DNA from: Roseibium polysiphoniae
GTDB taxonomy: Bacteria > Pseudomonadota > Alphaproteobacteria > Rhizobiales > Stappiaceae
Direction of reading: 5' to 3'
DNA length: 64,000 bases
Assembly (NCBI RefSeq): GCF_014842925.1
Contig: NZ_JACYXJ010000005.1
Location: forward strand, 372,001 to 436,000
This document shows, one piece after another, positions 1 through 64,000 of the stretch (position 1 is the stretch's first letter; each line of letters starts with the position of its first letter). The notes beneath the pieces were generated by a model, which saw nothing but the letters and a program-made list of their open reading frames with translations, was not told where the DNA came from and ran no database searches. A program made the translations under genes and the position numbers.

Positions 1-1448
1 GCCATACCACCTGGGAGGCCCTTGGGCAGCTCCATGCCGCCGGGAAGCTGACCGGACTTGGCCATTTCCTCGAGCTGCTTGGGATCAACATTCGGCATGC
101 CGCCCATGCCACCGGTAAGGCCGCCCATCATCTTGCCGAGCATGCCTTTGCCCTTGCCCATCTTCTTCATCATGTCCGCCATCTGGCGATGCATCTTCAG
201 AAGCTTGTTGACCTCGGAAACATCCACACCGGCGCCAGCAGCAATACGCTTTTTGCGGCTGGCCTTGAGCAACTCCGGCTTGCGCTTTTCAAGCTTCGTC
301 ATGGACTGGATGATGGCGACCTGGCGCTTGAACATCTTGTCGTCGATGTTCGAAGCCTCGATCTGCTTCTTCATCTTGCCGACGCCGGGAAGCATGCCCA
401 TCATGCCCGACATGCCGCCGAGCTTTTCCATTTGTTTGAGCTGCTCCGCGAGATCATTCAGGTCGAAGTGACCCTTCTGCATCTTGCGCGCCATTTCAGC
501 GGCTTTTTCCGCATCAATGGCTTCCGCTGCCTTTTCGACGAGCGAAACGATGTCGCCCATGCCAAGGATCCGGTCGGCAATCCGCTTGGGATGGAAGTCT
601 TCAAGCGCGTCAGACTTTTCACCCGTACCGATCAGTTTGACCGGTTTGCCTGTGACCGCCTGCATGGACAGCGCCGCACCACCGCGGCCGTCGCCGTCCA
701 TACGGGTCAGCGCAATCCCGGTAATGCCGACGCGCTCGTCAAAGTTCTTGGCGAGATTGACGGCATCCTGACCGGTCAGGGCATCGGCAACCAGGATGAT
801 CTCGTGCGGATCAGCAGCTGCCTTCACCTCGGCCATCTCGGCCATCAAAGGCTCGTCGATGTGGATCCGGCCCGCGGTATCGAGCAGGACCACGTCATAG
901 CCGCCAAGCTTTGCAGCGGTCATCGCGCGCTTGGCAATTTCGACCGGCCCCTGACCTTCGATGATCGGCAGGCTGTCGACGTCGTTCTGTTCACCCAGAA
1001 CCTTAAGCTGCTCCTGAGCAGCGGGCCTGCGCGTATCGAGCGATGCCATCAGGACCTTGCGCTTGTCGCGCTGGGTCAGCCGGCGTGCGATCTTCGCCGT
1101 CGTGGTCGTCTTACCAGAGCCCTGGAGACCCACCATCATGATCGCGACAGGTGCCGCGGCATTTAGGTCGACACCCTGGCTCTCCGCGCCGAGCATCTCG
1201 ATCAGCTGGTCATGGACGATCTTGACGACCATCTGACCCGGCGTGACCGATTTGACGACTTCAGCGCCAACGGCACGATTGCGCACCTTGTCCGTAAACG
1301 AACGAACGACAGGCAGCGCGACATCAGCCTCGATCAGCGCTCTGCGGATCTCACGCAGCGCCTCGTTGACATCGTTCTCCGACAGCGCACCGCGGCCGGT
1401 CAGCTTGTCGAATATACCGCTCAGTCGATCGGACAGGCTTTCGAACAT
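1..1448 (-). CDS. ffh: Signal recognition particle protein Ffh (C-terminal end cut by the window)
   Basis: SRP GTPase subunit that binds signal peptides of nascent membrane proteins together with the SRP RNA and docks with FtsY. The reverse strand reads MFESLSDRLSGIFDKL at the start. The NG domain shows the P-loop GLQGSGKT (about residues 107-114), DTRRPAAQEQ, the G3 motif DTAGR and the G4/G5 stretch TRMDGDGRGG. The C-terminal M domain is very methionine- and glycine-rich (the region complementary to roughly 1-470), as expected for signal-sequence binding. About 482 codons are inside the window; the last few residues lie beyond position 1. The start ATG (1446-1448) is preceded by an AAGGAC Shine-Dalgarno-like sequence. 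Divergent from trkH. Identification is secure. Confidence 0.97.
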   Translation of the reverse strand, partial: MFESLSDRLSGIFDKLTGRGALSENDVNEALREIRRALIEADVALPVVRSFTDKVRNRAVGAEVVKSVTPGQMVVKIVHDQLIEMLGAESQGVDLNAAAPVAIMMVGLQGSGKTTTTAKIARRLTQRDKRKVLMASLDTRRPAAQEQLKVLGEQNDVDSLPIIEGQGPVEIAKRAMTAAKLGGYDVVLLDTAGRIHIDEPLMAEMAEVKAAADPHEIILVADALTGQDAVNLAKNFDERVGITGIALTRMDGDGRGGAALSMQAVTGKPVKLIGTGEKSDALEDFHPKRIADRILGMGDIVSLVEKAAEAIDAEKAAEMARKMQKGHFDLNDLAEQLKQMEKLGGMSGMMGMLPGVGKMKKQIEASNIDDKMFKRQVAIIQSMTKLEKRKPELLKASRKKRIAAGAGVDVSEVNKLLKMHRQMADMMKKMGKGKGMLGKMMGGLTGGMGGMPNVDPKQLEEMAKSGQLPGGMELPKGLPGGM

Positions 1449-1822
1449 AAAAGGGTCCTTACCGTTGCAATTCCGGGATGATCTCCCGACCATATGGGGA
1501 CCACGAAGAACCGCGCAAAGCAGAAACACACCCGAGGGCGCATCGCGCTGTCGGGTGGTAACCTCCGGGATCTCTTTACACCTTTACGGGTCCCGGTCGG
1601 CGGCTCGAAATGTAGTCACTCATATGGAGTTGGAGCGGGTAATGGCCCAATTGCACCCGTGAGTCAAGGAAAAGCCTGTGCTTTCGGTCCTGGACAGCCA
1701 TGCATGCGCGTTGGGGCTTCGCACTTGCTTTGCGGCGCGGTTGGATCAATAAGCGTCGCGTATCAATACGTCCAAGATCATGCGCGGGCCTAGGCACGCC
1801 ATGTATAACGGGACATCGAGAC
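1449..1822. other. Divergent intergenic region ffh/trkH
   Basis: 374 bases separating the ffh start from the trkH start. It should hold both divergent promoters, but I cannot pick a convincing -35/-10 pair, repeat or RNA gene. Short open frames here have no recognisable protein content and no good ribosome binding site. The frame of trkH stays open upstream to 1700, but that extension does not look like membrane protein. Confidence 0.4.
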
Positions 1823-3265
1823 ATGAACTACCGCGCAGTTGCGCTCCCCATCGGCAGGCTTTTGATCCTGATTGCCGTTTTCATGCTCATTCCGGCCAGC
1901 GCCGATCTCGTCGCTCACAATCCGGACTGGATCGTCTTTTCCGTCTCTGCTCTCGTTCTTGGTTGCGTCGGAGCCCTGACGACGGCAGCCTTCGCCGGAC
2001 ATGCGCCCGGGCTGCGCCGTCGTGAGACCTTCCTGTTCGTCAACGCGGCATGGGCGACCTTTTGTATGGCGGGCGCCCTTCCCCTTTATAGTAGCGGTCT
2101 GGGCATCAGTTTTACCGACGCCTTTTTCGAGGCCGCATCAGGTTTGACGACCACGGGCTCGACCATCTTGTCCGGCCTCGATCATCTGCCACCCGGCATT
2201 TTGCTGTGGCGCTCCCTCCTGCAATGGATCGGCGGCATTGGTATCATCGTCGTCGGAATCTGGCTGTTGCCGGGGTTGCGCGTCGGGGGAAGTCACCTGT
2301 TCGCATTGGAATCCTCTGAAAATACAACGAAACCATATGGCCGTATTGAGCCGTTCCTGATCCGTCTGCTAACGCTTTACGGCGGCCTGACGCTTATCTG
2401 CACGCTGCTTTATCTGATCTGCGGCATGAGTGTGTTTCAGGCGATCAATCACGCCATGACCACTGTTTCGACGGGAGGATACTCGACGTCAGACAGCTCC
2501 TTCGGCCAGTTCGAAGGCACATCCGTCTATTGGGTGGCCATCATCTTCATGCTCTGCTCAAGCATACCCTTCTTGTTCCTCATCCGCAGTCTTGAGGCCA
2601 AACATCCCGATGACAGGCAGCAGATCCTGCTTTTTGGCGCGATCATCGCAATTGCCAGTTTCACGATTTTCCTCAGCCAGCGCTGGCTTCAGCACGACAC
2701 GCCTTTCCATCTTTTCACGATTTCCGTCTTTGACGTGGTGTCCGTGATCACCACCACCGGCTACGCCGCAGGTGACTATCTGGAATGGGGCACTCTGGTC
2801 ATCGCGATCTTCTTCCTCCTGACCTTCCTGGGCGGCTGCAGCGGATCGACCTCGGGCGGGTTCAAAATGTTCCGCGTCGCCCTGCTGCTCAGCTTCATCC
2901 GTGTGCTGCTGCGCCGGATGATGTACCCGAACAGGGTTCTGCAGCCTCACTATGACGGCAAGCCGGTCAATCCGTCCGTCATCGAAGGCGTCCTGGTGTT
3001 CGCTGTGCTCTACGCTGGAACATTCGCGGCGTTCGGTCTGGCTTACACCTGTTTTGGGCTCGATCTTTTGACCGCCTTCAGCGGATCAATCACTGCCCTT
3101 GCCAACGTTGGCCCCGGTGTCGGGTCAATCATCGGACCATCTGGAACGTTTGAGAGCCTTCCCGATGGCGTCAAATGGCTCTTGGCCATTCAAATGATCC
3201 TGGGTCGGCTCGAGATTATCGCCGGGCTTGTCATCCTGACGCCCGATTTTTGGACCGGCGACTGA
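1823..3265 (+). CDS. trkH: Trk/Ktr-type potassium uptake transmembrane subunit TrkH
   Basis: Potassium-translocating subunit of the Trk system in the inner membrane, normally gated by the cytoplasmic NAD-binding protein TrkA. The 480-residue protein is strongly hydrophobic throughout. It shows four pore loops typical of the family: GLTTTGST, VSTGGYST, ITTTGYAAG and ANVGPGVG, each with the selectivity-filter glycine. The length matches TrkH (about 480). I chose the ATG at 1823 (MNYRAVALPIGRLL) because the upstream extension to 1700 is rich in charged residues and unlike the family. No trkA lies next to it, so the gating partner must be encoded elsewhere. A hairpin terminator follows the stop. 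Confidence 0.93.
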   Translation: MNYRAVALPIGRLLILIAVFMLIPASADLVAHNPDWIVFSVSALVLGCVGALTTAAFAGHAPGLRRRETFLFVNAAWATFCMAGALPLYSSGLGISFTDAFFEAASGLTTTGSTILSGLDHLPPGILLWRSLLQWIGGIGIIVVGIWLLPGLRVGGSHLFALESSENTTKPYGRIEPFLIRLLTLYGGLTLICTLLYLICGMSVFQAINHAMTTVSTGGYSTSDSSFGQFEGTSVYWVAIIFMLCSSIPFLFLIRSLEAKHPDDRQQILLFGAIIAIASFTIFLSQRWLQHDTPFHLFTISVFDVVSVITTTGYAAGDYLEWGTLVIAIFFLLTFLGGCSGSTSGGFKMFRVALLLSFIRVLLRRMMYPNRVLQPHYDGKPVNPSVIEGVLVFAVLYAGTFAAFGLAYTCFGLDLLTAFSGSITALANVGPGVGSIIGPSGTFESLPDGVKWLLAIQMILGRLEIIAGLVILTPDFWTGD

Positions 3266-3288
3266 GCCAATACCTGCCTGAGAACAGC

Positions 3289-3327
3289 AAAGCCCTCGCC
3301 AACCGCGTCCGGCTGGCGAAGGCTTTT
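3289..3327 (+). terminator. Rho-independent terminator of trkH
   Basis: Stem AAAGCC-C-TCGCCA pairs with TGGCGA-A-GGCTTT (one internal mismatch) across a 12-base loop, followed by a T-rich run. It starts 23 bases after the trkH stop. Confidence 0.75.
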
Positions 3328-3386
3328 TGCTCGTTTTTGACGCTTATCAGAGCGGATCGCTCAAGCGCCTCAAGTCACCGCAGGGC

Positions 3387-3617
3387 CTAGAGGCCGAGAG
3401 CGGTAAACTCATCAGGACTGAGAACTGCGTCCTGATTGGAATCCGCGGCCTTGAAGACATCTTCCGTAACCGCCGGCACTGCCGCCGAAATCTCGGAGAA
3501 TGTCAGAAAGCCATCCTGATCACCGTCAACGGCTTCAAAGGTTACACCTTGAGAAAAGGCTGCGCTCGAAGCCGTCAAGGCGCCGAAAACCACTGTTGCT
3601 GCAAGACGTTTAGACAT
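3387..3617 (-). CDS. Small secreted EF-hand calcium-binding protein
   Basis: 76-residue protein with an N-terminal signal peptide (MSKRLAATVVFGALTASSAAFS) and two EF-hand loops. Loop one is DGDQDGFLTFSE, with Asp at positions 1, 3 and 5 and Glu at 12. Loop two is DSNQDAVLSPDE, with the usual Gly at position 6 replaced by Ala. Calcium binding in the periplasm is the likely role; the target is unknown. The start at 3617 is chosen because GGGAG lies 8 bases upstream and the signal peptide begins there; the frame is open 14 codons further upstream. It is convergent with trkH and probably transcribed alone. Confidence 0.8.
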   Translation of the reverse strand: MSKRLAATVVFGALTASSAAFSQGVTFEAVDGDQDGFLTFSEISAAVPAVTEDVFKAADSNQDAVLSPDEFTALGL

Positions 3618-3864
3618 GGATGTTACTCCCACTAACAGGTTGGATTTATGTCCCGACACCCGGAGAACCCGGCGTGTCGAAACAATTGGAAACCTGCCGT
3701 GGCAAGATGCCGCTTGGATGGCGAAGCTAAGGACGTCTTGTGATCTTGTCTTGGCACGGATCGGCGTCCCGCCATTGCCGCGTCAAGACGCGGTCACATT
3801 CGAGTGTATGAGACCAAAATAAGACCCAAAATTGCATTCGTTTGTTTCGCAACTTTGAAAACAA

Positions 3865-4542
3865 TCAAGCCGGATAGTCTCTGTGACCAAAAATAGCCGA
3901 CCCCACCCGGACGTGGGTCGCACCAAAGCCCAAGGCAATCTCATAGTCGGAAGACATTCCCATGGACAATTGGGCGAGATTGTTTCGCGCCGCCATTTTC
4001 TGAAGCAGGGCGAAATGGGGTCCCGGTGCTTCCTCCACCGGGGGAATACACATCAGCCCGATCACATTGAGCCCTACATCATCCCGGCATTTGGCAACAA
4101 AAGCATCAAGATCGGCAGGCGAAATGCCGGCTTTCTGGGACTCTTCCCCCGTATTGACCTGAATGAAGCAAGGTAGATCACGGTCCTGCTTCACCATTTC
4201 TGTCTTGAGGGCTTTTGCGATCTTCTCCCGGTCAATCGTATGAATGACATCAAAGGTGGCGACCGCTTCTTTCGCTTTGTTGGATTGAAGCGGGCCGATC
4301 AGATGCAGCTCTACACCAGGAAACTCATCGCGTAACGCAGGCCATTTGCCCATCGCCTCCTGAACGCGGTTTTCGCCAAAAACCCTTTGGCCCGCCGCAA
4401 GAACCGGTCGAATGTCGTCCGCATCGAATGTCTTGGAAACCGCGACAAGGGTTGCGCTCCCCTCTGTGCGACCATTGTCGGCCTCAGCCGCACGAATATC
4501 GCTGAGAACCTGGTTCAGCCGGTCAGTCGCCGTTTCCGCCAT
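3865..4542 (-). CDS. YggS/PROSC-family pyridoxal phosphate homeostasis protein
   Basis: 225-residue single-domain PLP-binding protein of the YggS (PLPBP) family, which keeps free PLP and amino/keto acid pools balanced and has no known enzyme activity. The PLP-lysine segment is [13 protein letters not shown] (Lys about residue 36). Other family hallmarks are [47 protein letters not shown] and the C-terminal [27 protein letters not shown] arranged along the barrel. The start at 4542 ([13 protein letters not shown]) fits family length; a longer open frame exists upstream. It is divergent from leuS across about 210 bases. Confidence 0.92.
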
Positions 4543-4754
4543 ATCGATCACCCTTGTCCTTTGCCAAACTGTCCTGCGGTAAGCTTCTGATAAGGTCGCG
4601 CCAGGGCAAATTGCAAGCATTGCCGCAACTGTCGCGAAAATGCGGACAATTTCCTGCAATCATGTTGACCCCACGCGCTATTTCTGGTGACAGTCCGCCA
4701 AACACATCAACAAATAAGCGCCGCCGGACGGCGCATCATGAAACGGCGATTTTA

Positions 4755-7364
4755 ATGGCAACGGAACGGTACAACGCCCGCGAAGTAGAAGCACGCTGGC
4801 AAAAGGTCTGGACTGAAAAGGACGTTTTCGTCACTTCCAACGAAGATGAGCGGCAAAAATACTACGTCCTGGAGATGTTCCCCTATCCGTCCGGCCGTAT
4901 CCACATGGGCCATGTGCGCAACTACGCCATGGGCGACGTGGTCGCTCGCTACAAGCGCGCGAAGGGCTTCAATGTCCTTCATCCAATGGGCTGGGACGCC
5001 TTTGGCATGCCGGCTGAAAACGCCGCGATGCAGAACAACGTCCATCCCAAGGACTGGACCTACGAAAACATCGCCTTCATGCGCGAACAGCTCAAGATCA
5101 TGGGCCTTTCGCTGGACTGGAGCCGCGAGTTTGCCACCTGCGACGTTGAATATTACGAACAGCAGCAGCGTCTTTTCCTGAAATTCCTCGAGGCCGGGCT
5201 CGTCTACCGCAAGAACGCCAAGGTCAACTGGGATCCGGTCGACATGACGGTTCTCGCCAACGAGCAGGTCATCGACGGACGAGGCTGGCGCTCGGACGCC
5301 TTGGTCGAGCAACGCGAGCTGACTCAATGGTTCTTCAAGATTTCCGACTATTCGGAAGATCTGCTGGATGCCCTGGACGGTCTCGATCGTTGGCCGGACA
5401 AAGTCCGTCTGATGCAGAAGAACTGGATCGGCAAGTCTGAGGGCCTTCGCGTACGCTTTGAGCTTCTGGAGGCCGCGCCCACAGGCGACGAGGTCCTGGA
5501 AATCTTTACGACGCGGCCGGATACGCTCTTTGGCGCATCTTTCATGGGCCTGTCCCCGGACCATCCCATTTCCCTGAAGCTGGCAGAGACCGACCCGGAA
5601 CTGCAGTCCTTCATCGAAGAATGCCGGCGCATGGGTACTTCTGCAGAAGCCATTGAGACGGCAGAAAAAAAGGGTATCGACACAGGCCTGCGAGTAAAGC
5701 ATCCCCTCGATGCCTCGATCGAGCTTCCAGTCTACGTCGCCAACTTCATCCTGATGGATTACGGCACGGGCGCAATCTTCGCATGTCCGGCGCATGACCA
5801 GCGCGATCTGGACTTTGCGCGCAAATACGGTCTGCCGGTAACGCCGGTCGTTTTGCCGAAGGATGCTGATCCGGCAACCTTCGAAATCGCCGATGAGGCC
5901 TTTACGGACGACGGGACGATTTTCAATTCTCATTTCCTAGACGGCCTCAGCATCGCGGACGCAAAGCAGACTGTCGCAAAGACGCTTGAAGAGACAATGA
6001 TCAGCGGCGCGCCTCAGGGCGAACGGCAGGTCAATTACCGTCTGCGCGACTGGGGCATTTCCCGTCAGCGCTACTGGGGCTGCCCGATCCCGGTCATCCA
6101 TTGCGATGACTGCGGCGTCGTGCCGGAAAAGGACGAAAACCTGCCCGTTGAACTGCCAGCTGACATCAATTTCGACAAGCCTGGCAATCCCCTCGACAGG
6201 CATCCGACCTGGCGCAATACCACTTGCCCGTGCTGCGGCAAGCCGGCCCTGCGCGAAACGGATACCATGGATACCTTCGTGGACAGTTCCTGGTATTTCG
6301 CCCGTTTTACCGCGCCGCGCTGCGATCAGCCCACCGATCCGAAAGCCGCCAATGACTGGCTGCCCGTCGATCAGTACATCGGCGGCATTGAGCACGCGAT
6401 CCTGCACCTGCTCTATTCGCGCTTCTTCACCCGCGCGATGCAGAAGGTCGGAGCTCTCGATCTGAAGGAGCCCTTCAAGGGCCTCTTCACACAGGGCATG
6501 GTCACGCACGAGACCTACAAGTCCGAAGACGGCAAGTGGCTGAGCCCAGCTGAGATTGTTATTGCGGGAGCCGAAAACGAACGCACGGCAACGCACGCAG
6601 ACACTGGTGCACCTGTCACGATCGGCTCGATCGAAAAGATGTCGAAGTCGAAAAAGAACACTGTCGACCCGACCGACATCATCGAAACCTATGGGGCAGA
6701 CACTGCTCGCTGGTTCATGTTGTCCGACAGCCCGCCCGAACGCGATGTCATTTGGACGGAAGAAGGTGTTCAGGGGTCATGGCGTTTCGTCCAGCGTGTC
6801 TGGCGCCTGATCCAGGAAATTGCTGACAGCACGTCACCACGCGGAGATGCTCCCGAGATTTCCGGCAAGGCGCTGGATCTGCGCAGATCGACCCATAAGA
6901 CGCTGGCAGCCGTTTCCAAGGATCTGGAAGGCCTCGGCTTCAACCGCGCTGTGGCCCGAATCTACGAATACGTCAATCAGATCGGCAAGGCCGTTCATGA
7001 TGGTCTGGAAGCCCCCGATACGGCTTATGCCGTCCGCGAGGCGGCTGAGTATCTGACCCAGATGATGGCTCCGATGATGCCGCACCTTGCCGAGGAATGC
7101 TGGACGCGACTAGGCCTCGAAGGCGTCATTTCAGAAGCAAACTGGCCCGCGGTCGAGGACAGCCTCCTCGTCGACGACACCGTTACTCTGCCAATCCAGA
7201 TCAACGGCAAAAAGCGCGGTGAAATTATCGTTGCAAGAGACGCTTCCAAAGAGGCGGTCGAAGCAGCTACGCTGGAACTTGATTTCGTACAGCGGGCCCT
7301 CGAGGGGCGCGCTCCGCGCAAGATTATCGTGGTGCCCCAAAGGATCGTGAATGTCGTTGCTTGA
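4755..7364 (+). CDS. leuS: Leucyl-tRNA synthetase
   Basis: Class Ia aminoacyl-tRNA synthetase charging tRNA-Leu. 869 residues, the usual bacterial length. The catalytic signature HMGH (HIGH) is at residues 50-53 and KMSKS at 628-632. An editing (CP1) domain lies between them, with the [10 protein letters not shown] motif and [18 protein letters not shown] zinc-ribbon-like CPCCGK is seen near residue 495. The start [16 protein letters not shown] was chosen by family conservation; the frame is open 67 codons further upstream without family resemblance. The stop overlaps lptE by 14 bases, suggesting translational coupling leuS-lptE-holA. Confidence 0.98.
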
Positions 7365-7917
7365 TCTGAACGTCCGCTGCCGCAAGGCGATCTCCGGTCT
7401 TGTGACCGCCCTCGCTGTTGCAGGACTGCTCGCCGGCTGCCAGGTCCGCCCGCTCTATGGCTCACTCGACACTCCGTCGGGGGCAGATAGCACCGTACAG
7501 GCTGAGCTTGCCGCCATTGATATAGATCCGATCTCCGACAAGCACAGCGACGACGACGCGGCACGCGAGCTCTACAACGAGCTCACCTTCAACTTCGAGG
7601 GCGGCGCCGCCAGCCCGCGGAAGCTGTATCGTCTGAAGGTACTGATGGACATCAGCCAGGCCGCAGTCGGTGTCGAGGAACTGGCGGATGTTCCCTCTGC
7701 CTACACCCTGACCATGAACACGACCTTCGTGCTGTCCGACTATGAGACCCAGAAGACGCTGACAACCGGCCGCTCATTTGCCACGGCGTCCTATGACTTT
7801 TCCAGCCAGCGTTTTGCCAATATCCGCGCGAAACGCGACGCAAAACAACGGGCCGCCGCAACGGTGGCTGACGATATCCAGGCTCGGATCGCTGGTTATT
7901 TCGCATCCCAGCGCTAA
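7351..7917 (+). CDS. lptE: LPS-assembly lipoprotein LptE
   Basis: 188-residue outer-membrane lipoprotein that forms the plug of the LptD-LptE complex inserting lipopolysaccharide into the outer leaflet. There is a clear type II signal peptide with lipobox LAGC (acylated Cys 30), followed by QVRPLYGS, the 'RPLYG' start typical of alphaproteobacterial LptE. The rest is a compact alpha/beta domain without other recognisable motifs. The conserved order leuS-lptE-holA supports the call. The start ATG lies inside the last codons of leuS. Confidence 0.9.
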
Positions 7918-7929
7918 GGATATGAGCTC

Positions 7930-8973
7930 ATGACCGCGCTCAAGGCGGGCGAAATAGACCGTTTCCTTGCAAAGCCGCCCGCAGCCGGCGGCGCGGTGCT
8001 GATCTATGGCCCTGACACAGGTCTCGTCTCCGAACGCGCGTCTGCCTTGGTCACCAAAGCCTCGGAAGGGGACGATGATCCCTTCAACCTGGCCAAGATC
8101 GACGCATCGGAGATCGTTTCCGACCCGAATCGGCTGATTGACGAAGCATTGACGGTGCCGCTCTTCGGCGGCCGCCGCATCATCTGGATTAAGGATGCTG
8201 GCGGAAAGAACCTCTCTCCAGCTGTCACTCCCCTTCTCAAACTCGATAACAATCCTTCTTTGGTTGTCGTCGAAGCCGGTGACCTGAAAAAGGGAACGAG
8301 CCTGCGCAAGTTGTTCGAGTCTGATCGCCGCGCAGTTGCCGTACCCTGCTACGCCGACACGGGCCGTGACATCGACACTTTGATCGATCAGGAAACCCGG
8401 GACGCAGAGCTCAGCATTTCCCGGGAGGCACGCACCGCGCTTCACAGCCTACTCGGCGCCGACAGAATGGCCAGTCGCGGAGAGCTCAAGAAGCTCTGTC
8501 TCTACGCCTTTGGAAAAGGCCGCATTGAAAGCGACGATGTCGAAGCGATCATAGGCGACGCTTCGGCTTTTGAAATGTCGGAGTTGATCGACTCCGCGGC
8601 GATGGGAAATCTCGAAACACTCGACCATGGTCTTGAGCGTTTGGACGCTCAAGGATCAAATGCGTCTGTGATCGCAGGACAGGCCCTGAAGCATTTTCAA
8701 TGGCTTCACCGAATGCGTGCGGACGTCGACCGCGGAATACAGCCCCAAGCGATCGTCGACGGCCAACGGCCTCCGGTCTTTTTCAAGCGCAAGACCGCCA
8801 TTGCTCGCCAGATCCAGATATGGTCCTCAGAAGACCTGTCGAAGGCCACAGAGCGCCTCCATGAAGCGATGAAGGTTTCCCGCCTAAATGCCGGCCTTGG
8901 CGCTCCAGTGCTGTCTGAAGCGCTCCTGACGCTGGCTCGTGTCGCCAAATCGCGCTCTGCACGACGCCGCTAG
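7930..8973 (+). CDS. holA: DNA polymerase III delta subunit HolA
   Basis: Clamp-loader delta subunit, the 'wrench' that opens the beta sliding clamp. 347 residues, the family length. The N-terminal segment GAVLIYGPDTGLVSERA is the degenerate, non-hydrolysing AAA+ P-loop region of delta. Further signals are FGGRRIIWIKDAG, LVVVEAGDLKKGTSLRKLFE and the lid/collar helices ending in LARVAKSRSARRR. It starts 12 bases after lptE with AAGGATATGAG as ribosome binding site, so it belongs to the leuS-lptE-holA operon. Convergent with parB. Confidence 0.93.
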   Translation: MTALKAGEIDRFLAKPPAAGGAVLIYGPDTGLVSERASALVTKASEGDDDPFNLAKIDASEIVSDPNRLIDEALTVPLFGGRRIIWIKDAGGKNLSPAVTPLLKLDNNPSLVVVEAGDLKKGTSLRKLFESDRRAVAVPCYADTGRDIDTLIDQETRDAELSISREARTALHSLLGADRMASRGELKKLCLYAFGKGRIESDDVEAIIGDASAFEMSELIDSAAMGNLETLDHGLERLDAQGSNASVIAGQALKHFQWLHRMRADVDRGIQPQAIVDGQRPPVFFKRKTAIARQIQIWSSEDLSKATERLHEAMKVSRLNAGLGAPVLSEALLTLARVAKSRSARRR

Positions 8974-9014
8974 AACAAACGGCCCCAAATCCGCCAGCTA
9001 CAAGGCAACATAAA

Positions 9015-9036
9015 AGGCCGGGCACCAGCCCGACCT
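9015..9036 (-). terminator. Terminator of parB
   Basis: Inverted repeat AGGCCGGGC / GCCCGACCT with an ACCA loop. On the minus strand the hairpin is followed by TTTTATGTT, so it ends the parA-parB transcript. It may also slow holA read-through. Confidence 0.6.
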
Positions 9037-9067
9037 CATCATTACGCAACCGAATTCAGGCTTGCAT

Positions 9068-9976
9068 TCAGCCAGTTTCGACGCCCAGCTTGCGGCAAAG
9101 CTCATCAAGCTGCTCAAGCGAGGTGTATTTGATCTTCAGATCGCCACTTTCCTTGCCCGGCTTGTGACCAACACTGACTTTCAGTCCAAGCGTATCCGCC
9201 AGCCGCTTCTCCAACGCCTTGGTATCGGCATCCTTTTCCGGCTTGGCCACTTCGCTCTTGCCGCCGCTAAGGAGCTTTTGCAGCGCCTCTGGATCCTGCG
9301 CCAGTTTCTCGGCGTCACGAACGGTCAGACCCTTGGCAACAATAAGGTCCGCGAGCGCAGCCGGGTCTTCCACGGTGATCAGCGCACGGGCATGACCAGC
9401 GGTCAAAAGTCCTTCAGCCAGATAGTCCTTCACCGAATTCGGCAACTTCAGCAACCGCATGGTGTTGGCGACATGGCTTCGGCTCTTGCCGATGACCTTG
9501 GCCAATTCACCCTGGCTGTAGTTGAACTCGGCGGTCAGCTGATCATAGCCCATCGCTTCTTCGATCGGGTTCAGGTCTGCGCGCTGAACATTCTCGATGA
9601 TCGCGAGCTCAAGCGCTTCCTGATCGGTGACATCGCGAATGATGATCGGCGCTTCGTGGAGACCGGCCTTTTGTGCGGCACGCCAGCGACGCTCACCTGC
9701 GATGATCTCGAAACGATCCTGTTTTCCTGCGGCCGGGCGAACGAGGATAGGCTGGACAATCCCTTTTGCACGCAGAGATTCAGTGAGGTCCGCCAGATCC
9801 TTCTCAGCAAAGGTCTTGCGCGGATTACGTGGGTTCGGCTCCAAATGCTCAATCGGAACCTTGCGGCTGTCGCGCATCGTTCGCTCAGGGGGAGATGTAT
9901 CCTGAGTAGCAGAATCGCCAATCAGCGCCGCCAGGCCACGTCCCAAGCGCTTGTTCTTGCCACTATCGTCCGCCAT
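9068..9976 (-). CDS. parB: Chromosome partitioning protein ParB
   Basis: 302-residue CTPase/DNA clamp that loads at parS, spreads, and stimulates ParA. Domains: basic N-terminal ParA-activating motif (KNKRLGRGLAALIG, residues 7-20), ParB/Srx CTP-binding domain with GIVQPILVR, GERRWRAAQ and IENVQRADLNPIEEA, and the helix-turn-helix (YSQGELAKVIGKSRSHVANTMRLLKLP) that reads parS. The C-terminal leucine-rich dimerisation segment ends the protein. It lies 127 bases downstream of parA with an AT-rich gap just before its start, which may hold a second promoter. Five parS-like sites lie 1.5-8 kb away. Confidence 0.98.
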   Translation of the reverse strand: MADDSGKNKRLGRGLAALIGDSATQDTSPPERTMRDSRKVPIEHLEPNPRNPRKTFAEKDLADLTESLRAKGIVQPILVRPAAGKQDRFEIIAGERRWRAAQKAGLHEAPIIIRDVTDQEALELAIIENVQRADLNPIEEAMGYDQLTAEFNYSQGELAKVIGKSRSHVANTMRLLKLPNSVKDYLAEGLLTAGHARALITVEDPAALADLIVAKGLTVRDAEKLAQDPEALQKLLSGGKSEVAKPEKDADTKALEKRLADTLGLKVSVGHKPGKESGDLKIKYTSLEQLDELCRKLGVETG

Positions 9977-10103
9977 ACCGCATCCGTTTCTTAATTATCT
10001 TTATTTTTCAATAGGTTATTTGTCTAGGCCAGCTTTCAGCACAGTTGAACCCGGAACGGATCCAAATCCAACAGCTTCGAAATCAACAGTCTAGCCCAAA
10101 GCC

Positions 10104-10928
10104 CTAGGCCGCAACGCGCCGAAGCTCACGCTCACGCTGAATGATCTCAGATGCAAGGCGCAGGTAAGCCTGACTGCCGGAGCATTTCAGATCATAGAGC
10201 AACGCAGGCTTTCCGTAGGACGGCGCTTCCGAGATCCGCACGTTGCGCGGAATGATGGTTTCATAAACCGCATCACCCATCGTCTCGCGCACATCGGCCA
10301 CGACCTGGCTGGAGAGATTGTTCCGGCTGTCATACATCGTCAGAACGATGCCATGGATCGTCAGTTCCGGATTCAATGCGTTACGCACCTGCTCCACTGT
10401 GCTCAGCAGCTGGCTGAGACCTTCCAGCGCAAAGAACTCACATTGCAGCGGAACCAGGATCGAATGGGATGCCGAGAGCGCGTTGATGGTGAGCAGGTTC
10501 AGAGACGGCGGGCAGTCGACCAGGACATAGGTAAAACCGATTTCCTGAAACAGCCGGGATTGGGCCAATTGCTCGATGGCTGCGCGCAGACGGAAAGCCC
10601 GGTCACCGGTCGAGGCAATTTCCAATTCGAGCCCCAGCAGATCCATCGTCGATGGAGCCACCCAGAGTCGAGGAACCGCAGTATCCTTGACCGCCTCTTC
10701 CAGGCGGCAGTCGCCGCTGAGAACGTCATAGGTGGACAACCCACGATCACGGCGTTCAATACCGAGACCAGTGGAAGCGTTGCCCTGTGGGTCGAGGTCG
10801 ATAACAAGAACCTTTTCACCAATGGCAGCAAGGGCTGTCCCGAGATTGATGGCTGTCGTCGTTTTACCGACACCACCCTTCTGATTGGCAAGCGCAAGAA
10901 CGCGCGGGGATTCTGGAAGCATGCTCAT
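10104..10928 (-). CDS. parA: Chromosome partitioning ATPase ParA
   Basis: 274-residue deviant-Walker ATPase that forms the nucleoid gradient along which ParB-parS complexes move. The deviant Walker A motif KGGVGKTT is at residues 17-24, with LVIDLDPQGNASTGLG next and Walker B VLVDCPPSLNLLTINAL. The C-terminal DNA-binding patch region RNVRISEAPSYGKPALLYD is typical of chromosomal ParA. The start overlaps the rsmG stop by four bases (ATGA), so it is translated from the mnmG-rsmG-parA message. Confidence 0.98.
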   Translation of the reverse strand: MSMLPESPRVLALANQKGGVGKTTTAINLGTALAAIGEKVLVIDLDPQGNASTGLGIERRDRGLSTYDVLSGDCRLEEAVKDTAVPRLWVAPSTMDLLGLELEIASTGDRAFRLRAAIEQLAQSRLFQEIGFTYVLVDCPPSLNLLTINALSASHSILVPLQCEFFALEGLSQLLSTVEQVRNALNPELTIHGIVLTMYDSRNNLSSQVVADVRETMGDAVYETIIPRNVRISEAPSYGKPALLYDLKCSGSQAYLRLASEIIQRERELRRVAA

Positions 10929-11599
10929 ACAGCGATACCTTCCTTACTGGGCCGGGGAGAGATATTGGATAAAAGAAGCATCCGGCTCGTAGGATCTATA
11001 AGACTTACCTTTTCTACCAGATCGAATGTCCAAGCGTGAGACGCTTCGTTAACTTCTCGTTGGAAATCTTGGCCTTTGTGGAAAACACATTGCGCACCAG
11101 CGGCGGTAAACGGCTCAGCAAAACCCAAAAGCAAATCGAGTGCGGCCAAAGCTCGGCCGGAGACCGCATCAATGGCGCCATGCTGCCAATCTTTCGCAAC
11201 CGATTCGATCCGTCCTGCATGGACGGTGCCTTTGGACCCTGTCTCACGAAGGGCAGTTCTCAAAAAAGCTGCCTTGCGCTGATTGCTTTCAATCATGTGG
11301 ACATGGCCGTCTGGATCGTCGGCCTGCAGAATAGCCGTCACAACACCGGGAAACCCCGCCCCACTGCCAATGTCCACCCAGGTCTTTGCCTCGGGCAAGG
11401 TCCACTTGGTCTGCAGGCTATCGACAACATGGCGAGACCAGATATCCGGGATGGTCGACGGCGCAATCAGATTTTGCGCGGGCTGCCACTTCAGAACCAG
11501 ATCAACGTAGATCTGAAGGCGCTCGATCGTTTCACGTGAAACATCCCCGAAGTTATGCACAATCTCTGCAGAGTTGTTCAAAGGCACCGGACGAGCCAT
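10925..11599 (-). CDS. rsmG: 16S rRNA (guanine527-N7)-methyltransferase RsmG (GidB)
   Basis: SAM-dependent methyltransferase modifying G527 of 16S rRNA. About 224 residues. Motifs: LQIYVDLVLKWQPAQNLIAPST near the N-terminus, SAM-binding TWVDIGSGAGFPGVVTAI, and SGRALAALDLLLGFAEP. The ATG at 11599 overlaps the mnmG stop in TGATG; a GTG one codon upstream would also work. Its N-terminal D-V-S-R-E-T codons contain a parS site (11528-11543). Member of the mnmG-rsmG-parA-parB cluster. Confidence 0.96.
   Translation of the reverse strand: MARPVPLNNSAEIVHNFGDVSRETIERLQIYVDLVLKWQPAQNLIAPSTIPDIWSRHVVDSLQTKWTLPEAKTWVDIGSGAGFPGVVTAILQADDPDGHVHMIESNQRKAAFLRTALRETGSKGTVHAGRIESVAKDWQHGAIDAVSGRALAALDLLLGFAEPFTAAGAQCVFHKGQDFQREVNEASHAWTFDLVEKVSLIDPTSRMLLLSNISPRPSKEGIAV
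11528..11543. promoter_or_regulatory. parS-like site 1, inside rsmG
   Basis: CGTTTCACGTGAAACA matches the near-universal parS palindrome at 15 of 16 positions. It is the ParB loading site, here overlapping codons of the rsmG N-terminus, 1.55 kb from parB. Confidence 0.9.
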
Positions 11600-13479
11600 C
11601 ACGCCGCCCCCTTACGGCTTTGACGTTTGATATGAGACAGCAGCAGCGTGAGTGCCGCAGGCGTGACCCCATCCATCCGCGACGCCTGTCCGAGCGTGGA
11701 CGGACGCACAGTATCCAGTTTCTGCTTAACCTCGTTTGACAGACCGACCAATGCATTGAAGTCGAAACCAGCAGGAATCTCCAAGGCCTCATCCCGCTTC
11801 AAGGCTGCAATATCCGCAGCCTGGCGCTCAAGGTAGACGGCATAAAGCGCGTCTGTTGCCACCTGTTCGGCAATGGCCTCACCCACAGTCTCCAGCTCCG
11901 GCCAGACCTCGACCAGCTGCGAGAATGTCACATCCGGATAGGACAACAGATCAAAGGCAGATCGACGGATACCATCCTGATTGACTGGCAGTCCCTTTTT
12001 CTGCGCCTCCGCCGGCGTGACGGTAAGACCCTTAAGCAAGTCGCCGGCAGCAACAATCTGGCTCATCTTCGTTTCGAAAGCGACTCGACGTTGCTCACTG
12101 ATACAGCCCAGCTCAACCCCGATCGGCGTAAGACGCTGATCCGCATTGTCCGCCCGCAAGGACAGGCGGTATTCCGCCCGTGACGTGAACATGCGGTATG
12201 GCTCGGTGATCCCGCGAGTGACGAGGTCATCGATCATCACGCCAATATACCCCTGGCTTCGATCGACGACGAAGGCGTCGCGACCGGCAGCTTTCAAGGC
12301 TGCGTTCAGACCTGCGATCAGGCCCTGGGCTCCCGCCTCTTCATATCCAGTCGTCCCGTTGATCTGACCAGCCAGGAAAAGCCCGGAGCACTTCTTCGCC
12401 TCCAGCGTGGTCGAAAGTTCACGTGGGTCCACATGATCATATTCAATCGCATAGCCCGGCTGGATCACCACGACATTTTCAAGTCCAGGAATGGTCTTGA
12501 GAAACGCCAGCTGAGCATCTTCCGGCAGCGAGGTCGAAATGCCGTTCGGATAGACAGTGTGATCATCCAGGCCCTCAGGCTCCAGAAAAATCTGATGCCC
12601 GTCGCGATCACCAAACCGAACGATCTTGTCCTCGATCGATGGACAATATCGAGGACCCCGTCCCTTGATCTCGCCAGAGTACATCGCCGAGCGCGAGAGG
12701 TTTTCACGGATAATCTGATGGGTCTCAGGCGTCGTCCGTGTGATATGACAAGGGATCTGCGGCGCCTCGATCTTCTCCGTCAGCGTCGAAAACGGGATCG
12801 GGTCCGCATCACCCGGCTGCTCTTCGAGCTTCTGCCAATCAATCGTTCGACCATCGAGGCGTGCCGGCGTACCGGTCTTCAGACGGCCGAGCTCGAAACC
12901 GATCTCCTCGAGGGAGACGGACAGCCCCATCGCTGGTCCCTCTCCCTGCCGTCCGGCCGGTATCTTCTTGTCGCCGATGTGAATGAGGCCGCGCAGAAAG
13001 GTGCCGCTGGTCAGAACAACAGACTGGCAAACAATCTCCCGTCCATCTGCAAGGACGATCCCGGAGATCGCGCCATCATCAAATGTCAGCCGATCGGCTT
13101 CACCCTCGACGACATCAAGTTTGTCGATGGCGGCGATCTCCGCCTGCATGGCCTCGCGATAAAGCTTCCGGTCTGCCTGGGCACGAGGCCCGCGAACAGC
13201 TGGACCCTTCCGCCGGTTCAGCATTCTAAATTGGATGCCACCCTTGTCGGCGACCCTACCCATCAGGCCATCAAGTGCATCAATCTCTCGAACAAGATGG
13301 CCCTTGCCGAGCCCCCCTATCGCGGGATTGCAGGACATCACTCCGATGGTGTCGGCACGATGAGTGACAAGAGCTGTCCGCGCGCCAAGCCTTGCAGATG
13401 CCGCAGCAGCCTCGCAGCCCGCATGGCCGCCGCCAACCACCACCACATCATAGATCATATTTGTCATGGTCATATTCAT
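11599..13479 (-). CDS. mnmG: tRNA uridine 5-carboxymethylaminomethyl modification enzyme MnmG (GidA)
   Basis: FAD-dependent partner of MnmE that modifies U34 of tRNAs ending in a wobble purine. 626 residues, close to the usual length. The FAD-binding [10 protein letters not shown] motif follows the first beta strand ([10 protein letters not shown]). Other family blocks: [77 protein letters not shown] and [15 protein letters not shown]. In-frame ATGs at 13473, 13467 and 13458 are alternative starts; [11 protein letters not shown] at 13458 is closest to the family start. The gap to mnmE holds two parS sites. Confidence 0.97.
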
Positions 13480-13670
13480 TCATCGGTCGATGGCAAACCA
13501 TCGCACAAAGGGATCAAATCACCGTAGCGAGTTTCAAGGGAACCATCTGGTCTGTCAGCGCTCTTGGCGCGCACGGCAGAGGCTGAGCAATTTGCACAAG
13601 CACCCCTGGCCGGTTCCGTTGACGTCCTTATAAATTGACCTGGATTTTTGGTCAAAAGAAAACAGGAAGA

Positions 13671-13686
13671 TGATTCACGTGAAACA
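13671..13686. promoter_or_regulatory. parS-like site 2 (mnmG/mnmE gap)
   Basis: TGATTCACGTGAAACA, 15 of 16 to consensus. Together with an identical copy 52 bases away it makes a double parS in the noncoding gap between mnmE and mnmG. Confidence 0.9.
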
Positions 13687-13722
13687 TGTTCCGGGTCAGA
13701 ACCGATGCGCCAAACCCCTCAA

Positions 13723-13738
13723 TGATTCACGTGAAACA
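13723..13738. promoter_or_regulatory. parS-like site 3 (abutting the mnmE stop)
   Basis: TGATTCACGTGAAACA, identical to site 2, 15 of 16 to consensus. It ends four bases from the mnmE stop codon. Confidence 0.9.
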
Positions 13739-13742
13739 GGTC

Positions 13743-15092
13743 TCACTTCCCGATACAGAAATCCCGGAAGATAACATCCAGCAGATCCTCTACATCGATC
13801 CGACCCGTGATCCGGCCAAGAGCGTCAGCTGCAGAGCGAAGATCCTCTGCCCTGAGCTCGCCCGGCAGATCGTCCCGCGTAAAGCCATGATGCAACGCTG
13901 CACGGCAATCACGCAGGAAGTGGCGGTGTCTCGCGCGGGTCGCCAGCGGCGCTTCACCGACTGATATCATTTCACCAACGAAACCGGAAAGACGGTCAAT
14001 CAGCGCTTCGAGACCGTTCTTGTCCAGACACGATACAGGAATCTCAAGGGTTGTTCCGGAAGAGTCTCGTTCCGGAAGAGTCTCAAGATCAACCTTTGTC
14101 CGAACGATCCAGACCGGAACAGACTGACGAACGTCCGCGCTCAGGCCGGAGACCGAATGGTCCGGGGCCAGCCCACCGGGCTCCATCGCCCACAGGATGA
14201 GATCGGCTGCCTCTCCACGTGCCTGGGCCCTGCGGATCCCCTCCTGCTCGACACGCCCCTCCGTTTCGCGAAGCCCGGCCGTATCAACCAGCGTCACTGG
14301 ATAACCGCCAAGGTCCAGATGAACCTCAATCGCGTCGCGCGTCGTTCCAGCCTCCTCTGTGACAATGGCGACATCGCGGCCCGCAATGGCGTTCAGCAAG
14401 CTTGATTTGCCTGCGTTGGGCGCCCCCATCAAAACAACCTGCAAGCCGGATCGTAGCCGCTCACCGCTCTTCGATTGCTCCAGATGTTGATCGACTTCTC
14501 CGATCAAGCCTTCTGCCTGATCCCAAACCTGATCCGCGACGCTGCCTGGAACATCTTCCTCATCGGCGAAATCGAAGTCTGCCTCGATCATGGCGCGCAT
14601 ATGGATCAGTCGTTTGCGCCAGTCTTCGTAGAGCCGGCCAAGGCCACCACCCATCTGACGAAAGGCCTGCTTGCGTTGCGCCTCGGTCTCAGCAGCAATC
14701 AGGTCCGACAGGCCTTCCACCTCCGTCAGATCCATCCGCCCCCGGTCAAAAGCACGCCGGGTAAATTCACCAGCCTCGGCCGGACGCAGCCCCTCAAACT
14801 CTGAAAGCACATCAAGAATGCGCGCGACAACTGCCCGGCCGCCATGGCATTGCAGCTCTGCAACGTCCTCGCCTGTAAAGCTCGCCGGCCCCTTGAAGTA
14901 GAGGACCAGCGCCTCATCAAGCACATCTCCGGAAACAGGATCGACCAGGCGCTTCAAGGCGGCCTTGCGCGGCTCGGGCACCACCCCACATAGACGGTTC
15001 AGGACCAACTCAACAGCCGGGCCAGACATCCGGATGACCGCGACACCTGCAGGCAGGGCTCCACTCGATAGCGCATAGATCGTATCTGACAT
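13743..15092 (-). CDS. mnmE: tRNA modification GTPase MnmE (TrmE)
   Basis: Potassium-activated GTPase working with MnmG on wobble uridine. 449 residues from the preferred ATG at 15092 (MSDTIYALSSG); the frame is open six codons upstream to 15110. The N-terminal folate-binding domain has GVAVIRMSGP. The inserted G domain has P-loop GAPNAGKSSLLNAI, G2 TTRD, G3 DTAGLRE and a G4 reading RTKVD, where NKxD is usual. The C-terminal CIGK tetrapeptide, which carries the modification-essential Cys, is intact. Clustered with its partner mnmG. Confidence 0.97.
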   Translation of the reverse strand: MSDTIYALSSGALPAGVAVIRMSGPAVELVLNRLCGVVPEPRKAALKRLVDPVSGDVLDEALVLYFKGPASFTGEDVAELQCHGGRAVVARILDVLSEFEGLRPAEAGEFTRRAFDRGRMDLTEVEGLSDLIAAETEAQRKQAFRQMGGGLGRLYEDWRKRLIHMRAMIEADFDFADEEDVPGSVADQVWDQAEGLIGEVDQHLEQSKSGERLRSGLQVVLMGAPNAGKSSLLNAIAGRDVAIVTEEAGTTRDAIEVHLDLGGYPVTLVDTAGLRETEGRVEQEGIRRAQARGEAADLILWAMEPGGLAPDHSVSGLSADVRQSVPVWIVRTKVDLETLPERDSSGTTLEIPVSCLDKNGLEALIDRLSGFVGEMISVGEAPLATRARHRHFLRDCRAALHHGFTRDDLPGELRAEDLRSAADALGRITGRIDVEDLLDVIFRDFCIGK

Positions 15093-15206
15093 CACTCTCA
15101 CATCATTCATTCAAGCAGGTCATCGTGCCCCGCTTGCACTCGCCGGCGAATTGCTGAACCTTAGCCATCCAGCGACCCGCAAATCCCGTTAGGACCGCAA
15201 CTCCCC

Positions 15207-17222
15207 ATGACCGAAAACCGCCTTGCCCAATCAACCAGTCCGTATCTGCTCCAGCACAAGGACAACCCGGTTCACTGGTACCAATGGGGCGAAGAAGCGC
15301 TTGCAGCGGCCAAGAGCCAAAACAAGCCGATCCTCCTGTCGGTAGGCTATGCAGCCTGTCATTGGTGCCACGTCATGGCTCATGAAAGCTTCGAGGATCC
15401 AGCGACTGCGGAGGTAATGAACCGCCTCTTCATCAATATCAAGGTCGATCGCGAGGAACGTCCCGATATTGATCAGATCTATATGAAGGCACTTCACGCC
15501 CTTGGCGAACAGGGTGGCTGGCCGCTGACCATGTTCCTGACGCCAGAGGGTGAACCCTTCTGGGGCGGAACCTATTATCCCAAGACCGCACAGTGGGGCC
15601 GTCCCTCATTCGTCGATACGCTCGAAGCTGTCGCGAACACCTTCGAGACGGATCGGGAGCGAATCGAAAACAACCGAAGCGGTCTGATGCAAGCCCTGAA
15701 GGCAGAGATCACACCCACTGCCCCGATCGATCGCAGTCTCATGATGGCTGCGGGTGACCGTCTTGTCGGCCTGTTCGACACCGAGCATGGCGGGATCAAG
15801 GGCGCGCCGAAATTCCCGCAAGCGTCCGTGCTCGATCTCGTATGGCGCATCGGGCTGCGCGGTGGCAACGATACCGCCAAGGACGCCTACCTTCATACGC
15901 TAAGACAGATCAGCAATGGCGGGATATATGACCATCTCAAAGGCGGGATCGCCCGCTATTCGGTCGACCACCTTTGGCTTGTCCCCCATTTCGAAAAGAT
16001 GCTCTACGACAACGGCCAGTACCTCGGGCATCTCGTCAATGCCTATCAGGCGACCGGCGATGAGCTGTTTCGACGCCGAATCGAAGAGACTGCCGATTGG
16101 CTGCTGAGTGAGATGAAGCTGCCCGGCGGAGCATTTGCCTCCAGCCTGGACGCGGACAGCGAAGGCGAAGAAGGCCGATTTTACGTCTGGTCGTCGGATG
16201 AGATAACCGAGGTGCTCGGCGAGGAAGATGCCCTGGCTTTCGCCAAGGCCTACGACGTTCATCCCTCCGGCAACTGGGAAGGCATTACGATCCTCAACCG
16301 GCTGAAGTCTCCGAGCGTTTCTGCCAAGGAAGAAACACGGCTGGCCAAGATGCGTGAGAAACTTCTGAAACGCCGTGAAAGCCGCATTCGACCGTCAATG
16401 GACGACAAGGTCCTTGCCGACTGGAATGGCTACACCATCACAGGCTTTGCCCGTGCCAGCCATTTTGTTTCACGTGAATCATATCTGGAGGCAGCGCGCA
16501 CAGCCTATGACTTCGTCATGAGCGAAATGAGCCGCGACGGCCGCATCGGCCATTCCTGGCGTGATGGAACGCTGGTCTTCCCGGGCTTTGCCACAGATCA
16601 GGCAAGCATGATGGTCGCAGCCCTCGCCCTTGCCGAAGCCGATCCAGACCGGATCGAGCGCTACATAGCGGACGCCGAGAACCTGGCAACCGTCCTTGAA
16701 CAGCACTATCAGAGCGAAGAAGGCGCCTATTTCCTCACAGCAGATGACGCGCCGGGCCTGATCACCCGCCCATTCAGCGTTGCGGATGAAGCCACACCCA
16801 ACGCCAATGGAACAGCGGCAGAAGCTTTTTCGAGGCTCTATCTGATGACTGGCAAGGAGCGATACAAAACACTGGCGGACAAACTGCTGATGGCTCTGTC
16901 GGCAGAGATACCGAAGAACATCTTCGCGACCGCCTCTCTCCTTTCGGCCTTTGATACGCGAACCAACGGACGGTTGGCTGTGATCGTTGCGCCGGAAGGA
17001 ACGGATCCGAATCCATTTCTCAAGGTTCTGAACCGCGCGGTTGATCCCGCCTTGATGCAAATCCTTGTCAGCTCGACCGATGATTTTCCAGAAGGTCACC
17101 CTGCGAAATACAAGAACGCGCTGGATGATAAGCCGACCGTCTATCTCTGCCGCGAGGGAGCATGTTCGTTCCCGATCCAAAGCCGTCGAGACCTTGAAAC
17201 AATCTTGCAGAAAGTCGACTAG
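15207..17222 (+). CDS. DUF255/YyaL-family thioredoxin-fold protein
   Basis: 671-residue cytoplasmic protein of the YyaL/SSP411 (DUF255) family, whose biochemical role is unsettled. The N-terminal thioredoxin-like domain (residues about 1-165) has the family signature [17 protein letters not shown] and a C51-H-W-C54 active-site-like motif, plus [15 protein letters not shown] and [23 protein letters not shown]. The remainder looks like an alpha/alpha six-barrel related to glycoside epimerases ([35 protein letters not shown]). It runs against the general direction of its neighbours. A parS-like site lies inside its coding sequence. Its stop shares CTAG with the stop of the convergent GNAT gene. 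Confidence 0.93.
16466..16481. promoter_or_regulatory. parS-like site 4, inside the DUF255 gene
   Basis: TGTTTCACGTGAATCA, 15 of 16 to consensus. It overlaps codons read as V-S-R-E in the DUF255 protein. Location about 6.5 kb from parB. Confidence 0.85.
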
Positions 17223-17791
17223 CCGCCCGTCTGCGCGACCCAGTCCTTCCGGCCCAGGCGATAGAGCACGTGGGGCTCCAGCGGGTGACCTTGCTCGACA
17301 GCTGGATGAAGAAAGTCGTCAGCTGGATCGTAGGTCATCCCAAGTCGCTTCATCACCCGACGCGAAGGAGCATTGATGACGGTGGTGAAGGAGACGATTT
17401 CCTCCAGGTCCAAAGTTACGAAACCGAATCGAAGCCAGGCCCTTGCCGCCTCTGTTGCATAGCCCTTGCCCCAGGCGCTGCGCGCAAGCCGCCAGCCAAC
17501 CTCAACGCAAGGATCGCATGGCAGAGGCTTGGCGTAGGACGGCCGGGACAATCCGACAAAACCGAGAAAATCCCCCGTTGCCTTTTCTTCGATCGGGGCA
17601 AAGCAGAACCCGTCGGACTTTTCCTTTGCCAGGGCCTTGTCCATCAGCGCATCGCTCAACTCGCGTGACAGGGGTGCCGGGAAGTAACGCATGACCTCAG
17701 GGTCAGCATTGATGCTCGCGAAGACATCCCGGTCGGTTTCCCTGAAGGAGCGCAAGATCAGGCGCTCAGTCTCCATTATCATCTCTGGCAT
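17219..17791 (-). CDS. GNAT-family (RimJ/RimL-like) N-acetyltransferase
   Basis: 190-residue acetyl-CoA-dependent acetyltransferase of the RimJ/RimL type. It opens with [22 protein letters not shown], has GFVGLSRP in the central sheet, and the acetyl-CoA pyrophosphate-binding segment [21 protein letters not shown], followed by [19 protein letters not shown]. The substrate cannot be told from sequence. ATGs at 17782 and 17776 are alternative starts. Convergent with the DUF255 gene; the stops overlap. Confidence 0.88.
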
Positions 17792-17830
17792 TTTTCGTCC
17801 CGCATCCGATTCAACTGACTCAACGGCAAT

Positions 17831-17846
17831 GGATTCACGTGAAACA
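17831..17846. promoter_or_regulatory. parS-like site 5 (GNAT/rho gap)
   Basis: GGATTCACGTGAAACA, 14 of 16 to consensus, in the noncoding gap between the GNAT gene start and the rho terminator. The weakest of the five, but the central 13 bases ATTCACGTGAAAC match sites 2 and 3. Confidence 0.75.
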
Positions 17847-17863
17847 CATGCTTAACAAATAAT

Positions 17864-17897
17864 AAAGGCGCGGCAATTTCCACATTGCCGCGCCTTT
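17864..17897 (-). terminator. Intrinsic terminator of rho
   Basis: Perfect 14-base inverted repeat AAAGGCGCGGCAAT / ATTGCCGCGCCTTT with a six-base loop. On the minus strand it is followed by ATTATTTGTT. It lies 28 bases after the rho stop. Confidence 0.9.
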
Positions 17898-17924
17898 GTG
17901 AAATCGGTTCGGATCCGATTCAGA

Positions 17925-19208
17925 TCAGGTGTTCATGCTGTCGAAGAAGTCGTCGTTCGACTTGGTCTGCTTCAGCTTGTCGAGAAGGAACTCGATCGCA
18001 TCGACAGTTCCCATCGGATTGAGAATCCGGCGAAGAACAAACGTCTTCTTGAGCCGTTCGGCAGGAACGAGAAGCTCTTCCTTACGTGTGCCAGAACGCT
18101 GAATATCAATCGCAGGATAAACCCGCTTGTCCGAGATCTTCCGATCCAGGATGATTTCAGAGTTACCCGTGCCCTTGAACTCTTCGAAGATGACTTCATC
18201 CATACGGCTGCCCGTATCGATCAGAGCGGTCGCGATGATGGTCAGTGACCCGCCCTCTTCAATGTTACGGGCTGCACCGAAGAAACGCTTCGGGCGTTGC
18301 AGGGCGTTGGCGTCGACACCACCGGTCAGAACCTTGCCGGAAGACGGCACAACGGTGTTGTAGGCACGGCCCAGTCGCGTGATGGAGTCAAGAAGAATGA
18401 CAACGTCACGGCCATGCTCCGTCAGACGCTTGGCTTTTTCGATCACCATTTCAGCGACCTGTACGTGCCGCGTTGCCGGCTCATCGAATGTCGAAGAAAC
18501 AACTTCGCCCTTCACCGTGCGCTGCATATCCGTCACTTCTTCCGGACGCTCATCGATCAGAAGAACGATCAGGTAGCACTCCGGATGATTGGTCGTGATC
18601 GACTGTGCGATGTTCTGAAGGAAGACGGTCTTACCTGTGCGCGGCGGCGCGGTGATCAATGCGCGCTGGCCCTTGCCGAGCGGAGCAACCAGATCGATCA
18701 CACGAGAAGAGAGATCCTTCTTGGTTGGATCTTCAATCTCCATCTTGAACTTTTCATCAGGATAGAGCGGGGTCAGGTTGTCAAAGTGAACCTTGTGACG
18801 CGCCTTGTCCGGATCTTCAAAGTTGATCGTGTTGACCTTCAGAAGGGCAAAGTAGCGCTCGCCTTCCTTGGGGCTGCGAATCTGTCCTTCAACCGTATCA
18901 CCTGTCCGCAGGGAAAATCTGCGGATCTGGGAGGGAGAGACATAGATGTCATCAGGTCCGGGAAGATAGTTTGCGTCTGGTGAGCGAAGGAAGCCAAAGC
19001 CGTCCTGCAGGACTTCGACGACACCTTCGCCGATAATTTCAACGTCCTGGGCCGCAAGGTTCTTCAGGATCGCGAACATGAGCTCCTGCTTGCGCATGGT
19101 GCTCGCGTTTTCAACTTCGAGCTCTTCCGCAACTTGCAGAAGCTCGGTTGGTGTTTTCTGTTTGAGGTCTTTGAGTTTCATTTCCCGAATCGAGTTGGGC
19201 TCTGTCAT
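17925..19208 (-). CDS. rho: Transcription termination factor Rho
   Basis: Hexameric RNA-dependent ATPase/helicase for factor-dependent termination. 427 residues. Domains in order: N-terminal helical module ([26 protein letters not shown]), cold-shock-like RNA-binding fold with DGFGFLRS (about 69-76), and the RecA-like ATPase core with Walker A PPRTGKT (188-194), Walker [17 protein letters not shown]-loop/R-loop segments and [26 protein letters not shown] at 19181 ([11 protein letters not shown]) is a possible alternative start. The roughly 250-base leader between rho and hemJ has no clear motif except the hemJ terminator. Confidence 0.98.
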
Positions 19209-19422
19209 TTTGATGGATTAATGCCTTGATTGTTCTTCTTAAACCAGGACTAGGAACGAGAGTTCAGAAGAAGATAGGAAGGTATTCTGAGAGACTGCCA
19301 GTTTGGTCTAGATCAGACGTGGCTGCCGGGACCGTTGGATGCTTATGCTCCACAACGCCAGCTGGAATTTGGCGAAACCCTAAGTGATTTCAAAAAAATC
19401 TGCAAGTACATAAAAAGGCGTA

Positions 19423-19444
19423 GATGGCAGATAAATCTGCCATC
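19423..19444 (-). terminator. Terminator of hemJ
   Basis: Perfect inverted repeat GATGGCAGA / TCTGCCATC with a TAAA loop, 15 bases after the hemJ stop. On the minus strand it is followed by TACGCCTTTTT. Confidence 0.7.
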
Positions 19445-19459
19445 CAACAGAATTCGCGG

Positions 19460-19888
19460 TCAGAACGGCTTCCCGATGACAAGAATAACAATGAATATCA
19501 TCAAGACCGTCGGCACCTCATTAAGGATCCGATAGAATTTCGCCGACTTTTTATTCTCGTCTCGTGCGAAACGCTTAACACATCCTGAGAGGTAACCGTG
19601 TGCGGCGGACATCAGGATGACGAGCGTCAGCTTTGCATGAAACCAACCCTGGCTGAATGCACCGATCTCGTAAGCAGCCCACAGACCAAAGATCCAGGCC
19701 GAGATCATGGCCGGATTGATGATGGCCTTCAGCAAGCGCCGTTCCATCACCTTGAAGGTTTCCGACTTGTCTGATCCCACCTCAGCGTCGACATGATAGA
19801 CGAAGAGCCGTGGCAGGTAGAGCATGCCCGCCATCCAGGCGATGATCGAAATCACGTGTATGGATTTCACCCACTCATAGACACCCAT
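19460..19888 (-). CDS. hemJ: Protoporphyrinogen IX oxidase HemJ
   Basis: 142-residue integral membrane protein that oxidises protoporphyrinogen IX to protoporphyrin IX in bacteria lacking HemG/HemY. Predicted four transmembrane helices. Family features: an N-terminal helix with conserved His in WVKSIHVISIIAWMAGMLYLPRLFVYH, KAIINPAMISAWIFGLW, HAKLTLVILMSAAHGYLSG and RILNEVPTVLMIFIVILVIGKPF at the C-terminus. Five bases downstream of hemE, so the two haem-pathway steps are co-transcribed. Confidence 0.93.
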   Translation of the reverse strand: MGVYEWVKSIHVISIIAWMAGMLYLPRLFVYHVDAEVGSDKSETFKVMERRLLKAIINPAMISAWIFGLWAAYEIGAFSQGWFHAKLTLVILMSAAHGYLSGCVKRFARDENKKSAKFYRILNEVPTVLMIFIVILVIGKPF

Positions 19889-19893
19889 CAGCC

Positions 19894-20922
19894 CTACCCC
19901 CGCTTAACCCGCTCGACCATCCGCGCAACGTTTTCCGGATCGGCATCCGGCGTCACACCATGGCCAAGGTTGAAAACGAGCGGACCCTTGTCGAATGTCT
20001 TCAAGATGTGATCAACGCCTTCATCCAGCGCAGATCCCCCTGCGACAAGGCGCATTGGATCGAGATTGCCCTGGATCGGAACTTTCTTCTGGATCTCGAG
20101 AGCCAGGCTGTCGGGTGCGGTCCAGTCAAGTCCAACCGCATCAACGCCTGTCTTCGCGATGTAAGTTTCCATACGCGCTGCGGATGACTTCGGGAAGCCA
20201 ATGATCTTCGCATCCGGCCTTTGAGCTTTCACGCCCTGGACAATAGCCCGGGTCGGTTCGATTGACCAACGCTCAAACCCCGCATCGTCCAAGACACCTG
20301 CCCAGGTATCGAAGATCTGAACCGCATCAGCACCGGCATCAAGCTGACGAACGAGGTAGCGGATCGAAGCGGTAACAAGGTGGTCGATGAAGCGGGCGAG
20401 AAGATCCGGGTCCCGATAGGATCCCACACGGGCTGCGACCTGGTCCTGGGTTGTGTGTCCGGCGACAGAATAGCACGCAACGGTCCAGGGAGCGCCACAG
20501 AAGCCAAGAAGCGTCGTTTCCTTGGGCAGCTCAGCTCGAAGACGCGAAACCGTCTCTATGACCGGTTTAAGATGATCCTCTGCTCGTTCCTGTTCCAGAC
20601 GATCAACCAGATCGTTGCATAGAGGTTCAAGAACTGGACCACGTCCTTCTTCAAACCTTACCGGATAGCCGATCGCGTCCGGCACGACGAAGATGTCCGA
20701 GAACAAGATGCTCGCATCAAAGCCATACCGGCGGATCGGTTGAAGAGTGACTTCGGTGGCCAGATCCGGATTGTAGCAAAAGTCTAGGAAGTTTGGCGCC
20801 TTGGCGCGAACCTTACGATATTCGGGAAGATAACGGCCTGCCTGACGCATCATCCAGATGGGGGGTGGCCAGATTTTCTCTCCTGCCAACACACGCATCA
20901 CGCTACGATCTTCGGATCTCAT
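19894..20922 (-). CDS. hemE: Uroporphyrinogen decarboxylase
   Basis: Cytoplasmic enzyme converting uroporphyrinogen III to coproporphyrinogen III. 342 residues from ATG 20922. Signature PPIWMMRQAGRYLPEYR near the N-terminus, FSDIFVVPDAIGYPVRFEEG, FCGAPWTVACYSVAG, and GADAVQIFDTWAGVL are all present, as is NLGHGVTPDADPENV at the C-terminus. I prefer the ATG at 20922 because AAAGGGG stands nine bases upstream; a GTG at 20943 would start inside that ribosome binding site. It borders the candidate replication origin, as hemE does in Caulobacter. Operon with hemJ. Confidence 0.97.
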   Translation of the reverse strand: MRSEDRSVMRVLAGEKIWPPPIWMMRQAGRYLPEYRKVRAKAPNFLDFCYNPDLATEVTLQPIRRYGFDASILFSDIFVVPDAIGYPVRFEEGRGPVLEPLCNDLVDRLEQERAEDHLKPVIETVSRLRAELPKETTLLGFCGAPWTVACYSVAGHTTQDQVAARVGSYRDPDLLARFIDHLVTASIRYLVRQLDAGADAVQIFDTWAGVLDDAGFERWSIEPTRAIVQGVKAQRPDAKIIGFPKSSAARMETYIAKTGVDAVGLDWTAPDSLALEIQKKVPIQGNLDPMRLVAGGSALDEGVDHILKTFDKGPLVFNLGHGVTPDADPENVARMVERVKRG

Positions 20923-21138
20923 AAGGCGGAGCCCCTTTCCCACAATCCTGTCTAATAAAGATTCTATATTTGAATCTGTTTTTTATTATTGAGAGTGGAT
21001 TACCGGGATCATTTGGCTTCCACAATCATTCACAGTCATATTCGACACGGGATAAATCGTCGCGTGTTCTGGACAAGTTACCCTCCACAGGAGTCGATAA
21101 CTCGGAATTTCGTTTCTATTAAGTGATTTAGAAGAATT

Positions 21139-21153
21139 TTAACACTCTATTAA
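21139..21153. promoter_or_regulatory. CtrA binding box
   Basis: TTAACACTCTATTAA fits the full CtrA consensus TTAA-N7-TTAA exactly. Inside the hemE/PPSR gap, where CtrA silences initiation in Caulobacter. Binding is inferred, not shown. Confidence 0.6.
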
Positions 21154-21202
21154 TGAATTGGGCAGACGTGGAAAACCTGTCCATGATTTGCGGCGACTGT
21201 GT

Positions 21203-21211
21203 TAATCCACA
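21203..21211 (+). promoter_or_regulatory. DnaA-box-like sequence
   Basis: TAATCCACA differs from TTATCCACA at one base. A weaker reverse-strand candidate (TTTTCCACG, two differences) lies at 21167-21175. Confidence 0.45.
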
Positions 21212-21350
21212 TGGTCAGCAGACCGTTTCGCCGGGAGTCATTTGAAAACCATGTGCTGTTTATAAAAACAGGTCAGCGGGCACAAATTCGGGCCGGAACC
21301 GGACAAAGAGCCAATTTTCCCGGCTATTCAACAGGGGTGGGGATGACTGC

Positions 21351-22199
21351 GTGAACAAGTCCAGAAACTACTTTCATCTCCATCTGGTATCGGACTCGAC
21401 GGGCGAAACCCTGATGACGGTCGCCCGCGCCGCGACGGTCCAGTATGAAGACGTTCAGGAGATCGAGCACGTCTATCCTCTCGTCCGAACTCAAAAACAG
21501 CTGGATCGCGTTGTCAGCGAGATCCAGGCGGCACCCGGCATTGTTCTCTATACCCTGGTGGACAAGGATATATCGGCAAGGCTTGAGCGAACCTGTCGTG
21601 AGCTCGGAATTCCCTTCGTCAATATTCTCGATCCGGTCTTTGCGGTCTTTCAGTCCTACTTGAACGTGACCCAAACCCACCGGATCGGCGGTCAGCACGA
21701 GCTGGACGCGGAATATTTCAAGCGTATAGACGCGCTCAATTACACCATGATGCATGATGACGGTCAGATCTGGGAGGATCTCGAGGCCGCCGATATCGTG
21801 CTCGTGGGGATCTCACGCACTTCGAAGACGCCGACCTGCATCTATCTGGCGAACCGGGGCATCAAGGCCGCGAATGTGCCTCTGGTGCCGGACATTCCAT
21901 TGCCTCCACAGCTTCTGGAACTGAAAAAGCCGCTGGTCGTTGGACTAATTGCATCGGCCGAACGCATTCAGCAGATCCGGCGCAACCGGGTTCTGTCCTT
22001 GCAGTCGGAAAACTATAACGACACATATGTCGATCGGAAGGAAATCGCGCGGGAAATCAATCTGACCAGGCGCTTATGTTCCGACAATGAGTGGCCGCTC
22101 ATAGATGTCACGCGCCGATCGATTGAAGAAACCGCGGCTGAAATCATGGCGCTGTATCGAGCGGCCAAAACAAAACAGGTTGACGATCAGGAGGTGTGA
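21351..22199 (+). CDS. Bifunctional kinase/pyrophosphorylase regulating PEP synthase or PPDK (PPSR/PDRP family)
   Basis: 282-residue DUF299-family protein that inactivates its target (PEP synthetase or pyruvate phosphate dikinase) by ADP-dependent phosphorylation and restores it by phosphorolysis. Family signs: [20 protein letters not shown] at the N-terminus, the P-loop-like [18 protein letters not shown], and [13 protein letters not shown]. The start is GTG, with AGGGGTGGGG about ten bases upstream. First gene to the right of the candidate origin, heading a rightward operon with maf, aroE, coaE and dnaQ. Which dikinase it controls cannot be seen here. Confidence 0.92.
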
Positions 22200-22228
22200 T
22201 CCTCCTTGTCAAAGATGGGAAGTCTCAA

Positions 22229-22822
22229 ATGACACTGGTTCTGGCGAGCGGCAGCAAAATCCGCGGCGAACTCTTGAAAAACGCAGGCCTGAACTTCGAG
22301 GTTGATCCTGCCGACGTCGACGAACGGGCGGTTGAAGCGCCCTTGATCGAGGCCGGGTTTCCCCCCGAGGACCTTGCGACGGTGCTCGCGGAAGCCAAGG
22401 CAAATGATGTCAGCGGCCGCAGATCAGGCGATCTTGTGATTGGCGCGGATCAGATCCTGGCGTTCGAGGGTGAGCGCCATACCAAACCTGACGATATGGA
22501 AGCCGCGCGGCGTCAATTGCTCCGCTTTTCGGGCAAGACACATGAACTTCTGTCCGCTGTCGTGCTTTCACGCAACGGATCGGCGATCTGGCGGCACGTG
22601 TCGACCGCTCGGCTGACCATGCGCGAGCTGACGCCGGCATACATCGGAAAATATCTGGCAGACGTTGGCGAAACGGCCCTCTCCAGCGTTGGGGCCTACC
22701 AGCTGGAAGGGCCCGGGGTTCAGTTGTTTGACAAGATCGATGGAGACTATTTTACCATCCTTGGACTGCCGCTCTTGCCGCTCTTCGAAGAACTCCGCCG
22801 CCAGAAAGTGCTTGATACATGA
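22229..22822 (+). CDS. maf: Maf-family nucleotide pyrophosphatase
   Basis: 197-residue Maf/Ham1-fold nucleoside triphosphate pyrophosphatase, thought to hydrolyse non-canonical or modified NTPs. It starts [21 protein letters not shown], the classic LASxSxxR signature, and has [14 protein letters not shown] and the later [30 protein letters not shown] chose ATG 22229, preceded by GGGAAG, over an upstream open stretch that overlaps the previous gene. The stop overlaps the aroE start (ATGA). Confidence 0.92.
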
Positions 22823-23664
22823 GTAACACCCCAAAAGCTGCCATTACCGGTTGGCCCGTAACCTATTCTCGCTCGCCACTGGTTCATGGCCACTGGCTGA
22901 AAAAGTATGGCCTGGAAGGTGAATACGGCCGCCGCGATGTGGATCCCGAAACGGCGGAAGACTTCTACCGAAATTTCAAGGATTCAGGTCTTGTGGGCTG
23001 CAATGTAACCGTGCCGCACAAGGAGCTTGCCGCTTCGGTTTGCGCAGAACTTGATCCGGCTGCCGAGGCCATGGGTGCCGCAAATACGCTCTGGATTGAC
23101 GACAGCGGTAAACTTTGCGGCGCCAACACGGATGGCATTGGCTTTCTTGGCAACCTGGATCAGCTCGCACCGGGTTGGGACGATAACCCAGGTACAGCGA
23201 TCGTTTTGGGGGCAGGCGGTGCAGCGCGCGCCGTGATCTGGTCGCTCTTGTCTCGAAAGTTCGAGACTGTGCATATCTTCAATCGTACAGCTAAAAAGGC
23301 CATGGAAATGGCCGAGAAGTTCGGTTCGTCAACGATTGGACATGCCTGGGATGACCTTGGGGATTATATCGGGAAAGCCGATCTGCTCATCAACACCACG
23401 TCGTTGGGTATGAGGGGTAAGGCACCGCTGGAAATCGATCTGGGTCCGCTGCCCGAATCCGCTCTGGTGTCCGACATCGTTTACGTGCCGATGAAAACGG
23501 ACCTCCTGAAGAAGGCCGAGGCGCGGGGAAACCGCACGGTTGATGGTCTCGGCATGTTGCTGCATCAGGCTGTTCCGGCTTTTGAACGCTGGTTCGGCAT
23601 GCGCCCGGAGGTGGATGAAGAGTTGCGGGCAATGATGATTGCGGATCTGGAGAAGGACGGTTGA
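22819..23664 (+). CDS. aroE: Shikimate dehydrogenase
   Basis: NADP-dependent reduction of 3-dehydroshikimate in the aromatic amino acid pathway. 281 residues. Substrate-binding [20 protein letters not shown], catalytic Lys/Asp segment [14 protein letters not shown] and [23 protein letters not shown], nucleotide loop [15 protein letters not shown] with the NADP-preferring NRT after it, and [19 protein letters not shown]. Overlaps maf and coaE by four bases each, so it is translated as part of a tightly coupled operon. Confidence 0.97.
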
Positions 23665-24248
23665 TCAGGATCGGCCTGACCGGTTCCATCGGCATGGGCA
23701 AATCGACCACTGCGCGCTTGTTTGCTGCAGCAGGTGTCCCAGGCCACGATGCCGATGCAGCGGTTCATGCTCTTTATGCTGGCCGCGCAGCACCCCTGAT
23801 CGAAGCTGCGTTTCCAGGAACAGTCGTTCAAGGCAAGGTCGATCGGTCGTTGTTGTCTCCGCAGGTCCTTGGAAAGCCCGAGGCGATGAAGCGTCTCGAA
23901 GCGATCGTTCATCCACTGGTGCGAGAAGAAGAACAGCGGTTTCTTGAAAAGGGGCGTTCTGAAGGCCGCCGGGCCGTCTTGCTCGACATTCCCCTCCTCT
24001 TTGAAACCGGCGGCGACCGGCGTGTCGATGTGTCGGTGGTCGTGACGGCGGATGCCTCCGTTCAACGCGAGAGGGTCCTGGCACGGCCCGACATGACCGT
24101 GGAGCGGTTTGAAGCCATTCTGGCAAAGCAGATGCTAGATGCCGAAAAACGGCGGCGAGCCCACTTCCTGATCGAAACAGGGCAGGGAATGGAGGCTGCC
24201 AGGCGCTCGGTTAAGGCTATTCTTAGAGCTTTGGCGAGCATGCCCTAG
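23661..24248 (+). CDS. coaE: Dephospho-CoA kinase
   Basis: Last step of CoA synthesis: phosphorylation of dephospho-CoA. 195 residues. Walker [10 protein letters not shown] at residues 8-16 (first residues MIRIGLTGS), lid/CoA-domain segments [29 protein letters not shown] and [16 protein letters not shown]. The only workable start is a TTG overlapping the aroE stop (TTGA), because the P-loop begins seven codons later. Confidence 0.95.
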
Positions 24249-24346
24249 GTCTCGAACATGGGCAATACGGGGAAAAGCCGCAAAGCCGCTTGGCTCACGC
24301 CGGCTCAGTCGGCACATTGCGGTTAGACAATCTGCAAGGCGGTATG

Positions 24347-25066
24347 ATGCGGGAAATTTCCTTCGATACGGAAACCACGGGCCTTAATCCGAGAGGCGGC
24401 GACCGGCTGGTCGAAATCGGCGGGGTAGAACTCCTCAACCATATTCCGACCGGAAATTACTACCACGTCTACATCAATCCACAGCGCGACATGCCGATCG
24501 AGGCGTTCAACGTTCATGGCCTGTCGGAAGAATTCCTGTCGGACAAACCGCTGTTCGGGCATATCGCCGATGAATTTCTTGATTTTGTCGGAGATGGGAC
24601 CCTCGTGATCCACAATGCAGCCTTCGACATGGGCTTCATCAACATGGAGCTTGAACGGGCGGGCCGCCGCACGATTTCCAACGATCAGGTCATCGATACG
24701 CTTGATATCGCCCGCCGGCGGCATCCCAGCGGTCCGAATTCCCTCGATGCGCTCTGCAATCGGTATGGCATCGACAATTCCCGCCGCGTCAAACACGGCG
24801 CTCTCCTCGACGCGGAAATCCTGGCGGAAGTCTATCTCGAGCTCATGGGCGGCAAGCAGCAAGCGTTGATCTTGTCGCCGGAAGACGATCGGGCCGCAGC
24901 ATCCGGGTCCCAGTCCGTCAGCATTGAAGATGGTTTAGGAAATTTCAATGCCCGCCAGCGCCCAGCAGCCTTGGCGTCACGCCTTCAGGAAACGGAATAT
25001 TCCGCCCACAAGGCCTTTATCGAAGGCATGGGCGACAGCGCGGTCTGGAAAAAATACCTTCCCTGA
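24347..25066 (+). CDS. dnaQ: DNA polymerase III epsilon subunit (proofreading exonuclease)
   Basis: 3'-5' exonuclease of the replicative polymerase core. 239 residues from MREISFDTETTG. The DEDDh catalytic residues are visible: Exo I D7-x-E9, Exo II HNAAFD, Exo III HGALLDAE. After the exonuclease domain comes a linker and a C-terminal segment for alpha-subunit binding. Of two adjacent ATGs, the second (24347) has better spacing to AAGG. About 100 bases after coaE. Its stop and that of the convergent kinase gene abut in the palindrome TGATCA. Confidence 0.95.
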   Translation: MREISFDTETTGLNPRGGDRLVEIGGVELLNHIPTGNYYHVYINPQRDMPIEAFNVHGLSEEFLSDKPLFGHIADEFLDFVGDGTLVIHNAAFDMGFINMELERAGRRTISNDQVIDTLDIARRRHPSGPNSLDALCNRYGIDNSRRVKHGALLDAEILAEVYLELMGGKQQALILSPEDDRAAASGSQSVSIEDGLGNFNARQRPAALASRLQETEYSAHKAFIEGMGDSAVWKKYLP

Positions 25067-25933
25067 TCAGGACGAGCGTCCAAGCAGCCAGCGAACGGTT
25101 TGATGGTGGGTCGCAACATAGCCGCCATCAAAGCTCCAGGCCATGGTCTGAGCGACTGTCCAACCAAGAGCGCGTTTGCGATCCAAACCGAGTTCATCGG
25201 AAAGCCGGTCGAGCCGATAGAGCGTTGCCTCTTTCGTATGGCCGAACTCAAAACTCCTCACCAAAGGTGCGATCGAGAAGGCCCGTTCGCCAACCAATGG
25301 TTTCGGGTCGATGGCAAGCCAGGCGTTTCTCTCAGCCGAGATGATGTTGTGACCATGAAGATCCTGGTGCAGCAGGACCGACTCTCTCTGGTTTTTGCCG
25401 AGTTCGGTCAGGTAGTCGATGCCAGCATCCACCAGATAGCGTTCGCAAGGTTGGCCCGCCTTTTTCCATCCTTCGGGCATCTCTTGTGCCCATTGGGCAG
25501 CAGCATCGGCAAGACGTGTGAAGGGTGCGGCGGCCGGTTTCCATAAGTGCGGCAGCAGGTTGGAAACAACCGTTAGCGGATCCACATCTGATGCGTCTGC
25601 AAGATAATCACCGGGCTCGCACCGCTCCAGCAAAAGGGCACAGCGCGCTGGGTCATGCGCCAGCAAGCGAACGGCTCCGTCCCCATCCCAGATCGACAGA
25701 GCCGCTGCTTCATGTTCAGATTCAGGTGATGGCAACTGGATCTTCAAGACGGCTGCGTCGCCATCTCGTTCGACAGGAACCGCGAAAGACACATTGGAGC
25801 CCCCATAGGGCGCTCCAATCTTGGTCAGGTTCCAATTTTCGACACACTGATCGAAAATGTCCGGTAGCCGGGCCAGCCACGCTGCACCACCCTCATAGGC
25901 GCAAACATGCGCAAGGGTTTCAGGAGGCTTCAT
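25067..25933 (-). CDS. APH(6)/hydroxyurea-type phosphotransferase-like protein
   Basis: 288-residue kinase-fold protein resembling streptomycin 6-phosphotransferases and hydroxyurea kinases. Signs: glycine-rich GAPYGGSNVSFAVPV, AVLKIQLPSPESEHEAAAL (nucleotide Lys and Glu), catalytic loop LLHQDLHGHNII (Asp191, Asn196), and the family-typical LAIDPKPLVGE (metal-binding Asp209). Catalytic residues are complete. Nothing around it suggests mobility; base composition looks like its neighbours, so this is probably an intrinsic chromosomal gene whose natural substrate is unknown. Resistance cannot be concluded. Confidence 0.82.
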   Translation of the reverse strand: MKPPETLAHVCAYEGGAAWLARLPDIFDQCVENWNLTKIGAPYGGSNVSFAVPVERDGDAAVLKIQLPSPESEHEAAALSIWDGDGAVRLLAHDPARCALLLERCEPGDYLADASDVDPLTVVSNLLPHLWKPAAAPFTRLADAAAQWAQEMPEGWKKAGQPCERYLVDAGIDYLTELGKNQRESVLLHQDLHGHNIISAERNAWLAIDPKPLVGERAFSIAPLVRSFEFGHTKEATLYRLDRLSDELGLDRKRALGWTVAQTMAWSFDGGYVATHHQTVRWLLGRSS

Positions 25934-25959
25934 GGAACCAGCCCATGCTGCAAATCAAG

Positions 25960-26946
25960 TCAAAGCATTGACGGCAAGACGCGATCCGGCGGGCGATGCC
26001 CGTCCATGAAGGTCTTGATGTTGATGATGACCTTTTCACCCATCTCGATCCTGCCCTCGATGGTGGCCGAGCCCATATGCGGCAGCAGCATCACGTTTTC
26101 CAGCGATGCCAGCTTCGGATTGACCGCAGGCTCATGTTCGAAAACATCCAGTCCTGCGCCAGCCAGGTCGCCTGCTTCAAGCATCCGGATGAGCGCATTT
26201 TCGTCGATCACCTCACCACGGGCCGTGTTGACCACATAGGCATCCTTCTTGAGCAGCTTCAGACGCCGCGCTGACAGAAGGTGAAAGGTTCCCGGCGTAT
26301 GGGGGCAATGGATTGAGACGACATCCATGCGGGCCAGCATCTGGTCGAGGCTCTCCCAATAGGTGGCCTCAAGGCTTTCTTCCATATCGGGCGTGACACG
26401 CCGGCGGTTGTGATAGTGGATGGACATGCCGAAGGCCTTGGCGCGTCGCGCAACGGCCTGGCCGATGCGGCCCATGCCGATGATGCCGAGGCGCTTGCCC
26501 CAGATCCGGTGGCCAAGCATCCAGGTCGGCGACCATCCGGCCCATTCGCCTGATTCCAGGGCCTTGATGCCCGCAGCAAGACGTCGCGGCACGGCCAGCA
26601 TCAGCGCCATGGTCATGTCTGCGGTGTCTTCCGTCAGCACGCCAGGTGTGTTGGTGACGTTGATGCCGCGGTTGTTGGCGGTTGAAACGTCGATGTTGTC
26701 GACGCCATTACCAAAGTTCGCAATCAGTTTCAGATTAGGCCCTGCCTGGGACAGGACTGAAGCATCGATGCGGTCGGTGACAGTCGGCACCAGCACATCA
26801 GCCGTTTTCACAGCGTCCACCAGTTCTGCCTGGCTGAATGGCCGATCGTTTTCATTGAGGCGTGTTTCAAAGAGTTCGCGCATGCGCGTCTCAACCACAT
26901 CCGGAAGTTTCCGGGTCACGACGACCACTGGCTTCTTTTTCGCCAT
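25960..26946 (-). CDS. D-2-hydroxyacid dehydrogenase (glyoxylate/hydroxypyruvate reductase type)
   Basis: 328-residue NAD(P)-dependent oxidoreductase. Domains: split N/C substrate domain around a Rossmann fold with GIIGMGRIGQAVARRAKAFG followed by HYHNRRR, where the basic residues suggest NADPH preference. Catalytic triad: Arg in NTARGEVIDE, Glu in FEHEPAVNP, His in LLPHMGSAT. The FGNGVDNIDV and NTPGVLTEDTADMTMALML blocks are typical of the GyaR/glyoxylate reductase branch. It lies 26 bases downstream of nothing else on its strand and precedes the APH-like gene, which may be co-transcribed. Confidence 0.9.
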   Translation of the reverse strand: MAKKKPVVVVTRKLPDVVETRMRELFETRLNENDRPFSQAELVDAVKTADVLVPTVTDRIDASVLSQAGPNLKLIANFGNGVDNIDVSTANNRGINVTNTPGVLTEDTADMTMALMLAVPRRLAAGIKALESGEWAGWSPTWMLGHRIWGKRLGIIGMGRIGQAVARRAKAFGMSIHYHNRRRVTPDMEESLEATYWESLDQMLARMDVVSIHCPHTPGTFHLLSARRLKLLKKDAYVVNTARGEVIDENALIRMLEAGDLAGAGLDVFEHEPAVNPKLASLENVMLLPHMGSATIEGRIEMGEKVIINIKTFMDGHRPPDRVLPSML

Positions 26947-27190
26947 GTTCCCTGCCTTTGCGTATCGTTGAGGTCACGTTAACCACAACGGTTCCACCAT
27001 AGCGCACCTTGCGGAGAACGCGCACGCCACACCCTTTCTCCTTACCGAGATGGCAAGTGAGAAACAAGGGGATGCGGGAGCCCTCTCCTTTCCAACGGTC
27101 CCTTTTGGAGCGCGCTGGTTTTCGGACGCCAACTTCGCTACAGGTTTTGCATGATGTTGCTCACACTTAACAATTGGACAAGCGAATAAT

Positions 27191-27727
27191 ATGGCCCGAT
27201 TGATGACCTCGTTGAAGGATGTCCTTTCCGCCGCACTTCTGTTTGCAGTCCTTGCGCTTTCGCCGATCGAGGCTTTTTCCCAGGCAACCAAAACGGGCGC
27301 CAGCGGATTGCCGGTTCCCCGTTTCGTCAGTCTGAAATCGGATCGCGTCAATGTTCGCATTGGCCCGTCGAGGGACCACGACGTTGCCTGGACCTTTGTT
27401 CAGGCTGGTCTGCCGGTCGAGATCATTCAGGAATTCGAGAACTGGCGGCGCATACGCGACTGGGAAGGCAAGGAAGGCTGGGTGTTCCATTCCTTGCTGT
27501 CCGGTCGCAGGACGGCTCTGGTAACGCCGTGGGACGATGCGGTTCAAACGCCTCTGAGAGCGCGTTCCAAGTCGGATGCTCAAATGGTGGCCGAGTTGCA
27601 GGCGAATGTACTGGCCACGGTTGATGGATGCGCTGGTGGTTGGTGCCGCGTCCATGGCGAGGGATATGACGGCTGGATCGATCAGACGCGTCTTTTTGGC
27701 GTCTATCCGGATGAATTGATCGACTGA
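27191..27727 (+). CDS. Secreted bacterial SH3-domain protein
   Basis: 178-residue exported protein. Signal peptide in the first 30 residues (hydrophobic LSAALLFAVLALSPIEAFS then Q). Then two consecutive SH3-like repeats: first VSLKSDRVNVRIGPSRDHDVAW...VEIIQEFENWRRIRDWEGKEGWVFHSLL, second PLRARSKSDAQMVAEL...GCAGGWCRVHGEGYDGWIDQ. This is the family usually linked to cell-wall or envelope association in alphaproteobacteria. Partner unknown. Divergent from the dehydrogenase; ends at a strong bidirectional terminator. Confidence 0.85.
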   Translation: MARLMTSLKDVLSAALLFAVLALSPIEAFSQATKTGASGLPVPRFVSLKSDRVNVRIGPSRDHDVAWTFVQAGLPVEIIQEFENWRRIRDWEGKEGWVFHSLLSGRRTALVTPWDDAVQTPLRARSKSDAQMVAELQANVLATVDGCAGGWCRVHGEGYDGWIDQTRLFGVYPDELID

Positions 27728-27753
27728 TCGGTCATCTGATGATCTTCAGAATG

Positions 27754-27784
27754 AAAAAGGGCGGCCATCAAGGCCGCCCTTTTT
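27754..27784. terminator. Bidirectional terminator (SH3 gene / fabI)
   Basis: Perfect stem AAAAAGGGCGGCC / GGCCGCCCTTTTT with an ATCAA loop, T-rich on both strands, between two convergent genes. Confidence 0.93.
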
Positions 27785-27806
27785 GTTTGGCAAGAATGCC
27801 TGAACC

Positions 27807-28619
27807 CTAGTCGCTCTTGGCTTCCTGGGTCTTGAGTTCTTCAAGACGCGGCATCGACATGATGTTGTAGCCGCTGTCAACGAAGTGAATCTCACCGGTC
27901 ACGCCACCGGACAGATCAGACAGCAGGTAAAGTCCTGTTCCGCCGATTTCCTCAAGCGAAACTGTCCGATGCAGTGGCGCATTGCGCTTTTGATAGTTGA
28001 ACATCAGCCGGGCATCGGAAACACCGGAGCCTGCCAACGTGCGAACCGGACCGGCCGAGATCGCATTCACGCGGATGTCCTGCTCACCATAATCGGCTGC
28101 CAGGTAGCGTACGGAGGATTCCAGAGCCGCCTTGGCAACACCCATGACATTGTAGTTCGGCATCACCTTGGTGGAGCCGCCATAAGTCAGGGTGATGATG
28201 GAACCGCCATTTGGCATCAGTTCGGCCGCGCGCTTGGTGATTTCCGTGAAGGAGAAGCAGGAGATCACCATGGTCCGGGAGAAATTATCCCGTGTGGTGT
28301 CTGCATATTTGCCCTTTAGCTCGCTCTTGTCGGAAAAGCCGATGGCGTGCACCAAGAAGTCGATGGTGCCCCACTCTTCCTTCAGCTTTGCGAAAACCGC
28401 ATCCACGCTGTCGATGTCTTCCACATCGCACGGCAGAAGCAGGTTGGAACCAACGGAGTCAGCCAGCGGCTTGGTCCTGCGGCCAAAGGCCTCACCCTGA
28501 TAGGTGAAAGCAAGCTCAGCGCCGTGGTCGGCAAGCGTCTTGGCAATGCCCCAGGCAATGGAGTGGTCGTTGGCCACACCCATCACCAGGCCGCGTTTGC
28601 CCTTCATGATGTCAGACAT
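27807..28619 (-). CDS. fabI: Enoyl-[acyl-carrier-protein] reductase FabI
   Basis: NADH-dependent reduction of enoyl-ACP, last step of each fatty acid elongation round. 270 residues from MSDIMKGKRGLVMGVAND. Cofactor loop GVANDHSIAWGIAKTL; active-site Tyr146, Tyr156 and Lys163 (TYGGSTKVMPNYNVMGVAKAA) fall at the same numbers as in the E. coli enzyme. The start at 28619 has GAGGA upstream; an open stretch further upstream overlaps fabB. Ten bases after fabB, so co-transcribed. Confidence 0.96.
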   Translation of the reverse strand: MSDIMKGKRGLVMGVANDHSIAWGIAKTLADHGAELAFTYQGEAFGRRTKPLADSVGSNLLLPCDVEDIDSVDAVFAKLKEEWGTIDFLVHAIGFSDKSELKGKYADTTRDNFSRTMVISCFSFTEITKRAAELMPNGGSIITLTYGGSTKVMPNYNVMGVAKAALESSVRYLAADYGEQDIRVNAISAGPVRTLAGSGVSDARLMFNYQKRNAPLHRTVSLEEIGGTGLYLLSDLSGGVTGEIHFVDSGYNIMSMPRLEELKTQEAKSD

Positions 28620-28629
28620 ATTCGAGTCC

Positions 28630-29853
28630 TCACCCGTGGAAGCGCGACAGGGCCAGCGACGCATTGGTGCCGCCAAAGCCGAAGCTGTTGGATAGAACCG
28701 TATCGAGGCCGGCATCGTCGATGCGCTTGGTGGCGATCTCGCCGTCCTTCAGCTCAGGGTCAAGTTCAGTGATATTCGCCGACGCGGTGATGAAGTCGTT
28801 TTCCAGCATCAACAGACAGTAGATGGCTTCCTGAACGCCGGTCGCGCCCAGACTGTGGCCGGTGAGAGACTTGGTCGAGGACACCGGAGGCTGATTTTCG
28901 CCGAAAACGCGGCGGATGGCCTGGATCTCGCCGATGTCGCCAACGGGCGTGGATGTGCCATGGGAGTTGATGTAGTTGACCTTGCGCTCGCCCAGGGTGG
29001 ATGTTGCCAGACGCATGCAGCGCTCGCCACCTTCACCCGATGGGGCGACCATGTCGTAGCCATCAGAATTGGCAGCGTAGCCGGTCACTTCCGCATAGAT
29101 TTTCGCGCCGCGGGCCTTGGCATGTTCCAGTTCCTCAAGAACCACAACGCCGCCGCCGCCGGCGATGACGAAACCGTCGCGGGTCGCGTCATAGGCGCGG
29201 GAGGCCGTTTCGGGGGTGTCGTTGTACTTGGAAGACATGGCGCCCATGGCGTCGAACAGACAGGACAGCGTCCAGTCCAGTTCCTCGCCACCACCGGCGA
29301 ACATGACGTCCTGCTTGCCGAACTGGATCTGCTCGGTCGCAGCGCCAATACAGTGCGCCGACGTCGAACAGGCCGACGTGATTGAATAGTTGATGCCCTT
29401 GATCTTGAAGGGGGTCGCAAGGCAGGCCGAGTTGGTCGAGCTCATGCCGCGGGTCACCATGAACGGGCCCATGCGCTTGGGTGCGCCCTTTTCAATGACG
29501 ATCTTGTGCGCCTGGAAGAGGTTTTTCGTCGACGGACCACCAGAGCCCATGATCAGACCCGTCCGCTCATTCGAGATGTCGGTGTCTTCAAGACCGCTGT
29601 CGGCGATCGCCTGTTCCATGGCAATGAAGTTGTAAGCCGCGCCATCGCCCATGAAGCGGAGGTTCCGCTTGTCAACGTGCGACGGAATGTCGATGCTCGG
29701 CATGCCGTGGATCTGACTGCGGAAGCCGTGTTCTGCGTAGTCTGATGCAAAACTGATGCCCGACTTGCCGTCGCGAAGGCTTGCAAGAACTTCCTGGGTG
29801 TTGTTGCCGATCGACGACACAATACCCATTCCGGTGACAACCACCCGCCTCAT
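28630..29853 (-). CDS. fabB: Beta-ketoacyl-ACP synthase I FabB
   Basis: Condensing enzyme that elongates the cis-unsaturated intermediate made by FabA, hence needed for unsaturated fatty acids. 407 residues. Active-site Cys162 in [14 protein letters not shown], catalytic His residues in [11 protein letters not shown] and [10 protein letters not shown], and the terminal [12 protein letters not shown]. The cluster with fabA and fabI favours FabB over FabF. Ribosome binding site TAGGAGA. Lies between fabA and fabI in one leftward operon. Confidence 0.96.
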
Positions 29854-29989
29854 CGCGGTCTCCTATTCAGATTTCTCATCCGCCGGTTCAGCGTGCACGG
29901 CCGTCCGGTCGGGTTTGTTTTCATAAGGCAATCCGGCACGCGAGGGCGCCGGATCGAATTGTGCACTGATAGCTATGTCGTAAGGCCTT

Positions 29990-30496
29990 TTAGCCCTTGG
30001 CAAGACCGACGCGCAGATCGGTTGCCTTGTAGATGGGCTGTCCGTCGGCTTTTAGCCAGCCGTCGGCGATACCCAGAACAAGACGTCCCTTCATGATCCG
30101 CTTGAAGTCGATGCCATATTCGACCTTTTTGACTTCCGGCGTGACCATGCCTTTGAACTTCACTTCGCCGGTCGAAAGCGCCATGCCTTTTCCTTCAAGG
30201 CCGAGCCAGCCGAGGAAAAATCCGGTCAGCTGCCACATGGCGTCGAGGCCCAGGCAGCCCGGCATCACCGGATTGCCCTGAAAGTGGCAGGGGAAGAACC
30301 AGAGGTCGGGCTTGATATCGAATTCAGCGCGAATGAAGCCCTTGTCGAATTCGCCACCGGTTTCGGAAATCTCCGTGATCCGGTCGAACATCAACATGGG
30401 GGGCAGCGGCAATTGTGCGTTGCCGGGTCCAAATAGCTCGCCACGTGCGCAAGCAAGAAGGTCTTCGTATTCGTAGCTGGATCGCCGCTCGGTCAT
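29990..30496 (-). CDS. fabA: Bifunctional 3-hydroxydecanoyl-ACP dehydratase/isomerase FabA
   Basis: Introduces the cis double bond at the C10 stage for anaerobic-type unsaturated fatty acid synthesis. 168 residues from [14 protein letters not shown]. Single hot-dog domain with catalytic His71 in [15 protein letters not shown] and Asp85 in [31 protein letters not shown] follows. The open frame extends 31 codons upstream of ATG 30496 but without family likeness. 136 bases before fabB. Divergent from irr, an arrangement widespread in Hyphomicrobiales. Confidence 0.96.
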
Positions 30497-30846
30497 TCGA
30501 GGTCCGTTGTTATCTCTCGCACCCGGTTTCGCCCGAACGGCTCGCCGGATGGTGGTTTTGATCGATTTGTTAGGGCGCCTTCCTAACACAGGGGAAACCG
30601 GTCCGAAAGATCACCCTTCTCGTAACTTTAAGCCAAAATACGCGGTTTGAACCGGCCACAGCCGCAATTCCTTCAAGGATGGGTCTGACGATAGACGAAA
30701 TGAGGTTGAGGAAAAACTTGCATCCATGAGCCAAGAAATGCCAATTATAGGCTGAATATCCCGGTTGATTGCCAATTAACACTGCGGACACTACGTTTAG
30801 GTAGGGTGCTGCAACAGGCAAAAGACCTCGGAAGCAAGATCTGGGA
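30497..30846. promoter_or_regulatory. Divergent regulatory region fabA/irr
   Basis: 350 noncoding bases that must hold promoters for the fab operon and irr. I see a direct repeat GCCAATTA at 30740-30747 and 30771-30778, spaced 31 bases (about three helical turns). No clear Irr box (TTTAGAA-type palindrome) or Fur-type box could be made out. No RNA gene recognised. Confidence 0.45.
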
Positions 30847-31278
30847 ATGACCGACACGATGCAAACACATCATGCCGAACACAATGTGACTGACATGCTC
30901 CGGAGCGCAGGCTTGCGCCCAACGAGGCAGCGTGTCTCACTCGCCGAGATTCTTTATTCCAAGGGCGACCGGCATATTTCAGCTGAATTGCTGCATGAAG
31001 AAGCCGTCGATGCCGATGTTCCCGTGTCTCTGGCCACGGTCTACAATACGCTGCATCAGTTCACGGAAGCCGGTCTTTTGCGAGAAGTCGCGATTGATGG
31101 CAACAAGACCTACTTCGACACCAATGTCTCGGATCACCATCACTTTTTCATCGAAGGTGAGAACAAGGTCATCGATATTCCAGGTGAAGGCGTCGGCATC
31201 GGCCGTATACCGCAGGCGCCGGACGGGATGGAAGTTGTTCGCGTCGATGTGATCGTCCGGGTCCGTCAGAAAGACTAG
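30847..31278 (+). CDS. irr: Iron response regulator Irr (Fur family)
   Basis: 143-residue Fur-superfamily transcription factor that controls haem and iron genes in Hyphomicrobiales in response to haem status. N-terminal winged helix LRSAGLRPTRQRVSLAEILYSKGDRHISAELLHEEA...VSLATVYNTLHQFTEAGLL. The C-terminal dimer domain has the Irr hallmark histidine triplet HHH at 97-99, which binds ferrous haem in known Irr proteins. The N-terminal Gly-Cys-Pro haem regulatory motif of Bradyrhizobium Irr is absent, as in Rhizobium. Placement beside fabA is conserved. Confidence 0.92.
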   Translation: MTDTMQTHHAEHNVTDMLRSAGLRPTRQRVSLAEILYSKGDRHISAELLHEEAVDADVPVSLATVYNTLHQFTEAGLLREVAIDGNKTYFDTNVSDHHHFFIEGENKVIDIPGEGVGIGRIPQAPDGMEVVRVDVIVRVRQKD

Positions 31279-31305
31279 GACCTGCTGCACCAGCTCGCAG
31301 CTCGT

Positions 31306-31827
31306 CTAGTCGAGCGCAGCTTTCCAGCAATAGATATCAACGAGATCGTCCGTTCCCGGAAAAACCATCTCGTTTGATCGCGTAAATCCAAGCTTTTGCA
31401 GCAATTTGATGGACCGGCTGTTGTCGGGTGTGACGATGGCAAGAAGCTGCGTCAACTCGAGTTCGCGTTCCGCATGCTTCTGAACTGCATGGGCCGCTTC
31501 TCGCGCAAAACCTGATCCGCCGTGTTCTGCGAGAAAGGCATAGCCGAGATCCGGACCATCAAATCCCTCGCGCTCCACGATCCCGCAAATTCCGAGCGGC
31601 TCACCATCGCTCAGCCTGGTCACCAACCAAAACCCGAAACCATTGCTTCGATAGCTCTGGATCAGCTTCTCACGCACATAATTGGCAGCTTTTGTGAGGT
31701 CCGAGATCTGCCTGTTGCCGATGTAACGGTGATAGTCCGGCTCGTTCATCAGCTTCAGAAAGAACGCGGCGTCGGCCTCATTCGCCTCACGAAACTTCAG
31801 TCGCTGCGTCGCGTTCGGGACATTCAT
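31306..31827 (-). CDS. GNAT-family (RimJ-like) N-acetyltransferase
   Basis: 173-residue acetyltransferase. N-terminal RLKFREANEADAAFFLKLMNEPDYHRYIG, central FGFWLVTRLSDGEPLGICGIVEREG, acetyl-CoA segment AEHGGSGFAREAAHAV, and VTPDNSRSIKLLQKLGF near the end. Substrate unknown; protein- or antibiotic-type targets cannot be separated. The start overlaps the nth stop by four bases (ATGA), so it is translated with nth. The two GNAT proteins of the window are clearly different in sequence. Confidence 0.88.
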   Translation of the reverse strand: MNVPNATQRLKFREANEADAAFFLKLMNEPDYHRYIGNRQISDLTKAANYVREKLIQSYRSNGFGFWLVTRLSDGEPLGICGIVEREGFDGPDLGYAFLAEHGGSGFAREAAHAVQKHAERELELTQLLAIVTPDNSRSIKLLQKLGFTRSNEMVFPGTDDLVDIYCWKAALD

Positions 31828-32657
31828 TCCGCATCCAGACGGGTTTTGCCGGCGGCGACAAGCGCAGCGGTGCGCACGGCGATCTCCGGAGTGGCGTCAT
31901 AGGGCTCTTTGTCGGGACTCTTGCAGAGATCGTAGATGAGACAGCGTTTGCATTCGGGCTTGCGCGCCTTGCAGATGTAGCGGCCGTGAAGGATCAGCCA
32001 ATGGTGCGCGTGCAGGCTGAATTCCGGCGGGATGATCCGCTCCATGGCCTTTTCGACATCCAGCGGCGTCTTCCCCGGAGCAATGCCAATTCGGTTGCCG
32101 AGCCTGAACAGATGCGTGTCGACCGCGATTGTCGGCTGGCCGAAGAAGATGTTGAGCACCACATTCGCCGTCTTGCGGCCAACGCCAGGCAGCTTCTCCA
32201 GTTCTTCACGGTCATCGGGCACTTCGCCGCCGTGATCACGAAGCAGCTGCTGCGAAAGGAGGATGACGTTCTTGGCCTTGGTTTTGTAAAGGCCAATCGT
32301 GCGGATTTCCTCGCGAACCTTGTCTTCGCCAAGCGCGTCCATCTTTTCCGGAGTGTCGGCGATCTGAAACAGATGTTTTGTTGCGCGGTTGACGCCGACA
32401 TCCGTCGCCTGTGCGGACAAGACCACGGCCACAAGCAATGTGTAGGCGTTCACATAGTCCAGTTCGCCCTCGGGTTCGGGGTTATCTGCATGAAATCTTT
32501 GAAAGATCGCGTAGGTCTCTGCCTTGGTATAGCGGGACCGCTTCAAGACTTTGCCCGGATTGTCGACGGACGGCGCTTTCCGTTTCGGCGCGGTCTTTTT
32601 CTTTGTCGCAGTCGCTGGAGACGTGGCGCGACGCTTTGTGATCTTTGAATCTGCCAT
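31824..32657 (-). CDS. nth: Endonuclease III
   Basis: Bifunctional DNA glycosylase/AP lyase removing oxidised pyrimidines. 277 residues from MADSKITKRR, including an unusually Lys/Arg/Ala-rich N-terminal extension of about 45 residues before the conserved core. Helix-hairpin-helix LPGVGRKTANVVL carries the catalytic Lys, and VDTHLFRLGNR the catalytic Asp. The four Cys of the 4Fe-4S cluster are spaced C-x6-C-x2-C-x5-C (CKARKPECKRCLIYDLC). An upstream ATG at 32693 would overlap the divergent DUF2244 gene, so 32657 is preferred. Confidence 0.94.
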   Translation of the reverse strand: MADSKITKRRATSPATATKKKTAPKRKAPSVDNPGKVLKRSRYTKAETYAIFQRFHADNPEPEGELDYVNAYTLLVAVVLSAQATDVGVNRATKHLFQIADTPEKMDALGEDKVREEIRTIGLYKTKAKNVILLSQQLLRDHGGEVPDDREELEKLPGVGRKTANVVLNIFFGQPTIAVDTHLFRLGNRIGIAPGKTPLDVEKAMERIIPPEFSLHAHHWLILHGRYICKARKPECKRCLIYDLCKSPDKEPYDATPEIAVRTAALVAAGKTRLDAE

Positions 32658-32665
32658 GCCCACTC

Positions 32666-32671
32666 TATAAT
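32666..32671 (+). promoter_or_regulatory. Candidate -10 box for a leaderless DUF2244 mRNA
   Basis: A perfect TATAAT ends eight bases before the DUF2244 ATG (32680), leaving room for transcription to begin only at or next to the start codon. No Shine-Dalgarno precedes that ATG. The -35 region (TTTGAA around 32644-32649) is weak. Confidence 0.4.
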
Positions 32672-32679
32672 CTTTCTTC

Positions 32680-33201
32680 ATGACAGCCGACAATCCGAAA
32701 CCCGAGCCTGAAAACGATGCCTACAGCACTGAAGAGCCCTTCTTCTCGGCCGTGCTGACGCCCTATCGTTCGTTGAGCCCGCGCGGCTTCATGGTTTTCA
32801 TGTTGTGTGTCGGCGCGGTGAGTTTCATCTCCGGAATTGCCTTTCTGGCGATCGGCGCTTGGCCGGTCTTCGGTTTTTTCGGCCTGGATGTCCTGCTCAT
32901 CTGGTTGGCGTTCAGGCTGAACTATGTGTCGGCCAAGACCTATGAGGAAGTTGTGGTTTCGGCGCACGAAATTGTCGTGCGAAAGGTCGGGCCGGGAAAA
33001 CGTCATCAGGAATTTCGCTTCAATCCCTTGTGGGTGCGCATGTCGATGACCCGCCTCGAAGATGAAGGCGTCACCCGGTTGTCTTTGAGTTCGAGAGGCG
33101 AACATATCGACATCGGAAATTTCCTGAACCCTGAAGATCGCACCAGTTTTGCCGGCGCGATGGCCAATGCCCTTGCCACCGCCAAGGCAGGCAGTATCTG
33201 A
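32680..33201 (+). CDS. DUF2244 integral membrane protein
   Basis: 173-residue protein of the DUF2244 family, function unknown. The N-terminal stretch is acidic and polar and ends in FFSAVLTPYRSLSPRGFMVFM, the family signature. Two adjacent transmembrane helices (about residues 37-80: FMVFMLCVGAVSFISGIAFL and WPVFGFFGLDVLLIWLAFRL) are followed by a cytoplasmic beta-rich domain (YEEVVVSAHEIVVRKVGPGKRHQEFRFNPLWVRM). In many alphaproteobacteria DUF2244 genes lie next to nth, as here. Divergent from nth with only 22 bases between the starts. Confidence 0.88.
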   Translation: MTADNPKPEPENDAYSTEEPFFSAVLTPYRSLSPRGFMVFMLCVGAVSFISGIAFLAIGAWPVFGFFGLDVLLIWLAFRLNYVSAKTYEEVVVSAHEIVVRKVGPGKRHQEFRFNPLWVRMSMTRLEDEGVTRLSLSSRGEHIDIGNFLNPEDRTSFAGAMANALATAKAGSI

Positions 33202-33333
33202 GCGTTGCAGCGCATCTACTGTAGTGCGCTTTTTATTTGAGCACGCATAGCGGGCAGGCTTGCTGTAACTTGTTGCCACCTTTCATGTCCGCGTCCCGCA
33301 AAGGCTGCGCGAGGTAACAAGAGGCTTCCTGCA

Positions 33334-33666
33334 ATGCCCGAGTTCCGACTCCCTCTTTCCGGTGACGTCACCCAGGCCATCAATCCCTGGTTTGACATGT
33401 TCAAGGCCTTTGGCAGTCAGTTCGGTCTGATCAACATCAATCTCGGCAGGTCGCCGGCACCTGAGATCGAACAGAAGGTCCTTCAGGAAGTCGGCAGTTA
33501 CGGGCGCCAGCTCGGGCGCATGGGCGATGCTCTGAATGTCCTCATCGAAAAGCTCGAACCCAAGCTTGGCGATCTCACGAAGGAGGAGCGTCTCGCTCTT
33601 GATGCCTTCCGGGTGATGCAGGCGGAAATTGATCAGATCAAATCTGATCATCGGCTTTCGCGATAG
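33334..33666 (+). CDS. Conserved small hypothetical protein
   Basis: 110-residue soluble protein without signal peptide or membrane segment. It begins MPEFRLPLSGDVTQAINPW; the middle IEQKVLQEVGSYGRQLGRMGDALNVLIEKL and the Lys/Asp-rich end look like a helical hairpin. I do not recognise a named family, though I recall similar short proteins in related alphaproteobacteria. Clean coding pattern, AAGAGG upstream and no competing frame make it a real gene. It ends three bases before the convergent transporter stop. Confidence 0.72.
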   Translation: MPEFRLPLSGDVTQAINPWFDMFKAFGSQFGLININLGRSPAPEIEQKVLQEVGSYGRQLGRMGDALNVLIEKLEPKLGDLTKEERLALDAFRVMQAEIDQIKSDHRLSR

Positions 33667-33669
33667 TCG

Positions 33670-34845
33670 TCAGGATACGCGCCGCCCCGTCCTTTTAGTC
33701 AAGATCAGGACCACGAAGGCAAGGGCGCCGACGCCGCCAGCAGCGTATACGACCATCTGAAAATCGAAGACGTCGGCGATGAAGCCCATCGAAACTCCAC
33801 CAATCATGCCACCGAGGAACAGGCTGTTCATGTAGATTGCGGTCGCCTTGCCGGGCTCTTCAGGAATGAAGCTTTGGACGTAGGTGATGGCGATGCCGGC
33901 AAAGAGGCCGTAGTACAGCCCTTCCAGGGCAGCATAGGCAGCTGCCTCCGCCACTGTCGTGACCTGGGCCATGAGGCCGAACGCAAAAACGCCAAGAAGA
34001 GCGGCGACCAGGAGGACTTGCCGCGCGCCAAAACGTTCCGCAAGCCGGGCGGCTGCGAAAATCACCAGGATCTCGACAAAGCACTTGATCGAAAGCGCCA
34101 TGCCCGGTGTAAAGCCCGGCAGGCCTGCTTCCTTGATGAAAAAGAGCGGGGCCGCGGTGGTGAAGAGAACGTTGGCCAGTGCAAACATGGTGCAGCAGAG
34201 AGCTGCGAGCAAAAGCGCCCAATCCATGCGCTTGGCCGGCTCATCCTTACGGGTCTTGGGCGGCGCGGTGAAACCGCCCGGCACCAGAAAATACCAGCTT
34301 GCCAGCCAGACAAGGCCAAGAGCGGCCGACAGAAAATAGGTTTTTTGAAAACCGATCTCGGCGATCAGGACGAAGGTCAGCGCTGGCCCGATCATCCACG
34401 CGAGCGAAACGCCCATTCGCAGCAATGCGTTGAAGCGGCCTGCGTCGATGTCATTGGCGTTTGCATATAGCCGGCCGAAGGTGAAGGTTGTGGCTGTCGC
34501 ACCATTGGCAATCGCCATCATCGGTGCACCAGCTAAGACGAGAACTTCAAAACGTGGGCCGCTGGCCAGCAGACCGGCAAAGAGCACGTAGCAACCGACG
34601 GACAGGCCAAGCAGCTTTCGAACAGGTACGGACCCGTCGAGCAACCGTCCAAACCGGCGGTTCACCAACATGGTAAGCGGCGTCACCAATCCAGTGTAGA
34701 GGCCGATTTTCCACGGCGGCTGTTGCAGGCCCTCGACAATGAAATAGCCCATGGCCGGCACAAGCGATGCGGTGCAGGTTGAGCCGAGGACGAGAAGAAA
34801 CACGATATGGAGGCCCTGCTTGGGCAGGACAGGCAAGGCAATCAT
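33670..34845 (-). CDS. MFS transporter, sugar-efflux (SET) like
   Basis: 391-residue inner-membrane protein with about 12 transmembrane helices. Segment GRFNALLRMGVSLAWMIGPALTFVLIAEIGF resembles the SET sugar-efflux family more than other MFS groups (the SLAW-IGP-LAF pattern). The MFS loop 2-3 motif is degenerate (NRRFGRLLDGSVPVRK). Export of sugars or related small molecules is inferred; substrate unknown. 102 bases downstream of mutS on the same strand. Confidence 0.82.
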   Translation of the reverse strand: MIALPVLPKQGLHIVFLLVLGSTCTASLVPAMGYFIVEGLQQPPWKIGLYTGLVTPLTMLVNRRFGRLLDGSVPVRKLLGLSVGCYVLFAGLLASGPRFEVLVLAGAPMMAIANGATATTFTFGRLYANANDIDAGRFNALLRMGVSLAWMIGPALTFVLIAEIGFQKTYFLSAALGLVWLASWYFLVPGGFTAPPKTRKDEPAKRMDWALLLAALCCTMFALANVLFTTAAPLFFIKEAGLPGFTPGMALSIKCFVEILVIFAAARLAERFGARQVLLVAALLGVFAFGLMAQVTTVAEAAAYAALEGLYYGLFAGIAITYVQSFIPEEPGKATAIYMNSLFLGGMIGGVSMGFIADVFDFQMVVYAAGGVGALAFVVLILTKRTGRRVS

Positions 34846-34947
34846 GTTTCAATCCGATTGGTGCTGCGCGAGAATGAACGCAGATGAGGAAGAGCGTCTG
34901 AAGCCTATGCGTTTAGGCGATTTCTGTCACGCCTTGATGAAGCCAAA

Positions 34948-37674
34948 TCAGATCTGATCCCGGTTTGAGCGCGCTGCCTTGAGCCGGTAAAGCGCTTCCA
35001 GTGCCTCGCGCGGCGTCATGTCGTCCGGGTCAATCGTATCGAGTTCTTGAGCAAGAAGATCAGGCTCGCCTGAGTCCGTAGCAGCGCTGGGCGTCGGTGT
35101 CAGCGCCGCGAAGAGCGGCAATTCGTCGATCAAGGATTCTGCCGGTGACCGTCGGTCCTGCTCCTCAAGCTGACTGAGAACCGCTTTAGACCGCTCGACA
35201 ACGCTGGACGGAAGACCAGCAAGTTTCGCAACCTGAATGCCATAGGAGCGATCCGCGGCGCCAGGCACGATTTCGTGCAGAAAGACCACCTCGCCTTTCC
35301 ACTCTTTCACCTGCACGGTGGCGTTGGACAGCCGGTCGAGCTTTTGCGAGAGCGCGGTCAGCTCATGGTAGTGCGTGGCGAACAAAGCCCGCGACTTGTT
35401 GATCTCGTGCAGGTGTTCAATCGTTGCCCAGGCGATCGACAGTCCGTCAAAGGTCGCTGTACCGCGGCCGATCTCATCCAGGATCACAAGGGAGCGGTCG
35501 CCGGATTGATTGAGGATCGCGGCCGTTTCGACCATTTCGACCATGAAGGTAGACCGGCCGCGTGCCAGATCATCGGCTGCGCCCACACGTGAGAAAAGTC
35601 GGTCGACAACGCCGATATGAGCTGATGCGGCTGGAACGAAGGATCCCATTTGCGCAAGAACGGCAATCAGTGCGTTCTGGCGCAGGAAGGTCGATTTACC
35701 GGCCATATTGGGGCCGGTGATCAGCCAGATGCGGCCCGTTTGTTCTTCTTCCTCAGGCCCAAGATCAGCGTCGTTTGCAACAAAGCTCTCACCGCCGGAT
35801 GTCCTGAGCGCGCGTTCCACCACCGGGTGACGGCCACTGACGATGTTGAAGGCGCGGCTGTCATCGACCTGGGGTCGGATGTAGCTGTCTTCCTGTGCCA
35901 ATTTCGCGAGCGCTGCAGAGACGTCCAGAATGCTGAGGCCCTGCGCGGCAGCCTTGATGGCATCACCCGCCGAGATGATTTCGCCCGCCAGTCGCTCGAA
36001 GATCTCGGTCTCGATCGCAAAGGCCCGTTCCCCGGCACTGGCGATCTTGGATTCCAGATCCGCGAGTTCTGTGGTCGTGAACCGCATCGCGCCCGCCATG
36101 GACTGGCGATGGATGAAACGCGCCGGGTCGGAGGTCAGTTTTTCCGACTGTGCGGTTGGCGCTTCGATGAACCAGCCAAGAACGTTGTTGTGCTTGATCT
36201 TCAGGGAGCGAATTCCGAGCTCTTCGGAATAGTCCGCCTGGAGCCGGGCGATGACCTTTCGCGATTCATCCCGAAGAGATCTGAGCTCGTCGAGATCGGA
36301 ATTGTAGCCCGACGCAACAAACCCGCCATCTCGTTTCAGCAGGGGCGGATCTTCCTTGATCGCGGTGACCAGCTCTTCGCCCAGTGCGTGAGGCGCTGCA
36401 TCAAGGCTTGCGCGGGCGGCCGCGACTTCTGCAGGAATGGTGGCGGAAACGCTTCCGGTTTGATTCAGAACCGCTCGGGCGGCGGTAAGGCCTTGTGCAA
36501 TAGAAAGAATATCCCGTGGGCCACCACGTTGCAGGGCAATCCGGGACAGGGCGCGGGCCATATCCGGCGCACCTTTCAGCGTCTGGCGCAGGCCTTCGCG
36601 CATCATTTCATTTTCCAGGAAGAACTCGACCGCGTCGTGACGGCGCGAGATTTCATCCGGATTGATCAGGGGGCCGGCGAGCCGGCTTGAAAGAAGCCGT
36701 GAACCACCGCCAGTGACCGTCCGGTCAATGGTTGCCAGCAGACTGCCCTGTTTTTCTCCGCCAAGGGTTCTGGTCAGCTCCAGGTTTGCCCGCGTCGCCG
36801 GATCGATCAGCATGCGCCCGGCGCCGGCCTCACGCGTGGGCGTATCCAGTGGCGGTCGTTCGCCCAGTTGGGTCTTTTCAATATAGGCAAGAATGCCGGC
36901 CGCTGCGGACAGCTCTGCGCGGGAGAAGGTGCCAAAGCCGTCGAGCGTCTTGACGCCGAAGTAGTGAGCCAGGCGATCTGCGGCGGTCGAACTGTCGAAG
37001 AAGGCACGCGGCACGGGCGACAGGGCACCGCCCAGCTGTTCTGCGGTTTGCCGAAGATCAGCCTCCTGCAAGAGGGTGTCAGGCAGGATCAACTCACGCG
37101 GGGAAATCTGGGCGAGATCGGCCGCAAGCCGCTGGTCATCCGTCTCGGCGACCTGAAACGACCCCGTCGACATGTCGATCCACGCCAGGCCATAAACGCT
37201 GTCGCCTGCGAGCGATCCGCCGCGCAACCTCGTCATGGCGGACAGGAAGTTGTTTGCGCTGGAATCGAGCAGCCGCTCCTCGGTCAGCGTTCCCGGCGTC
37301 ACCAGCCGCACCACATCCCGGCGCACCACTGATTTGGAGCCGCGTTTTTTCGCCTCGGCCGGATCTTCAGTCTGCTCGCACACGGAAACCCGATGGCCGA
37401 GCGAAATCAGTTTTTGCAGATAGTCATCAGCCGCATGGACCGGGACCCCGCACATGGGAATGTCTTCGCCAAGGTGCTTGCCGCGCTTCGTCAAGGTAAT
37501 GCCCAGTGCCCGGGCAGCAACTTCGGCGTCGTCGAAAAACAGCTCGTAGAAATCTCCCATCCGGTAGAACAGGAGGCTGTCCGGATTGGCCGTCTTGATC
37601 TCGATGAACTGGGCCATCATCGGGGTGACGCGGGCTTCCGCCTGCGGCGCTTTGAGAGACTGGTTTTCTGACAT
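34948..37674 (-). CDS. mutS: DNA mismatch repair protein MutS
   Basis: Mismatch sensor and ATPase. 908 residues from [23 protein letters not shown]. Mismatch-binding loop [18 protein letters not shown] carries the Phe-x-Glu region; connector, clamp and lever domains follow; the C-terminal ATPase has Walker [14 protein letters not shown] and Walker B/D-loop [19 protein letters not shown]. The extreme C-terminus ([20 protein letters not shown]) is the tetramer tail. The open frame upstream of 37674 lacks similarity. Divergent from maeB across about 130 bases. Confidence 0.98.
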
Positions 37675-37807
37675 GAGGCGAAAGTAGCAAACCCTTTTCG
37701 TGCTTTCACAAATGCTATGCCCGATCTCGCCTTGAGTGGGCAATTTTCAGGGGATAAGGTCTTGCCCACGACCGCGCAAGAAGGCCGAAAAAGGAAACGC
37801 CGAAACC

Positions 37808-40090
37808 ATGTCCGCCAACGACAAGACCTCCAAAACGTCCGTCAGCTTCACCGACCAGGAAGCGCTTCAGTTCCATCAGGAAGGCAGGCCGGGAAAGCTC
37901 GAAGTCACGCCAACCAAACCGATGGCGACCCAGCGGGATCTGTCACTGGCTTATTCGCCCGGCGTAGCGGTTCCGGTTCGCGCTATTGCTGATGATCCCA
38001 GTCGCGCCTTCGACTACACGACGCGTGGCAACCTGGTCGCGGTCATTTCAAACGGCACCGCAATCCTGGGCATGGGCAACCTGGGGGCCCTGGCGTCCAA
38101 GCCGGTCATGGAGGGCAAGGCGGTCCTCTTCAAGCGCTTCGCCGACGTGGACTCCATCGATCTGGAAGTCGACACGGAAGAGGTCGAGGAGTTCATCAAT
38201 TCCGTCCGGTACCTCGGGCCCTCCTTTGGCGGCATCAATCTGGAAGACATCAAGGCGCCCGACTGTTTCATCATCGAACAGCGCTTGCGCGAGTTGATGG
38301 ACATTCCGGTTTTTCATGACGATCAGCACGGCACGGCAATCATCGCCGCGGCGGGCATGATCAATGCGCTTCACCTGACCGGCCGGGACATGAAAACCGT
38401 AAAGGTCGTCTGCAATGGCGCGGGCGCAGCTGGCATTGCCTGCATCGAGTTGATCAAGGCCATGGGCGTGCCCCATGAGAATGTCATCCTCTGCGACACC
38501 AAGGGCGTCATTTACAAAGGCCGCGCAGAAGGCATGAACCAGTGGAAGTCTGCCCACGCGGTTGAGTCCGAGGCACGTTCACTCTATGACGCCCTGAAAG
38601 GGGCTGACGTTTTCCTCGGCGTATCGGTCAAGGGCGCGTTGACCCACGACATGCTGCGCGCAATGGCGCCGAACCCGATCATTTTTGCCATGGCCAATCC
38701 GGATCCGGAAATCACACCGGAAGAGGCAGCGGAGGTGCGCGATGATGCCATCGTGGCGACAGGCCGGTCGGATTATCCGAACCAGGTCAACAATGTTCTT
38801 GGCTTTCCTTACATCTTCCGGGGCGCGCTGGATGTGCAGGCGACGACCATCAATGATGAAATGAAGGTGGCGTGTGCCCAGGCGCTGGCAGAGCTCGCCC
38901 GTGAGGAAGTGCCTGATGAGGTTGCCGCAGCCTACCGCGGAAATCGCCCGAAGTTCGGACCGGAGTACATCATTCCCGTTCCCTTCGATCCGCGTCTGAT
39001 CTCGTCCATCCCGCCGGCCGTCGCTCAGGCTGCGATGGACTCAGGGGTTGCCCGCCGCCCGATCGTCGACATGGAAGTCTACAAGCAGCAGCTTTCTGCG
39101 CGCCGCGATCCGGTCGCAGGAACCCTGCAGCGGATTTTCTCCAAGGTCCGCCAGATGCCAAAGCGTGTTGTCTTCGCCGAGGGCGAGGAGGAGCCAGTCA
39201 TCCGGGCGGCGGTCAGCTTCGTCAACCAGGGACTCGGCCAAGCCATCCTGATCGGCCGCGAGGACGAGGTTAAATCCGTTGCCCTTGCCGCAGGCGTCGA
39301 TATCAACCGGCCCGGCATCGTCATTCAGAATGCGCGTCTTTCAAATCGTAACAGCGATTATGCCCAGTTCCTGTTTGGCCGTCTGCAGCGCAAGGGCTAC
39401 CTCCTCCGCGACTGTCAGCGCATGGTCAACAACGACCGTAACTACTGGGGCGCCATCATGGTGGCGCGCGGTGATGCGGATGCGATGGTCACCGGCCTGA
39501 CGCGAAACTATTCGGTCGCCCTCGACACCGTCCGTGCCTGCATCGACACCAAGCCGGGCCACCGTGTCATCGGTGTCTCGCTGGCCCTCGCCCGTGGTCG
39601 CACTGTCCTGATTGCCGACACGGCGGTCATCGACATGCCGACATCGGAAGAACTGGCCGATATCGCCGAAGAGGCAGCACATGTCGCGCGCAAGCTCGGA
39701 TATGAGCCGCGGGTTGCCATGCTGGCCTATTCCACCTTTGGGCATCCGAAGGGCGAGCGGTCGGAGAAGGTTCAGGAAGCCGTGAAGATACTCGACCGTC
39801 GCCGGGTAGACTTCGAGTATGACGGTGAAATGGCCGCTGACATTGCCCTGAACATGGACAAGATGGCCTCCTACCCGTTCTGCCGTCTGACCGGCCCTGC
39901 CAATGTTCTGGTCATGCCTGCATTCCACTCAGCTTCGATCTCCACAAAGATGCTGCAGGAACTTGGCGGATCCACGGTGATCGGGCCGCTTCTGGTCGGG
40001 CTCGACAAGCCGGTTCAGATCGTGCCGATGGGAGCCAAGGACAGCGACATCGTCAACATGGCTGCCATTGCGGCGTTTAATGTGACCTAA
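37808..40090 (+). CDS. maeB: NADP-dependent malic enzyme with C-terminal phosphotransacetylase-like domain (MaeB)
   Basis: Oxidative decarboxylation of malate to pyruvate. 760 residues in two parts. N-terminal malic enzyme (1-430): DLSLAYSPGVAVPVRAI, GNLGALASKPVMEGKAVLFKRFADVDSIDLEV, HDDQHGTAIIAAAG, VCNGAGAAGIACIELI and MANPDPEI. C-terminal phosphate acetyl/butyryltransferase-like domain (about 440-760) from KRVVFAEGEEEPVIRAA to the end; in known MaeB proteins it is regulatory (acetyl-CoA) rather than catalytic. AAGGAAA upstream of ATG 37808. Presumably feeds pyruvate and NADPH into biosynthesis. Confidence 0.95.
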   Translation: MSANDKTSKTSVSFTDQEALQFHQEGRPGKLEVTPTKPMATQRDLSLAYSPGVAVPVRAIADDPSRAFDYTTRGNLVAVISNGTAILGMGNLGALASKPVMEGKAVLFKRFADVDSIDLEVDTEEVEEFINSVRYLGPSFGGINLEDIKAPDCFIIEQRLRELMDIPVFHDDQHGTAIIAAAGMINALHLTGRDMKTVKVVCNGAGAAGIACIELIKAMGVPHENVILCDTKGVIYKGRAEGMNQWKSAHAVESEARSLYDALKGADVFLGVSVKGALTHDMLRAMAPNPIIFAMANPDPEITPEEAAEVRDDAIVATGRSDYPNQVNNVLGFPYIFRGALDVQATTINDEMKVACAQALAELAREEVPDEVAAAYRGNRPKFGPEYIIPVPFDPRLISSIPPAVAQAAMDSGVARRPIVDMEVYKQQLSARRDPVAGTLQRIFSKVRQMPKRVVFAEGEEEPVIRAAVSFVNQGLGQAILIGREDEVKSVALAAGVDINRPGIVIQNARLSNRNSDYAQFLFGRLQRKGYLLRDCQRMVNNDRNYWGAIMVARGDADAMVTGLTRNYSVALDTVRACIDTKPGHRVIGVSLALARGRTVLIADTAVIDMPTSEELADIAEEAAHVARKLGYEPRVAMLAYSTFGHPKGERSEKVQEAVKILDRRRVDFEYDGEMAADIALNMDKMASYPFCRLTGPANVLVMPAFHSASISTKMLQELGGSTVIGPLLVGLDKPVQIVPMGAKDSDIVNMAAIAAFNVT

Positions 40091-40098
40091 GCGGAAGT

Positions 40099-40869
40099 CT
40101 AGGTCGGGGTTTGCGAAACGAGCCTTTGAGGAAGTTGGGAATCTTGGATCCAGGCCCTTAGGGCATCAGCAAAGAGATCCGGAGCTTGTCCAATCCAGCC
40201 ATGGCCTAGGTCCGGTACAATCCGGGCCGCGCCGTTGGGCAAACTGCTGAACGCTGACAGGCTTTCCTTGATCGCCGAATGTTCCTTGGCCCCGGCGAGA
40301 ACAAGTGTCTTTGTTTTCACCTTTGGTAGCGCTGCCTCCGCATCGAAATTTAAGGCAAGACGACTGGCGAGGCGTGTTGTCTTGGCTGAACAATTTGCAG
40401 AACCCTCCAGGGCGCTGATCAGATTGACATCTTGAATGCCCATAGATCGGGCCATCTTTTCGCGAATGGATTTTAGCCCCATGAGCCAGGATGACGCATC
40501 CATCATGATGGATGCGGCTCTTGGAATCTGGATTGGCTTATGCTGGAAACCACTTAAAACAGCGGTTTTTGCCAGATCCGGATGACGAAGCAGATATTGA
40601 AACCCAATATAGGCACCCATGGATACGCCGGCGACGTGGACCGGACCATCTCCCATTGCCCGAATAGTCAGGGCGACCTCATCGGCGGCTTGAGCAAAGG
40701 TTTTTAAAGCCGTGGCTTTGCTGAGCCCATGTCCAGGCAAGTCCATCGTGATGCAGCGGTAATCAGGCAGTAAGCCGATCGTCTCCTGCCACATGCGCTG
40801 GTCAAAGCCGGCGGCATGAAGAAACAGAATAGAAGGTCCGCTCGACCTCGATTGCGACCAGTTCAGCAT
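40099..40869 (-). CDS. Alpha/beta hydrolase
   Basis: 256-residue soluble alpha/beta-hydrolase fold protein. Oxyanion/strand-3 motif ILFLHAAGFDQRMWQ, nucleophile elbow GVSMG (Ser), and catalytic His in DLGHGWIGQAPDLF; the acid is probably the Asp/Glu after LVLAGAKEH. DLPGHGLS is the usual post-strand-4 turn. No hint of substrate. Convergent with maeB; upstream gap to trpF is about 180 bases. Confidence 0.88.
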   Translation of the reverse strand: MLNWSQSRSSGPSILFLHAAGFDQRMWQETIGLLPDYRCITMDLPGHGLSKATALKTFAQAADEVALTIRAMGDGPVHVAGVSMGAYIGFQYLLRHPDLAKTAVLSGFQHKPIQIPRAASIMMDASSWLMGLKSIREKMARSMGIQDVNLISALEGSANCSAKTTRLASRLALNFDAEAALPKVKTKTLVLAGAKEHSAIKESLSAFSSLPNGAARIVPDLGHGWIGQAPDLFADALRAWIQDSQLPQRLVSQTPT

Positions 40870-41049
40870 TCGATCTTTCCGATCACATTGGAAGCACTAT
40901 CTGACATCCTTGTAGTGTCCTTGGTGCCGCCTCGCTCGTCAAAAACGTGTGTGGCCCAAATGTCGAGCAAGAAATCGGTTTGAGTTCTGTTGCTGCGTTC
41001 GGGCATTCTCTTTTGACAAAGTCTTCTTCAGCGGCGATATCTCGAACCC

Positions 41050-41709
41050 ATGGCTGATCTCATCATCAAAATCTGCGGTCTATCGACCGAAGAAACCATG
41101 CAGGCGGCGCTGGATGCCGGCGCTGACATGATCGGGCTTGTCTTCTTTCCCAAGAGCCCGCGTCACGTATCGCTGTCACAGGCCTGCAAGCTGGCGGACA
41201 TGGCGCGTGGCAAGGCGGAGATTGTTGCCCTGACGGTCGACATGAACCTGGACGGACTGTCGCGGATCAACGAGCTGGTTGCGCCTGATTGGTTTCAGTT
41301 TCACGGCTCCGAAACGCCGGAAGCCTGTGCCGCCGCAAAGGTCATGTACAAGAAAAAGGTCATGAAGGCGGTTCCGATTTCCGAGGCCGCGGACCTTGAA
41401 CAGGCGCAGTTCTACTCTATCGTTGCTGACATGATCCTTTTTGACGCCAAACCGCCTCAAGGGTCGGATGTACCGGGCGGCAACGGCGTTTCCTACGACT
41501 GGTCTCTGCTCAAAGACCTTGACCTTTCCAAGCCCTTCATGCTTTCGGGGGGACTTGATCCGTCAAACGTTGCTGACGCAATTGCCCAAAGTGGTGTGAA
41601 GGCGATCGACGCATCCTCCGGCATGGAGCGGGAGCGAGGCGTCAAGGATGTAGAACTTATTCGCGCTTTCGTGGCAGCCGCCCGAGGCGCAAAAGTGGCA
41701 GGGGAGTAA
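41050..41709 (+). CDS. trpF: Phosphoribosylanthranilate isomerase
   Basis: Amadori rearrangement step of tryptophan synthesis. 219 residues, single TIM barrel. Catalytic Cys in the opening IIKICGLST, DMIGLVFFPKSPRHVS loop, catalytic Asp in MILFDAKPP, GNGVSYDWSLL and LSGGLDPSNVADAI phosphate-binding loops, and the terminal DASSGMERERGVKD. First gene of trpF-trpB-(two small genes)-trpA-accD-folC; trpB starts six bases after its stop. Confidence 0.97.
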   Translation: MADLIIKICGLSTEETMQAALDAGADMIGLVFFPKSPRHVSLSQACKLADMARGKAEIVALTVDMNLDGLSRINELVAPDWFQFHGSETPEACAAAKVMYKKKVMKAVPISEAADLEQAQFYSIVADMILFDAKPPQGSDVPGGNGVSYDWSLLKDLDLSKPFMLSGGLDPSNVADAIAQSGVKAIDASSGMERERGVKDVELIRAFVAAARGAKVAGE

Positions 41710-41715
41710 CTTGCG

Positions 41716-42930
41716 TTGACCACGATGGCGAACAGCATGCGGTCCGGACCGGACGAGCGCGGCCATTTCGGGATTTTTGGTGGTCGCTATGTCGCCGAAA
41801 CCCTGATGCCGCTGATCCTGGACCTTGAAAAGGCCTATGAAGCTGCGAAGAACGACCCGGCTTTTGCCGAGGAAGTGACAGAGCTCAACACGCATTATAC
41901 GGGACGGCCGTCGCCGCTGTATTTTGCCGAACGGCTGACGGAGCACCTCGGCGGCGCGAAGATCTATTTCAAGCGTGACGAGCTGAACCACACCGGATCG
42001 CACAAGATCAACAACTGCCTGGGTCAGATTCTTCTGGCCAAGCGCATGGGCAAGACGCGGATCATCGCGGAAACCGGCGCTGGGCAGCATGGTGTCGCGA
42101 CGGCTACCGTTTGCGCCCGCTTTGGTCTGCCTTGTGTGGTCTATATGGGCGCGACGGATGTGGAGCGGCAAAAGCCGAACGTCTTCCGCATGAAGCTTCT
42201 TGGAGCCGAGATCGTCCCGGTCACGGCAGGTGCCGGTACGCTCAAGGACGCCATGAACGAAGCGCTTCGTGACTGGGTCACCAACGTTGATGACACCTAT
42301 TACCTGATCGGAACCGCGGCCGGCCCGCATCCCTATCCGGAAATGGTCCGTGACTTTCAGGCTGTGATTGGTCAGGAAACGCGCGAGCAGATGATGGCGG
42401 CTGAAGGCCGTTTGCCAGACGCCCTGGTTGCTGCTGTTGGCGGTGGCTCCAACGCAATCGGTCTATTCCATCCGTTCCTCGATGATCCCGGCGTAAAGCT
42501 CTATGGTGTCGAAGCCGGTGGTCGAGGTCTTGAAGGCGAAGAGCACTGCGCGTCCCTGACCGCAGGCAAGCCCGGCGTTCTTCATGGAAACCGGACGTAC
42601 CTGCTTCAAGATGATGATGGCCAGATCCTCGAAGGGCATTCGATCTCGGCCGGCCTCGACTATCCCGGCATCGGCCCCGAGCATTCATGGCTCAAGGAAA
42701 CCGGCCGGGTTAGCTATGTTCCTGCCATGGACGATGAAGCTCTCGAGGCTTTCCAGCTTCTGACCAAGGTGGAGGGGATCATTCCTGCCCTCGAACCGGC
42801 TCATGCTCTGGCCCATGTCACCAAGCTGGCGCCGACCATGGACAAGGATCAGATTATCGTCATGAACCTCTGTGGTCGCGGCGACAAGGATGTCTTCGCA
42901 GTCGGCGAAATGCTGGGCTTTGATCTCTAA
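41716..42930 (+). CDS. trpB: Tryptophan synthase beta chain
   Basis: PLP enzyme joining indole (channelled from TrpA) and serine. 404 residues. PLP Lys97 in [25 protein letters not shown], phosphate-binding [10 protein letters not shown] and [18 protein letters not shown] are intact. A TTG at 41716 stands nine bases from GGGGAG and is favoured as start; ATG at 41725 ([13 protein letters not shown]) would sit 18 bases away. In the usual alphaproteobacterial order trpA follows directly, but here a terminator and two small genes intervene. Confidence 0.97.
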
Positions 42931-42955
42931 AGCACTGAAAAAATATAGATAAGAC

Positions 42956-42988
42956 AAAGCCGCTGGCAGTTTTGCCGGCGGCTTTTGT
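42956..42988 (+). terminator. Terminator after trpB
   Basis: Stem AAAGCCGCTGGCA / TGCCGGCGGCTTT (one G-T wobble) with a four-base loop and T-rich tail. It would separate trpFB from trpA, and the reverse strand may end the 43009-43221 gene. Confidence 0.85.
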
Positions 42989-43008
42989 GTTTTCAGGCGG
43001 TCGCCCGA

Positions 43009-43221
43009 TCAGCGGCCACCCATTCCCACTGCAGCAATACGGGCAATAAGAAAGGCCTGCCTGCCGCGCGCATCCATTTGCTCGGCGGATTGGCTGGCTG
43101 GGGTCGTGACGTCTCTTTCAAAGAGGCTTTCAGCAGGTTTGCCGGTCGGGACATAGGATTTGACCCGGTTCCAGAAGGTGGAGAGGTCGGTATTGCTATC
43201 AAGTTGAGGGGCAAGAGCCAT
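43009..43221 (-). CDS. Small hypothetical protein between trpB and trpA
   Basis: 70-residue soluble, charged protein (MALAPQLDSNTDLSTFWNRV at the start, ending IARIAAVGMGGR). No signal peptide, membrane segment or family that I recognise. An excellent Shine-Dalgarno (AAGGGAG, seven bases before ATG 43221) decides the start; the frame is open upstream to 43410 without protein-like composition. Transcribed against the trp genes. Likely lineage-specific. Confidence 0.65.
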   Translation of the reverse strand: MALAPQLDSNTDLSTFWNRVKSYVPTGKPAESLFERDVTTPASQSAEQMDARGRQAFLIARIAAVGMGGR

Positions 43222-43404
43222 GGGTGTCTCCCTTGTTGTTGGTTTGCTATGGGCTACGCTGGCTAATATAATGCGCACTGAGTGCATCGCCACTGCTTTT
43301 ATCGCGCATCTGATCTGCGCGCTATGCGTTTCACGGTGGTGAAGGGCCCGCTTTCGACGGCGCGCTATGCCATGAACGCAGTGCTGCTGCGCACCATCGA
43401 TATA

Positions 43405-43432
43405 TTGCATTGCAAAATAGACGGCTTATTAT
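43405..43432 (+). promoter_or_regulatory. Candidate promoter of the DUF1127 gene
   Basis: TTGCAT (43405-43410), 16-base spacer, TATTAT (43427-43432), about 78 bases before the DUF1127 start codon. Confidence 0.45.
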
Positions 43433-43509
43433 TTGGGCGACTTAAGCCAATGCCTAATTCTTTCTCAGGTTTGGCCATCACCATCTTGAAAAACCAGAAA
43501 GGTCGCCAA

Positions 43510-43734
43510 ATGGCTCTTTCCCACGCTGCTTCTCCAATCGAAACAATTTCCAGCATTGCGTCTTCCCTCGGTCGTTCCTTCCTGGAGACTTGCGAAAGCA
43601 TTGGTCGCGCGCGTGCTGCCAAGGTTCTCTATGCGGATCTCGCAGGCATGAGCGACGAAGAACTCGCCAACCTTGGTCTGAAGCGGGATGAGATTTCGCA
43701 GACGGTCTACGCGAAAATCTACGACCACGGGTAA
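43510..43734 (+). CDS. DUF1127-type small protein
   Basis: 74-residue protein resembling the YjiS/DUF1127 family. The C-terminal ARAAKVLYADLAGMSDEELANLGLKRDEISQTVYAKIYDHG has the usual 'L..MSDxELxDLGLxRxxI' pattern; the N-terminal half is divergent and Ser/Ala-rich. Members in other alphaproteobacteria act in RNA or phosphate metabolism; here the role is unknown. AAAGG eight bases upstream fixes the start. Lies between trpB and trpA with its own candidate promoter. Confidence 0.78.
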   Translation: MALSHAASPIETISSIASSLGRSFLETCESIGRARAAKVLYADLAGMSDEELANLGLKRDEISQTVYAKIYDHG

Positions 43735-43886
43735 GCTGTTTGTTCGAATTTACCTTCCGGCGACCATCAATTCGATGCGTCGGGTGGCGAAGGCGGATTG
43801 ACATGAGGCAATCCTGCCCACTACATCCAAACGGAACTGAAATGCTGGTGGTTCCCGCGTTTCAAGCGTAGCAGGGTAGGAATAGC

Positions 43887-44720
43887 ATGACGGAAACGCG
43901 TATCGATCGCCGCTTCAAGGCCTGTGCGGATGAAAACCGCCCGGCTCTGGTGACCTTCATCACGGCAGGCGATCCGGATCTTGAAACATCCAAAGCGGTT
44001 CTGAAAGCCATGCCCGCCGCAGGTGCCGATGTCATCGAGCTCGGCATGCCGTTTTCCGATCCGATGGCCGAAGGCGTTCCGGTCCAGCTGGCGACCCAAC
44101 GCGCGCTTGCCGCTGGTCAGACCATGGACAAAACGCTCCAGATGGTGCGCGAATTCCGTGAAGATGATCCGGATACGCCGATCATCCTGATGGGCTACTA
44201 CAATCCCATCTATATCCGCGATCCGAAGAAATTCGTTGTCGAGGCCAAGGATGCTGGCGTTGACGGACTGATCATCGTCGACATTCCTCCCGAAGCCGAC
44301 GAAGAATTGTGTATTCCGGCGCTTGATGCAGGCTTGAACTTCATCCGTCTTGCCACGCCGACGACCGACGACAAGCGCCTTCCTGCGGTGCTCGCCAACA
44401 CCTCCGGCTTTGTCTACTATGTGTCTGTGACCGGGATCACCGGAACCGGTGCGCTTGACGTGACCAATGTTTCAAACGCGGTTCAGCGCATCAAAGGTCA
44501 TACGGCTCTTCCTGTCGCGGTTGGTTTTGGCGTGAAAACGGCCGAAGACGCACAGGCTATCGGCAAAAACGCTGATGGCGTGGTCGTTGGATCGGTGCTT
44601 GTGAATGCTATTCGTGACAGCCTTGATGATGCCGGAAAGGCAACCGATAAGACTGTTACTGCGGTTACGGATCTCGTTGCGTCGCTTGCTGGCGGTGCCG
44701 CCCGTGCGCGCAACGCCTGA
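43887..44720 (+). CDS. trpA: Tryptophan synthase alpha chain
   Basis: Cleaves indole-glycerol phosphate and passes indole to TrpB. 277 residues, TIM barrel. Catalytic Glu51 in [16 protein letters not shown] and catalytic Asp in [44 protein letters not shown] and [11 protein letters not shown] loops are standard. AGGAATAGC upstream of the ATG. About 150 bases after the DUF1127 gene. A small hairpin (44728-44752) without T run lies between trpA and accD. Confidence 0.97.
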
Positions 44721-44784
44721 ATTCCCGCAGGTTCGGCCCATGGCCTGACCTGAGAGTAATTGTTTAAAAGAACGGACACGCCCG

Positions 44785-45717
44785 GTGAACTGGATCAACT
44801 CCCTCGTACGGCCCAAAATCCGCGATCTCCTGAAGAAGCGCGAAGTGCCGGAAAACCTCTGGATCAAGTGCCCGGAAACGGGCGAGATGGTGTTTCACCG
44901 CGATCTGGAAGCAAACTTGTGGGTCGTGCCGGCCTCTGGCCACCACATGCGCATGCCAGCAAAGAAGCGCCTTGAAACGCTTTTCGACGCCGGCAATTAC
45001 GAGGTGATTGAAACGCCTGACGTCCAGGCGGACCCTCTCAAGTTCCGCGATACGAAAAAATATGTCGATCGCCTGAAAGAATACCGGGCCAAGACCGGCG
45101 AGAGCGACGCGGTGCATGTGGCGCAGGGCAAGGTCAATGGTGCGGATCTGACTGCAGCTGTTCAGGACTTCGCCTTCATGGGTGGTTCGCTTGGCATGGC
45201 CGCAGGAGAGGCCATTCTGGCCGGCATGCAGGCGGCCGTCGCCAAACACACGCCCTTTGTTCTGTTCGCTGCCTCTGGCGGTGCACGCATGCAGGAAGGC
45301 ATTCTGTCCCTGATGCAGATGCCGCGGACGACTGTTGGCGTGCAGATGCTGCGGGAAGCAGGCCTTCCCTATATCGTTGTTCTGACCAATCCGACCACAG
45401 GTGGCGTGTCAGCCTCCTATGCCATGTTGGGCGACGTTCACATTGCCGAGCCAGGCGCGCAAATCGGCTTCGCAGGCCGCCGTGTTATCGAGCAGACGAT
45501 CCGGGAAAAACTGCCGGAAGGTTTCCAGAGCGCAGAATATCTGCTTGAGCACGGAATGGTCGATATGGTCGTCAAGCGGCACGACCTGAAAGACACCATC
45601 GCGCGCATCTGTGGTATCCTCATGAAGCGTGAAGTCGAGGTTCCGTCCTTGCCGAGCCCGGAAGCGGCCGCACCTGAACCTGCCGAAGAGCCGGTCGCAG
45701 AAGGTGCTGAAGCCTGA
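44785..45717 (+). CDS. accD: Acetyl-CoA carboxylase carboxyltransferase subunit beta
   Basis: Beta subunit of the carboxyltransferase that makes malonyl-CoA, partner of AccA. 310 residues, GTG start ([20 protein letters not shown]). The crotonase-like core is intact ([58 protein letters not shown]). The N-terminal zinc ribbon is not: of the four Cys of E. coli AccD only Cys29 remains; the others are Thr32, Val48 and Ser51. The HHMRM after it is kept. The last 30 residues are a Pro/Glu/Ala-rich tail. Followed by folC. Confidence 0.97.
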
Positions 45718-45734
45718 TCTTTGCGAAACAGACG

Positions 45735-45762
45735 GGTAAGTGTCGAAAAAGCGACGCTTACC
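45735..45762 (+). terminator. Hairpin between accD and folC (terminator or attenuator)
   Basis: Stem GGTAAGTGTCG / CGACGCTTACC (one wobble) with an AAAAAG loop, then CTTTTT seven bases later. It begins 18 bases after the accD stop and could partly terminate the message before folC. Confidence 0.5.
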
Positions 45763-45850
45763 TGCCACTTTTTCCTCAGGCTCTTGCCTGAAACACCAAG
45801 GCCGGACACACTCGGCTTCGACCCGCTGGGACCTGATCGGCGAGGACGTC

Positions 45851-47167
45851 TTGGATCAAATTACCGCTATTCTTGATCGCCTTTTGGCGCTGCACCCGAA
45901 AGAGATAGACCTTTCTCTCGGGCGGATGAATCGCTTGCTTGAAGCCCTCGGATCACCGGAAAAGCGGCTGCCGCCGACGATCCATATCGCGGGTACGAAC
46001 GGCAAGGGCTCGGTGACAGCGACCTTGCGAGCGATGCTCGAAGCCGATGGCAAACGCTGTCATGTCTATACCTCTCCTCATCTTGTGGCTTTCAACGAGA
46101 GAATTCGGCTTGGTGCGAGTGGCGAATTCGTCTCCGATCCCGAGCTTTTCAAGGCACTTTACGCCTGCGAAGAAGCCAATGCGGGAGAAGAGATTACCTT
46201 CTTCGAGATCACGACCGCCGCCGCGATCCTTCTGTTTGCCGAAAACCCGGCCGATGTGTTGTTGCTTGAGGTCGGCCTGGGTGGCCGTCTCGATGCCACG
46301 AATGTCGTCGACGAGCCGCTCGCAACCGTGATCACGCCGATCTCCATGGACCATGAGAAATTCCTGGGAGAGGCGCTGGCCGAAATCGCAGCGGAAAAGG
46401 CCGGCATCCTGAAAGCTGGCTGCCCTGTTGTTGTTGCTCCGCAGGACGACGAGGTGCTGGCCGTCATTGAACGCAAGGCGGCGCGTTTGAAAGCACCGGT
46501 CTATCGCTTCGGCCAGGAATTCAATTCCTATGCGGATCAGGGGCGTATGGCCTTCCAGGACGAGGAAGGACTTTACGACCTGCCTATGCCGTCGCTCCTG
46601 GGCGCGCATCAGGTCATCAACGCAGGCATGGCAATCGCGACCCTGAAAGCCGCCGGTCTTTGGTCTGGCGAAAAAGCGGCATCCGAAGGCCTCAAATCCA
46701 TCAACTGGCCGGGCCGTTTGCAGCCGCTTATCAATGGCGCTTTGGTAGACAAGTGTCCCGAAGGAGCGGAAGTCTGGCTCGATGGTGGTCACAATCCGGG
46801 AGCTGGTGTCTCCATTGCGTCCTTCATGGGCGAGCAGGAAGAGCGAAGCCCGAAGCCCGTTTATTTGATCTGCGGTATGCTGACGACAAAGGATCCAGTC
46901 GGGTTCTTCCGGTCGTTTGACGGGCTAGCGCGCCATGTGGCAACGGTTCCGATTTCGACAACCACCACCGCTCGCGGGCCGCTGGAACTTGCAGATTTCG
47001 CGCGGCTGGCGGGCCTCGAAGCGTCCCCATTTTCGTCACTTGAAGATGCCATTGCCGACATTGTGAGCTGCGCACAAAAAGACGGAGAGGCACCACGTAT
47101 TCTGATTTGCGGGTCGCTCTATCTGGCCGGAGAGGTTCTCGCCGCGAACAACATGCCGCCGCGCTAG
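45851..47167 (+). CDS. folC: Bifunctional folylpolyglutamate synthase/dihydrofolate synthase
   Basis: Mur-ligase-fold enzyme adding glutamate to dihydropteroate and folates. 438 residues from a TTG at 45851 (LDQITAILDRLLALHPKEIDLSLGRM). P-loop HIAGTNGKGSVTATL, YTSPHLVAFNERIRL (omega loop), ITTAAAILLF, DVLLLEVGLGGRLDATNVV, SMDHEKFLGEALAEIAAEKAGI and the C-domain WLDGGHNPGAG are present. The frame is open back to a GTG at 45740, but that would lie in the hairpin and add non-conserved residues; GAGGA stands just before the TTG. Start is the uncertain point. Confidence 0.94.
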   Translation: MDQITAILDRLLALHPKEIDLSLGRMNRLLEALGSPEKRLPPTIHIAGTNGKGSVTATLRAMLEADGKRCHVYTSPHLVAFNERIRLGASGEFVSDPELFKALYACEEANAGEEITFFEITTAAAILLFAENPADVLLLEVGLGGRLDATNVVDEPLATVITPISMDHEKFLGEALAEIAAEKAGILKAGCPVVVAPQDDEVLAVIERKAARLKAPVYRFGQEFNSYADQGRMAFQDEEGLYDLPMPSLLGAHQVINAGMAIATLKAAGLWSGEKAASEGLKSINWPGRLQPLINGALVDKCPEGAEVWLDGGHNPGAGVSIASFMGEQEERSPKPVYLICGMLTTKDPVGFFRSFDGLARHVATVPISTTTTARGPLELADFARLAGLEASPFSSLEDAIADIVSCAQKDGEAPRILICGSLYLAGEVLAANNMPPR

Positions 47168-47200
47168 AAGGGTGCCGCGAGCATTGCCGAAGGATCGACT

Positions 47201-48466
47201 ATGAAACGCGCCAAATCCGCCCTGGCCTCAGCCCTCTTTGCCGGGCTTGCCTTTGCGGCGCTCCCTGTTCCTTTGAGCGTCGCTTTTACTGATACCTACG
47301 AGACAGCTCCCGAGCAGGATCCGGCCGTTGTTCTGGACGGCCGGGAGGTCGGTCCTGGCTATCTGGTCCTGTCGCCGGTGCGTGGCGATGGCTATTTGCG
47401 GCTCTACGAGGTTGAGACTGATCTGGGCATCGAACGTCTATCGGGCGATGGCCTGCTGGAATTGCGCCTTCATGAACTCAAGGTCTTGTCGGCAATGGAA
47501 AAGCTCGAGTCCGACGCGAGCTTTCTGGATGGTTTGAAGAAGGCGGCCATGCGCCCGGCGGAATTCGTCGAGAGCACAGTCTCAGATCCTGTCGGCACCG
47601 CGAAGAACACGATTTCCGGCGTTGGAAAGATGTTCGGGCGGCTTTCCAGGGGCGTCGAACAGGCGGTGTCCGGCGAGGCCGGATCGCCCGCTGAACTGGC
47701 CAAATCCATTGCCGGCCAGGCGCGCGCCCGGCGGGAACTTGCCGTGAAGCTTGGCGTGGACCCCTATACAAATTACAAGCCGCTGTCCGACAAGCTGGAT
47801 CAGGCGGCGAGCGTCTCGACAGCCGGCAGCCTGACCGTCAACGCTTTGCTGGCGCTTGTTCCGGGCGGGATGATTTCTCAGGTGGCCGGACGCGCCGAGT
47901 CTTTCCGCACATCTCTGGTCGACAGCACGCGCGCAGAGCTGGAACAGCGCACCGCAGACACTCTGCGTGAGGTCGGTGTTTCAGACAACGTGATTGATCA
48001 GCTGCTCAAGAACCCATTCTATACGCCGGCTGAACGCGCAGTGATTGCATATCACTTGCGGCAGTTTTCAATGGTTGACGGTCTCGACATCCTCGCTGTG
48101 AAGGCGGCCGCCGCGCAGGGGCGCGACGAGGCCTATTTCCAGCTGAGAAAGGTCGTTTTGACGCTGCACTACCACGAGACCATCGCAGGGCTGGCCAGCA
48201 TCCGGCAGGTGGCCGGCTATCCGATCGCGATAAGACGCGACGGTGCAGCCGCATTGATCATGCCTCTGGACATGGTGGCCTGGACGGAAGCAACGGCGAG
48301 TGCCTTTGCGACCATGAATGAAGGTCTTTCAGATCTGCCGTTTCCGCCAACGGCCGTTGATTTCCTCATGACAGGGGATATCACCGACCTTGCGGCGGAG
48401 CGCATTGCGTCGTTCGGATGGCAGATCACAGCGAACATGCCGATGCCGGATGGTCCAATCCACTAG
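47201..48466 (+). CDS. Exported hypothetical protein
   Basis: 421-residue protein with a signal peptide (MKRAKSALASALFAGLAFAA, cleavage near residue 28). I do not recognise the family. After a short beta-like part (YLVLSPVRGDGYLRLYEVET) comes DPVGTAKNTISGVGKMFGRLSRGVEQA, then a long helical, Ala-rich body with KLGVDPYTNYKPL and ALLALVPGGMIS. No cysteines or catalytic motif are evident and no strong internal membrane helix. Ribosome binding site AAGGATCG. It follows folC by 33 bases and may ride on the same transcript; convergent with the Ada-like gene. Confidence 0.75.
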   Translation: MKRAKSALASALFAGLAFAALPVPLSVAFTDTYETAPEQDPAVVLDGREVGPGYLVLSPVRGDGYLRLYEVETDLGIERLSGDGLLELRLHELKVLSAMEKLESDASFLDGLKKAAMRPAEFVESTVSDPVGTAKNTISGVGKMFGRLSRGVEQAVSGEAGSPAELAKSIAGQARARRELAVKLGVDPYTNYKPLSDKLDQAASVSTAGSLTVNALLALVPGGMISQVAGRAESFRTSLVDSTRAELEQRTADTLREVGVSDNVIDQLLKNPFYTPAERAVIAYHLRQFSMVDGLDILAVKAAAAQGRDEAYFQLRKVVLTLHYHETIAGLASIRQVAGYPIAIRRDGAAALIMPLDMVAWTEATASAFATMNEGLSDLPFPPTAVDFLMTGDITDLAAERIASFGWQITANMPMPDGPIH

Positions 48467-48480
48467 GATCCGACTACTGC

Positions 48481-49398
48481 CTAAAGAGCTTCCAGAACCG
48501 GGCCGTTGAGGCCGCATTCCCAGCCGAGGATAGCTTTCTTGCGGGTCAGGCCCCAATGGTAACCGCAGAGCGTACCGTTTTTGCCAAGCACCCTGTGACA
48601 GGGCACGACAAAGGAAATTGGATTGCGTCCGACGGCAGTGCCGACCGCGCGAGAGGCCTTGGGATTTCCGAGAGTCCTGGCGATGTCCGAATAGGTCGTG
48701 GCGCGCCCCATCGGAATCTTGAGAAGGGTCTGCCAGACGCGGATCTCAAAATCGGTTCCGATCAAAACCACATTCAGTGGCGTGTCACCGTCCCATTCGC
48801 CAGGGTCGAAAACGCGTGACGCATAGGGGGCCGTCGCGGTTGTGTCTTCGATGAACCGGGCGGCCGGCCACCGGTCGCACATGTCCTCCAGCGCCGCCGC
48901 CTCTTCACCAGGATCGGCGAAGGCGAGGCCCGCAAGCCCCTTGTCGGTAACCATCAGGAGAACCTGGCCAAAGGGGCATGGATGAAAGCCATAGAAGACG
49001 GTCAGGCCGGTGCCCCTGCCGCGGTAGGCGCCGGGTGTCATGGCCTCATGGGTTACGAAGAGGTCGTGGAGACGGCTCGACCCCGACAGGCCAACTTCAT
49101 AGCTCGCGTCCAGAACACTGGCGGAATCGCGTAGCAAGGCCTTTGCGTAATCCAGTGTGATCGCTTGCAGAAATTGCTTTGGCGTCAGGCCGGCCCATCT
49201 CGAAAAGACACGTTGCAGCTGGATCGGCTGGAGTCCGGCCTCCTTCGCCAGTTGCTCCAGGCTTGGCTGTTCACGCCAGCTGAGCGTAATGCGTTCCAGC
49301 GTTTGCCGGACGACGCGATAGTCGGCCTCGGCGTCGGGGCCGATTGATATCGGCGTGGCCTTGGGTGTCAGGCTGTTGGGATCAAGGGTCTTGGTCAT
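48481..49398 (-). CDS. AraC-domain methylated-DNA-protein-cysteine methyltransferase (Ada-like, no N-Ada domain)
   Basis: 305-residue DNA repair protein. N-terminal AraC-type helix-turn-helix (ITLSWREQPSLEQLAKEAGLQPIQLQRVFSRWAGLTPKQFL, about residues 35-85, and a second helix pair to about 130), then the alkyltransferase domain with FEIRVWQTLLKIPMGRATTY, NPISFVVPCHRVLGKNG (active-site Cys in PCHR) and CGYHWGLTRKKAILGWE. The phosphotriester-accepting metal-binding N-domain of E. coli Ada is missing, so it probably repairs O6-alkylguanine without methyl-phosphotriester sensing; whether it still regulates genes is open. Confidence 0.9.
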   Translation of the reverse strand: MTKTLDPNSLTPKATPISIGPDAEADYRVVRQTLERITLSWREQPSLEQLAKEAGLQPIQLQRVFSRWAGLTPKQFLQAITLDYAKALLRDSASVLDASYEVGLSGSSRLHDLFVTHEAMTPGAYRGRGTGLTVFYGFHPCPFGQVLLMVTDKGLAGLAFADPGEEAAALEDMCDRWPAARFIEDTTATAPYASRVFDPGEWDGDTPLNVVLIGTDFEIRVWQTLLKIPMGRATTYSDIARTLGNPKASRAVGTAVGRNPISFVVPCHRVLGKNGTLCGYHWGLTRKKAILGWECGLNGPVLEAL

Positions 49399-49487
49399 GC
49401 GCTTGGTTCCGAAAACTGTCTGAAAAGGACCATAGTGCGAGCCAGGGGCGCTTCGCCACCCGATTTGCGAGAGCAGCGGTCATTGTG

Positions 49488-49949
49488 TCAGGTGCCGAAG
49501 CCCGACGCGGACGCTACGGGCCCCTTGCGGGTTGAAAGCAACAAGTTGGTCTCGGAGCCGGATATGCCCTCGATCAGGCGGATGCGATGGAGCACCTCAT
49601 CGAAAGCGGTCAGGTCGCGCGTCGCGATTTCCAGCACAAGGTCCCACTTGCCGTTGGTCGTGTGGATGGCACGCACCTCCGTCATGGCTGTCAGCGCGCG
49701 GGCGACAGGCTCCGTGTTGCGCCCGGCGATCTCGATCAATGTGACAGCACGGATGGGGAGATCGCGCCAGTCGTCGCGCAGCACGGCCGTAAAGCCGAGG
49801 ATCTCGCCGGAGGCCTGAAGCTTGTCCATGCGGGCCCGCACTGTGGCTCGGGAGACTTTCAAATCGTCGGCAAGATCCGAGACGGAGCGCCGCCCGTCGG
49901 ACCTCAGCGCCGAGATGAGTTGTAGGTCAAGAGTGTCCATCAGGTTCAT
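49488..49949 (-). CDS. Lrp/AsnC-family transcriptional regulator
   Basis: About 153 residues. N-terminal helix-turn-helix LDLQLISALRSDGRRSVSDLADDLKVSRATVRARMDKLQASGEILGF, then the RAM ligand-binding domain (VTLIEIAGRN...VRAIHTTNGKWDLVLEIATRDLTAFDEVL). Divergent from arginase and ornithine cyclodeaminase, which it most likely controls in response to arginine or ornithine. Possible starts: TTG 49958, ATG 49949, ATG 49940; none has a good ribosome binding site. A perfect inverted repeat overlaps the start region. Confidence 0.9.
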   Translation of the reverse strand: MNLMDTLDLQLISALRSDGRRSVSDLADDLKVSRATVRARMDKLQASGEILGFTAVLRDDWRDLPIRAVTLIEIAGRNTEPVARALTAMTEVRAIHTTNGKWDLVLEIATRDLTAFDEVLHRIRLIEGISGSETNLLLSTRKGPVASASGFGT

Positions 49950-49975
49950 TTTGATCAATTGAGGATATCAAAATG
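49947..49975. promoter_or_regulatory. Palindromic operator candidate at the AsnC/arginase divergent promoter
   Basis: Perfect nine-base inverted repeat CATTTTGAT / ATCAAAATG with an 11-base spacer, covering the regulator's start codon. AT-rich in a G+C-rich context, as for Lrp-family sites. Autoregulation and control of arginase are inferred. Confidence 0.55.
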
Positions 49976-50080
49976 ATAAATCAGACTGCGAATTTGAGCA
50001 ACCGTCTGGATTTACTCCGCCAGTTCTGCCTGTCACGCTTTGCCCATCGCCTATTCATCGAGCCGTGAGGGTACAAAGCT

Positions 50081-51016
50081 GTGACGTCTGAAGACATCGT
50101 TCTGGTCGGAGCTCCGATAGAGGCAGGCGCGGGTCGTCGCGGGTGCGTCATGGGTCCTGATGCCTTCCGCACCGCAGGCATATCTGAAGCCCTGACCGAC
50201 CTGGGTCACAGGGTGCGGGACCTCGGCAATCTGGCTCCTGAGGCCGTTGAACGTGTCAGCGCGCCGCTTGCACACCTCAAGAACTACAATGACGTTGTCG
50301 GTTGGACGCGATCTCTGCATTCATGCGCGAAAAACCTTGCCAATGATCCGGTTTTTCCGATTTATCTCGGCGGCGATCACGCCCTGGCTGCTGGAACCGT
50401 GACGGGACATGCCGCTGCTGCCCATGATCTAGGGCGCCCGCTTTTCGTTCTCTGGCTCGATGCCCATTCCGATTTTAATACACTCGAAAGCACCCAGAGC
50501 GGCAATCTGCACGGCACGCCGCTCGCATTCGCTGCGGGACTGCCCGGCTTTGACGGGTTTCTCGGTCAGCCTCTAACGCATCCAGTCGATCCCGGGAACA
50601 TCGAGATCCTGGGCGTCAGATCCATTGATCCGGAAGAGCGCAGGCTCCTGGTAAAGTCGGGCGTTGGTGTCCGTGACATGCGCATGATCGACGAAAAGGG
50701 GATTGGCTCTCTGCTGGCGCCGTTCCTGGAACGCGTCTCAGCCGAAAATGGCCTTCTCCATGTCAGTTTGGACGTCGATTTCCTTGATCCCGAGATTGCT
50801 CCTGCCGTTGGAACGACGGTTCCTGGTGGCGCGACCTTCCGAGAAGCCCATCTGGTGATGGAAATGCTCCACGACAGCGGTCTTGTTACATCGCTCGATC
50901 TGGTTGAGCTCAATCCGTTCCTTGATGACCGCGGGCGAACCGCCCGCCTGATGGTCGACCTTGTCGGGTCCTTGTTTGGACGCCGCGTCTTTGATCGTCC
51001 CACACGTAGTTTTTGA
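50081..51016 (+). CDS. rocF: Arginase
   Basis: Hydrolyses arginine to ornithine and urea with a binuclear manganese centre. 311 residues, GTG start preceded by GAGGGT. Metal ligand motifs are complete: GGDHALA (His), DAHSDFN (Asp-His-Asp), and SLDVDFLDP (Asp, Asp); NLHGTPLA is the guanidine-side segment. VELNPFLDDRGRTA is the arginase-specific tail. Followed by ornithine cyclodeaminase 29 bases downstream, giving an arginine-to-proline catabolic pair. Confidence 0.95.
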   Translation: MTSEDIVLVGAPIEAGAGRRGCVMGPDAFRTAGISEALTDLGHRVRDLGNLAPEAVERVSAPLAHLKNYNDVVGWTRSLHSCAKNLANDPVFPIYLGGDHALAAGTVTGHAAAAHDLGRPLFVLWLDAHSDFNTLESTQSGNLHGTPLAFAAGLPGFDGFLGQPLTHPVDPGNIEILGVRSIDPEERRLLVKSGVGVRDMRMIDEKGIGSLLAPFLERVSAENGLLHVSLDVDFLDPEIAPAVGTTVPGGATFREAHLVMEMLHDSGLVTSLDLVELNPFLDDRGRTARLMVDLVGSLFGRRVFDRPTRSF

Positions 51017-51045
51017 TCCTGTTTCTGACCTGGAGTTGATGTCTC

Positions 51046-52131
51046 ATGAGCACGAAGATCACCAATCTGGCCCCTTCCGAGCTCGCTTATGTCCCCTTCG
51101 TCAGCGTCGACGACATGATGAAGAATGTCGCCACCGTCGGTGTCGAGGAATTCATCAAGGGATTGGCTGAATATATCGAGGCTGATTTTTTGCGCTGGGA
51201 GAGCTTTGACAAAAAGCCGCGCATCCCTGCGCACGCGCCTGAAGGCGTGATCGAGTTGATGCCAACCAGCGACGGCAAGACCTTCGGCTTCAAATACGTC
51301 AATGGTCATCCGGGCAACACCCGGGATGGCTTGCAGACAGTCACCGGTTTCGGTGTTCTGTCGGATCTTGCGACCGGCTATCCTTTGCTTTTCACCGAAA
51401 TGACGATTCTCACGGCCCTGCGCACAGCTGCAACGTCTGCGCTTGCGGCGAAATACCTTGCGCCAAAGGGCTCGACGACCATGGCCGTGATTGGCAACGG
51501 CGCGCAGTCTGACTTTCAGTGCCTGGGCTTCAAGGCGCTGGTCGGGATCACCGAGATCCGCGCCTATGATATTGATCCGGAGGCGAGCCTGCGCCTCGCG
51601 CGCAATCTGGCCGGATCCGGTCTCAATGTGACCATCTGCAAGACGCCGGAAGACGCCATCGAAGGCGCAGACATCATCACGACCGTCACGGCGGACAAGA
51701 AGAATGCAACGATCCTGACCGACAACATGGTCGGGCCGGGCGTGCACATCAATGCAGTGGGCGGTGATTGTCCGGGCAAGACGGAACTGCACAAGGACAT
51801 CCTTCTGCGCTCGGACATCTTTGTCGAATTCCCGGAACAGACGCGCATTGAGGGCGAGCTTCAGCAGCTTCCGGAAGACCATCAGGTGACCGAGTTGTGG
51901 CAGGTCTATTCGGGCAAGGCGCCGGGCCGGACCTCCGAACGCCAGATCACCCTGTTTGACAGCGTCGGCTTCGCCATCGAGGACTTTGCCGCCCTGCGGT
52001 TTGTGCACGACCTGCTGCCCAAGACCGGCCATTTCATCAAGCTGGACCTGCTGGCCGACCCGGATGACCCGCGAGATCTTTACGGCATGGTCTTGCGCTC
52101 ACAGTCGAAAGGCAATGGCGCTGCCGCCTGA
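51046..52131 (+). CDS. ocd: Ornithine cyclodeaminase
   Basis: NAD-dependent conversion of ornithine to proline and ammonia, of the mu-crystallin family. 361 residues. YVNGHPGNTRDGLQTVTGFGVLSD and the TALRTAATSALAAKYLAP substrate region, Rossmann motif MAVIGNGAQSDFQCLGF, DIDPEASL, and INAVGGDCPGKTEL with the catalytic Asp. GGAG nine bases upstream of the ATG. Takes the ornithine made by the preceding arginase; a terminator follows. Confidence 0.95.
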   Translation: MSTKITNLAPSELAYVPFVSVDDMMKNVATVGVEEFIKGLAEYIEADFLRWESFDKKPRIPAHAPEGVIELMPTSDGKTFGFKYVNGHPGNTRDGLQTVTGFGVLSDLATGYPLLFTEMTILTALRTAATSALAAKYLAPKGSTTMAVIGNGAQSDFQCLGFKALVGITEIRAYDIDPEASLRLARNLAGSGLNVTICKTPEDAIEGADIITTVTADKKNATILTDNMVGPGVHINAVGGDCPGKTELHKDILLRSDIFVEFPEQTRIEGELQQLPEDHQVTELWQVYSGKAPGRTSERQITLFDSVGFAIEDFAALRFVHDLLPKTGHFIKLDLLADPDDPRDLYGMVLRSQSKGNGAAA

Positions 52132-52176
52132 GGGCAGAACGCCTCGACCCGTCTTTGTGACCCGTGTATGGATAGG

Positions 52177-52210
52177 CCCGCTGATCGCGAGATTGGCGGG
52201 CTTTATTTTG
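52177..52210 (+). terminator. Terminator of the arginase-ocd operon
   Basis: Stem GCCCGC / GCGGGC with an inner ATC/GAT pairing, followed by TTTATTTT, about 45 bases after the ocd stop. Confidence 0.75.
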
Positions 52211-52231
52211 TGAGACGCCGGGGAGACAGGT

Positions 52232-53563
52232 GTGGACTGGTCCAAATTGCTTGATGAAGGGCTTCTGAGCCAACCGGAGTTCACCAAGCGCCCAAATCGA
52301 CCCTCTTATCTTCAGGATGCGGACCGGATTACCTTCTCGGCCCCTTTTCGGCGTCTGGCGAACAAGACACAGGTTCATCCGCTCTATGAGAATGACCACC
52401 TGCATCACCGGCTGATTCACAGTCTCGAGACCAGCAGTGTCGGACGCTCGCTGGGTGTTGAGGTGGGCGAGTGGCTCGAGAGTGAAGGGCATATCCCGGA
52501 AGGCGAACGACATGTCGTGTCCGGGATCGTTTCCGCGGCCTGCCTGGCGCATGATATCGGCAACCCGCCGTTCGGACACTCCGGTGAGGCGGCCATTGGC
52601 CAGTGGTTTGCGGACAAGTTCACCACAAGCGAAGCGCTTTTTGCCGAATTGGACACAGGCTTGCGGCATGAGTTCGAGGAATTCGAGGGCAACGCTCAGG
52701 GATTCCGGATTCTGACCCGGCTTGAGCTCTATCGAAATGCAGGCGGCATGCGCCTGTCCCGCGGCGTGCTGGGAGCCTTCACCAAATATCCGGTCACCGC
52801 GCAGACCCGAAACGGCCTGTCCACATCCTACTGCGGCCTGAAAAAATTCGGCATTTTTGAAAGCGAGTTCGATCAGTTTGAAGAGGTCGCCAATGCTGTC
52901 GGGCTGCCTGCGGAGACTGATGCAAAAGGTATCTGGTGGCGCCGTCACCCGCTGGTGTTCCTCGTCGAGGCTGCCGACGACATTTGCTACAATATCCTGG
53001 ATCTCGAAGACGCCTTCACCTCAGGCGACTTCTCGGCTGAAACGGTAATTGGGCATCTGGAGCCGATCACAGGGAAATCCAGCAAGGACTTGTCCCATAT
53101 GGCGGATCCGGACCGTATTGCCTACGCCCGTGCCCGGGGGATCGGCATCGCCATCAAGGCTTGCGTTGCCGCCTTCAAGGACAATTACCAGGCCATCATG
53201 GATGGCACCTTCTCTGATGCTCTGATCGATGTGTCCGAAAAGGCCGAAGAGTTCAAGGCCATCAAGAAACTGGCGCGCGAACGCCTTTTCACGTCGCCGC
53301 GCAAGACGGAACTGGAAGTGCAGGGCCGGAACGTCGTGCACCGTGTTCTGGAAGGTGTCTCAGAAGTCTACGTGAAGCTTCACGCCGCCAACTGGCAGGC
53401 AGAGGATTTGGATTCCTACCATCGCCAGCTGATCAAGGCTGCCGGTATCGACATTCGCGATGTGGACAGCCCTTATTCGGCACTGCACTCCCTGTCCGAC
53501 TATGTCTCTGGAATGACGGATCGCTATGCGGTGAAGATCGCCAAAATGGTGTCAGGGACCTAA
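52232..53563 (+). CDS. dgt: Deoxyguanosinetriphosphate triphosphohydrolase-like protein
   Basis: HD-superfamily dNTPase releasing triphosphate from dNTPs. 443 residues, GTG start with GGGGAG upstream. NRPSYLQDADRITFSAPFRRLANKTQVHPL is the family start; metal ligands are in HHRLIHSLETSS (His) and CLAHDIGNPPFGHSGEAAI (His-Asp), with the distal VFLVEAADDICYNILDLEDAF. The length fits the dGTPase type rather than short HD proteins. Its stop overlaps the convergent pyrF stop in CTAA. Confidence 0.92.
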   Translation: MDWSKLLDEGLLSQPEFTKRPNRPSYLQDADRITFSAPFRRLANKTQVHPLYENDHLHHRLIHSLETSSVGRSLGVEVGEWLESEGHIPEGERHVVSGIVSAACLAHDIGNPPFGHSGEAAIGQWFADKFTTSEALFAELDTGLRHEFEEFEGNAQGFRILTRLELYRNAGGMRLSRGVLGAFTKYPVTAQTRNGLSTSYCGLKKFGIFESEFDQFEEVANAVGLPAETDAKGIWWRRHPLVFLVEAADDICYNILDLEDAFTSGDFSAETVIGHLEPITGKSSKDLSHMADPDRIAYARARGIGIAIKACVAAFKDNYQAIMDGTFSDALIDVSEKAEEFKAIKKLARERLFTSPRKTELEVQGRNVVHRVLEGVSEVYVKLHAANWQAEDLDSYHRQLIKAAGIDIRDVDSPYSALHSLSDYVSGMTDRYAVKIAKMVSGT

Positions 53564-54291
53564 AGCGCTGCGTCGATTTCGGCGACAATAGCCTCGGCAG
53601 CGGCGCGGGGGTCCCGGGCACGTGAGATCGGCCGTCCGATGACCACATAGTCGCTTCCGGCGCGAATGGCGTCGCCCGGTGTCATGACCCGTTTCTGGTC
53701 GTCTGCACTGCTTCCGGCGGGGCGCACACCTGGTGTCACCATGACCATCCCTTTTCCGAGGATAGGCCGCATGGCCGCGGCCTCATGAGGCGAACAGACG
53801 ATCCCGCCCATGCCCGCGGCTCTGGCATCTTCCGCTCGTGTTCCGACAAGCTCCGCGACGCGGCCACGGTAGCCGGCGTCGTGCAGGTCATCATCATCCA
53901 TCGAGGTCAGAACCGTAACGCCGAGAAGACACAGATGATCGATGTTGTCTTCTTCCAGAGCTTTGGCAGCGGCCCGCATGGTCTTCGGATAGGCATGAAT
54001 CGTCATGAACCGCACACCCATCTTGGCGACGTTGCGCACTGCCCAGAAGATTGTGTTGTCGATGTCGTGGAGTTTTACATCCAGGAAGATCTTGTGACCT
54101 TCATCCGCCAGCTGCCGCGTCAGGTCCAACCCGCCGGCAAACTGGAGTTCCATTCCGATCTTGTAGACGCCAACGACACCTTCGGTGGCTTTTATAAGCG
54201 CGCGGGCTTCCTCCACGGTTGGCACGTCGACCGGCAACATCAGCCGTTCACTAGCAGATTGTGGCTTGAAGGGGCTTGGAGCGGGCGTCAT
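53560..54291 (-). CDS. pyrF: Orotidine 5'-phosphate decarboxylase
   Basis: Final step of UMP synthesis. About 243 residues. Signature DVKLHDIDNT with the catalytic Lys-Asp pair, preceded by LPVDVPTVEEARALI and GVYKIGMELQFAGG; TPGVRPAGSSADDQKRVMTPGDAIRAGSDYVVIGRPIS is the phosphate-binding C-terminus. Several ATGs (54321, 54306, 54297, 54291) are possible starts and none has a strong ribosome binding site; the family core begins near residue 20. Confidence 0.95.
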   Translation of the reverse strand: MTPAPSPFKPQSASERLMLPVDVPTVEEARALIKATEGVVGVYKIGMELQFAGGLDLTRQLADEGHKIFLDVKLHDIDNTIFWAVRNVAKMGVRFMTIHAYPKTMRAAAKALEEDNIDHLCLLGVTVLTSMDDDDLHDAGYRGRVAELVGTRAEDARAAGMGGIVCSPHEAAAMRPILGKGMVMVTPGVRPAGSSADDQKRVMTPGDAIRAGSDYVVIGRPISRARDPRAAAEAIVAEIDAAL

Positions 54292-54455
54292 CAACATGGT
54301 CAGCATCCCAAGTTGCGCCAAAGGGGCGCGGGCGTTGAAACAGACTGGAAGAATATGCGGATTTTACTAGCATTGGCGGCACTGTTTCGCCAGCTACAAT
54401 TTTAATCGTTCCGCCCCTGGGTCGCCGGGCTCGCGGTAGATTGAGCCCCAAGCCT

Positions 54456-54484
54456 TTGGCAGCAATCGCTCAAAGCCTGATAAG
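54456..54484 (+). promoter_or_regulatory. Candidate promoter of the his operon
   Basis: TTGGCA (54456-54461), 17-base spacer, GATAAG (54479-54484), about 80 bases before hisB. Confidence 0.5.
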
Positions 54485-54511
54485 TGTTTCAATAAGCGGG
54501 CTGGCCTGCTA

Positions 54512-54544
54512 AAACGGCGCCGTTTCGCCGGGAAACTTCCCGGC
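54512..54544. repeat. Two adjacent perfect palindromes in the hisB leader
   Basis: AAACGGCGCCGTTT (54512-54525) and GCCGGGAA-AC-TTCCCGGC (54527-54544) stand back to back between the candidate promoter and hisB. They could be an operator or RNA hairpins. No T run and no His-codon leader peptide, so not a classical attenuator. Confidence 0.5.
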
Positions 54545-54563
54545 TGCCAAGGAAGGATCAGAG

Positions 54564-55157
54564 ATGCGCACAGCGACGATCTCGCGTGACACCAAGGAAA
54601 CCCGCATTTCCGTTGAAATCAACCTGGATGGAACAGGCGCCTATGATGTGGCGACTGGCGTCGGGTTTTTCGACCATATGCTGGAGCAGCTTGCGCGACA
54701 TTCGCTGATCGACATCACCGTACGCGCCGAGGGCGACACGCATATCGACTTCCACCACACGGTCGAGGACACGGGCATCGCGCTCGGTCAGGCGATCCGT
54801 GAGGCGCTGGGCGACATGGCCGGCATCACCCGCTATGGCGACACGCACCTTGCCATGGACGAAGCGCTGACCCGTTGCGCGCTGGATGTGTCTGGCCGTC
54901 CGTTTCTGGTCTGGGACGTGACCTTCGACCGGGACAAGGTCGGGGACTTCGATACCGAGCTGTTTGAGGAGTTTTTCCGGGCCTTCACGATGAACGCCGG
55001 GATCACACTTCATATCGCCAACCTCTATGGATCCAACTGCCATCATATCGCAGAGACCTGTTTCAAGGCGGTGGCACGGACGTTGCGCAAGGCGGTGGAA
55101 ATCGATCCGCGTCAGGCGGACCGAATTCCGACCACCAAGGGCCAGCTTGGCGGCTGA
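54564..55157 (+). CDS. hisB: Imidazoleglycerol-phosphate dehydratase
   Basis: Manganese-dependent dehydration step of histidine synthesis. 197 residues, monofunctional (no phosphatase domain). [75 protein letters not shown]: the two HxxHE-type metal motifs are present. First gene of the his operon. Confidence 0.97.
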
Positions 55158-55172
55158 GGACGGACACACATT

Positions 55173-55679
55173 ATGAGCACTTTTTATGTCATGGCGCCGC
55201 CGGATCTGAAGGATCCCGTCGCCAGTCCGCATGAGGCGGATCGGCTCGTCTTTGTGGCCGACCGGTTCTCTTGGGCTGCCTTTGTCATTTCAATCATCTG
55301 GATCATCTGGCACCGTATGTGGTTGGTTTTGCTCGGCTATCTGGCGATCACTCTGGCGCTGGAAGTGACCGCGGCCTTTGCCGGTGGTATAGCACCGGCG
55401 GTCGCAGCATTTGCTGTTGCCTTGCTGTTCGGCTTTGAGGCCAATGGATTACGCCGCTGGACGATGGAGCGCTCCGGCTGGAGGGTTCTGGGCCTTGCAT
55501 GTGGCTCGGATCAGACCGAAGCCGAGCTGCGTTTCTTCCAGTCGCTTCAATCCAAATCCTCCGGCTCTTCGCCGGCAAGCCAGCCCCCTGCCCCGATTGT
55601 GCGGCCGTCCCGCGTGATCCCGAAAATTGGCACGGAAACCGTTGTCGGTCTGACTTTGGGCCAGGAGACGAGCCGATGA
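55173..55679 (+). CDS. DUF2628 membrane protein in the his operon
   Basis: 168-residue protein of the DUF2628 type. A membrane region of two to three helices (about residues 32-85: [29 protein letters not shown] and a second Ala-rich helix) is followed by [35 protein letters not shown], the family signature, and a Pro/Ser-rich tail. Function unknown; genes of this kind recur between hisB and hisH in Hyphomicrobiales. Its stop overlaps the hisH start (ATGA). Confidence 0.85.
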
Positions 55680-56329
55680 GCATCGCCATTATCGACTATG
55701 GCTCGGGCAACCTGCGCTCGGCGGCCAAGGCATTTGAACGCGCTGCGCGTGACCATGCCCGGACCCCGGATGTCATCGTGACGGCAGATCCCGAGCGGGT
55801 GCTGAAGGCGGACCGCATCGTCCTGCCTGGCGTTGGGGCCTTTGCCGATTGCAAACGCGGTCTGTTTGCGGTCGAGGGCATGCCCGAGGCGCTGGAAGAA
55901 ACAGTGCGCAAGCAGGGAAAGCCGTTTCTTGGCATCTGTGTCGGCATGCAGCTGATGGCCTCCCGCGGGCTGGAGTTCGAAACGGTTGAAGGTTTGAACT
56001 GGATCGAAGGCGATGTTTCCGAAATGAAACCCGCTGATCCGGACCTCAAGATCCCGCATATGGGCTGGAACACCATCGATGTGCGCGGTGCCGGACATCC
56101 GGTTCTCAAGGATCTCGAAACAGGCCCGGACGGACTACACGCCTATTTCGTTCATTCCTATCATTTTGCCACGGCACGTGAGCAGGACTGTCTGGCGACC
56201 TTTGACTATGCCGGCGCATTCACGGCAATGGTCGCCAAGGACAACATGGTCGGAACCCAGTTCCACCCGGAAAAGAGCCAGCGGCTCGGCCTCGGGCTGA
56301 TCGCGAACTTCCTGAACTGGACGCCGTAA
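55676..56329 (+). CDS. hisH: Imidazole glycerol phosphate synthase subunit HisH
   Basis: Glutamine amidotransferase feeding ammonia to HisF. 217 residues. Catalytic Cys88 in [11 protein letters not shown], and His/Glu in [13 protein letters not shown]. The N-terminus [18 protein letters not shown] is standard. The start overlaps the DUF2628 stop; a longer open frame upstream is antisensical to that gene's coding. Confidence 0.97.
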
Positions 56330-56343
56330 CAAGGAGGAAACTC

Positions 56344-56631
56344 ATGGCCAAAGGCTATTGGATTGCACGCGTTGACGTACATGACGCAGATGGTTACCCG
56401 GCATATGTCGAAACCGCGAAGCCGGCGTTTGAGCGCTTTGGTGCGAATTTCCTCGCACGGGGCGGTCAGACGAACGCCATCGAAGGGCCGGGGCGTGCGC
56501 GGAACGTTGTCATCGAGTTCCCAAGCTTCCAGCACGCTGTCGACTGTTACAATTCTCCTGAGTATCAGGAAGCTGTAAAAATCCGCCAGAAGGTTGCCGA
56601 TGGTGAAATCGTCATCGTTGAAGGCCAATAG
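56344..56631 (+). CDS. DUF1330 protein, copy 1
   Basis: 95-residue dimeric alpha/beta-barrel (ferredoxin-like) protein of the DUF1330 family: [57 protein letters not shown]. About half identical to the next gene, so a tandem duplication inside the his operon. Function unknown. AAGGAGG immediately before the start region gives strong translation. Confidence 0.88.
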   Translation: MAKGYWIARVDVHDADGYPAYVETAKPAFERFGANFLARGGQTNAIEGPGRARNVVIEFPSFQHAVDCYNSPEYQEAVKIRQKVADGEIVIVEGQ

Positions 56632-56637
56632 GCTGCC

Positions 56638-56925
56638 ATGAAGAAGGGTTACATCGTCGCGCGCGTCCAGATCCATGATCCGGAAGGCTTCAAGACCTAT
56701 CTGGATATCGGACTGCCCTCACTGGACAGGTTCGGTGGTCGTTCGCTCGTGCTTGGTGGCCAGTACACGACCTTTGAAGGCCAGGAGCGCGAGCGCCACG
56801 TTGTAATCGAGTTCGACAGCTATCAGACGGCGCTCGACTGCTACAACTCACCGGAGTATCAGGCCGCGGCCGAAGTCCGGAAACGCTACGCCGAGACGGA
56901 TCTCGTCGTGGTCGAAGGAACCTAG
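56638..56925 (+). CDS. DUF1330 protein, copy 2
   Basis: 95-residue paralogue of the preceding gene with the same blocks ([56 protein letters not shown]). It starts six bases after copy 1 and ends eight bases before hisA. Both copies have the same length. Confidence 0.88.
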
Positions 56926-56933
56926 AAAAGCTC

Positions 56934-57680
56934 ATGACCATTCTTTTTCCAGCCATCGATCTCAAAGACGGCCAGTGTGTTCGGCTGAAGCTTGGAGACA
57001 TGGATCAGGCGACTGTCTTCAATGACGATCCCGGCGCCCAGGCGAAATCCTTTGAAGATCAGGGCTTCGAGTGGCTGCATGTGGTCGATCTGAACGGTGC
57101 CTTCGCGGGCGAAAGCGTCAATGGCGCGGCTGTAGATGCCATTCTGGCCGCAACCAGCAATCCGGTGCAGCTTGGCGGCGGCATCCGGACACTGGAGCAC
57201 ATTGAGGCGTGGCTTGATAAAGGGATCACGCGGGTGATCCTGGGCACGGTCGCGGTTCGGGATCCGGAGCTGGTGAAGGAAGCCTGCAAGCGCTTCCCGG
57301 GCAAGATTGCCGTGGGGATCGATGCAAAGGGTGGATATGTGGCTGTCGAAGGCTGGGCCGAAACCTCCGAACTGACGGCGGTGGATCTGGCAAAGCGCTT
57401 TGAAGACGCTGGCGTTTCGGCGATCATCTACACCGACATCGACCGCGACGGCATCCTGAAGGGGTTGAACATTCCCTCGACGCTGGAACTTGCCAATGCG
57501 GTCTCCATTCCGGTCATTGCATCAGGCGGACTTGCGTCCATTGACGACGTCAAACGGCTATTGCAGCCTGACTGCGGCATTCTGGAGGGCGCCATTTCCG
57601 GCCGGGCCCTCTATGATGGGCGTCTCGACCCCCAGGAGGCGATGGCCCTGATCAAGGCCGCGCGCAAGGAAGCATCATGA
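56934..57680 (+). CDS. hisA: Phosphoribosylformimino-5-aminoimidazole carboxamide ribotide isomerase
   Basis: Histidine pathway isomerase. 248 residues, TIM barrel with twofold symmetry. Catalytic Asp9 in [36 protein letters not shown], and second Asp in [25 protein letters not shown] and [12 protein letters not shown] bind the phosphate. Overlaps hisF by four bases (ATGA). Confidence 0.97.
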
Positions 57681-58456
57681 CCCTCAAGGCCCGAGTTATT
57701 CCCTGTCTCGACGTCAAGGACGGCCGTGTCGTCAAGGGCGTCAACTTTGTCGATCTTGTTGACGCCGGCGATCCTGTCGAGGCTGCAAAGGCCTATGACG
57801 CTGCCGGTGCGGACGAGCTTTGCTTTCTGGACATCACCGCCAGCCACGAAGGCCGGGACACGATCTTTGACGTTGTGCGCAGAACCGCTGAAGCCTGCTT
57901 CATGCCGGTGACTGTCGGCGGTGGCGTGCGCACGGTCGAAGACATCCGCAAGCTGCTGATTGCCGGTGCCGACAAGGTCTCCATCAACACGGCTGCGGTC
58001 AAGAACCCCGAGTTCATTCGTGAGGCGGCAGAGAAGTTCGGTGCCCAGTGCATCGTCGTCTCCATCGACGCCAAGCAGGTGAATGCAGAAGGTGAGCCGG
58101 ACCGGTTCGAGATCTTTACCCACGGCGGTCGCAACCCGACGGGGATCGATGCGGTGGAATTTGCAAGGAAGGCCGTGGAGCTGGGCGCAGGTGAACTTCT
58201 GGTGACCTCCATGGATCGCGACGGCACCAAATCCGGCTATAACATTGCCCTGACTCGTGCGATCGCCGATGCGGTCCCGGTTCCCGTCATTGCATCTGGT
58301 GGTGTGGGAACACTTGATCACATGGTCGAAGGCATTCGCGACGGCCATGCCACCGCCGTGCTGGCAGCCTCCATTTTCCATTTCGGCGAATACACCATTC
58401 ATGAAGCCAAGGCGCATATGAATGACGCTGGCGTTGCCATGCGGATGAATGGCTAG
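57677..58456 (+). CDS. hisF: Imidazole glycerol phosphate synthase subunit HisF
   Basis: Cyclase subunit. 259 residues. Catalytic Asp12 in [58 protein letters not shown] and the second catalytic Asp in [15 protein letters not shown]-terminal [16 protein letters not shown] and [11 protein letters not shown]. Partner of HisH two genes upstream. Confidence 0.97.
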
Positions 58457-58524
58457 GCGCGGTCTGCTGCGCTTTTTGACATGAGCTGGGTCAATGCCGA
58501 GGCTTCGGCGGAAAGACTAGACCA

Positions 58525-58848
58525 ATGACGAATTTTACTCTTGCCGATCTGGACGCCATTATCGCGGCGCGGGCCGTCAGTGACGACGAGATGTCCTATA
58601 CGCGCAAGTTGATGGGTAAGGGCGTGGCGAAATGCGCCCAAAAACTGGGGGAAGAAGCGGTCGAAGCGGCCATCGCGGCCGTTCAGCATGATCGGGACGA
58701 GCTGACAGGGGAAGCTGCGGACGTCCTTTACCATCTGCTTGTGGTTCTGAAGGTCTGCGATGTCGGCCTTGAGGATGTCCTGGCAGAACTGGCACGTCGG
58801 ACCGGGCAAACCGGTCTGGAGGAGAAGGCCGCCAGACCTCGGGATTGA
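58525..58848 (+). CDS. hisE: Phosphoribosyl-ATP pyrophosphatase
   Basis: Second step of histidine synthesis. 107 residues, all-alpha MazG-like fold: [44 protein letters not shown] (metal-binding EE-x-x-E), [17 protein letters not shown]. Separate from HisI, as usual in alphaproteobacteria. Last his gene here; coaA follows. Confidence 0.95.
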
Positions 58849-58897
58849 CTTTCCCGGCTTGGTCGGCCGAGCATTGCAGCAGGGGCTGCTATTGGAC

Positions 58898-59863
58898 ATG
58901 GATCAGACAGTCGAGTTGAAGCGGGACATGGACTTGTCCCCGTATCGTGTCTTCACCGAGCGCGAATGGGCCCGGTTGAGAGCCGATACCCCCATGACCC
59001 TGACAGGCGCGGAAGTCGCCCAGCTTCAGGGTCTCAACGATCCCATGTCGATCGAGCAGGTCGAGAAGATCTATCTGCCGTTGTCGCGCCTTCTGGCCTT
59101 CTACGCTGAAGCGACCGTCGGCCTGCATCAGGCGACCCAGGAATTTCTTGGCATTCGCGATCGAAAAACGCCTTTCATCATTGGCGTCGCCGGGTCGGTA
59201 TCGGTGGGCAAGTCAACCACGTCGCGTGTCTTGCGCGAGCTTTTGGCGCGTTGGCCTGCCAGTCCGAAGGTGGATCTGGTCACCACCGACGGCTTCCTAT
59301 ATCCCAACGCCGTTCTGGAGGCCGAGGGCCTGATGCAGAAGAAGGGCTTTCCCGAAAGTTTCGACCGCCCACGACTGCTGAAATTCCTGTCTGACATCAA
59401 GGCCGGTCGGCGAAATGTGCGGGCGCCGATCTACTCTCATTTCTACTACGACGTCATGCCCGGCCACACGGTCACCGTGGACAATCCGGATATCCTCATC
59501 GTCGAGGGACTGAACGTTCTGCAGACCCGGGAGCTGCCGAAGGATGGCCGGGCTGTGCCGTTTGTTTCCGACTTCTTTGATTTCTCGGTCTATATCGATG
59601 CGGATGAAAAACTGCTTCTGAATTGGTACGTCGAGCGCTTCATGCGGCTTCGTGAAACGGCCTTCCGCGATCCGGGATCGTATTTTCACAAATACTCGCG
59701 CATCAACGACAAGGAAGCCCTGGCGACGGCGCATCAGATCTGGAGCCAGATCAACCTGGTGAACCTGCGTGATAATATTCTGCCGACGCGGCCGAGAGCG
59801 GACCTGATCCTGACCAAGGACGCCAGCCACAAGATCGCCAAGGTCGCCCTTCGCAAGGTCTGA
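58898..59863 (+). CDS. coaA: Type I pantothenate kinase
   Basis: First committed step of CoA synthesis. 321 residues from ATG 58898. [21 protein letters not shown] is the family start, then P-loop [59 protein letters not shown] and [14 protein letters not shown] 58928 (MDLSPYRVF) is an alternative start. Follows hisE by 49 bases and could be co-transcribed with the his genes. coaE lies near the origin region. Confidence 0.95.
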
Positions 59864-59884
59864 ACAGTGTCTTGAACGCAAAAG

Positions 59885-59920
59885 AAAACCCTGCCGAACG
59901 TGTGCCCGGCAGGGTTTTTT
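59885..59920. terminator. Bidirectional terminator coaA / chemoreceptor
   Basis: Perfect stem AAAACCCTGCCG / CGGCAGGGTTTT with a ten-base loop, T-rich on both strands, 21 bases after coaA and 20 before the convergent receptor stop. Confidence 0.93.
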
Positions 59921-59939
59921 GTTGAGCTATTCTGAGGTG

Positions 59940-61634
59940 TTAAGCAGCAGACCGGCTGCGCACCTCAACCAGGAAGCCAGACACGGTCTGCTTCAGGTAG
60001 TTTGCATTGTCTTCTAGCTGTCGTGCCGAAGCGTCGACTGTTTCTGCGGTCGTTTTGGTGTTCTCGGCAGCTTGGGAGACGCTTTCGATGTTGGTCGTCA
60101 CTTCGATCGTGCTCCGGGAAGCCTCCGTCGCATTGACGGCGATTTCCTGGGTCGCAACGCCCTGCTCTTCCACTGCGGAAGAAATCGAGCTGGCGATCTC
60201 GTTCATCTGGTTGATGATCTCTGTGACCGACGAGATGGCGCCTGCAGCCTGTTCGGTTTCGCCCTGAATGGCCGAAATCTGGCTGGAGATCTCTTCGGTT
60301 GCCTTCGAGGTCTGGGTCGCGAGTTCCTTCACCTCGGCGGCAACAACCGCAAAGCCCTTGCCGGCTTCCCCGGCGCGAGCGGCCTCGATCGTGGCGTTCA
60401 GAGCCAGAAGGTTGGTCTGCTCGGCAATGGCCTGAATGAGCGTCACGACTTCACCGATACGACCGGCTGCATCGGAGAGGCCGTTCATCCGCTCGTTGGT
60501 CGAGCTGGCTTCGGAAGCTGCCTTGGCAGCGATCTCGCTCGAGGACTGAACCTGGCGGCGGATCTCGTTGACCGACGCGGAGAGTTCTTCTGCAGCCGCA
60601 GCCACAGTTTCCACGTTGTGAGACGCCTGGGAGGAGGCCGTCGACACCAGGCCGCTCTGCTCGGTCGTGCGAGCGGCACCGTTGGTCATCTCGGCAGAAG
60701 CGCTTTGGAGGTTGTGGACCGACTGCTCAATCACATCCATCATTTCCATGATGCGACTGTCGAAGTCGCTGGACAGCTGCTGGATTTCCTCGCCGCGGTG
60801 AACTGCTGCCTCTTGAGCTTCCTGCTGGCTGGCTTCGAGAGACTTCCGGTTGCGCTCGTTCTCAACAAAGACTTCCATGGCAGAGGCCATCTGGCCGATC
60901 TCGTCACCCCGGTCTGCGCCGGAGATCTGGATGTCACTGTTGCCCTCTGCGAGGCTGTTCATGTTGGATGTGAGTGCGGAAAGCGGCGTCACAATGCTCT
61001 TGATCGAGATAAATGCAATTGTGAAAGCAATGACCGCTCCCAAGGATGCAATTGCAATGATCAACAGAGCCTGGCTCCAATAGGCGCTTTCCAGGTCATC
61101 TACATAAACGCCGGTTCCCATCATCCAGCCCCAAGGCTCGAATCCTTCAGCCCAGCCCCATTTGTCGATGGGCACGTCGCTGCCGGCACGTGGCCATTGG
61201 TAAAGCAACATGCCGCCGCCGGCTTTGGCCTGCTTTACAAGGCCATCAATGATCCGGGTTCCGTTTGCATCTGTGAGATCGCTGAGATCCTTGCCAATCA
61301 GCTTTTGATTGGCGTGAACTAGGGTCACGGAGTCGAAGTCGAAGACGAAGATGTAGTTGTTGCCTTCGTACCGCATCGATCCGATTGCGGTCTTCGCCAT
61401 CTCCTGCGCTTCTTCGCGCGACAGCTCACCTGCCACTTCCTTGGCGTGATAGGCCGCGGCAATGGTTTTCGCTGTTCCGGAGATGTGCTCGATCGTGGTG
61501 ATACGCTCTTGCAGCATAGAGTCATGCAGCGATTTCAAGCTTACCTGACCAAGAACGATCGTGAACGTAAAGATGGTAGCAACTGGAATGATGATTTTCC
61601 AGAGTACTGGGAGACGGGAGAATTTCATATTCAT
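59940..61634 (-). CDS. Methyl-accepting chemotaxis protein with sCache domain
   Basis: 564-residue chemoreceptor. Membrane helix 1 (about 10-31), periplasmic sCache-type sensor (35-185; [47 protein letters not shown]), membrane helix 2 (187-211), HAMP (about 211-265), then the signalling domain with tip [46 protein letters not shown]. The [24 protein letters not shown] hairpin contacts CheA/CheW. No terminal CheR-docking pentapeptide (ends RSRSAA). The sCache type often senses small organic acids; the ligand cannot be read from sequence. Confidence 0.95.
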
Positions 61635-61766
61635 GCATCCGACTTCGAAAAGATGATCGAAGTTAACGCTGAATAGTTTAAATAATCGTATATCGTTAAA
61701 ATTACCGATATATAGAATAGATAGAGGGTTGTCTTTGGGTAAGACTATACCAGTAATTGCAGATTA

Positions 61767-63572
61767 CTACCGCATTGCACAAAAAACGTCTCTGATGCCC
61801 GGACGAGACCAGGTCGCGTTCTGAATCTGACCGCGAAGGATATAGCCCTGGGACGCGTAGTTGAAGCTGGAGGGGCCGCCCTGGCGGGGCAGCGTGACGA
61901 CGCCTTGTCCCATTTCTGCGACAGTTGCGGTGCTTCCGTCAGCTGAAAAACTGACCTGGAGATCGACACCTGCCGTGCAGAGATAGTCGGCAACCCTGCC
62001 ATTGGCGGAGAGCGTCGCCGAGGTACGGTTGTCGAAAGAGGGGCCTGGTCCGGCGCCGACGCTTCCGGGCGGGACTGGCCCTGCCGGGAGGAATGGTTCT
62101 TGAGGCGCGCCAAGGGGTTGAGAAGGCTGCGACGGAGCGGTGCTGCCACCAGAAATGACAACCTCCCGATAGGGTGTCCTGCTGACGTAGATGCCAAGGC
62201 ACTGGCCACCAGCGCTGCGCACCATCCAGGCATGGGAAACGTAGGTCTGCTGTTCGAGGATCTGGCCGGGCTGCAGACGGGCATAGACCCGCTCGCCGCC
62301 GTTGTAGTCGATCCAGTGGACGTCGACGGCGTCGCGGCTTGTGTTGCGGAAAACGATTTGTCCCGGCCGATTGCCGTCGAGAGACCGGACGCGGCCAAGC
62401 TCCCGGCACGAAACATCTGAACCGGCCGCGACAGGTGTGCCGCCCTGACCTGGAAGACCGCTTTCACCAAGAATACGCTGTGGCTCGGAACAGGTGGCGA
62501 CGAAGAGACGTACCGGCTGAGCACTACCCTTGAGCGAGACGGCATAGGCCGGGGTCCCTTGAACCTGCACCGTCAGTTCGGATTGGGCGATGAGAGCCTG
62601 CCAAAGCGGATCGGTCATCGGCAAGGCGATCTGCGGGAAAGACTGGCCGTACTGATTGCTCGTGCTTCCACCAATCGCCGTATAGGTGGCGGAAAAATCG
62701 CCAGCGACGATCTGCACAGGCTGCGTGACACCCTCGGCCGTGGCAGAAGATGTCTGGCTGAAGACGATGGTTGCCTGACCCGATTGCGTGCGGCAGGCAG
62801 CGCGGAAATCGATGTCGTCAGTTTCAGGCACACCATGGGTGAGGTCGGTTCGCGTGCCGCCGCCACTGCCGGTCTGGGCCGTCCAGACGCGTGCGTCAGA
62901 GGCCGAAATGGTGATGCCGTTCTGGTCGACGGACGGGGTGCCAAATGTGTCGGAAGACGGTGCTGTCTCGCCGCCAATCCCGGACAGGTCAGACCCGCCG
63001 TCAATTTCGACCTGTTCCAGAGGCTTCAGGAGACTGTCTGGCTCTGAGGTCGCCTGATCTGTTTCAGGCGTCACGATGGCAGGTTGTTCGGTGGTGACCG
63101 GCTGCAAGCCGCCAGAGGAAGGGGCTGCCTGCTCGGTGATTGTTGTCGCGCTCGGCGCTGAGGGGGCTGCGGGCGCAGAAACTGTTCCCGATGTTCCGCC
63201 GATGACCCGCGCCTTGCCGGGTTTGCCGTCATTGGTGACGTCGACTACAAGGGTTCCGCCCGAACAGATGTCGGCGCTGCGATGGAGCACACGGCTGTTT
63301 TCGAGGGTGACCTCAAGTTCGACGTCGCAAGGGGGCAGTTCCGCCGCACTGCCCAGCGTGTCGATCACGACACCTGCGTCGTCCCGGCTGATGATCGGCC
63401 GATACTTGCGGTCTATCGTGACCGAGCGGATGCCGGGTTTGGCTGGTTCGACATTGATGCGGATGGTCTCGGGCGCAGTTTGCGCGAAGGCCGTGGACGT
63501 GGCAACGAGGAGGAGAGTGCCTGCGAGCCCTGTTAGGAACGGACGGGAAGGGCCTATCGCCGAAAGCGGCAT
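61767..63572 (-). CDS. Large exported protein with apparent VHL-beta-like and MliC-like domains
   Basis: 601-residue secreted protein. Signal peptide in residues 1-30 (ending TSTAFA). Residues 30-125 form a beta-rich domain with Cys82 and Cys103. A low-complexity Pro/Ala/Ser/Thr linker covers about 130-215. A second domain spans 250-365 with Cys260 and Cys361. Residues 404-466 (RNTSRDAVDVHWIDYNGGER to GGQCLGIYV) look like a von Hippel-Lindau beta domain. A Pro/Gly linker (475-512) leads to a C-terminal domain (528-598, Cys532 and Cys598) resembling MliC lysozyme-inhibitor domains. Domain calls come from pattern memory and are tentative. Located downstream of the RegA-like regulator on the same strand. 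Confidence 0.72.
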   Translation of the reverse strand: MPLSAIGPSRPFLTGLAGTLLLVATSTAFAQTAPETIRINVEPAKPGIRSVTIDRKYRPIISRDDAGVVIDTLGSAAELPPCDVELEVTLENSRVLHRSADICSGGTLVVDVTNDGKPGKARVIGGTSGTVSAPAAPSAPSATTITEQAAPSSGGLQPVTTEQPAIVTPETDQATSEPDSLLKPLEQVEIDGGSDLSGIGGETAPSSDTFGTPSVDQNGITISASDARVWTAQTGSGGGTRTDLTHGVPETDDIDFRAACRTQSGQATIVFSQTSSATAEGVTQPVQIVAGDFSATYTAIGGSTSNQYGQSFPQIALPMTDPLWQALIAQSELTVQVQGTPAYAVSLKGSAQPVRLFVATCSEPQRILGESGLPGQGGTPVAAGSDVSCRELGRVRSLDGNRPGQIVFRNTSRDAVDVHWIDYNGGERVYARLQPGQILEQQTYVSHAWMVRSAGGQCLGIYVSRTPYREVVISGGSTAPSQPSQPLGAPQEPFLPAGPVPPGSVGAGPGPSFDNRTSATLSANGRVADYLCTAGVDLQVSFSADGSTATVAEMGQGVVTLPRQGGPSSFNYASQGYILRGQIQNATWSRPGIRDVFCAMR

Positions 63573-63686
63573 GGACGGTCTCCGTAAGCTGCCAGAAGAA
63601 TATCGATCAATTTTTCGGAAAGTTACTCAAAACACACCGAAAAGAGCAAGCTCTCGCGGCCCTCGCCGGCGCCCTTTTTCGAAAAA

Positions 63687-64000
63687 TCAGCGTGGAGCGC
63701 GTTTTGCCAGGATCCGCTGAAGCGTACGACGGTGCATATTGAGCCGCCGGGCGGTCTCGGACACATTGCGATCGCAAAGCTCATAGACCCGCTGGATGTG
63801 TTCCCAGCGGACACGGTCCGCGGACATGGGGTTCTCTGGCGGAGGAGCCTTGTCCTCGGGGCGCCGGGAAAGCGCGGCAAGGATATCGTCCGGGTCAGCT
63901 GGTTTTGCCAGGTAATCGACAGCGCCAAGTTTTACGGCAGTGACGGCAGTGGCAATATTGCCGTAGCCGGTCAGGATGATCGCCCGGCAATCTGGACGCC
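63687..64000 (-). CDS. RegA/ActR/PrrA-type response regulator (N-terminal part outside the window)
   Basis: The reverse strand from the window edge reads RPDCRAIILTGYGNIATAVTAVKLGAVDYLAKPADPDDILAAL, the second half of a receiver domain with its conserved Thr and Lys. After a short Pro-rich hinge (EDKAPPPENP) comes the Fis-type helix-turn-helix DRNVSETARRLNMHRRTLQRILAKRAPR and the stop. The hinge and the HTH sequence are characteristic of the redox-responsive RegA/ActR/PrrA family, which controls respiration, fixation and acid tolerance genes. 103 codons are visible; the phosphoacceptor Asp lies beyond position 64000. The partner sensor kinase is not in the window. Confidence 0.93.
   Translation of the reverse strand, partial: RPDCRAIILTGYGNIATAVTAVKLGAVDYLAKPADPDDILAALSRRPEDKAPPPENPMSADRVRWEHIQRVYELCDRNVSETARRLNMHRRTLQRILAKRAPR

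Follow-up and report, generated by a model that had tools for sequence, protein, structure and literature searches.

A conserved CtrA-type box in the very probable chromosomal origin of Roseibium polysiphoniae, between hemE and a PPSR-type gene

The 428-bp gap between hemE and a gene for a PPSR-type regulator (COG1806) in Roseibium polysiphoniae is very probably the chromosomal origin of replication, and near its middle it carries a CtrA-type box that is conserved, in register and with a fixed spacer, through most of the family. The gap lies in a window of 64,000 nucleotides, the whole stretch of DNA analysed here, which is positions 372001-436000 of contig 8 of a source genome of 4.58 Mb in 12 contigs; coordinates are those of the window unless a contig or locus is named, and the features are collected in Table 1. 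The same genome encodes two full-length DnaA proteins, the second of which is characteristic of the genus.

Results

GC skew turns at the hemE/PPSR gap

At a resolution of about 1 kb at best, the cumulative GC skew of the source genome has its minimum at window position 20334, some 0.6 kb from the gap (378 kb of contig 8). In the same 378 kb the skew drops for about 200 kb before this point and climbs afterwards, with a flat stretch at about 80-150 kb. Around dnaA, on contig 10, the cumulative skew falls over 60 kb and no turn was seen. A closed chromosome of the same genus (G043; 6,395,015 bases) turns from negative to positive skew near 310-330 kb and back to negative between 3.4 and 3.9 Mb, as judged from 20 sampled 20-kb stretches. 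Its fine minimum, at 331,688, falls within the PPSR gene (331427-332269), beside the same hemE/PPSR pair, and its dnaA, at base 1, is 332 kb from the turn, with negative skew on both sides. An origin at dnaA was rejected for this lack of a skew turn in both genomes. The original prediction had placed the origin beside hemE, and it is supported by the skew minimum at the gap and by the same gene pair at the turn of the closed chromosome; dnaA, where a minimum would have counted against the prediction, is on another contig without a turn.

Table 1. Coordinates of the origin, its motifs and the genes discussed
Feature	Position	Strand	Basis
Predicted chromosomal origin, hemE/PPSR intergenic gap, 428 bp	20923..21350	.	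skew turn, gap length, DnaA-core enrichment
hemE, uroporphyrinogen decarboxylase, left boundary gene	19894..20922	-	TIGR01464 385.5 bits, cut-off 302.95
PPSR-type regulator, right boundary gene	21351..22199	+	NF003742 345.4 bits, cut-off 225
Inverted GANTC pair AGATTC-N7-GAATCT, by T-rich stretch	20959..20977	.	sequence
GANTC sites (CcrM-type)	20960, 20972, 21091..21095, 21235..21239	.	sequence
DnaA-like box TAATCCACT at 20994-21002, then A-centred trinucleotides	block 20994..21013	-	about 1.4-1.6 bits per 12-bp block
DnaA-like core TCCACA	21019..21024	+	sequence
DnaA-like core TCCACA	21084..21089	+	sequence
CtrA-type box TTAACACTCTATTAA	21139..21153	.	sequence, conservation, spacer specificity
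Weak DnaA-like box TTTTCCACG	21167..21175	-	13 bp right of CtrA-type box
DnaA near-box TAATCCACA	21203..21211	+	1 mismatch to E. coli DnaA box
parB	9068..9976	-	TIGR00180 194.1 bits, cut-off 58.45
parA	10104..10928	-	adjoins parB; ParA/MinD-type families, the 25 listed all below cut-offs
Five parS-like 16-mers	11528, 13671, 13723, 16466, 17831 (span 11528..17846)	.	1-2 mismatches to TGTTTCACGTGAAACA
Full-length DnaA genes	L003:1066-2517 (G000:C9:170681-172129); L002:1039-2520 (G000:C10)
Source-genome CtrA	G000:C7:263785-264456		83% identity to Caulobacter query

Boundary genes and surroundings

Both boundary genes score above the curated cut-offs of their families, which gives the gap the boundary pair of a Cori-type origin, hemE plus COG1806/DUF299; we take PPSR to be the same as DUF299/COG1806, and NF003742 to be equivalent to COG1806. 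The PPSR protein shares 77-87% identity with its homologues in Roseibium/Labrenzia, which places the organism in Roseibium or next to it. With a GC content of 44% against 58% across the window, the gap is as AT-rich as had been claimed. Its length is nearly constant, at 424-433 bp in the Roseibium/Pannonibacter-type loci L004-L027 (the exception, L021, has 420 bp) and at 420-444 bp across 66 gaps of the family. When 80 PPSR loci were compared for the gene pair, 24, all among L044-L083 and from Bradyrhizobium-type and related records, had no hemE match beside PPSR; 20 of these cover at least 3.6 kb upstream of PPSR and four less than 1 kb. Since PPSR has no neighbouring hemE there, the Cori gene pair is broken in these lineages.

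A flip of gene direction at the gap had also been described. Near the gap it is present, with hemE, a hemJ-like gene and rho running leftward on the left and PPSR, maf, aroE, coaE and a dnaQ-like gene running rightward on the right, but it fades with distance, as the left side has one long rightward ORF (15207-17222) and the right side is mixed beyond about 25 kb. Gene names given without a family search come from the translations and are presumptive. The parABS system proposed to be adjacent exists in its parts, parA, parB and five parS-like sites, but it is 3-12 kb off and not immediately adjacent. All five 16-mers, which resemble what we take to be the parS consensus, lie to the left of the origin, in and around genes that are presumably rsmG, mnmG and mnmE and those towards rho.

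Weak DnaA boxes and a candidate unwinding side

The core TCCAC occurs five times in the gap against 0.91 expected (P = 0.003), and the longer T.WTCCAC three times against 0.15, with 101 occurrences against 10.4 over the 66 gaps. The near-consensus DnaA box of the original prediction was found as TAATCCACA at 21203, one of six near-boxes at one mismatch in the whole window. The gap holds no perfect E. coli DnaA box (TTATCCACA), and the DnaA boxes that it shares with Cori-type origins are weak ones only. A scan with the strict pattern WATCAANNNNTTR, presumably the IHF consensus, found no match within the gap.

One of the two most conserved blocks in the family alignment is GTGGATTACCGGGATCATT (20995-21013). 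On the minus strand this block reads as a DnaA-like box with A-centred triplets after it, the arrangement of the basal unwinding system (PMC8287927). A box with at least five NAN triplets was present in 36/44 gaps of the source genus (g1), 5/5 of g4, 1/1 of g5, 2/5 of g6 and none of g2 (0/2), g3 (0/3) and g7 (0/6). Being a permissive pattern that is found in 44 of the 66 gaps and is absent from g2, g3 and g7, this putative basal-unwinding motif is suggestive only. Further towards hemE, the inverted GANTC pair beside a T-rich stretch is a candidate for the unwinding side, and the right part of the pair ranks with the best-conserved 12-bp blocks in that alignment. Clustering of GANTC had been claimed for the gap: four sites are indeed present, and over the 66 family gaps the motif is enriched 2.3-fold (305 vs 133 expected), but in the single sequence four sites against 2.0 expected are within chance (P = 0.13, dinucleotide shuffles of the gap), and we have dropped clustering as evidence from the source sequence.

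A CtrA-type box conserved in register

The perfect CtrA box that had been reported is there: TTAACACTCTATTAA is the sole exact TTAA-N7-TTAA in 64,000 bases, and at least one such match in the gap has P = 0.013 by dinucleotide shuffles. The looser TTWW-N7-TTWW has two overlapping matches in the source gap (P = 0.084). We collected 85 genomes of the family and read 83 gaps, 66 for the alignment and 17 later, one genome (G057) having no PPSR match and another (G003) a broken one. The alignment spans seven genera, with 44 gaps from g1, and the Pseudovibrio-like g6 was excluded from its information measure.

In the 66-gap alignment, an in-register TTWA-N7-TTWA is found in 38/44 g1 gaps, five of them exact, and in 17/17 gaps of g2, g3, g4, g5 and g7, all exact; in each of the six g1 exceptions a single base at one end of the box is altered. 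An exact box, at positions 209-214, is also present in all six g7 gaps added later. In g6 none of the 16 gaps read has the box (0/5 in the alignment), and the 11 added ones have no TTWA-N7-TTWA anywhere. With g6 left out, mean information in the half-site columns is 1.78 bits, which ranks 3 among 413 placements; their excess over the spacer, 0.81 bit, ranks 6 among the 413. The conservation is specific to the spacer. TTWA-Nk-TTAA occurs at k = 7 in 63 of the 83 gaps, or 63/67 when g6 is set aside, and no other k between 0 and 24 is found in more than 10; for exact TTAA-Nk-TTAA the figures are 35/83 at k = 7 and at most 10 at any other spacing. The CtrA site of a Cori-type origin is thus represented here by one exact, conserved and spacer-specific copy. 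An exact box is present in 10 of 29 gaps from more distant loci, most of which carry record titles from Hyphomicrobiales, against 0.32 by shuffle. These ten are not independent, as five of them occupy the same position next to hemE (33) in records that appear related. In the same gaps the control AATT-N7-AATT has no match, and other spacers average 0.33. The box is dispensable, given that 6/44 in-register boxes of g1 are changed and all 16 g6 gaps have none.

A second CtrA-like box, some 109 bp further right than the central one, is present in 26/44 g1 gaps, 5/5 of g4 and 1/1 of g5, for example at gap position 329 in L265 and 323 in L182. At the equivalent place in the source gap (about 21245) it is absent.

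CtrA, associated regulators and boxes elsewhere

One ctrA gene is present in each of the 85 family genomes, g6 included, and the encoded proteins are 83-85% identical to Caulobacter CtrA, a query sequence that was entered by hand. The source genome also encodes GcrA, a protein with a RAMA domain, which we presume to be CcrM-type, and DUF1153, which we take to be SciP. In the 500 bp upstream of ctrA (L310) there is no TTWA-N7-TTWA box; the region has TTAACCAT, TTAA half-sites and five GANTC.

Over the whole genome, TTAA-N7-TTAA is not over-represented, with 33 sites against 47 for a reversed control pattern, and genome-wide enrichment was rejected as an argument. The sequence-based case for CtrA draws on the conserved box at the origin, with weaker help from the genes beside other boxes. 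The 33 boxes make 32 places, as two on contig C7, 43 bp apart, were treated as one, and 26 of the 32 are intergenic by our own ORF calls. Exact boxes are found in the 500 bp preceding fliF, flagellin, rod protein, gcrA, receiver-domain, sigma-70, FtsE-like, Tad-like and GGDEF genes, and transglycosylase and EAL proteins are also among the neighbours. The FtsE-like one is a cut fragment whose best model, FtsE, gives 206.5 bits, below the cut-off of 264.85. Several neighbours do not belong to the known CtrA targets (sugar transferase, FecR, zinc ribbon, PAS), and no family matched 5 of the 20 scanned; the Pfam scans covered 20 chosen from 42 neighbouring ORFs, and the first 400 residues of long ones. 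Conserved CtrA control of initiation, as originally suggested, thus stands only at the level of sequence, through the conserved and spacer-specific box, the CtrA gene and the boxes near cell-cycle and flagellar genes.

A second DnaA in the genus

The two full-length DnaA proteins of the source genome, of 493 and 483 aa, are 56% identical. Both exceed the cut-off of the DnaA equivalog TIGR00362, the 483-aa protein over its full length (417.9 bits vs 343.9). A second full-length DnaA was found in 41/45 g1 genomes and is absent from G029, G032, G040 and G071. One genome, G062, has a third full-length copy (L248; G062:C1:4909976-4911367) that is very divergent, with 45% identity and a very long branch. 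In 40 genomes of the six other genera, no second strong match appears among the matches listed; each has one DnaA match of about 178-206 bits, with further listed matches at about 40 bits or less, and the match in G017 is in a frame of only 323 aa. Among 297 genomes sampled from the order, two DnaA matches at E <= 1e-60 occur in 4/5 of g1 and 2/292 others. These two, G155 (family f33) and G297 (family f16), may represent independent duplications or split genes.

In a tree with 29 of the 45 g1 DnaA1 and 11 of the 40 outgroup rows (two duplicate dnaA1 rows removed), 40 of 41 DnaA2 rows form one branch (100/100) with a long stem, beside four DnaA1 rows of the genus; the 41st is the third copy of G062. 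The dnaA2 of G058 (L204), which did not pass a motif filter, is missing from the tree and included in the residue survey below. Because of long branches, 21 open forks and an unsettled bootstrap, the exact point of duplication is unsure. The neighbours of dnaA2 are common to 21/23 loci tested, and the same neighbourhood without a trace of dnaA (no match at E below 0.1) is found in the four g1 genomes that lack dnaA2 and in five genomes of the outgroup, with direct abutment in G012 and G040 only and 0.5-3 kb of other sequence in the rest. The simplest history is therefore a single gain followed by a few losses. A recent mobile origin of dnaA2 is made unlikely by the single branch, the shared neighbours and the equivalent neighbourhoods free of dnaA.

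With dN/dS at 0.02-0.084 in ten pairs, as compared with 0.011-0.03 in eight pairs of DnaA1, dnaA2 is, as judged by codon substitution, under purifying selection. Invariant in all 41 DnaA2 proteins are the Walker A lysine, the two aspartates of Walker B, the sensor I aspartate, the sensor II arginine and RDHTT..LHA; the Walker A threonine is kept in 40/41, an R399-like residue in 37/41 and arginine at the arginine-finger position in 35/41. The box VII arginine is present in 40/40 DnaA1 and 2/41 DnaA2, that of the source genome having glycine. We take this residue to be E. coli R281, and the motif roles and E. coli numbering are likewise our assumption. In 41/41 DnaA2 proteins, the residue after the conserved valine in the presumed initiator-specific helix is a proline. 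A link between dnaA2 and origin motifs was rejected for lack of covariation, as the four g1 genomes without dnaA2 have the CtrA-type box and similar DnaA cores.

Discussion

Taken together, the gap is likely an origin of the hemE-COG1806 type of Caulobacter and Rickettsia, in which DnaA would open the hemE side and the CtrA box probably silences initiation. Its location, its motif content and conservation and the genes for CtrA, a RAMA-domain protein and GcrA are observed features of the genome, and beside them we infer DnaA loading, CtrA binding and silencing at the gap. DnaA would load onto the cluster of weak boxes formed by the five TCCAC cores and open the AT-rich side adjoining hemE. CtrA could occupy the single TTAA-N7-TTAA box mid-gap, with the weak DnaA-like box of 21167 lying 13 bp away, and in cells with active CtrA it would probably keep the origin shut by steric exclusion of DnaA. 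For Caulobacter, steric exclusion of DnaA is described as the simplest mechanism of CtrA (PMC4468827).

The gap could be the origin and its box an element through which CtrA acts on transcription of hemE or PPSR and silences nothing. We regard this as unlikely. The box is some 200 bp away from either start (196 bp for the longest hemE ORF, 217 bp for the likely hemE ATG and 198 bp for PPSR), other boxes of the genome precede genes, and CtrA is chiefly a transcription factor. However, about 200 bp is far when most other boxes have an ORF start no more than about 135 bp away, and the position of the box is fixed mid-gap, at near-constant gap length and among DnaA-like cores. Less probable still is binding of the box not by CtrA but by a different regulator of the OmpR type that recognises a similar direct repeat. 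Most g1 sites do depart from the exact consensus (for example TTTACCTTTCGTTAA; 5/44 are exact), but TTTA is permitted by the looser published CtrA consensus TTWW-N7-TTWW (PMC1914354), and the exact site is found in 17/17 aligned gaps of five other genera. Finally, a true origin at some other place up to about 10 kb away, near the parABS/mnmG cluster, with the hemE gap serving only as a conserved divergent promoter region, would fit the coarse skew resolution and the parS-like sites and parAB 3-12 kb leftward, but it is highly improbable given the skew turns within about 0.6 kb of the hemE gap in two genomes, the DnaA cores and in-register conservation inside the gap, and the homologous Caulobacter gap, which is the experimental origin there (PMC1914354).

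The second DnaA invites a further reading, which we hold only tentatively and with some doubt: the hemE origin would work under two DnaAs and a CtrA site, with DnaA1 opening it and DnaA2, dating from the stem of the genus, acting as competitor, titrator or transcriptional DnaA. DnaA2 would have arisen once in that stem and stayed under strong purifying selection, apparently keeping the residues for ATP binding and DNA-box recognition without the box VII arginine, and residues around its presumed single-strand-binding helix appear changed. It might then bind the same boxes yet fail to build a functional opening filament, and so provide a second brake or timer. We found no published second dnaA for this genus in the open-access literature, as far as the accessible portions of those texts go. 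Two dnaA copies are reportedly mentioned in a paper on Waddlia. By one account, the vast majority of genomes have dnaA as a single copy (PMC3080875).

Should DnaA2 act at the origin, it would offer a test case for the splitting of DnaA roles between paralogs. Stappiaceae belong to the order Hyphomicrobiales, as do Sinorhizobium and Brucella. Our analysis finds a CtrA-type site at the probable origin of one family of this order, two of whose well-studied members, Sinorhizobium and Brucella, reportedly make no use of CtrA at theirs. As g6 has CtrA without the box and six g1 boxes are damaged, the family provides natural comparisons of gain and loss, and these bear on how direct CtrA control of initiation is lost. 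No description of a CtrA box in a Stappiaceae origin was found in the open-access literature, to the extent that its texts were accessible; in a study on Rhodobacteraceae, origins were identified by Ori-Finder, with Labrenzia and Pannonibacter strains as outgroups (PMC6699656).

The gap is very probably a further hemE-COG1806 origin, and such origins are already known from Caulobacter and Rickettsia. The expectation that this arrangement would extend outside Caulobacter holds here, but it is not new in kind: an earlier paper describes a hemE/COG1806 origin with CtrA sites in Rickettsia and predicts hemE-bounded origins with CtrA sites in Wolbachia (PMC1914354). Caulobacter crescentus Cori (404 bp) and the present gap have the same boundary genes, similar length, AT-richness relative to the genome, weak DnaA boxes and CtrA site(s) (PMC1914354, PMC4468827), although five CtrA sites are given for Caulobacter and one exact box is found here (PMC1914354). 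The present gap differs from Cori in that it showed no match to the strict IHF pattern, has a GANTC pair beside a T-rich stretch, and has DnaA cores of the form TAATCCAC. The motif TGATCCACA, which we take to be the Caulobacter G-box, occurs in L012, L013, L023 and L024. The origins of Rickettsia prowazekii and Wolbachia share the hemE boundary and internal CtrA sites with ours, and that of Rickettsia also COG1806, whereas both are far more AT-rich and the other boundary in Wolbachia is COG1253; some related species have few or no CtrA sites (PMC1914354). Within the order, the origin of Sinorhizobium meliloti differs in having no CtrA motifs and in not being bound (PMC4433202). For Brucella abortus, CtrA is reported to leave the origin unbound, in contrast to what the box would predict here, but to bind the rpoD and ftsE promoters (PMC2877005), whose counterparts carry boxes in R. 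polysiphoniae.
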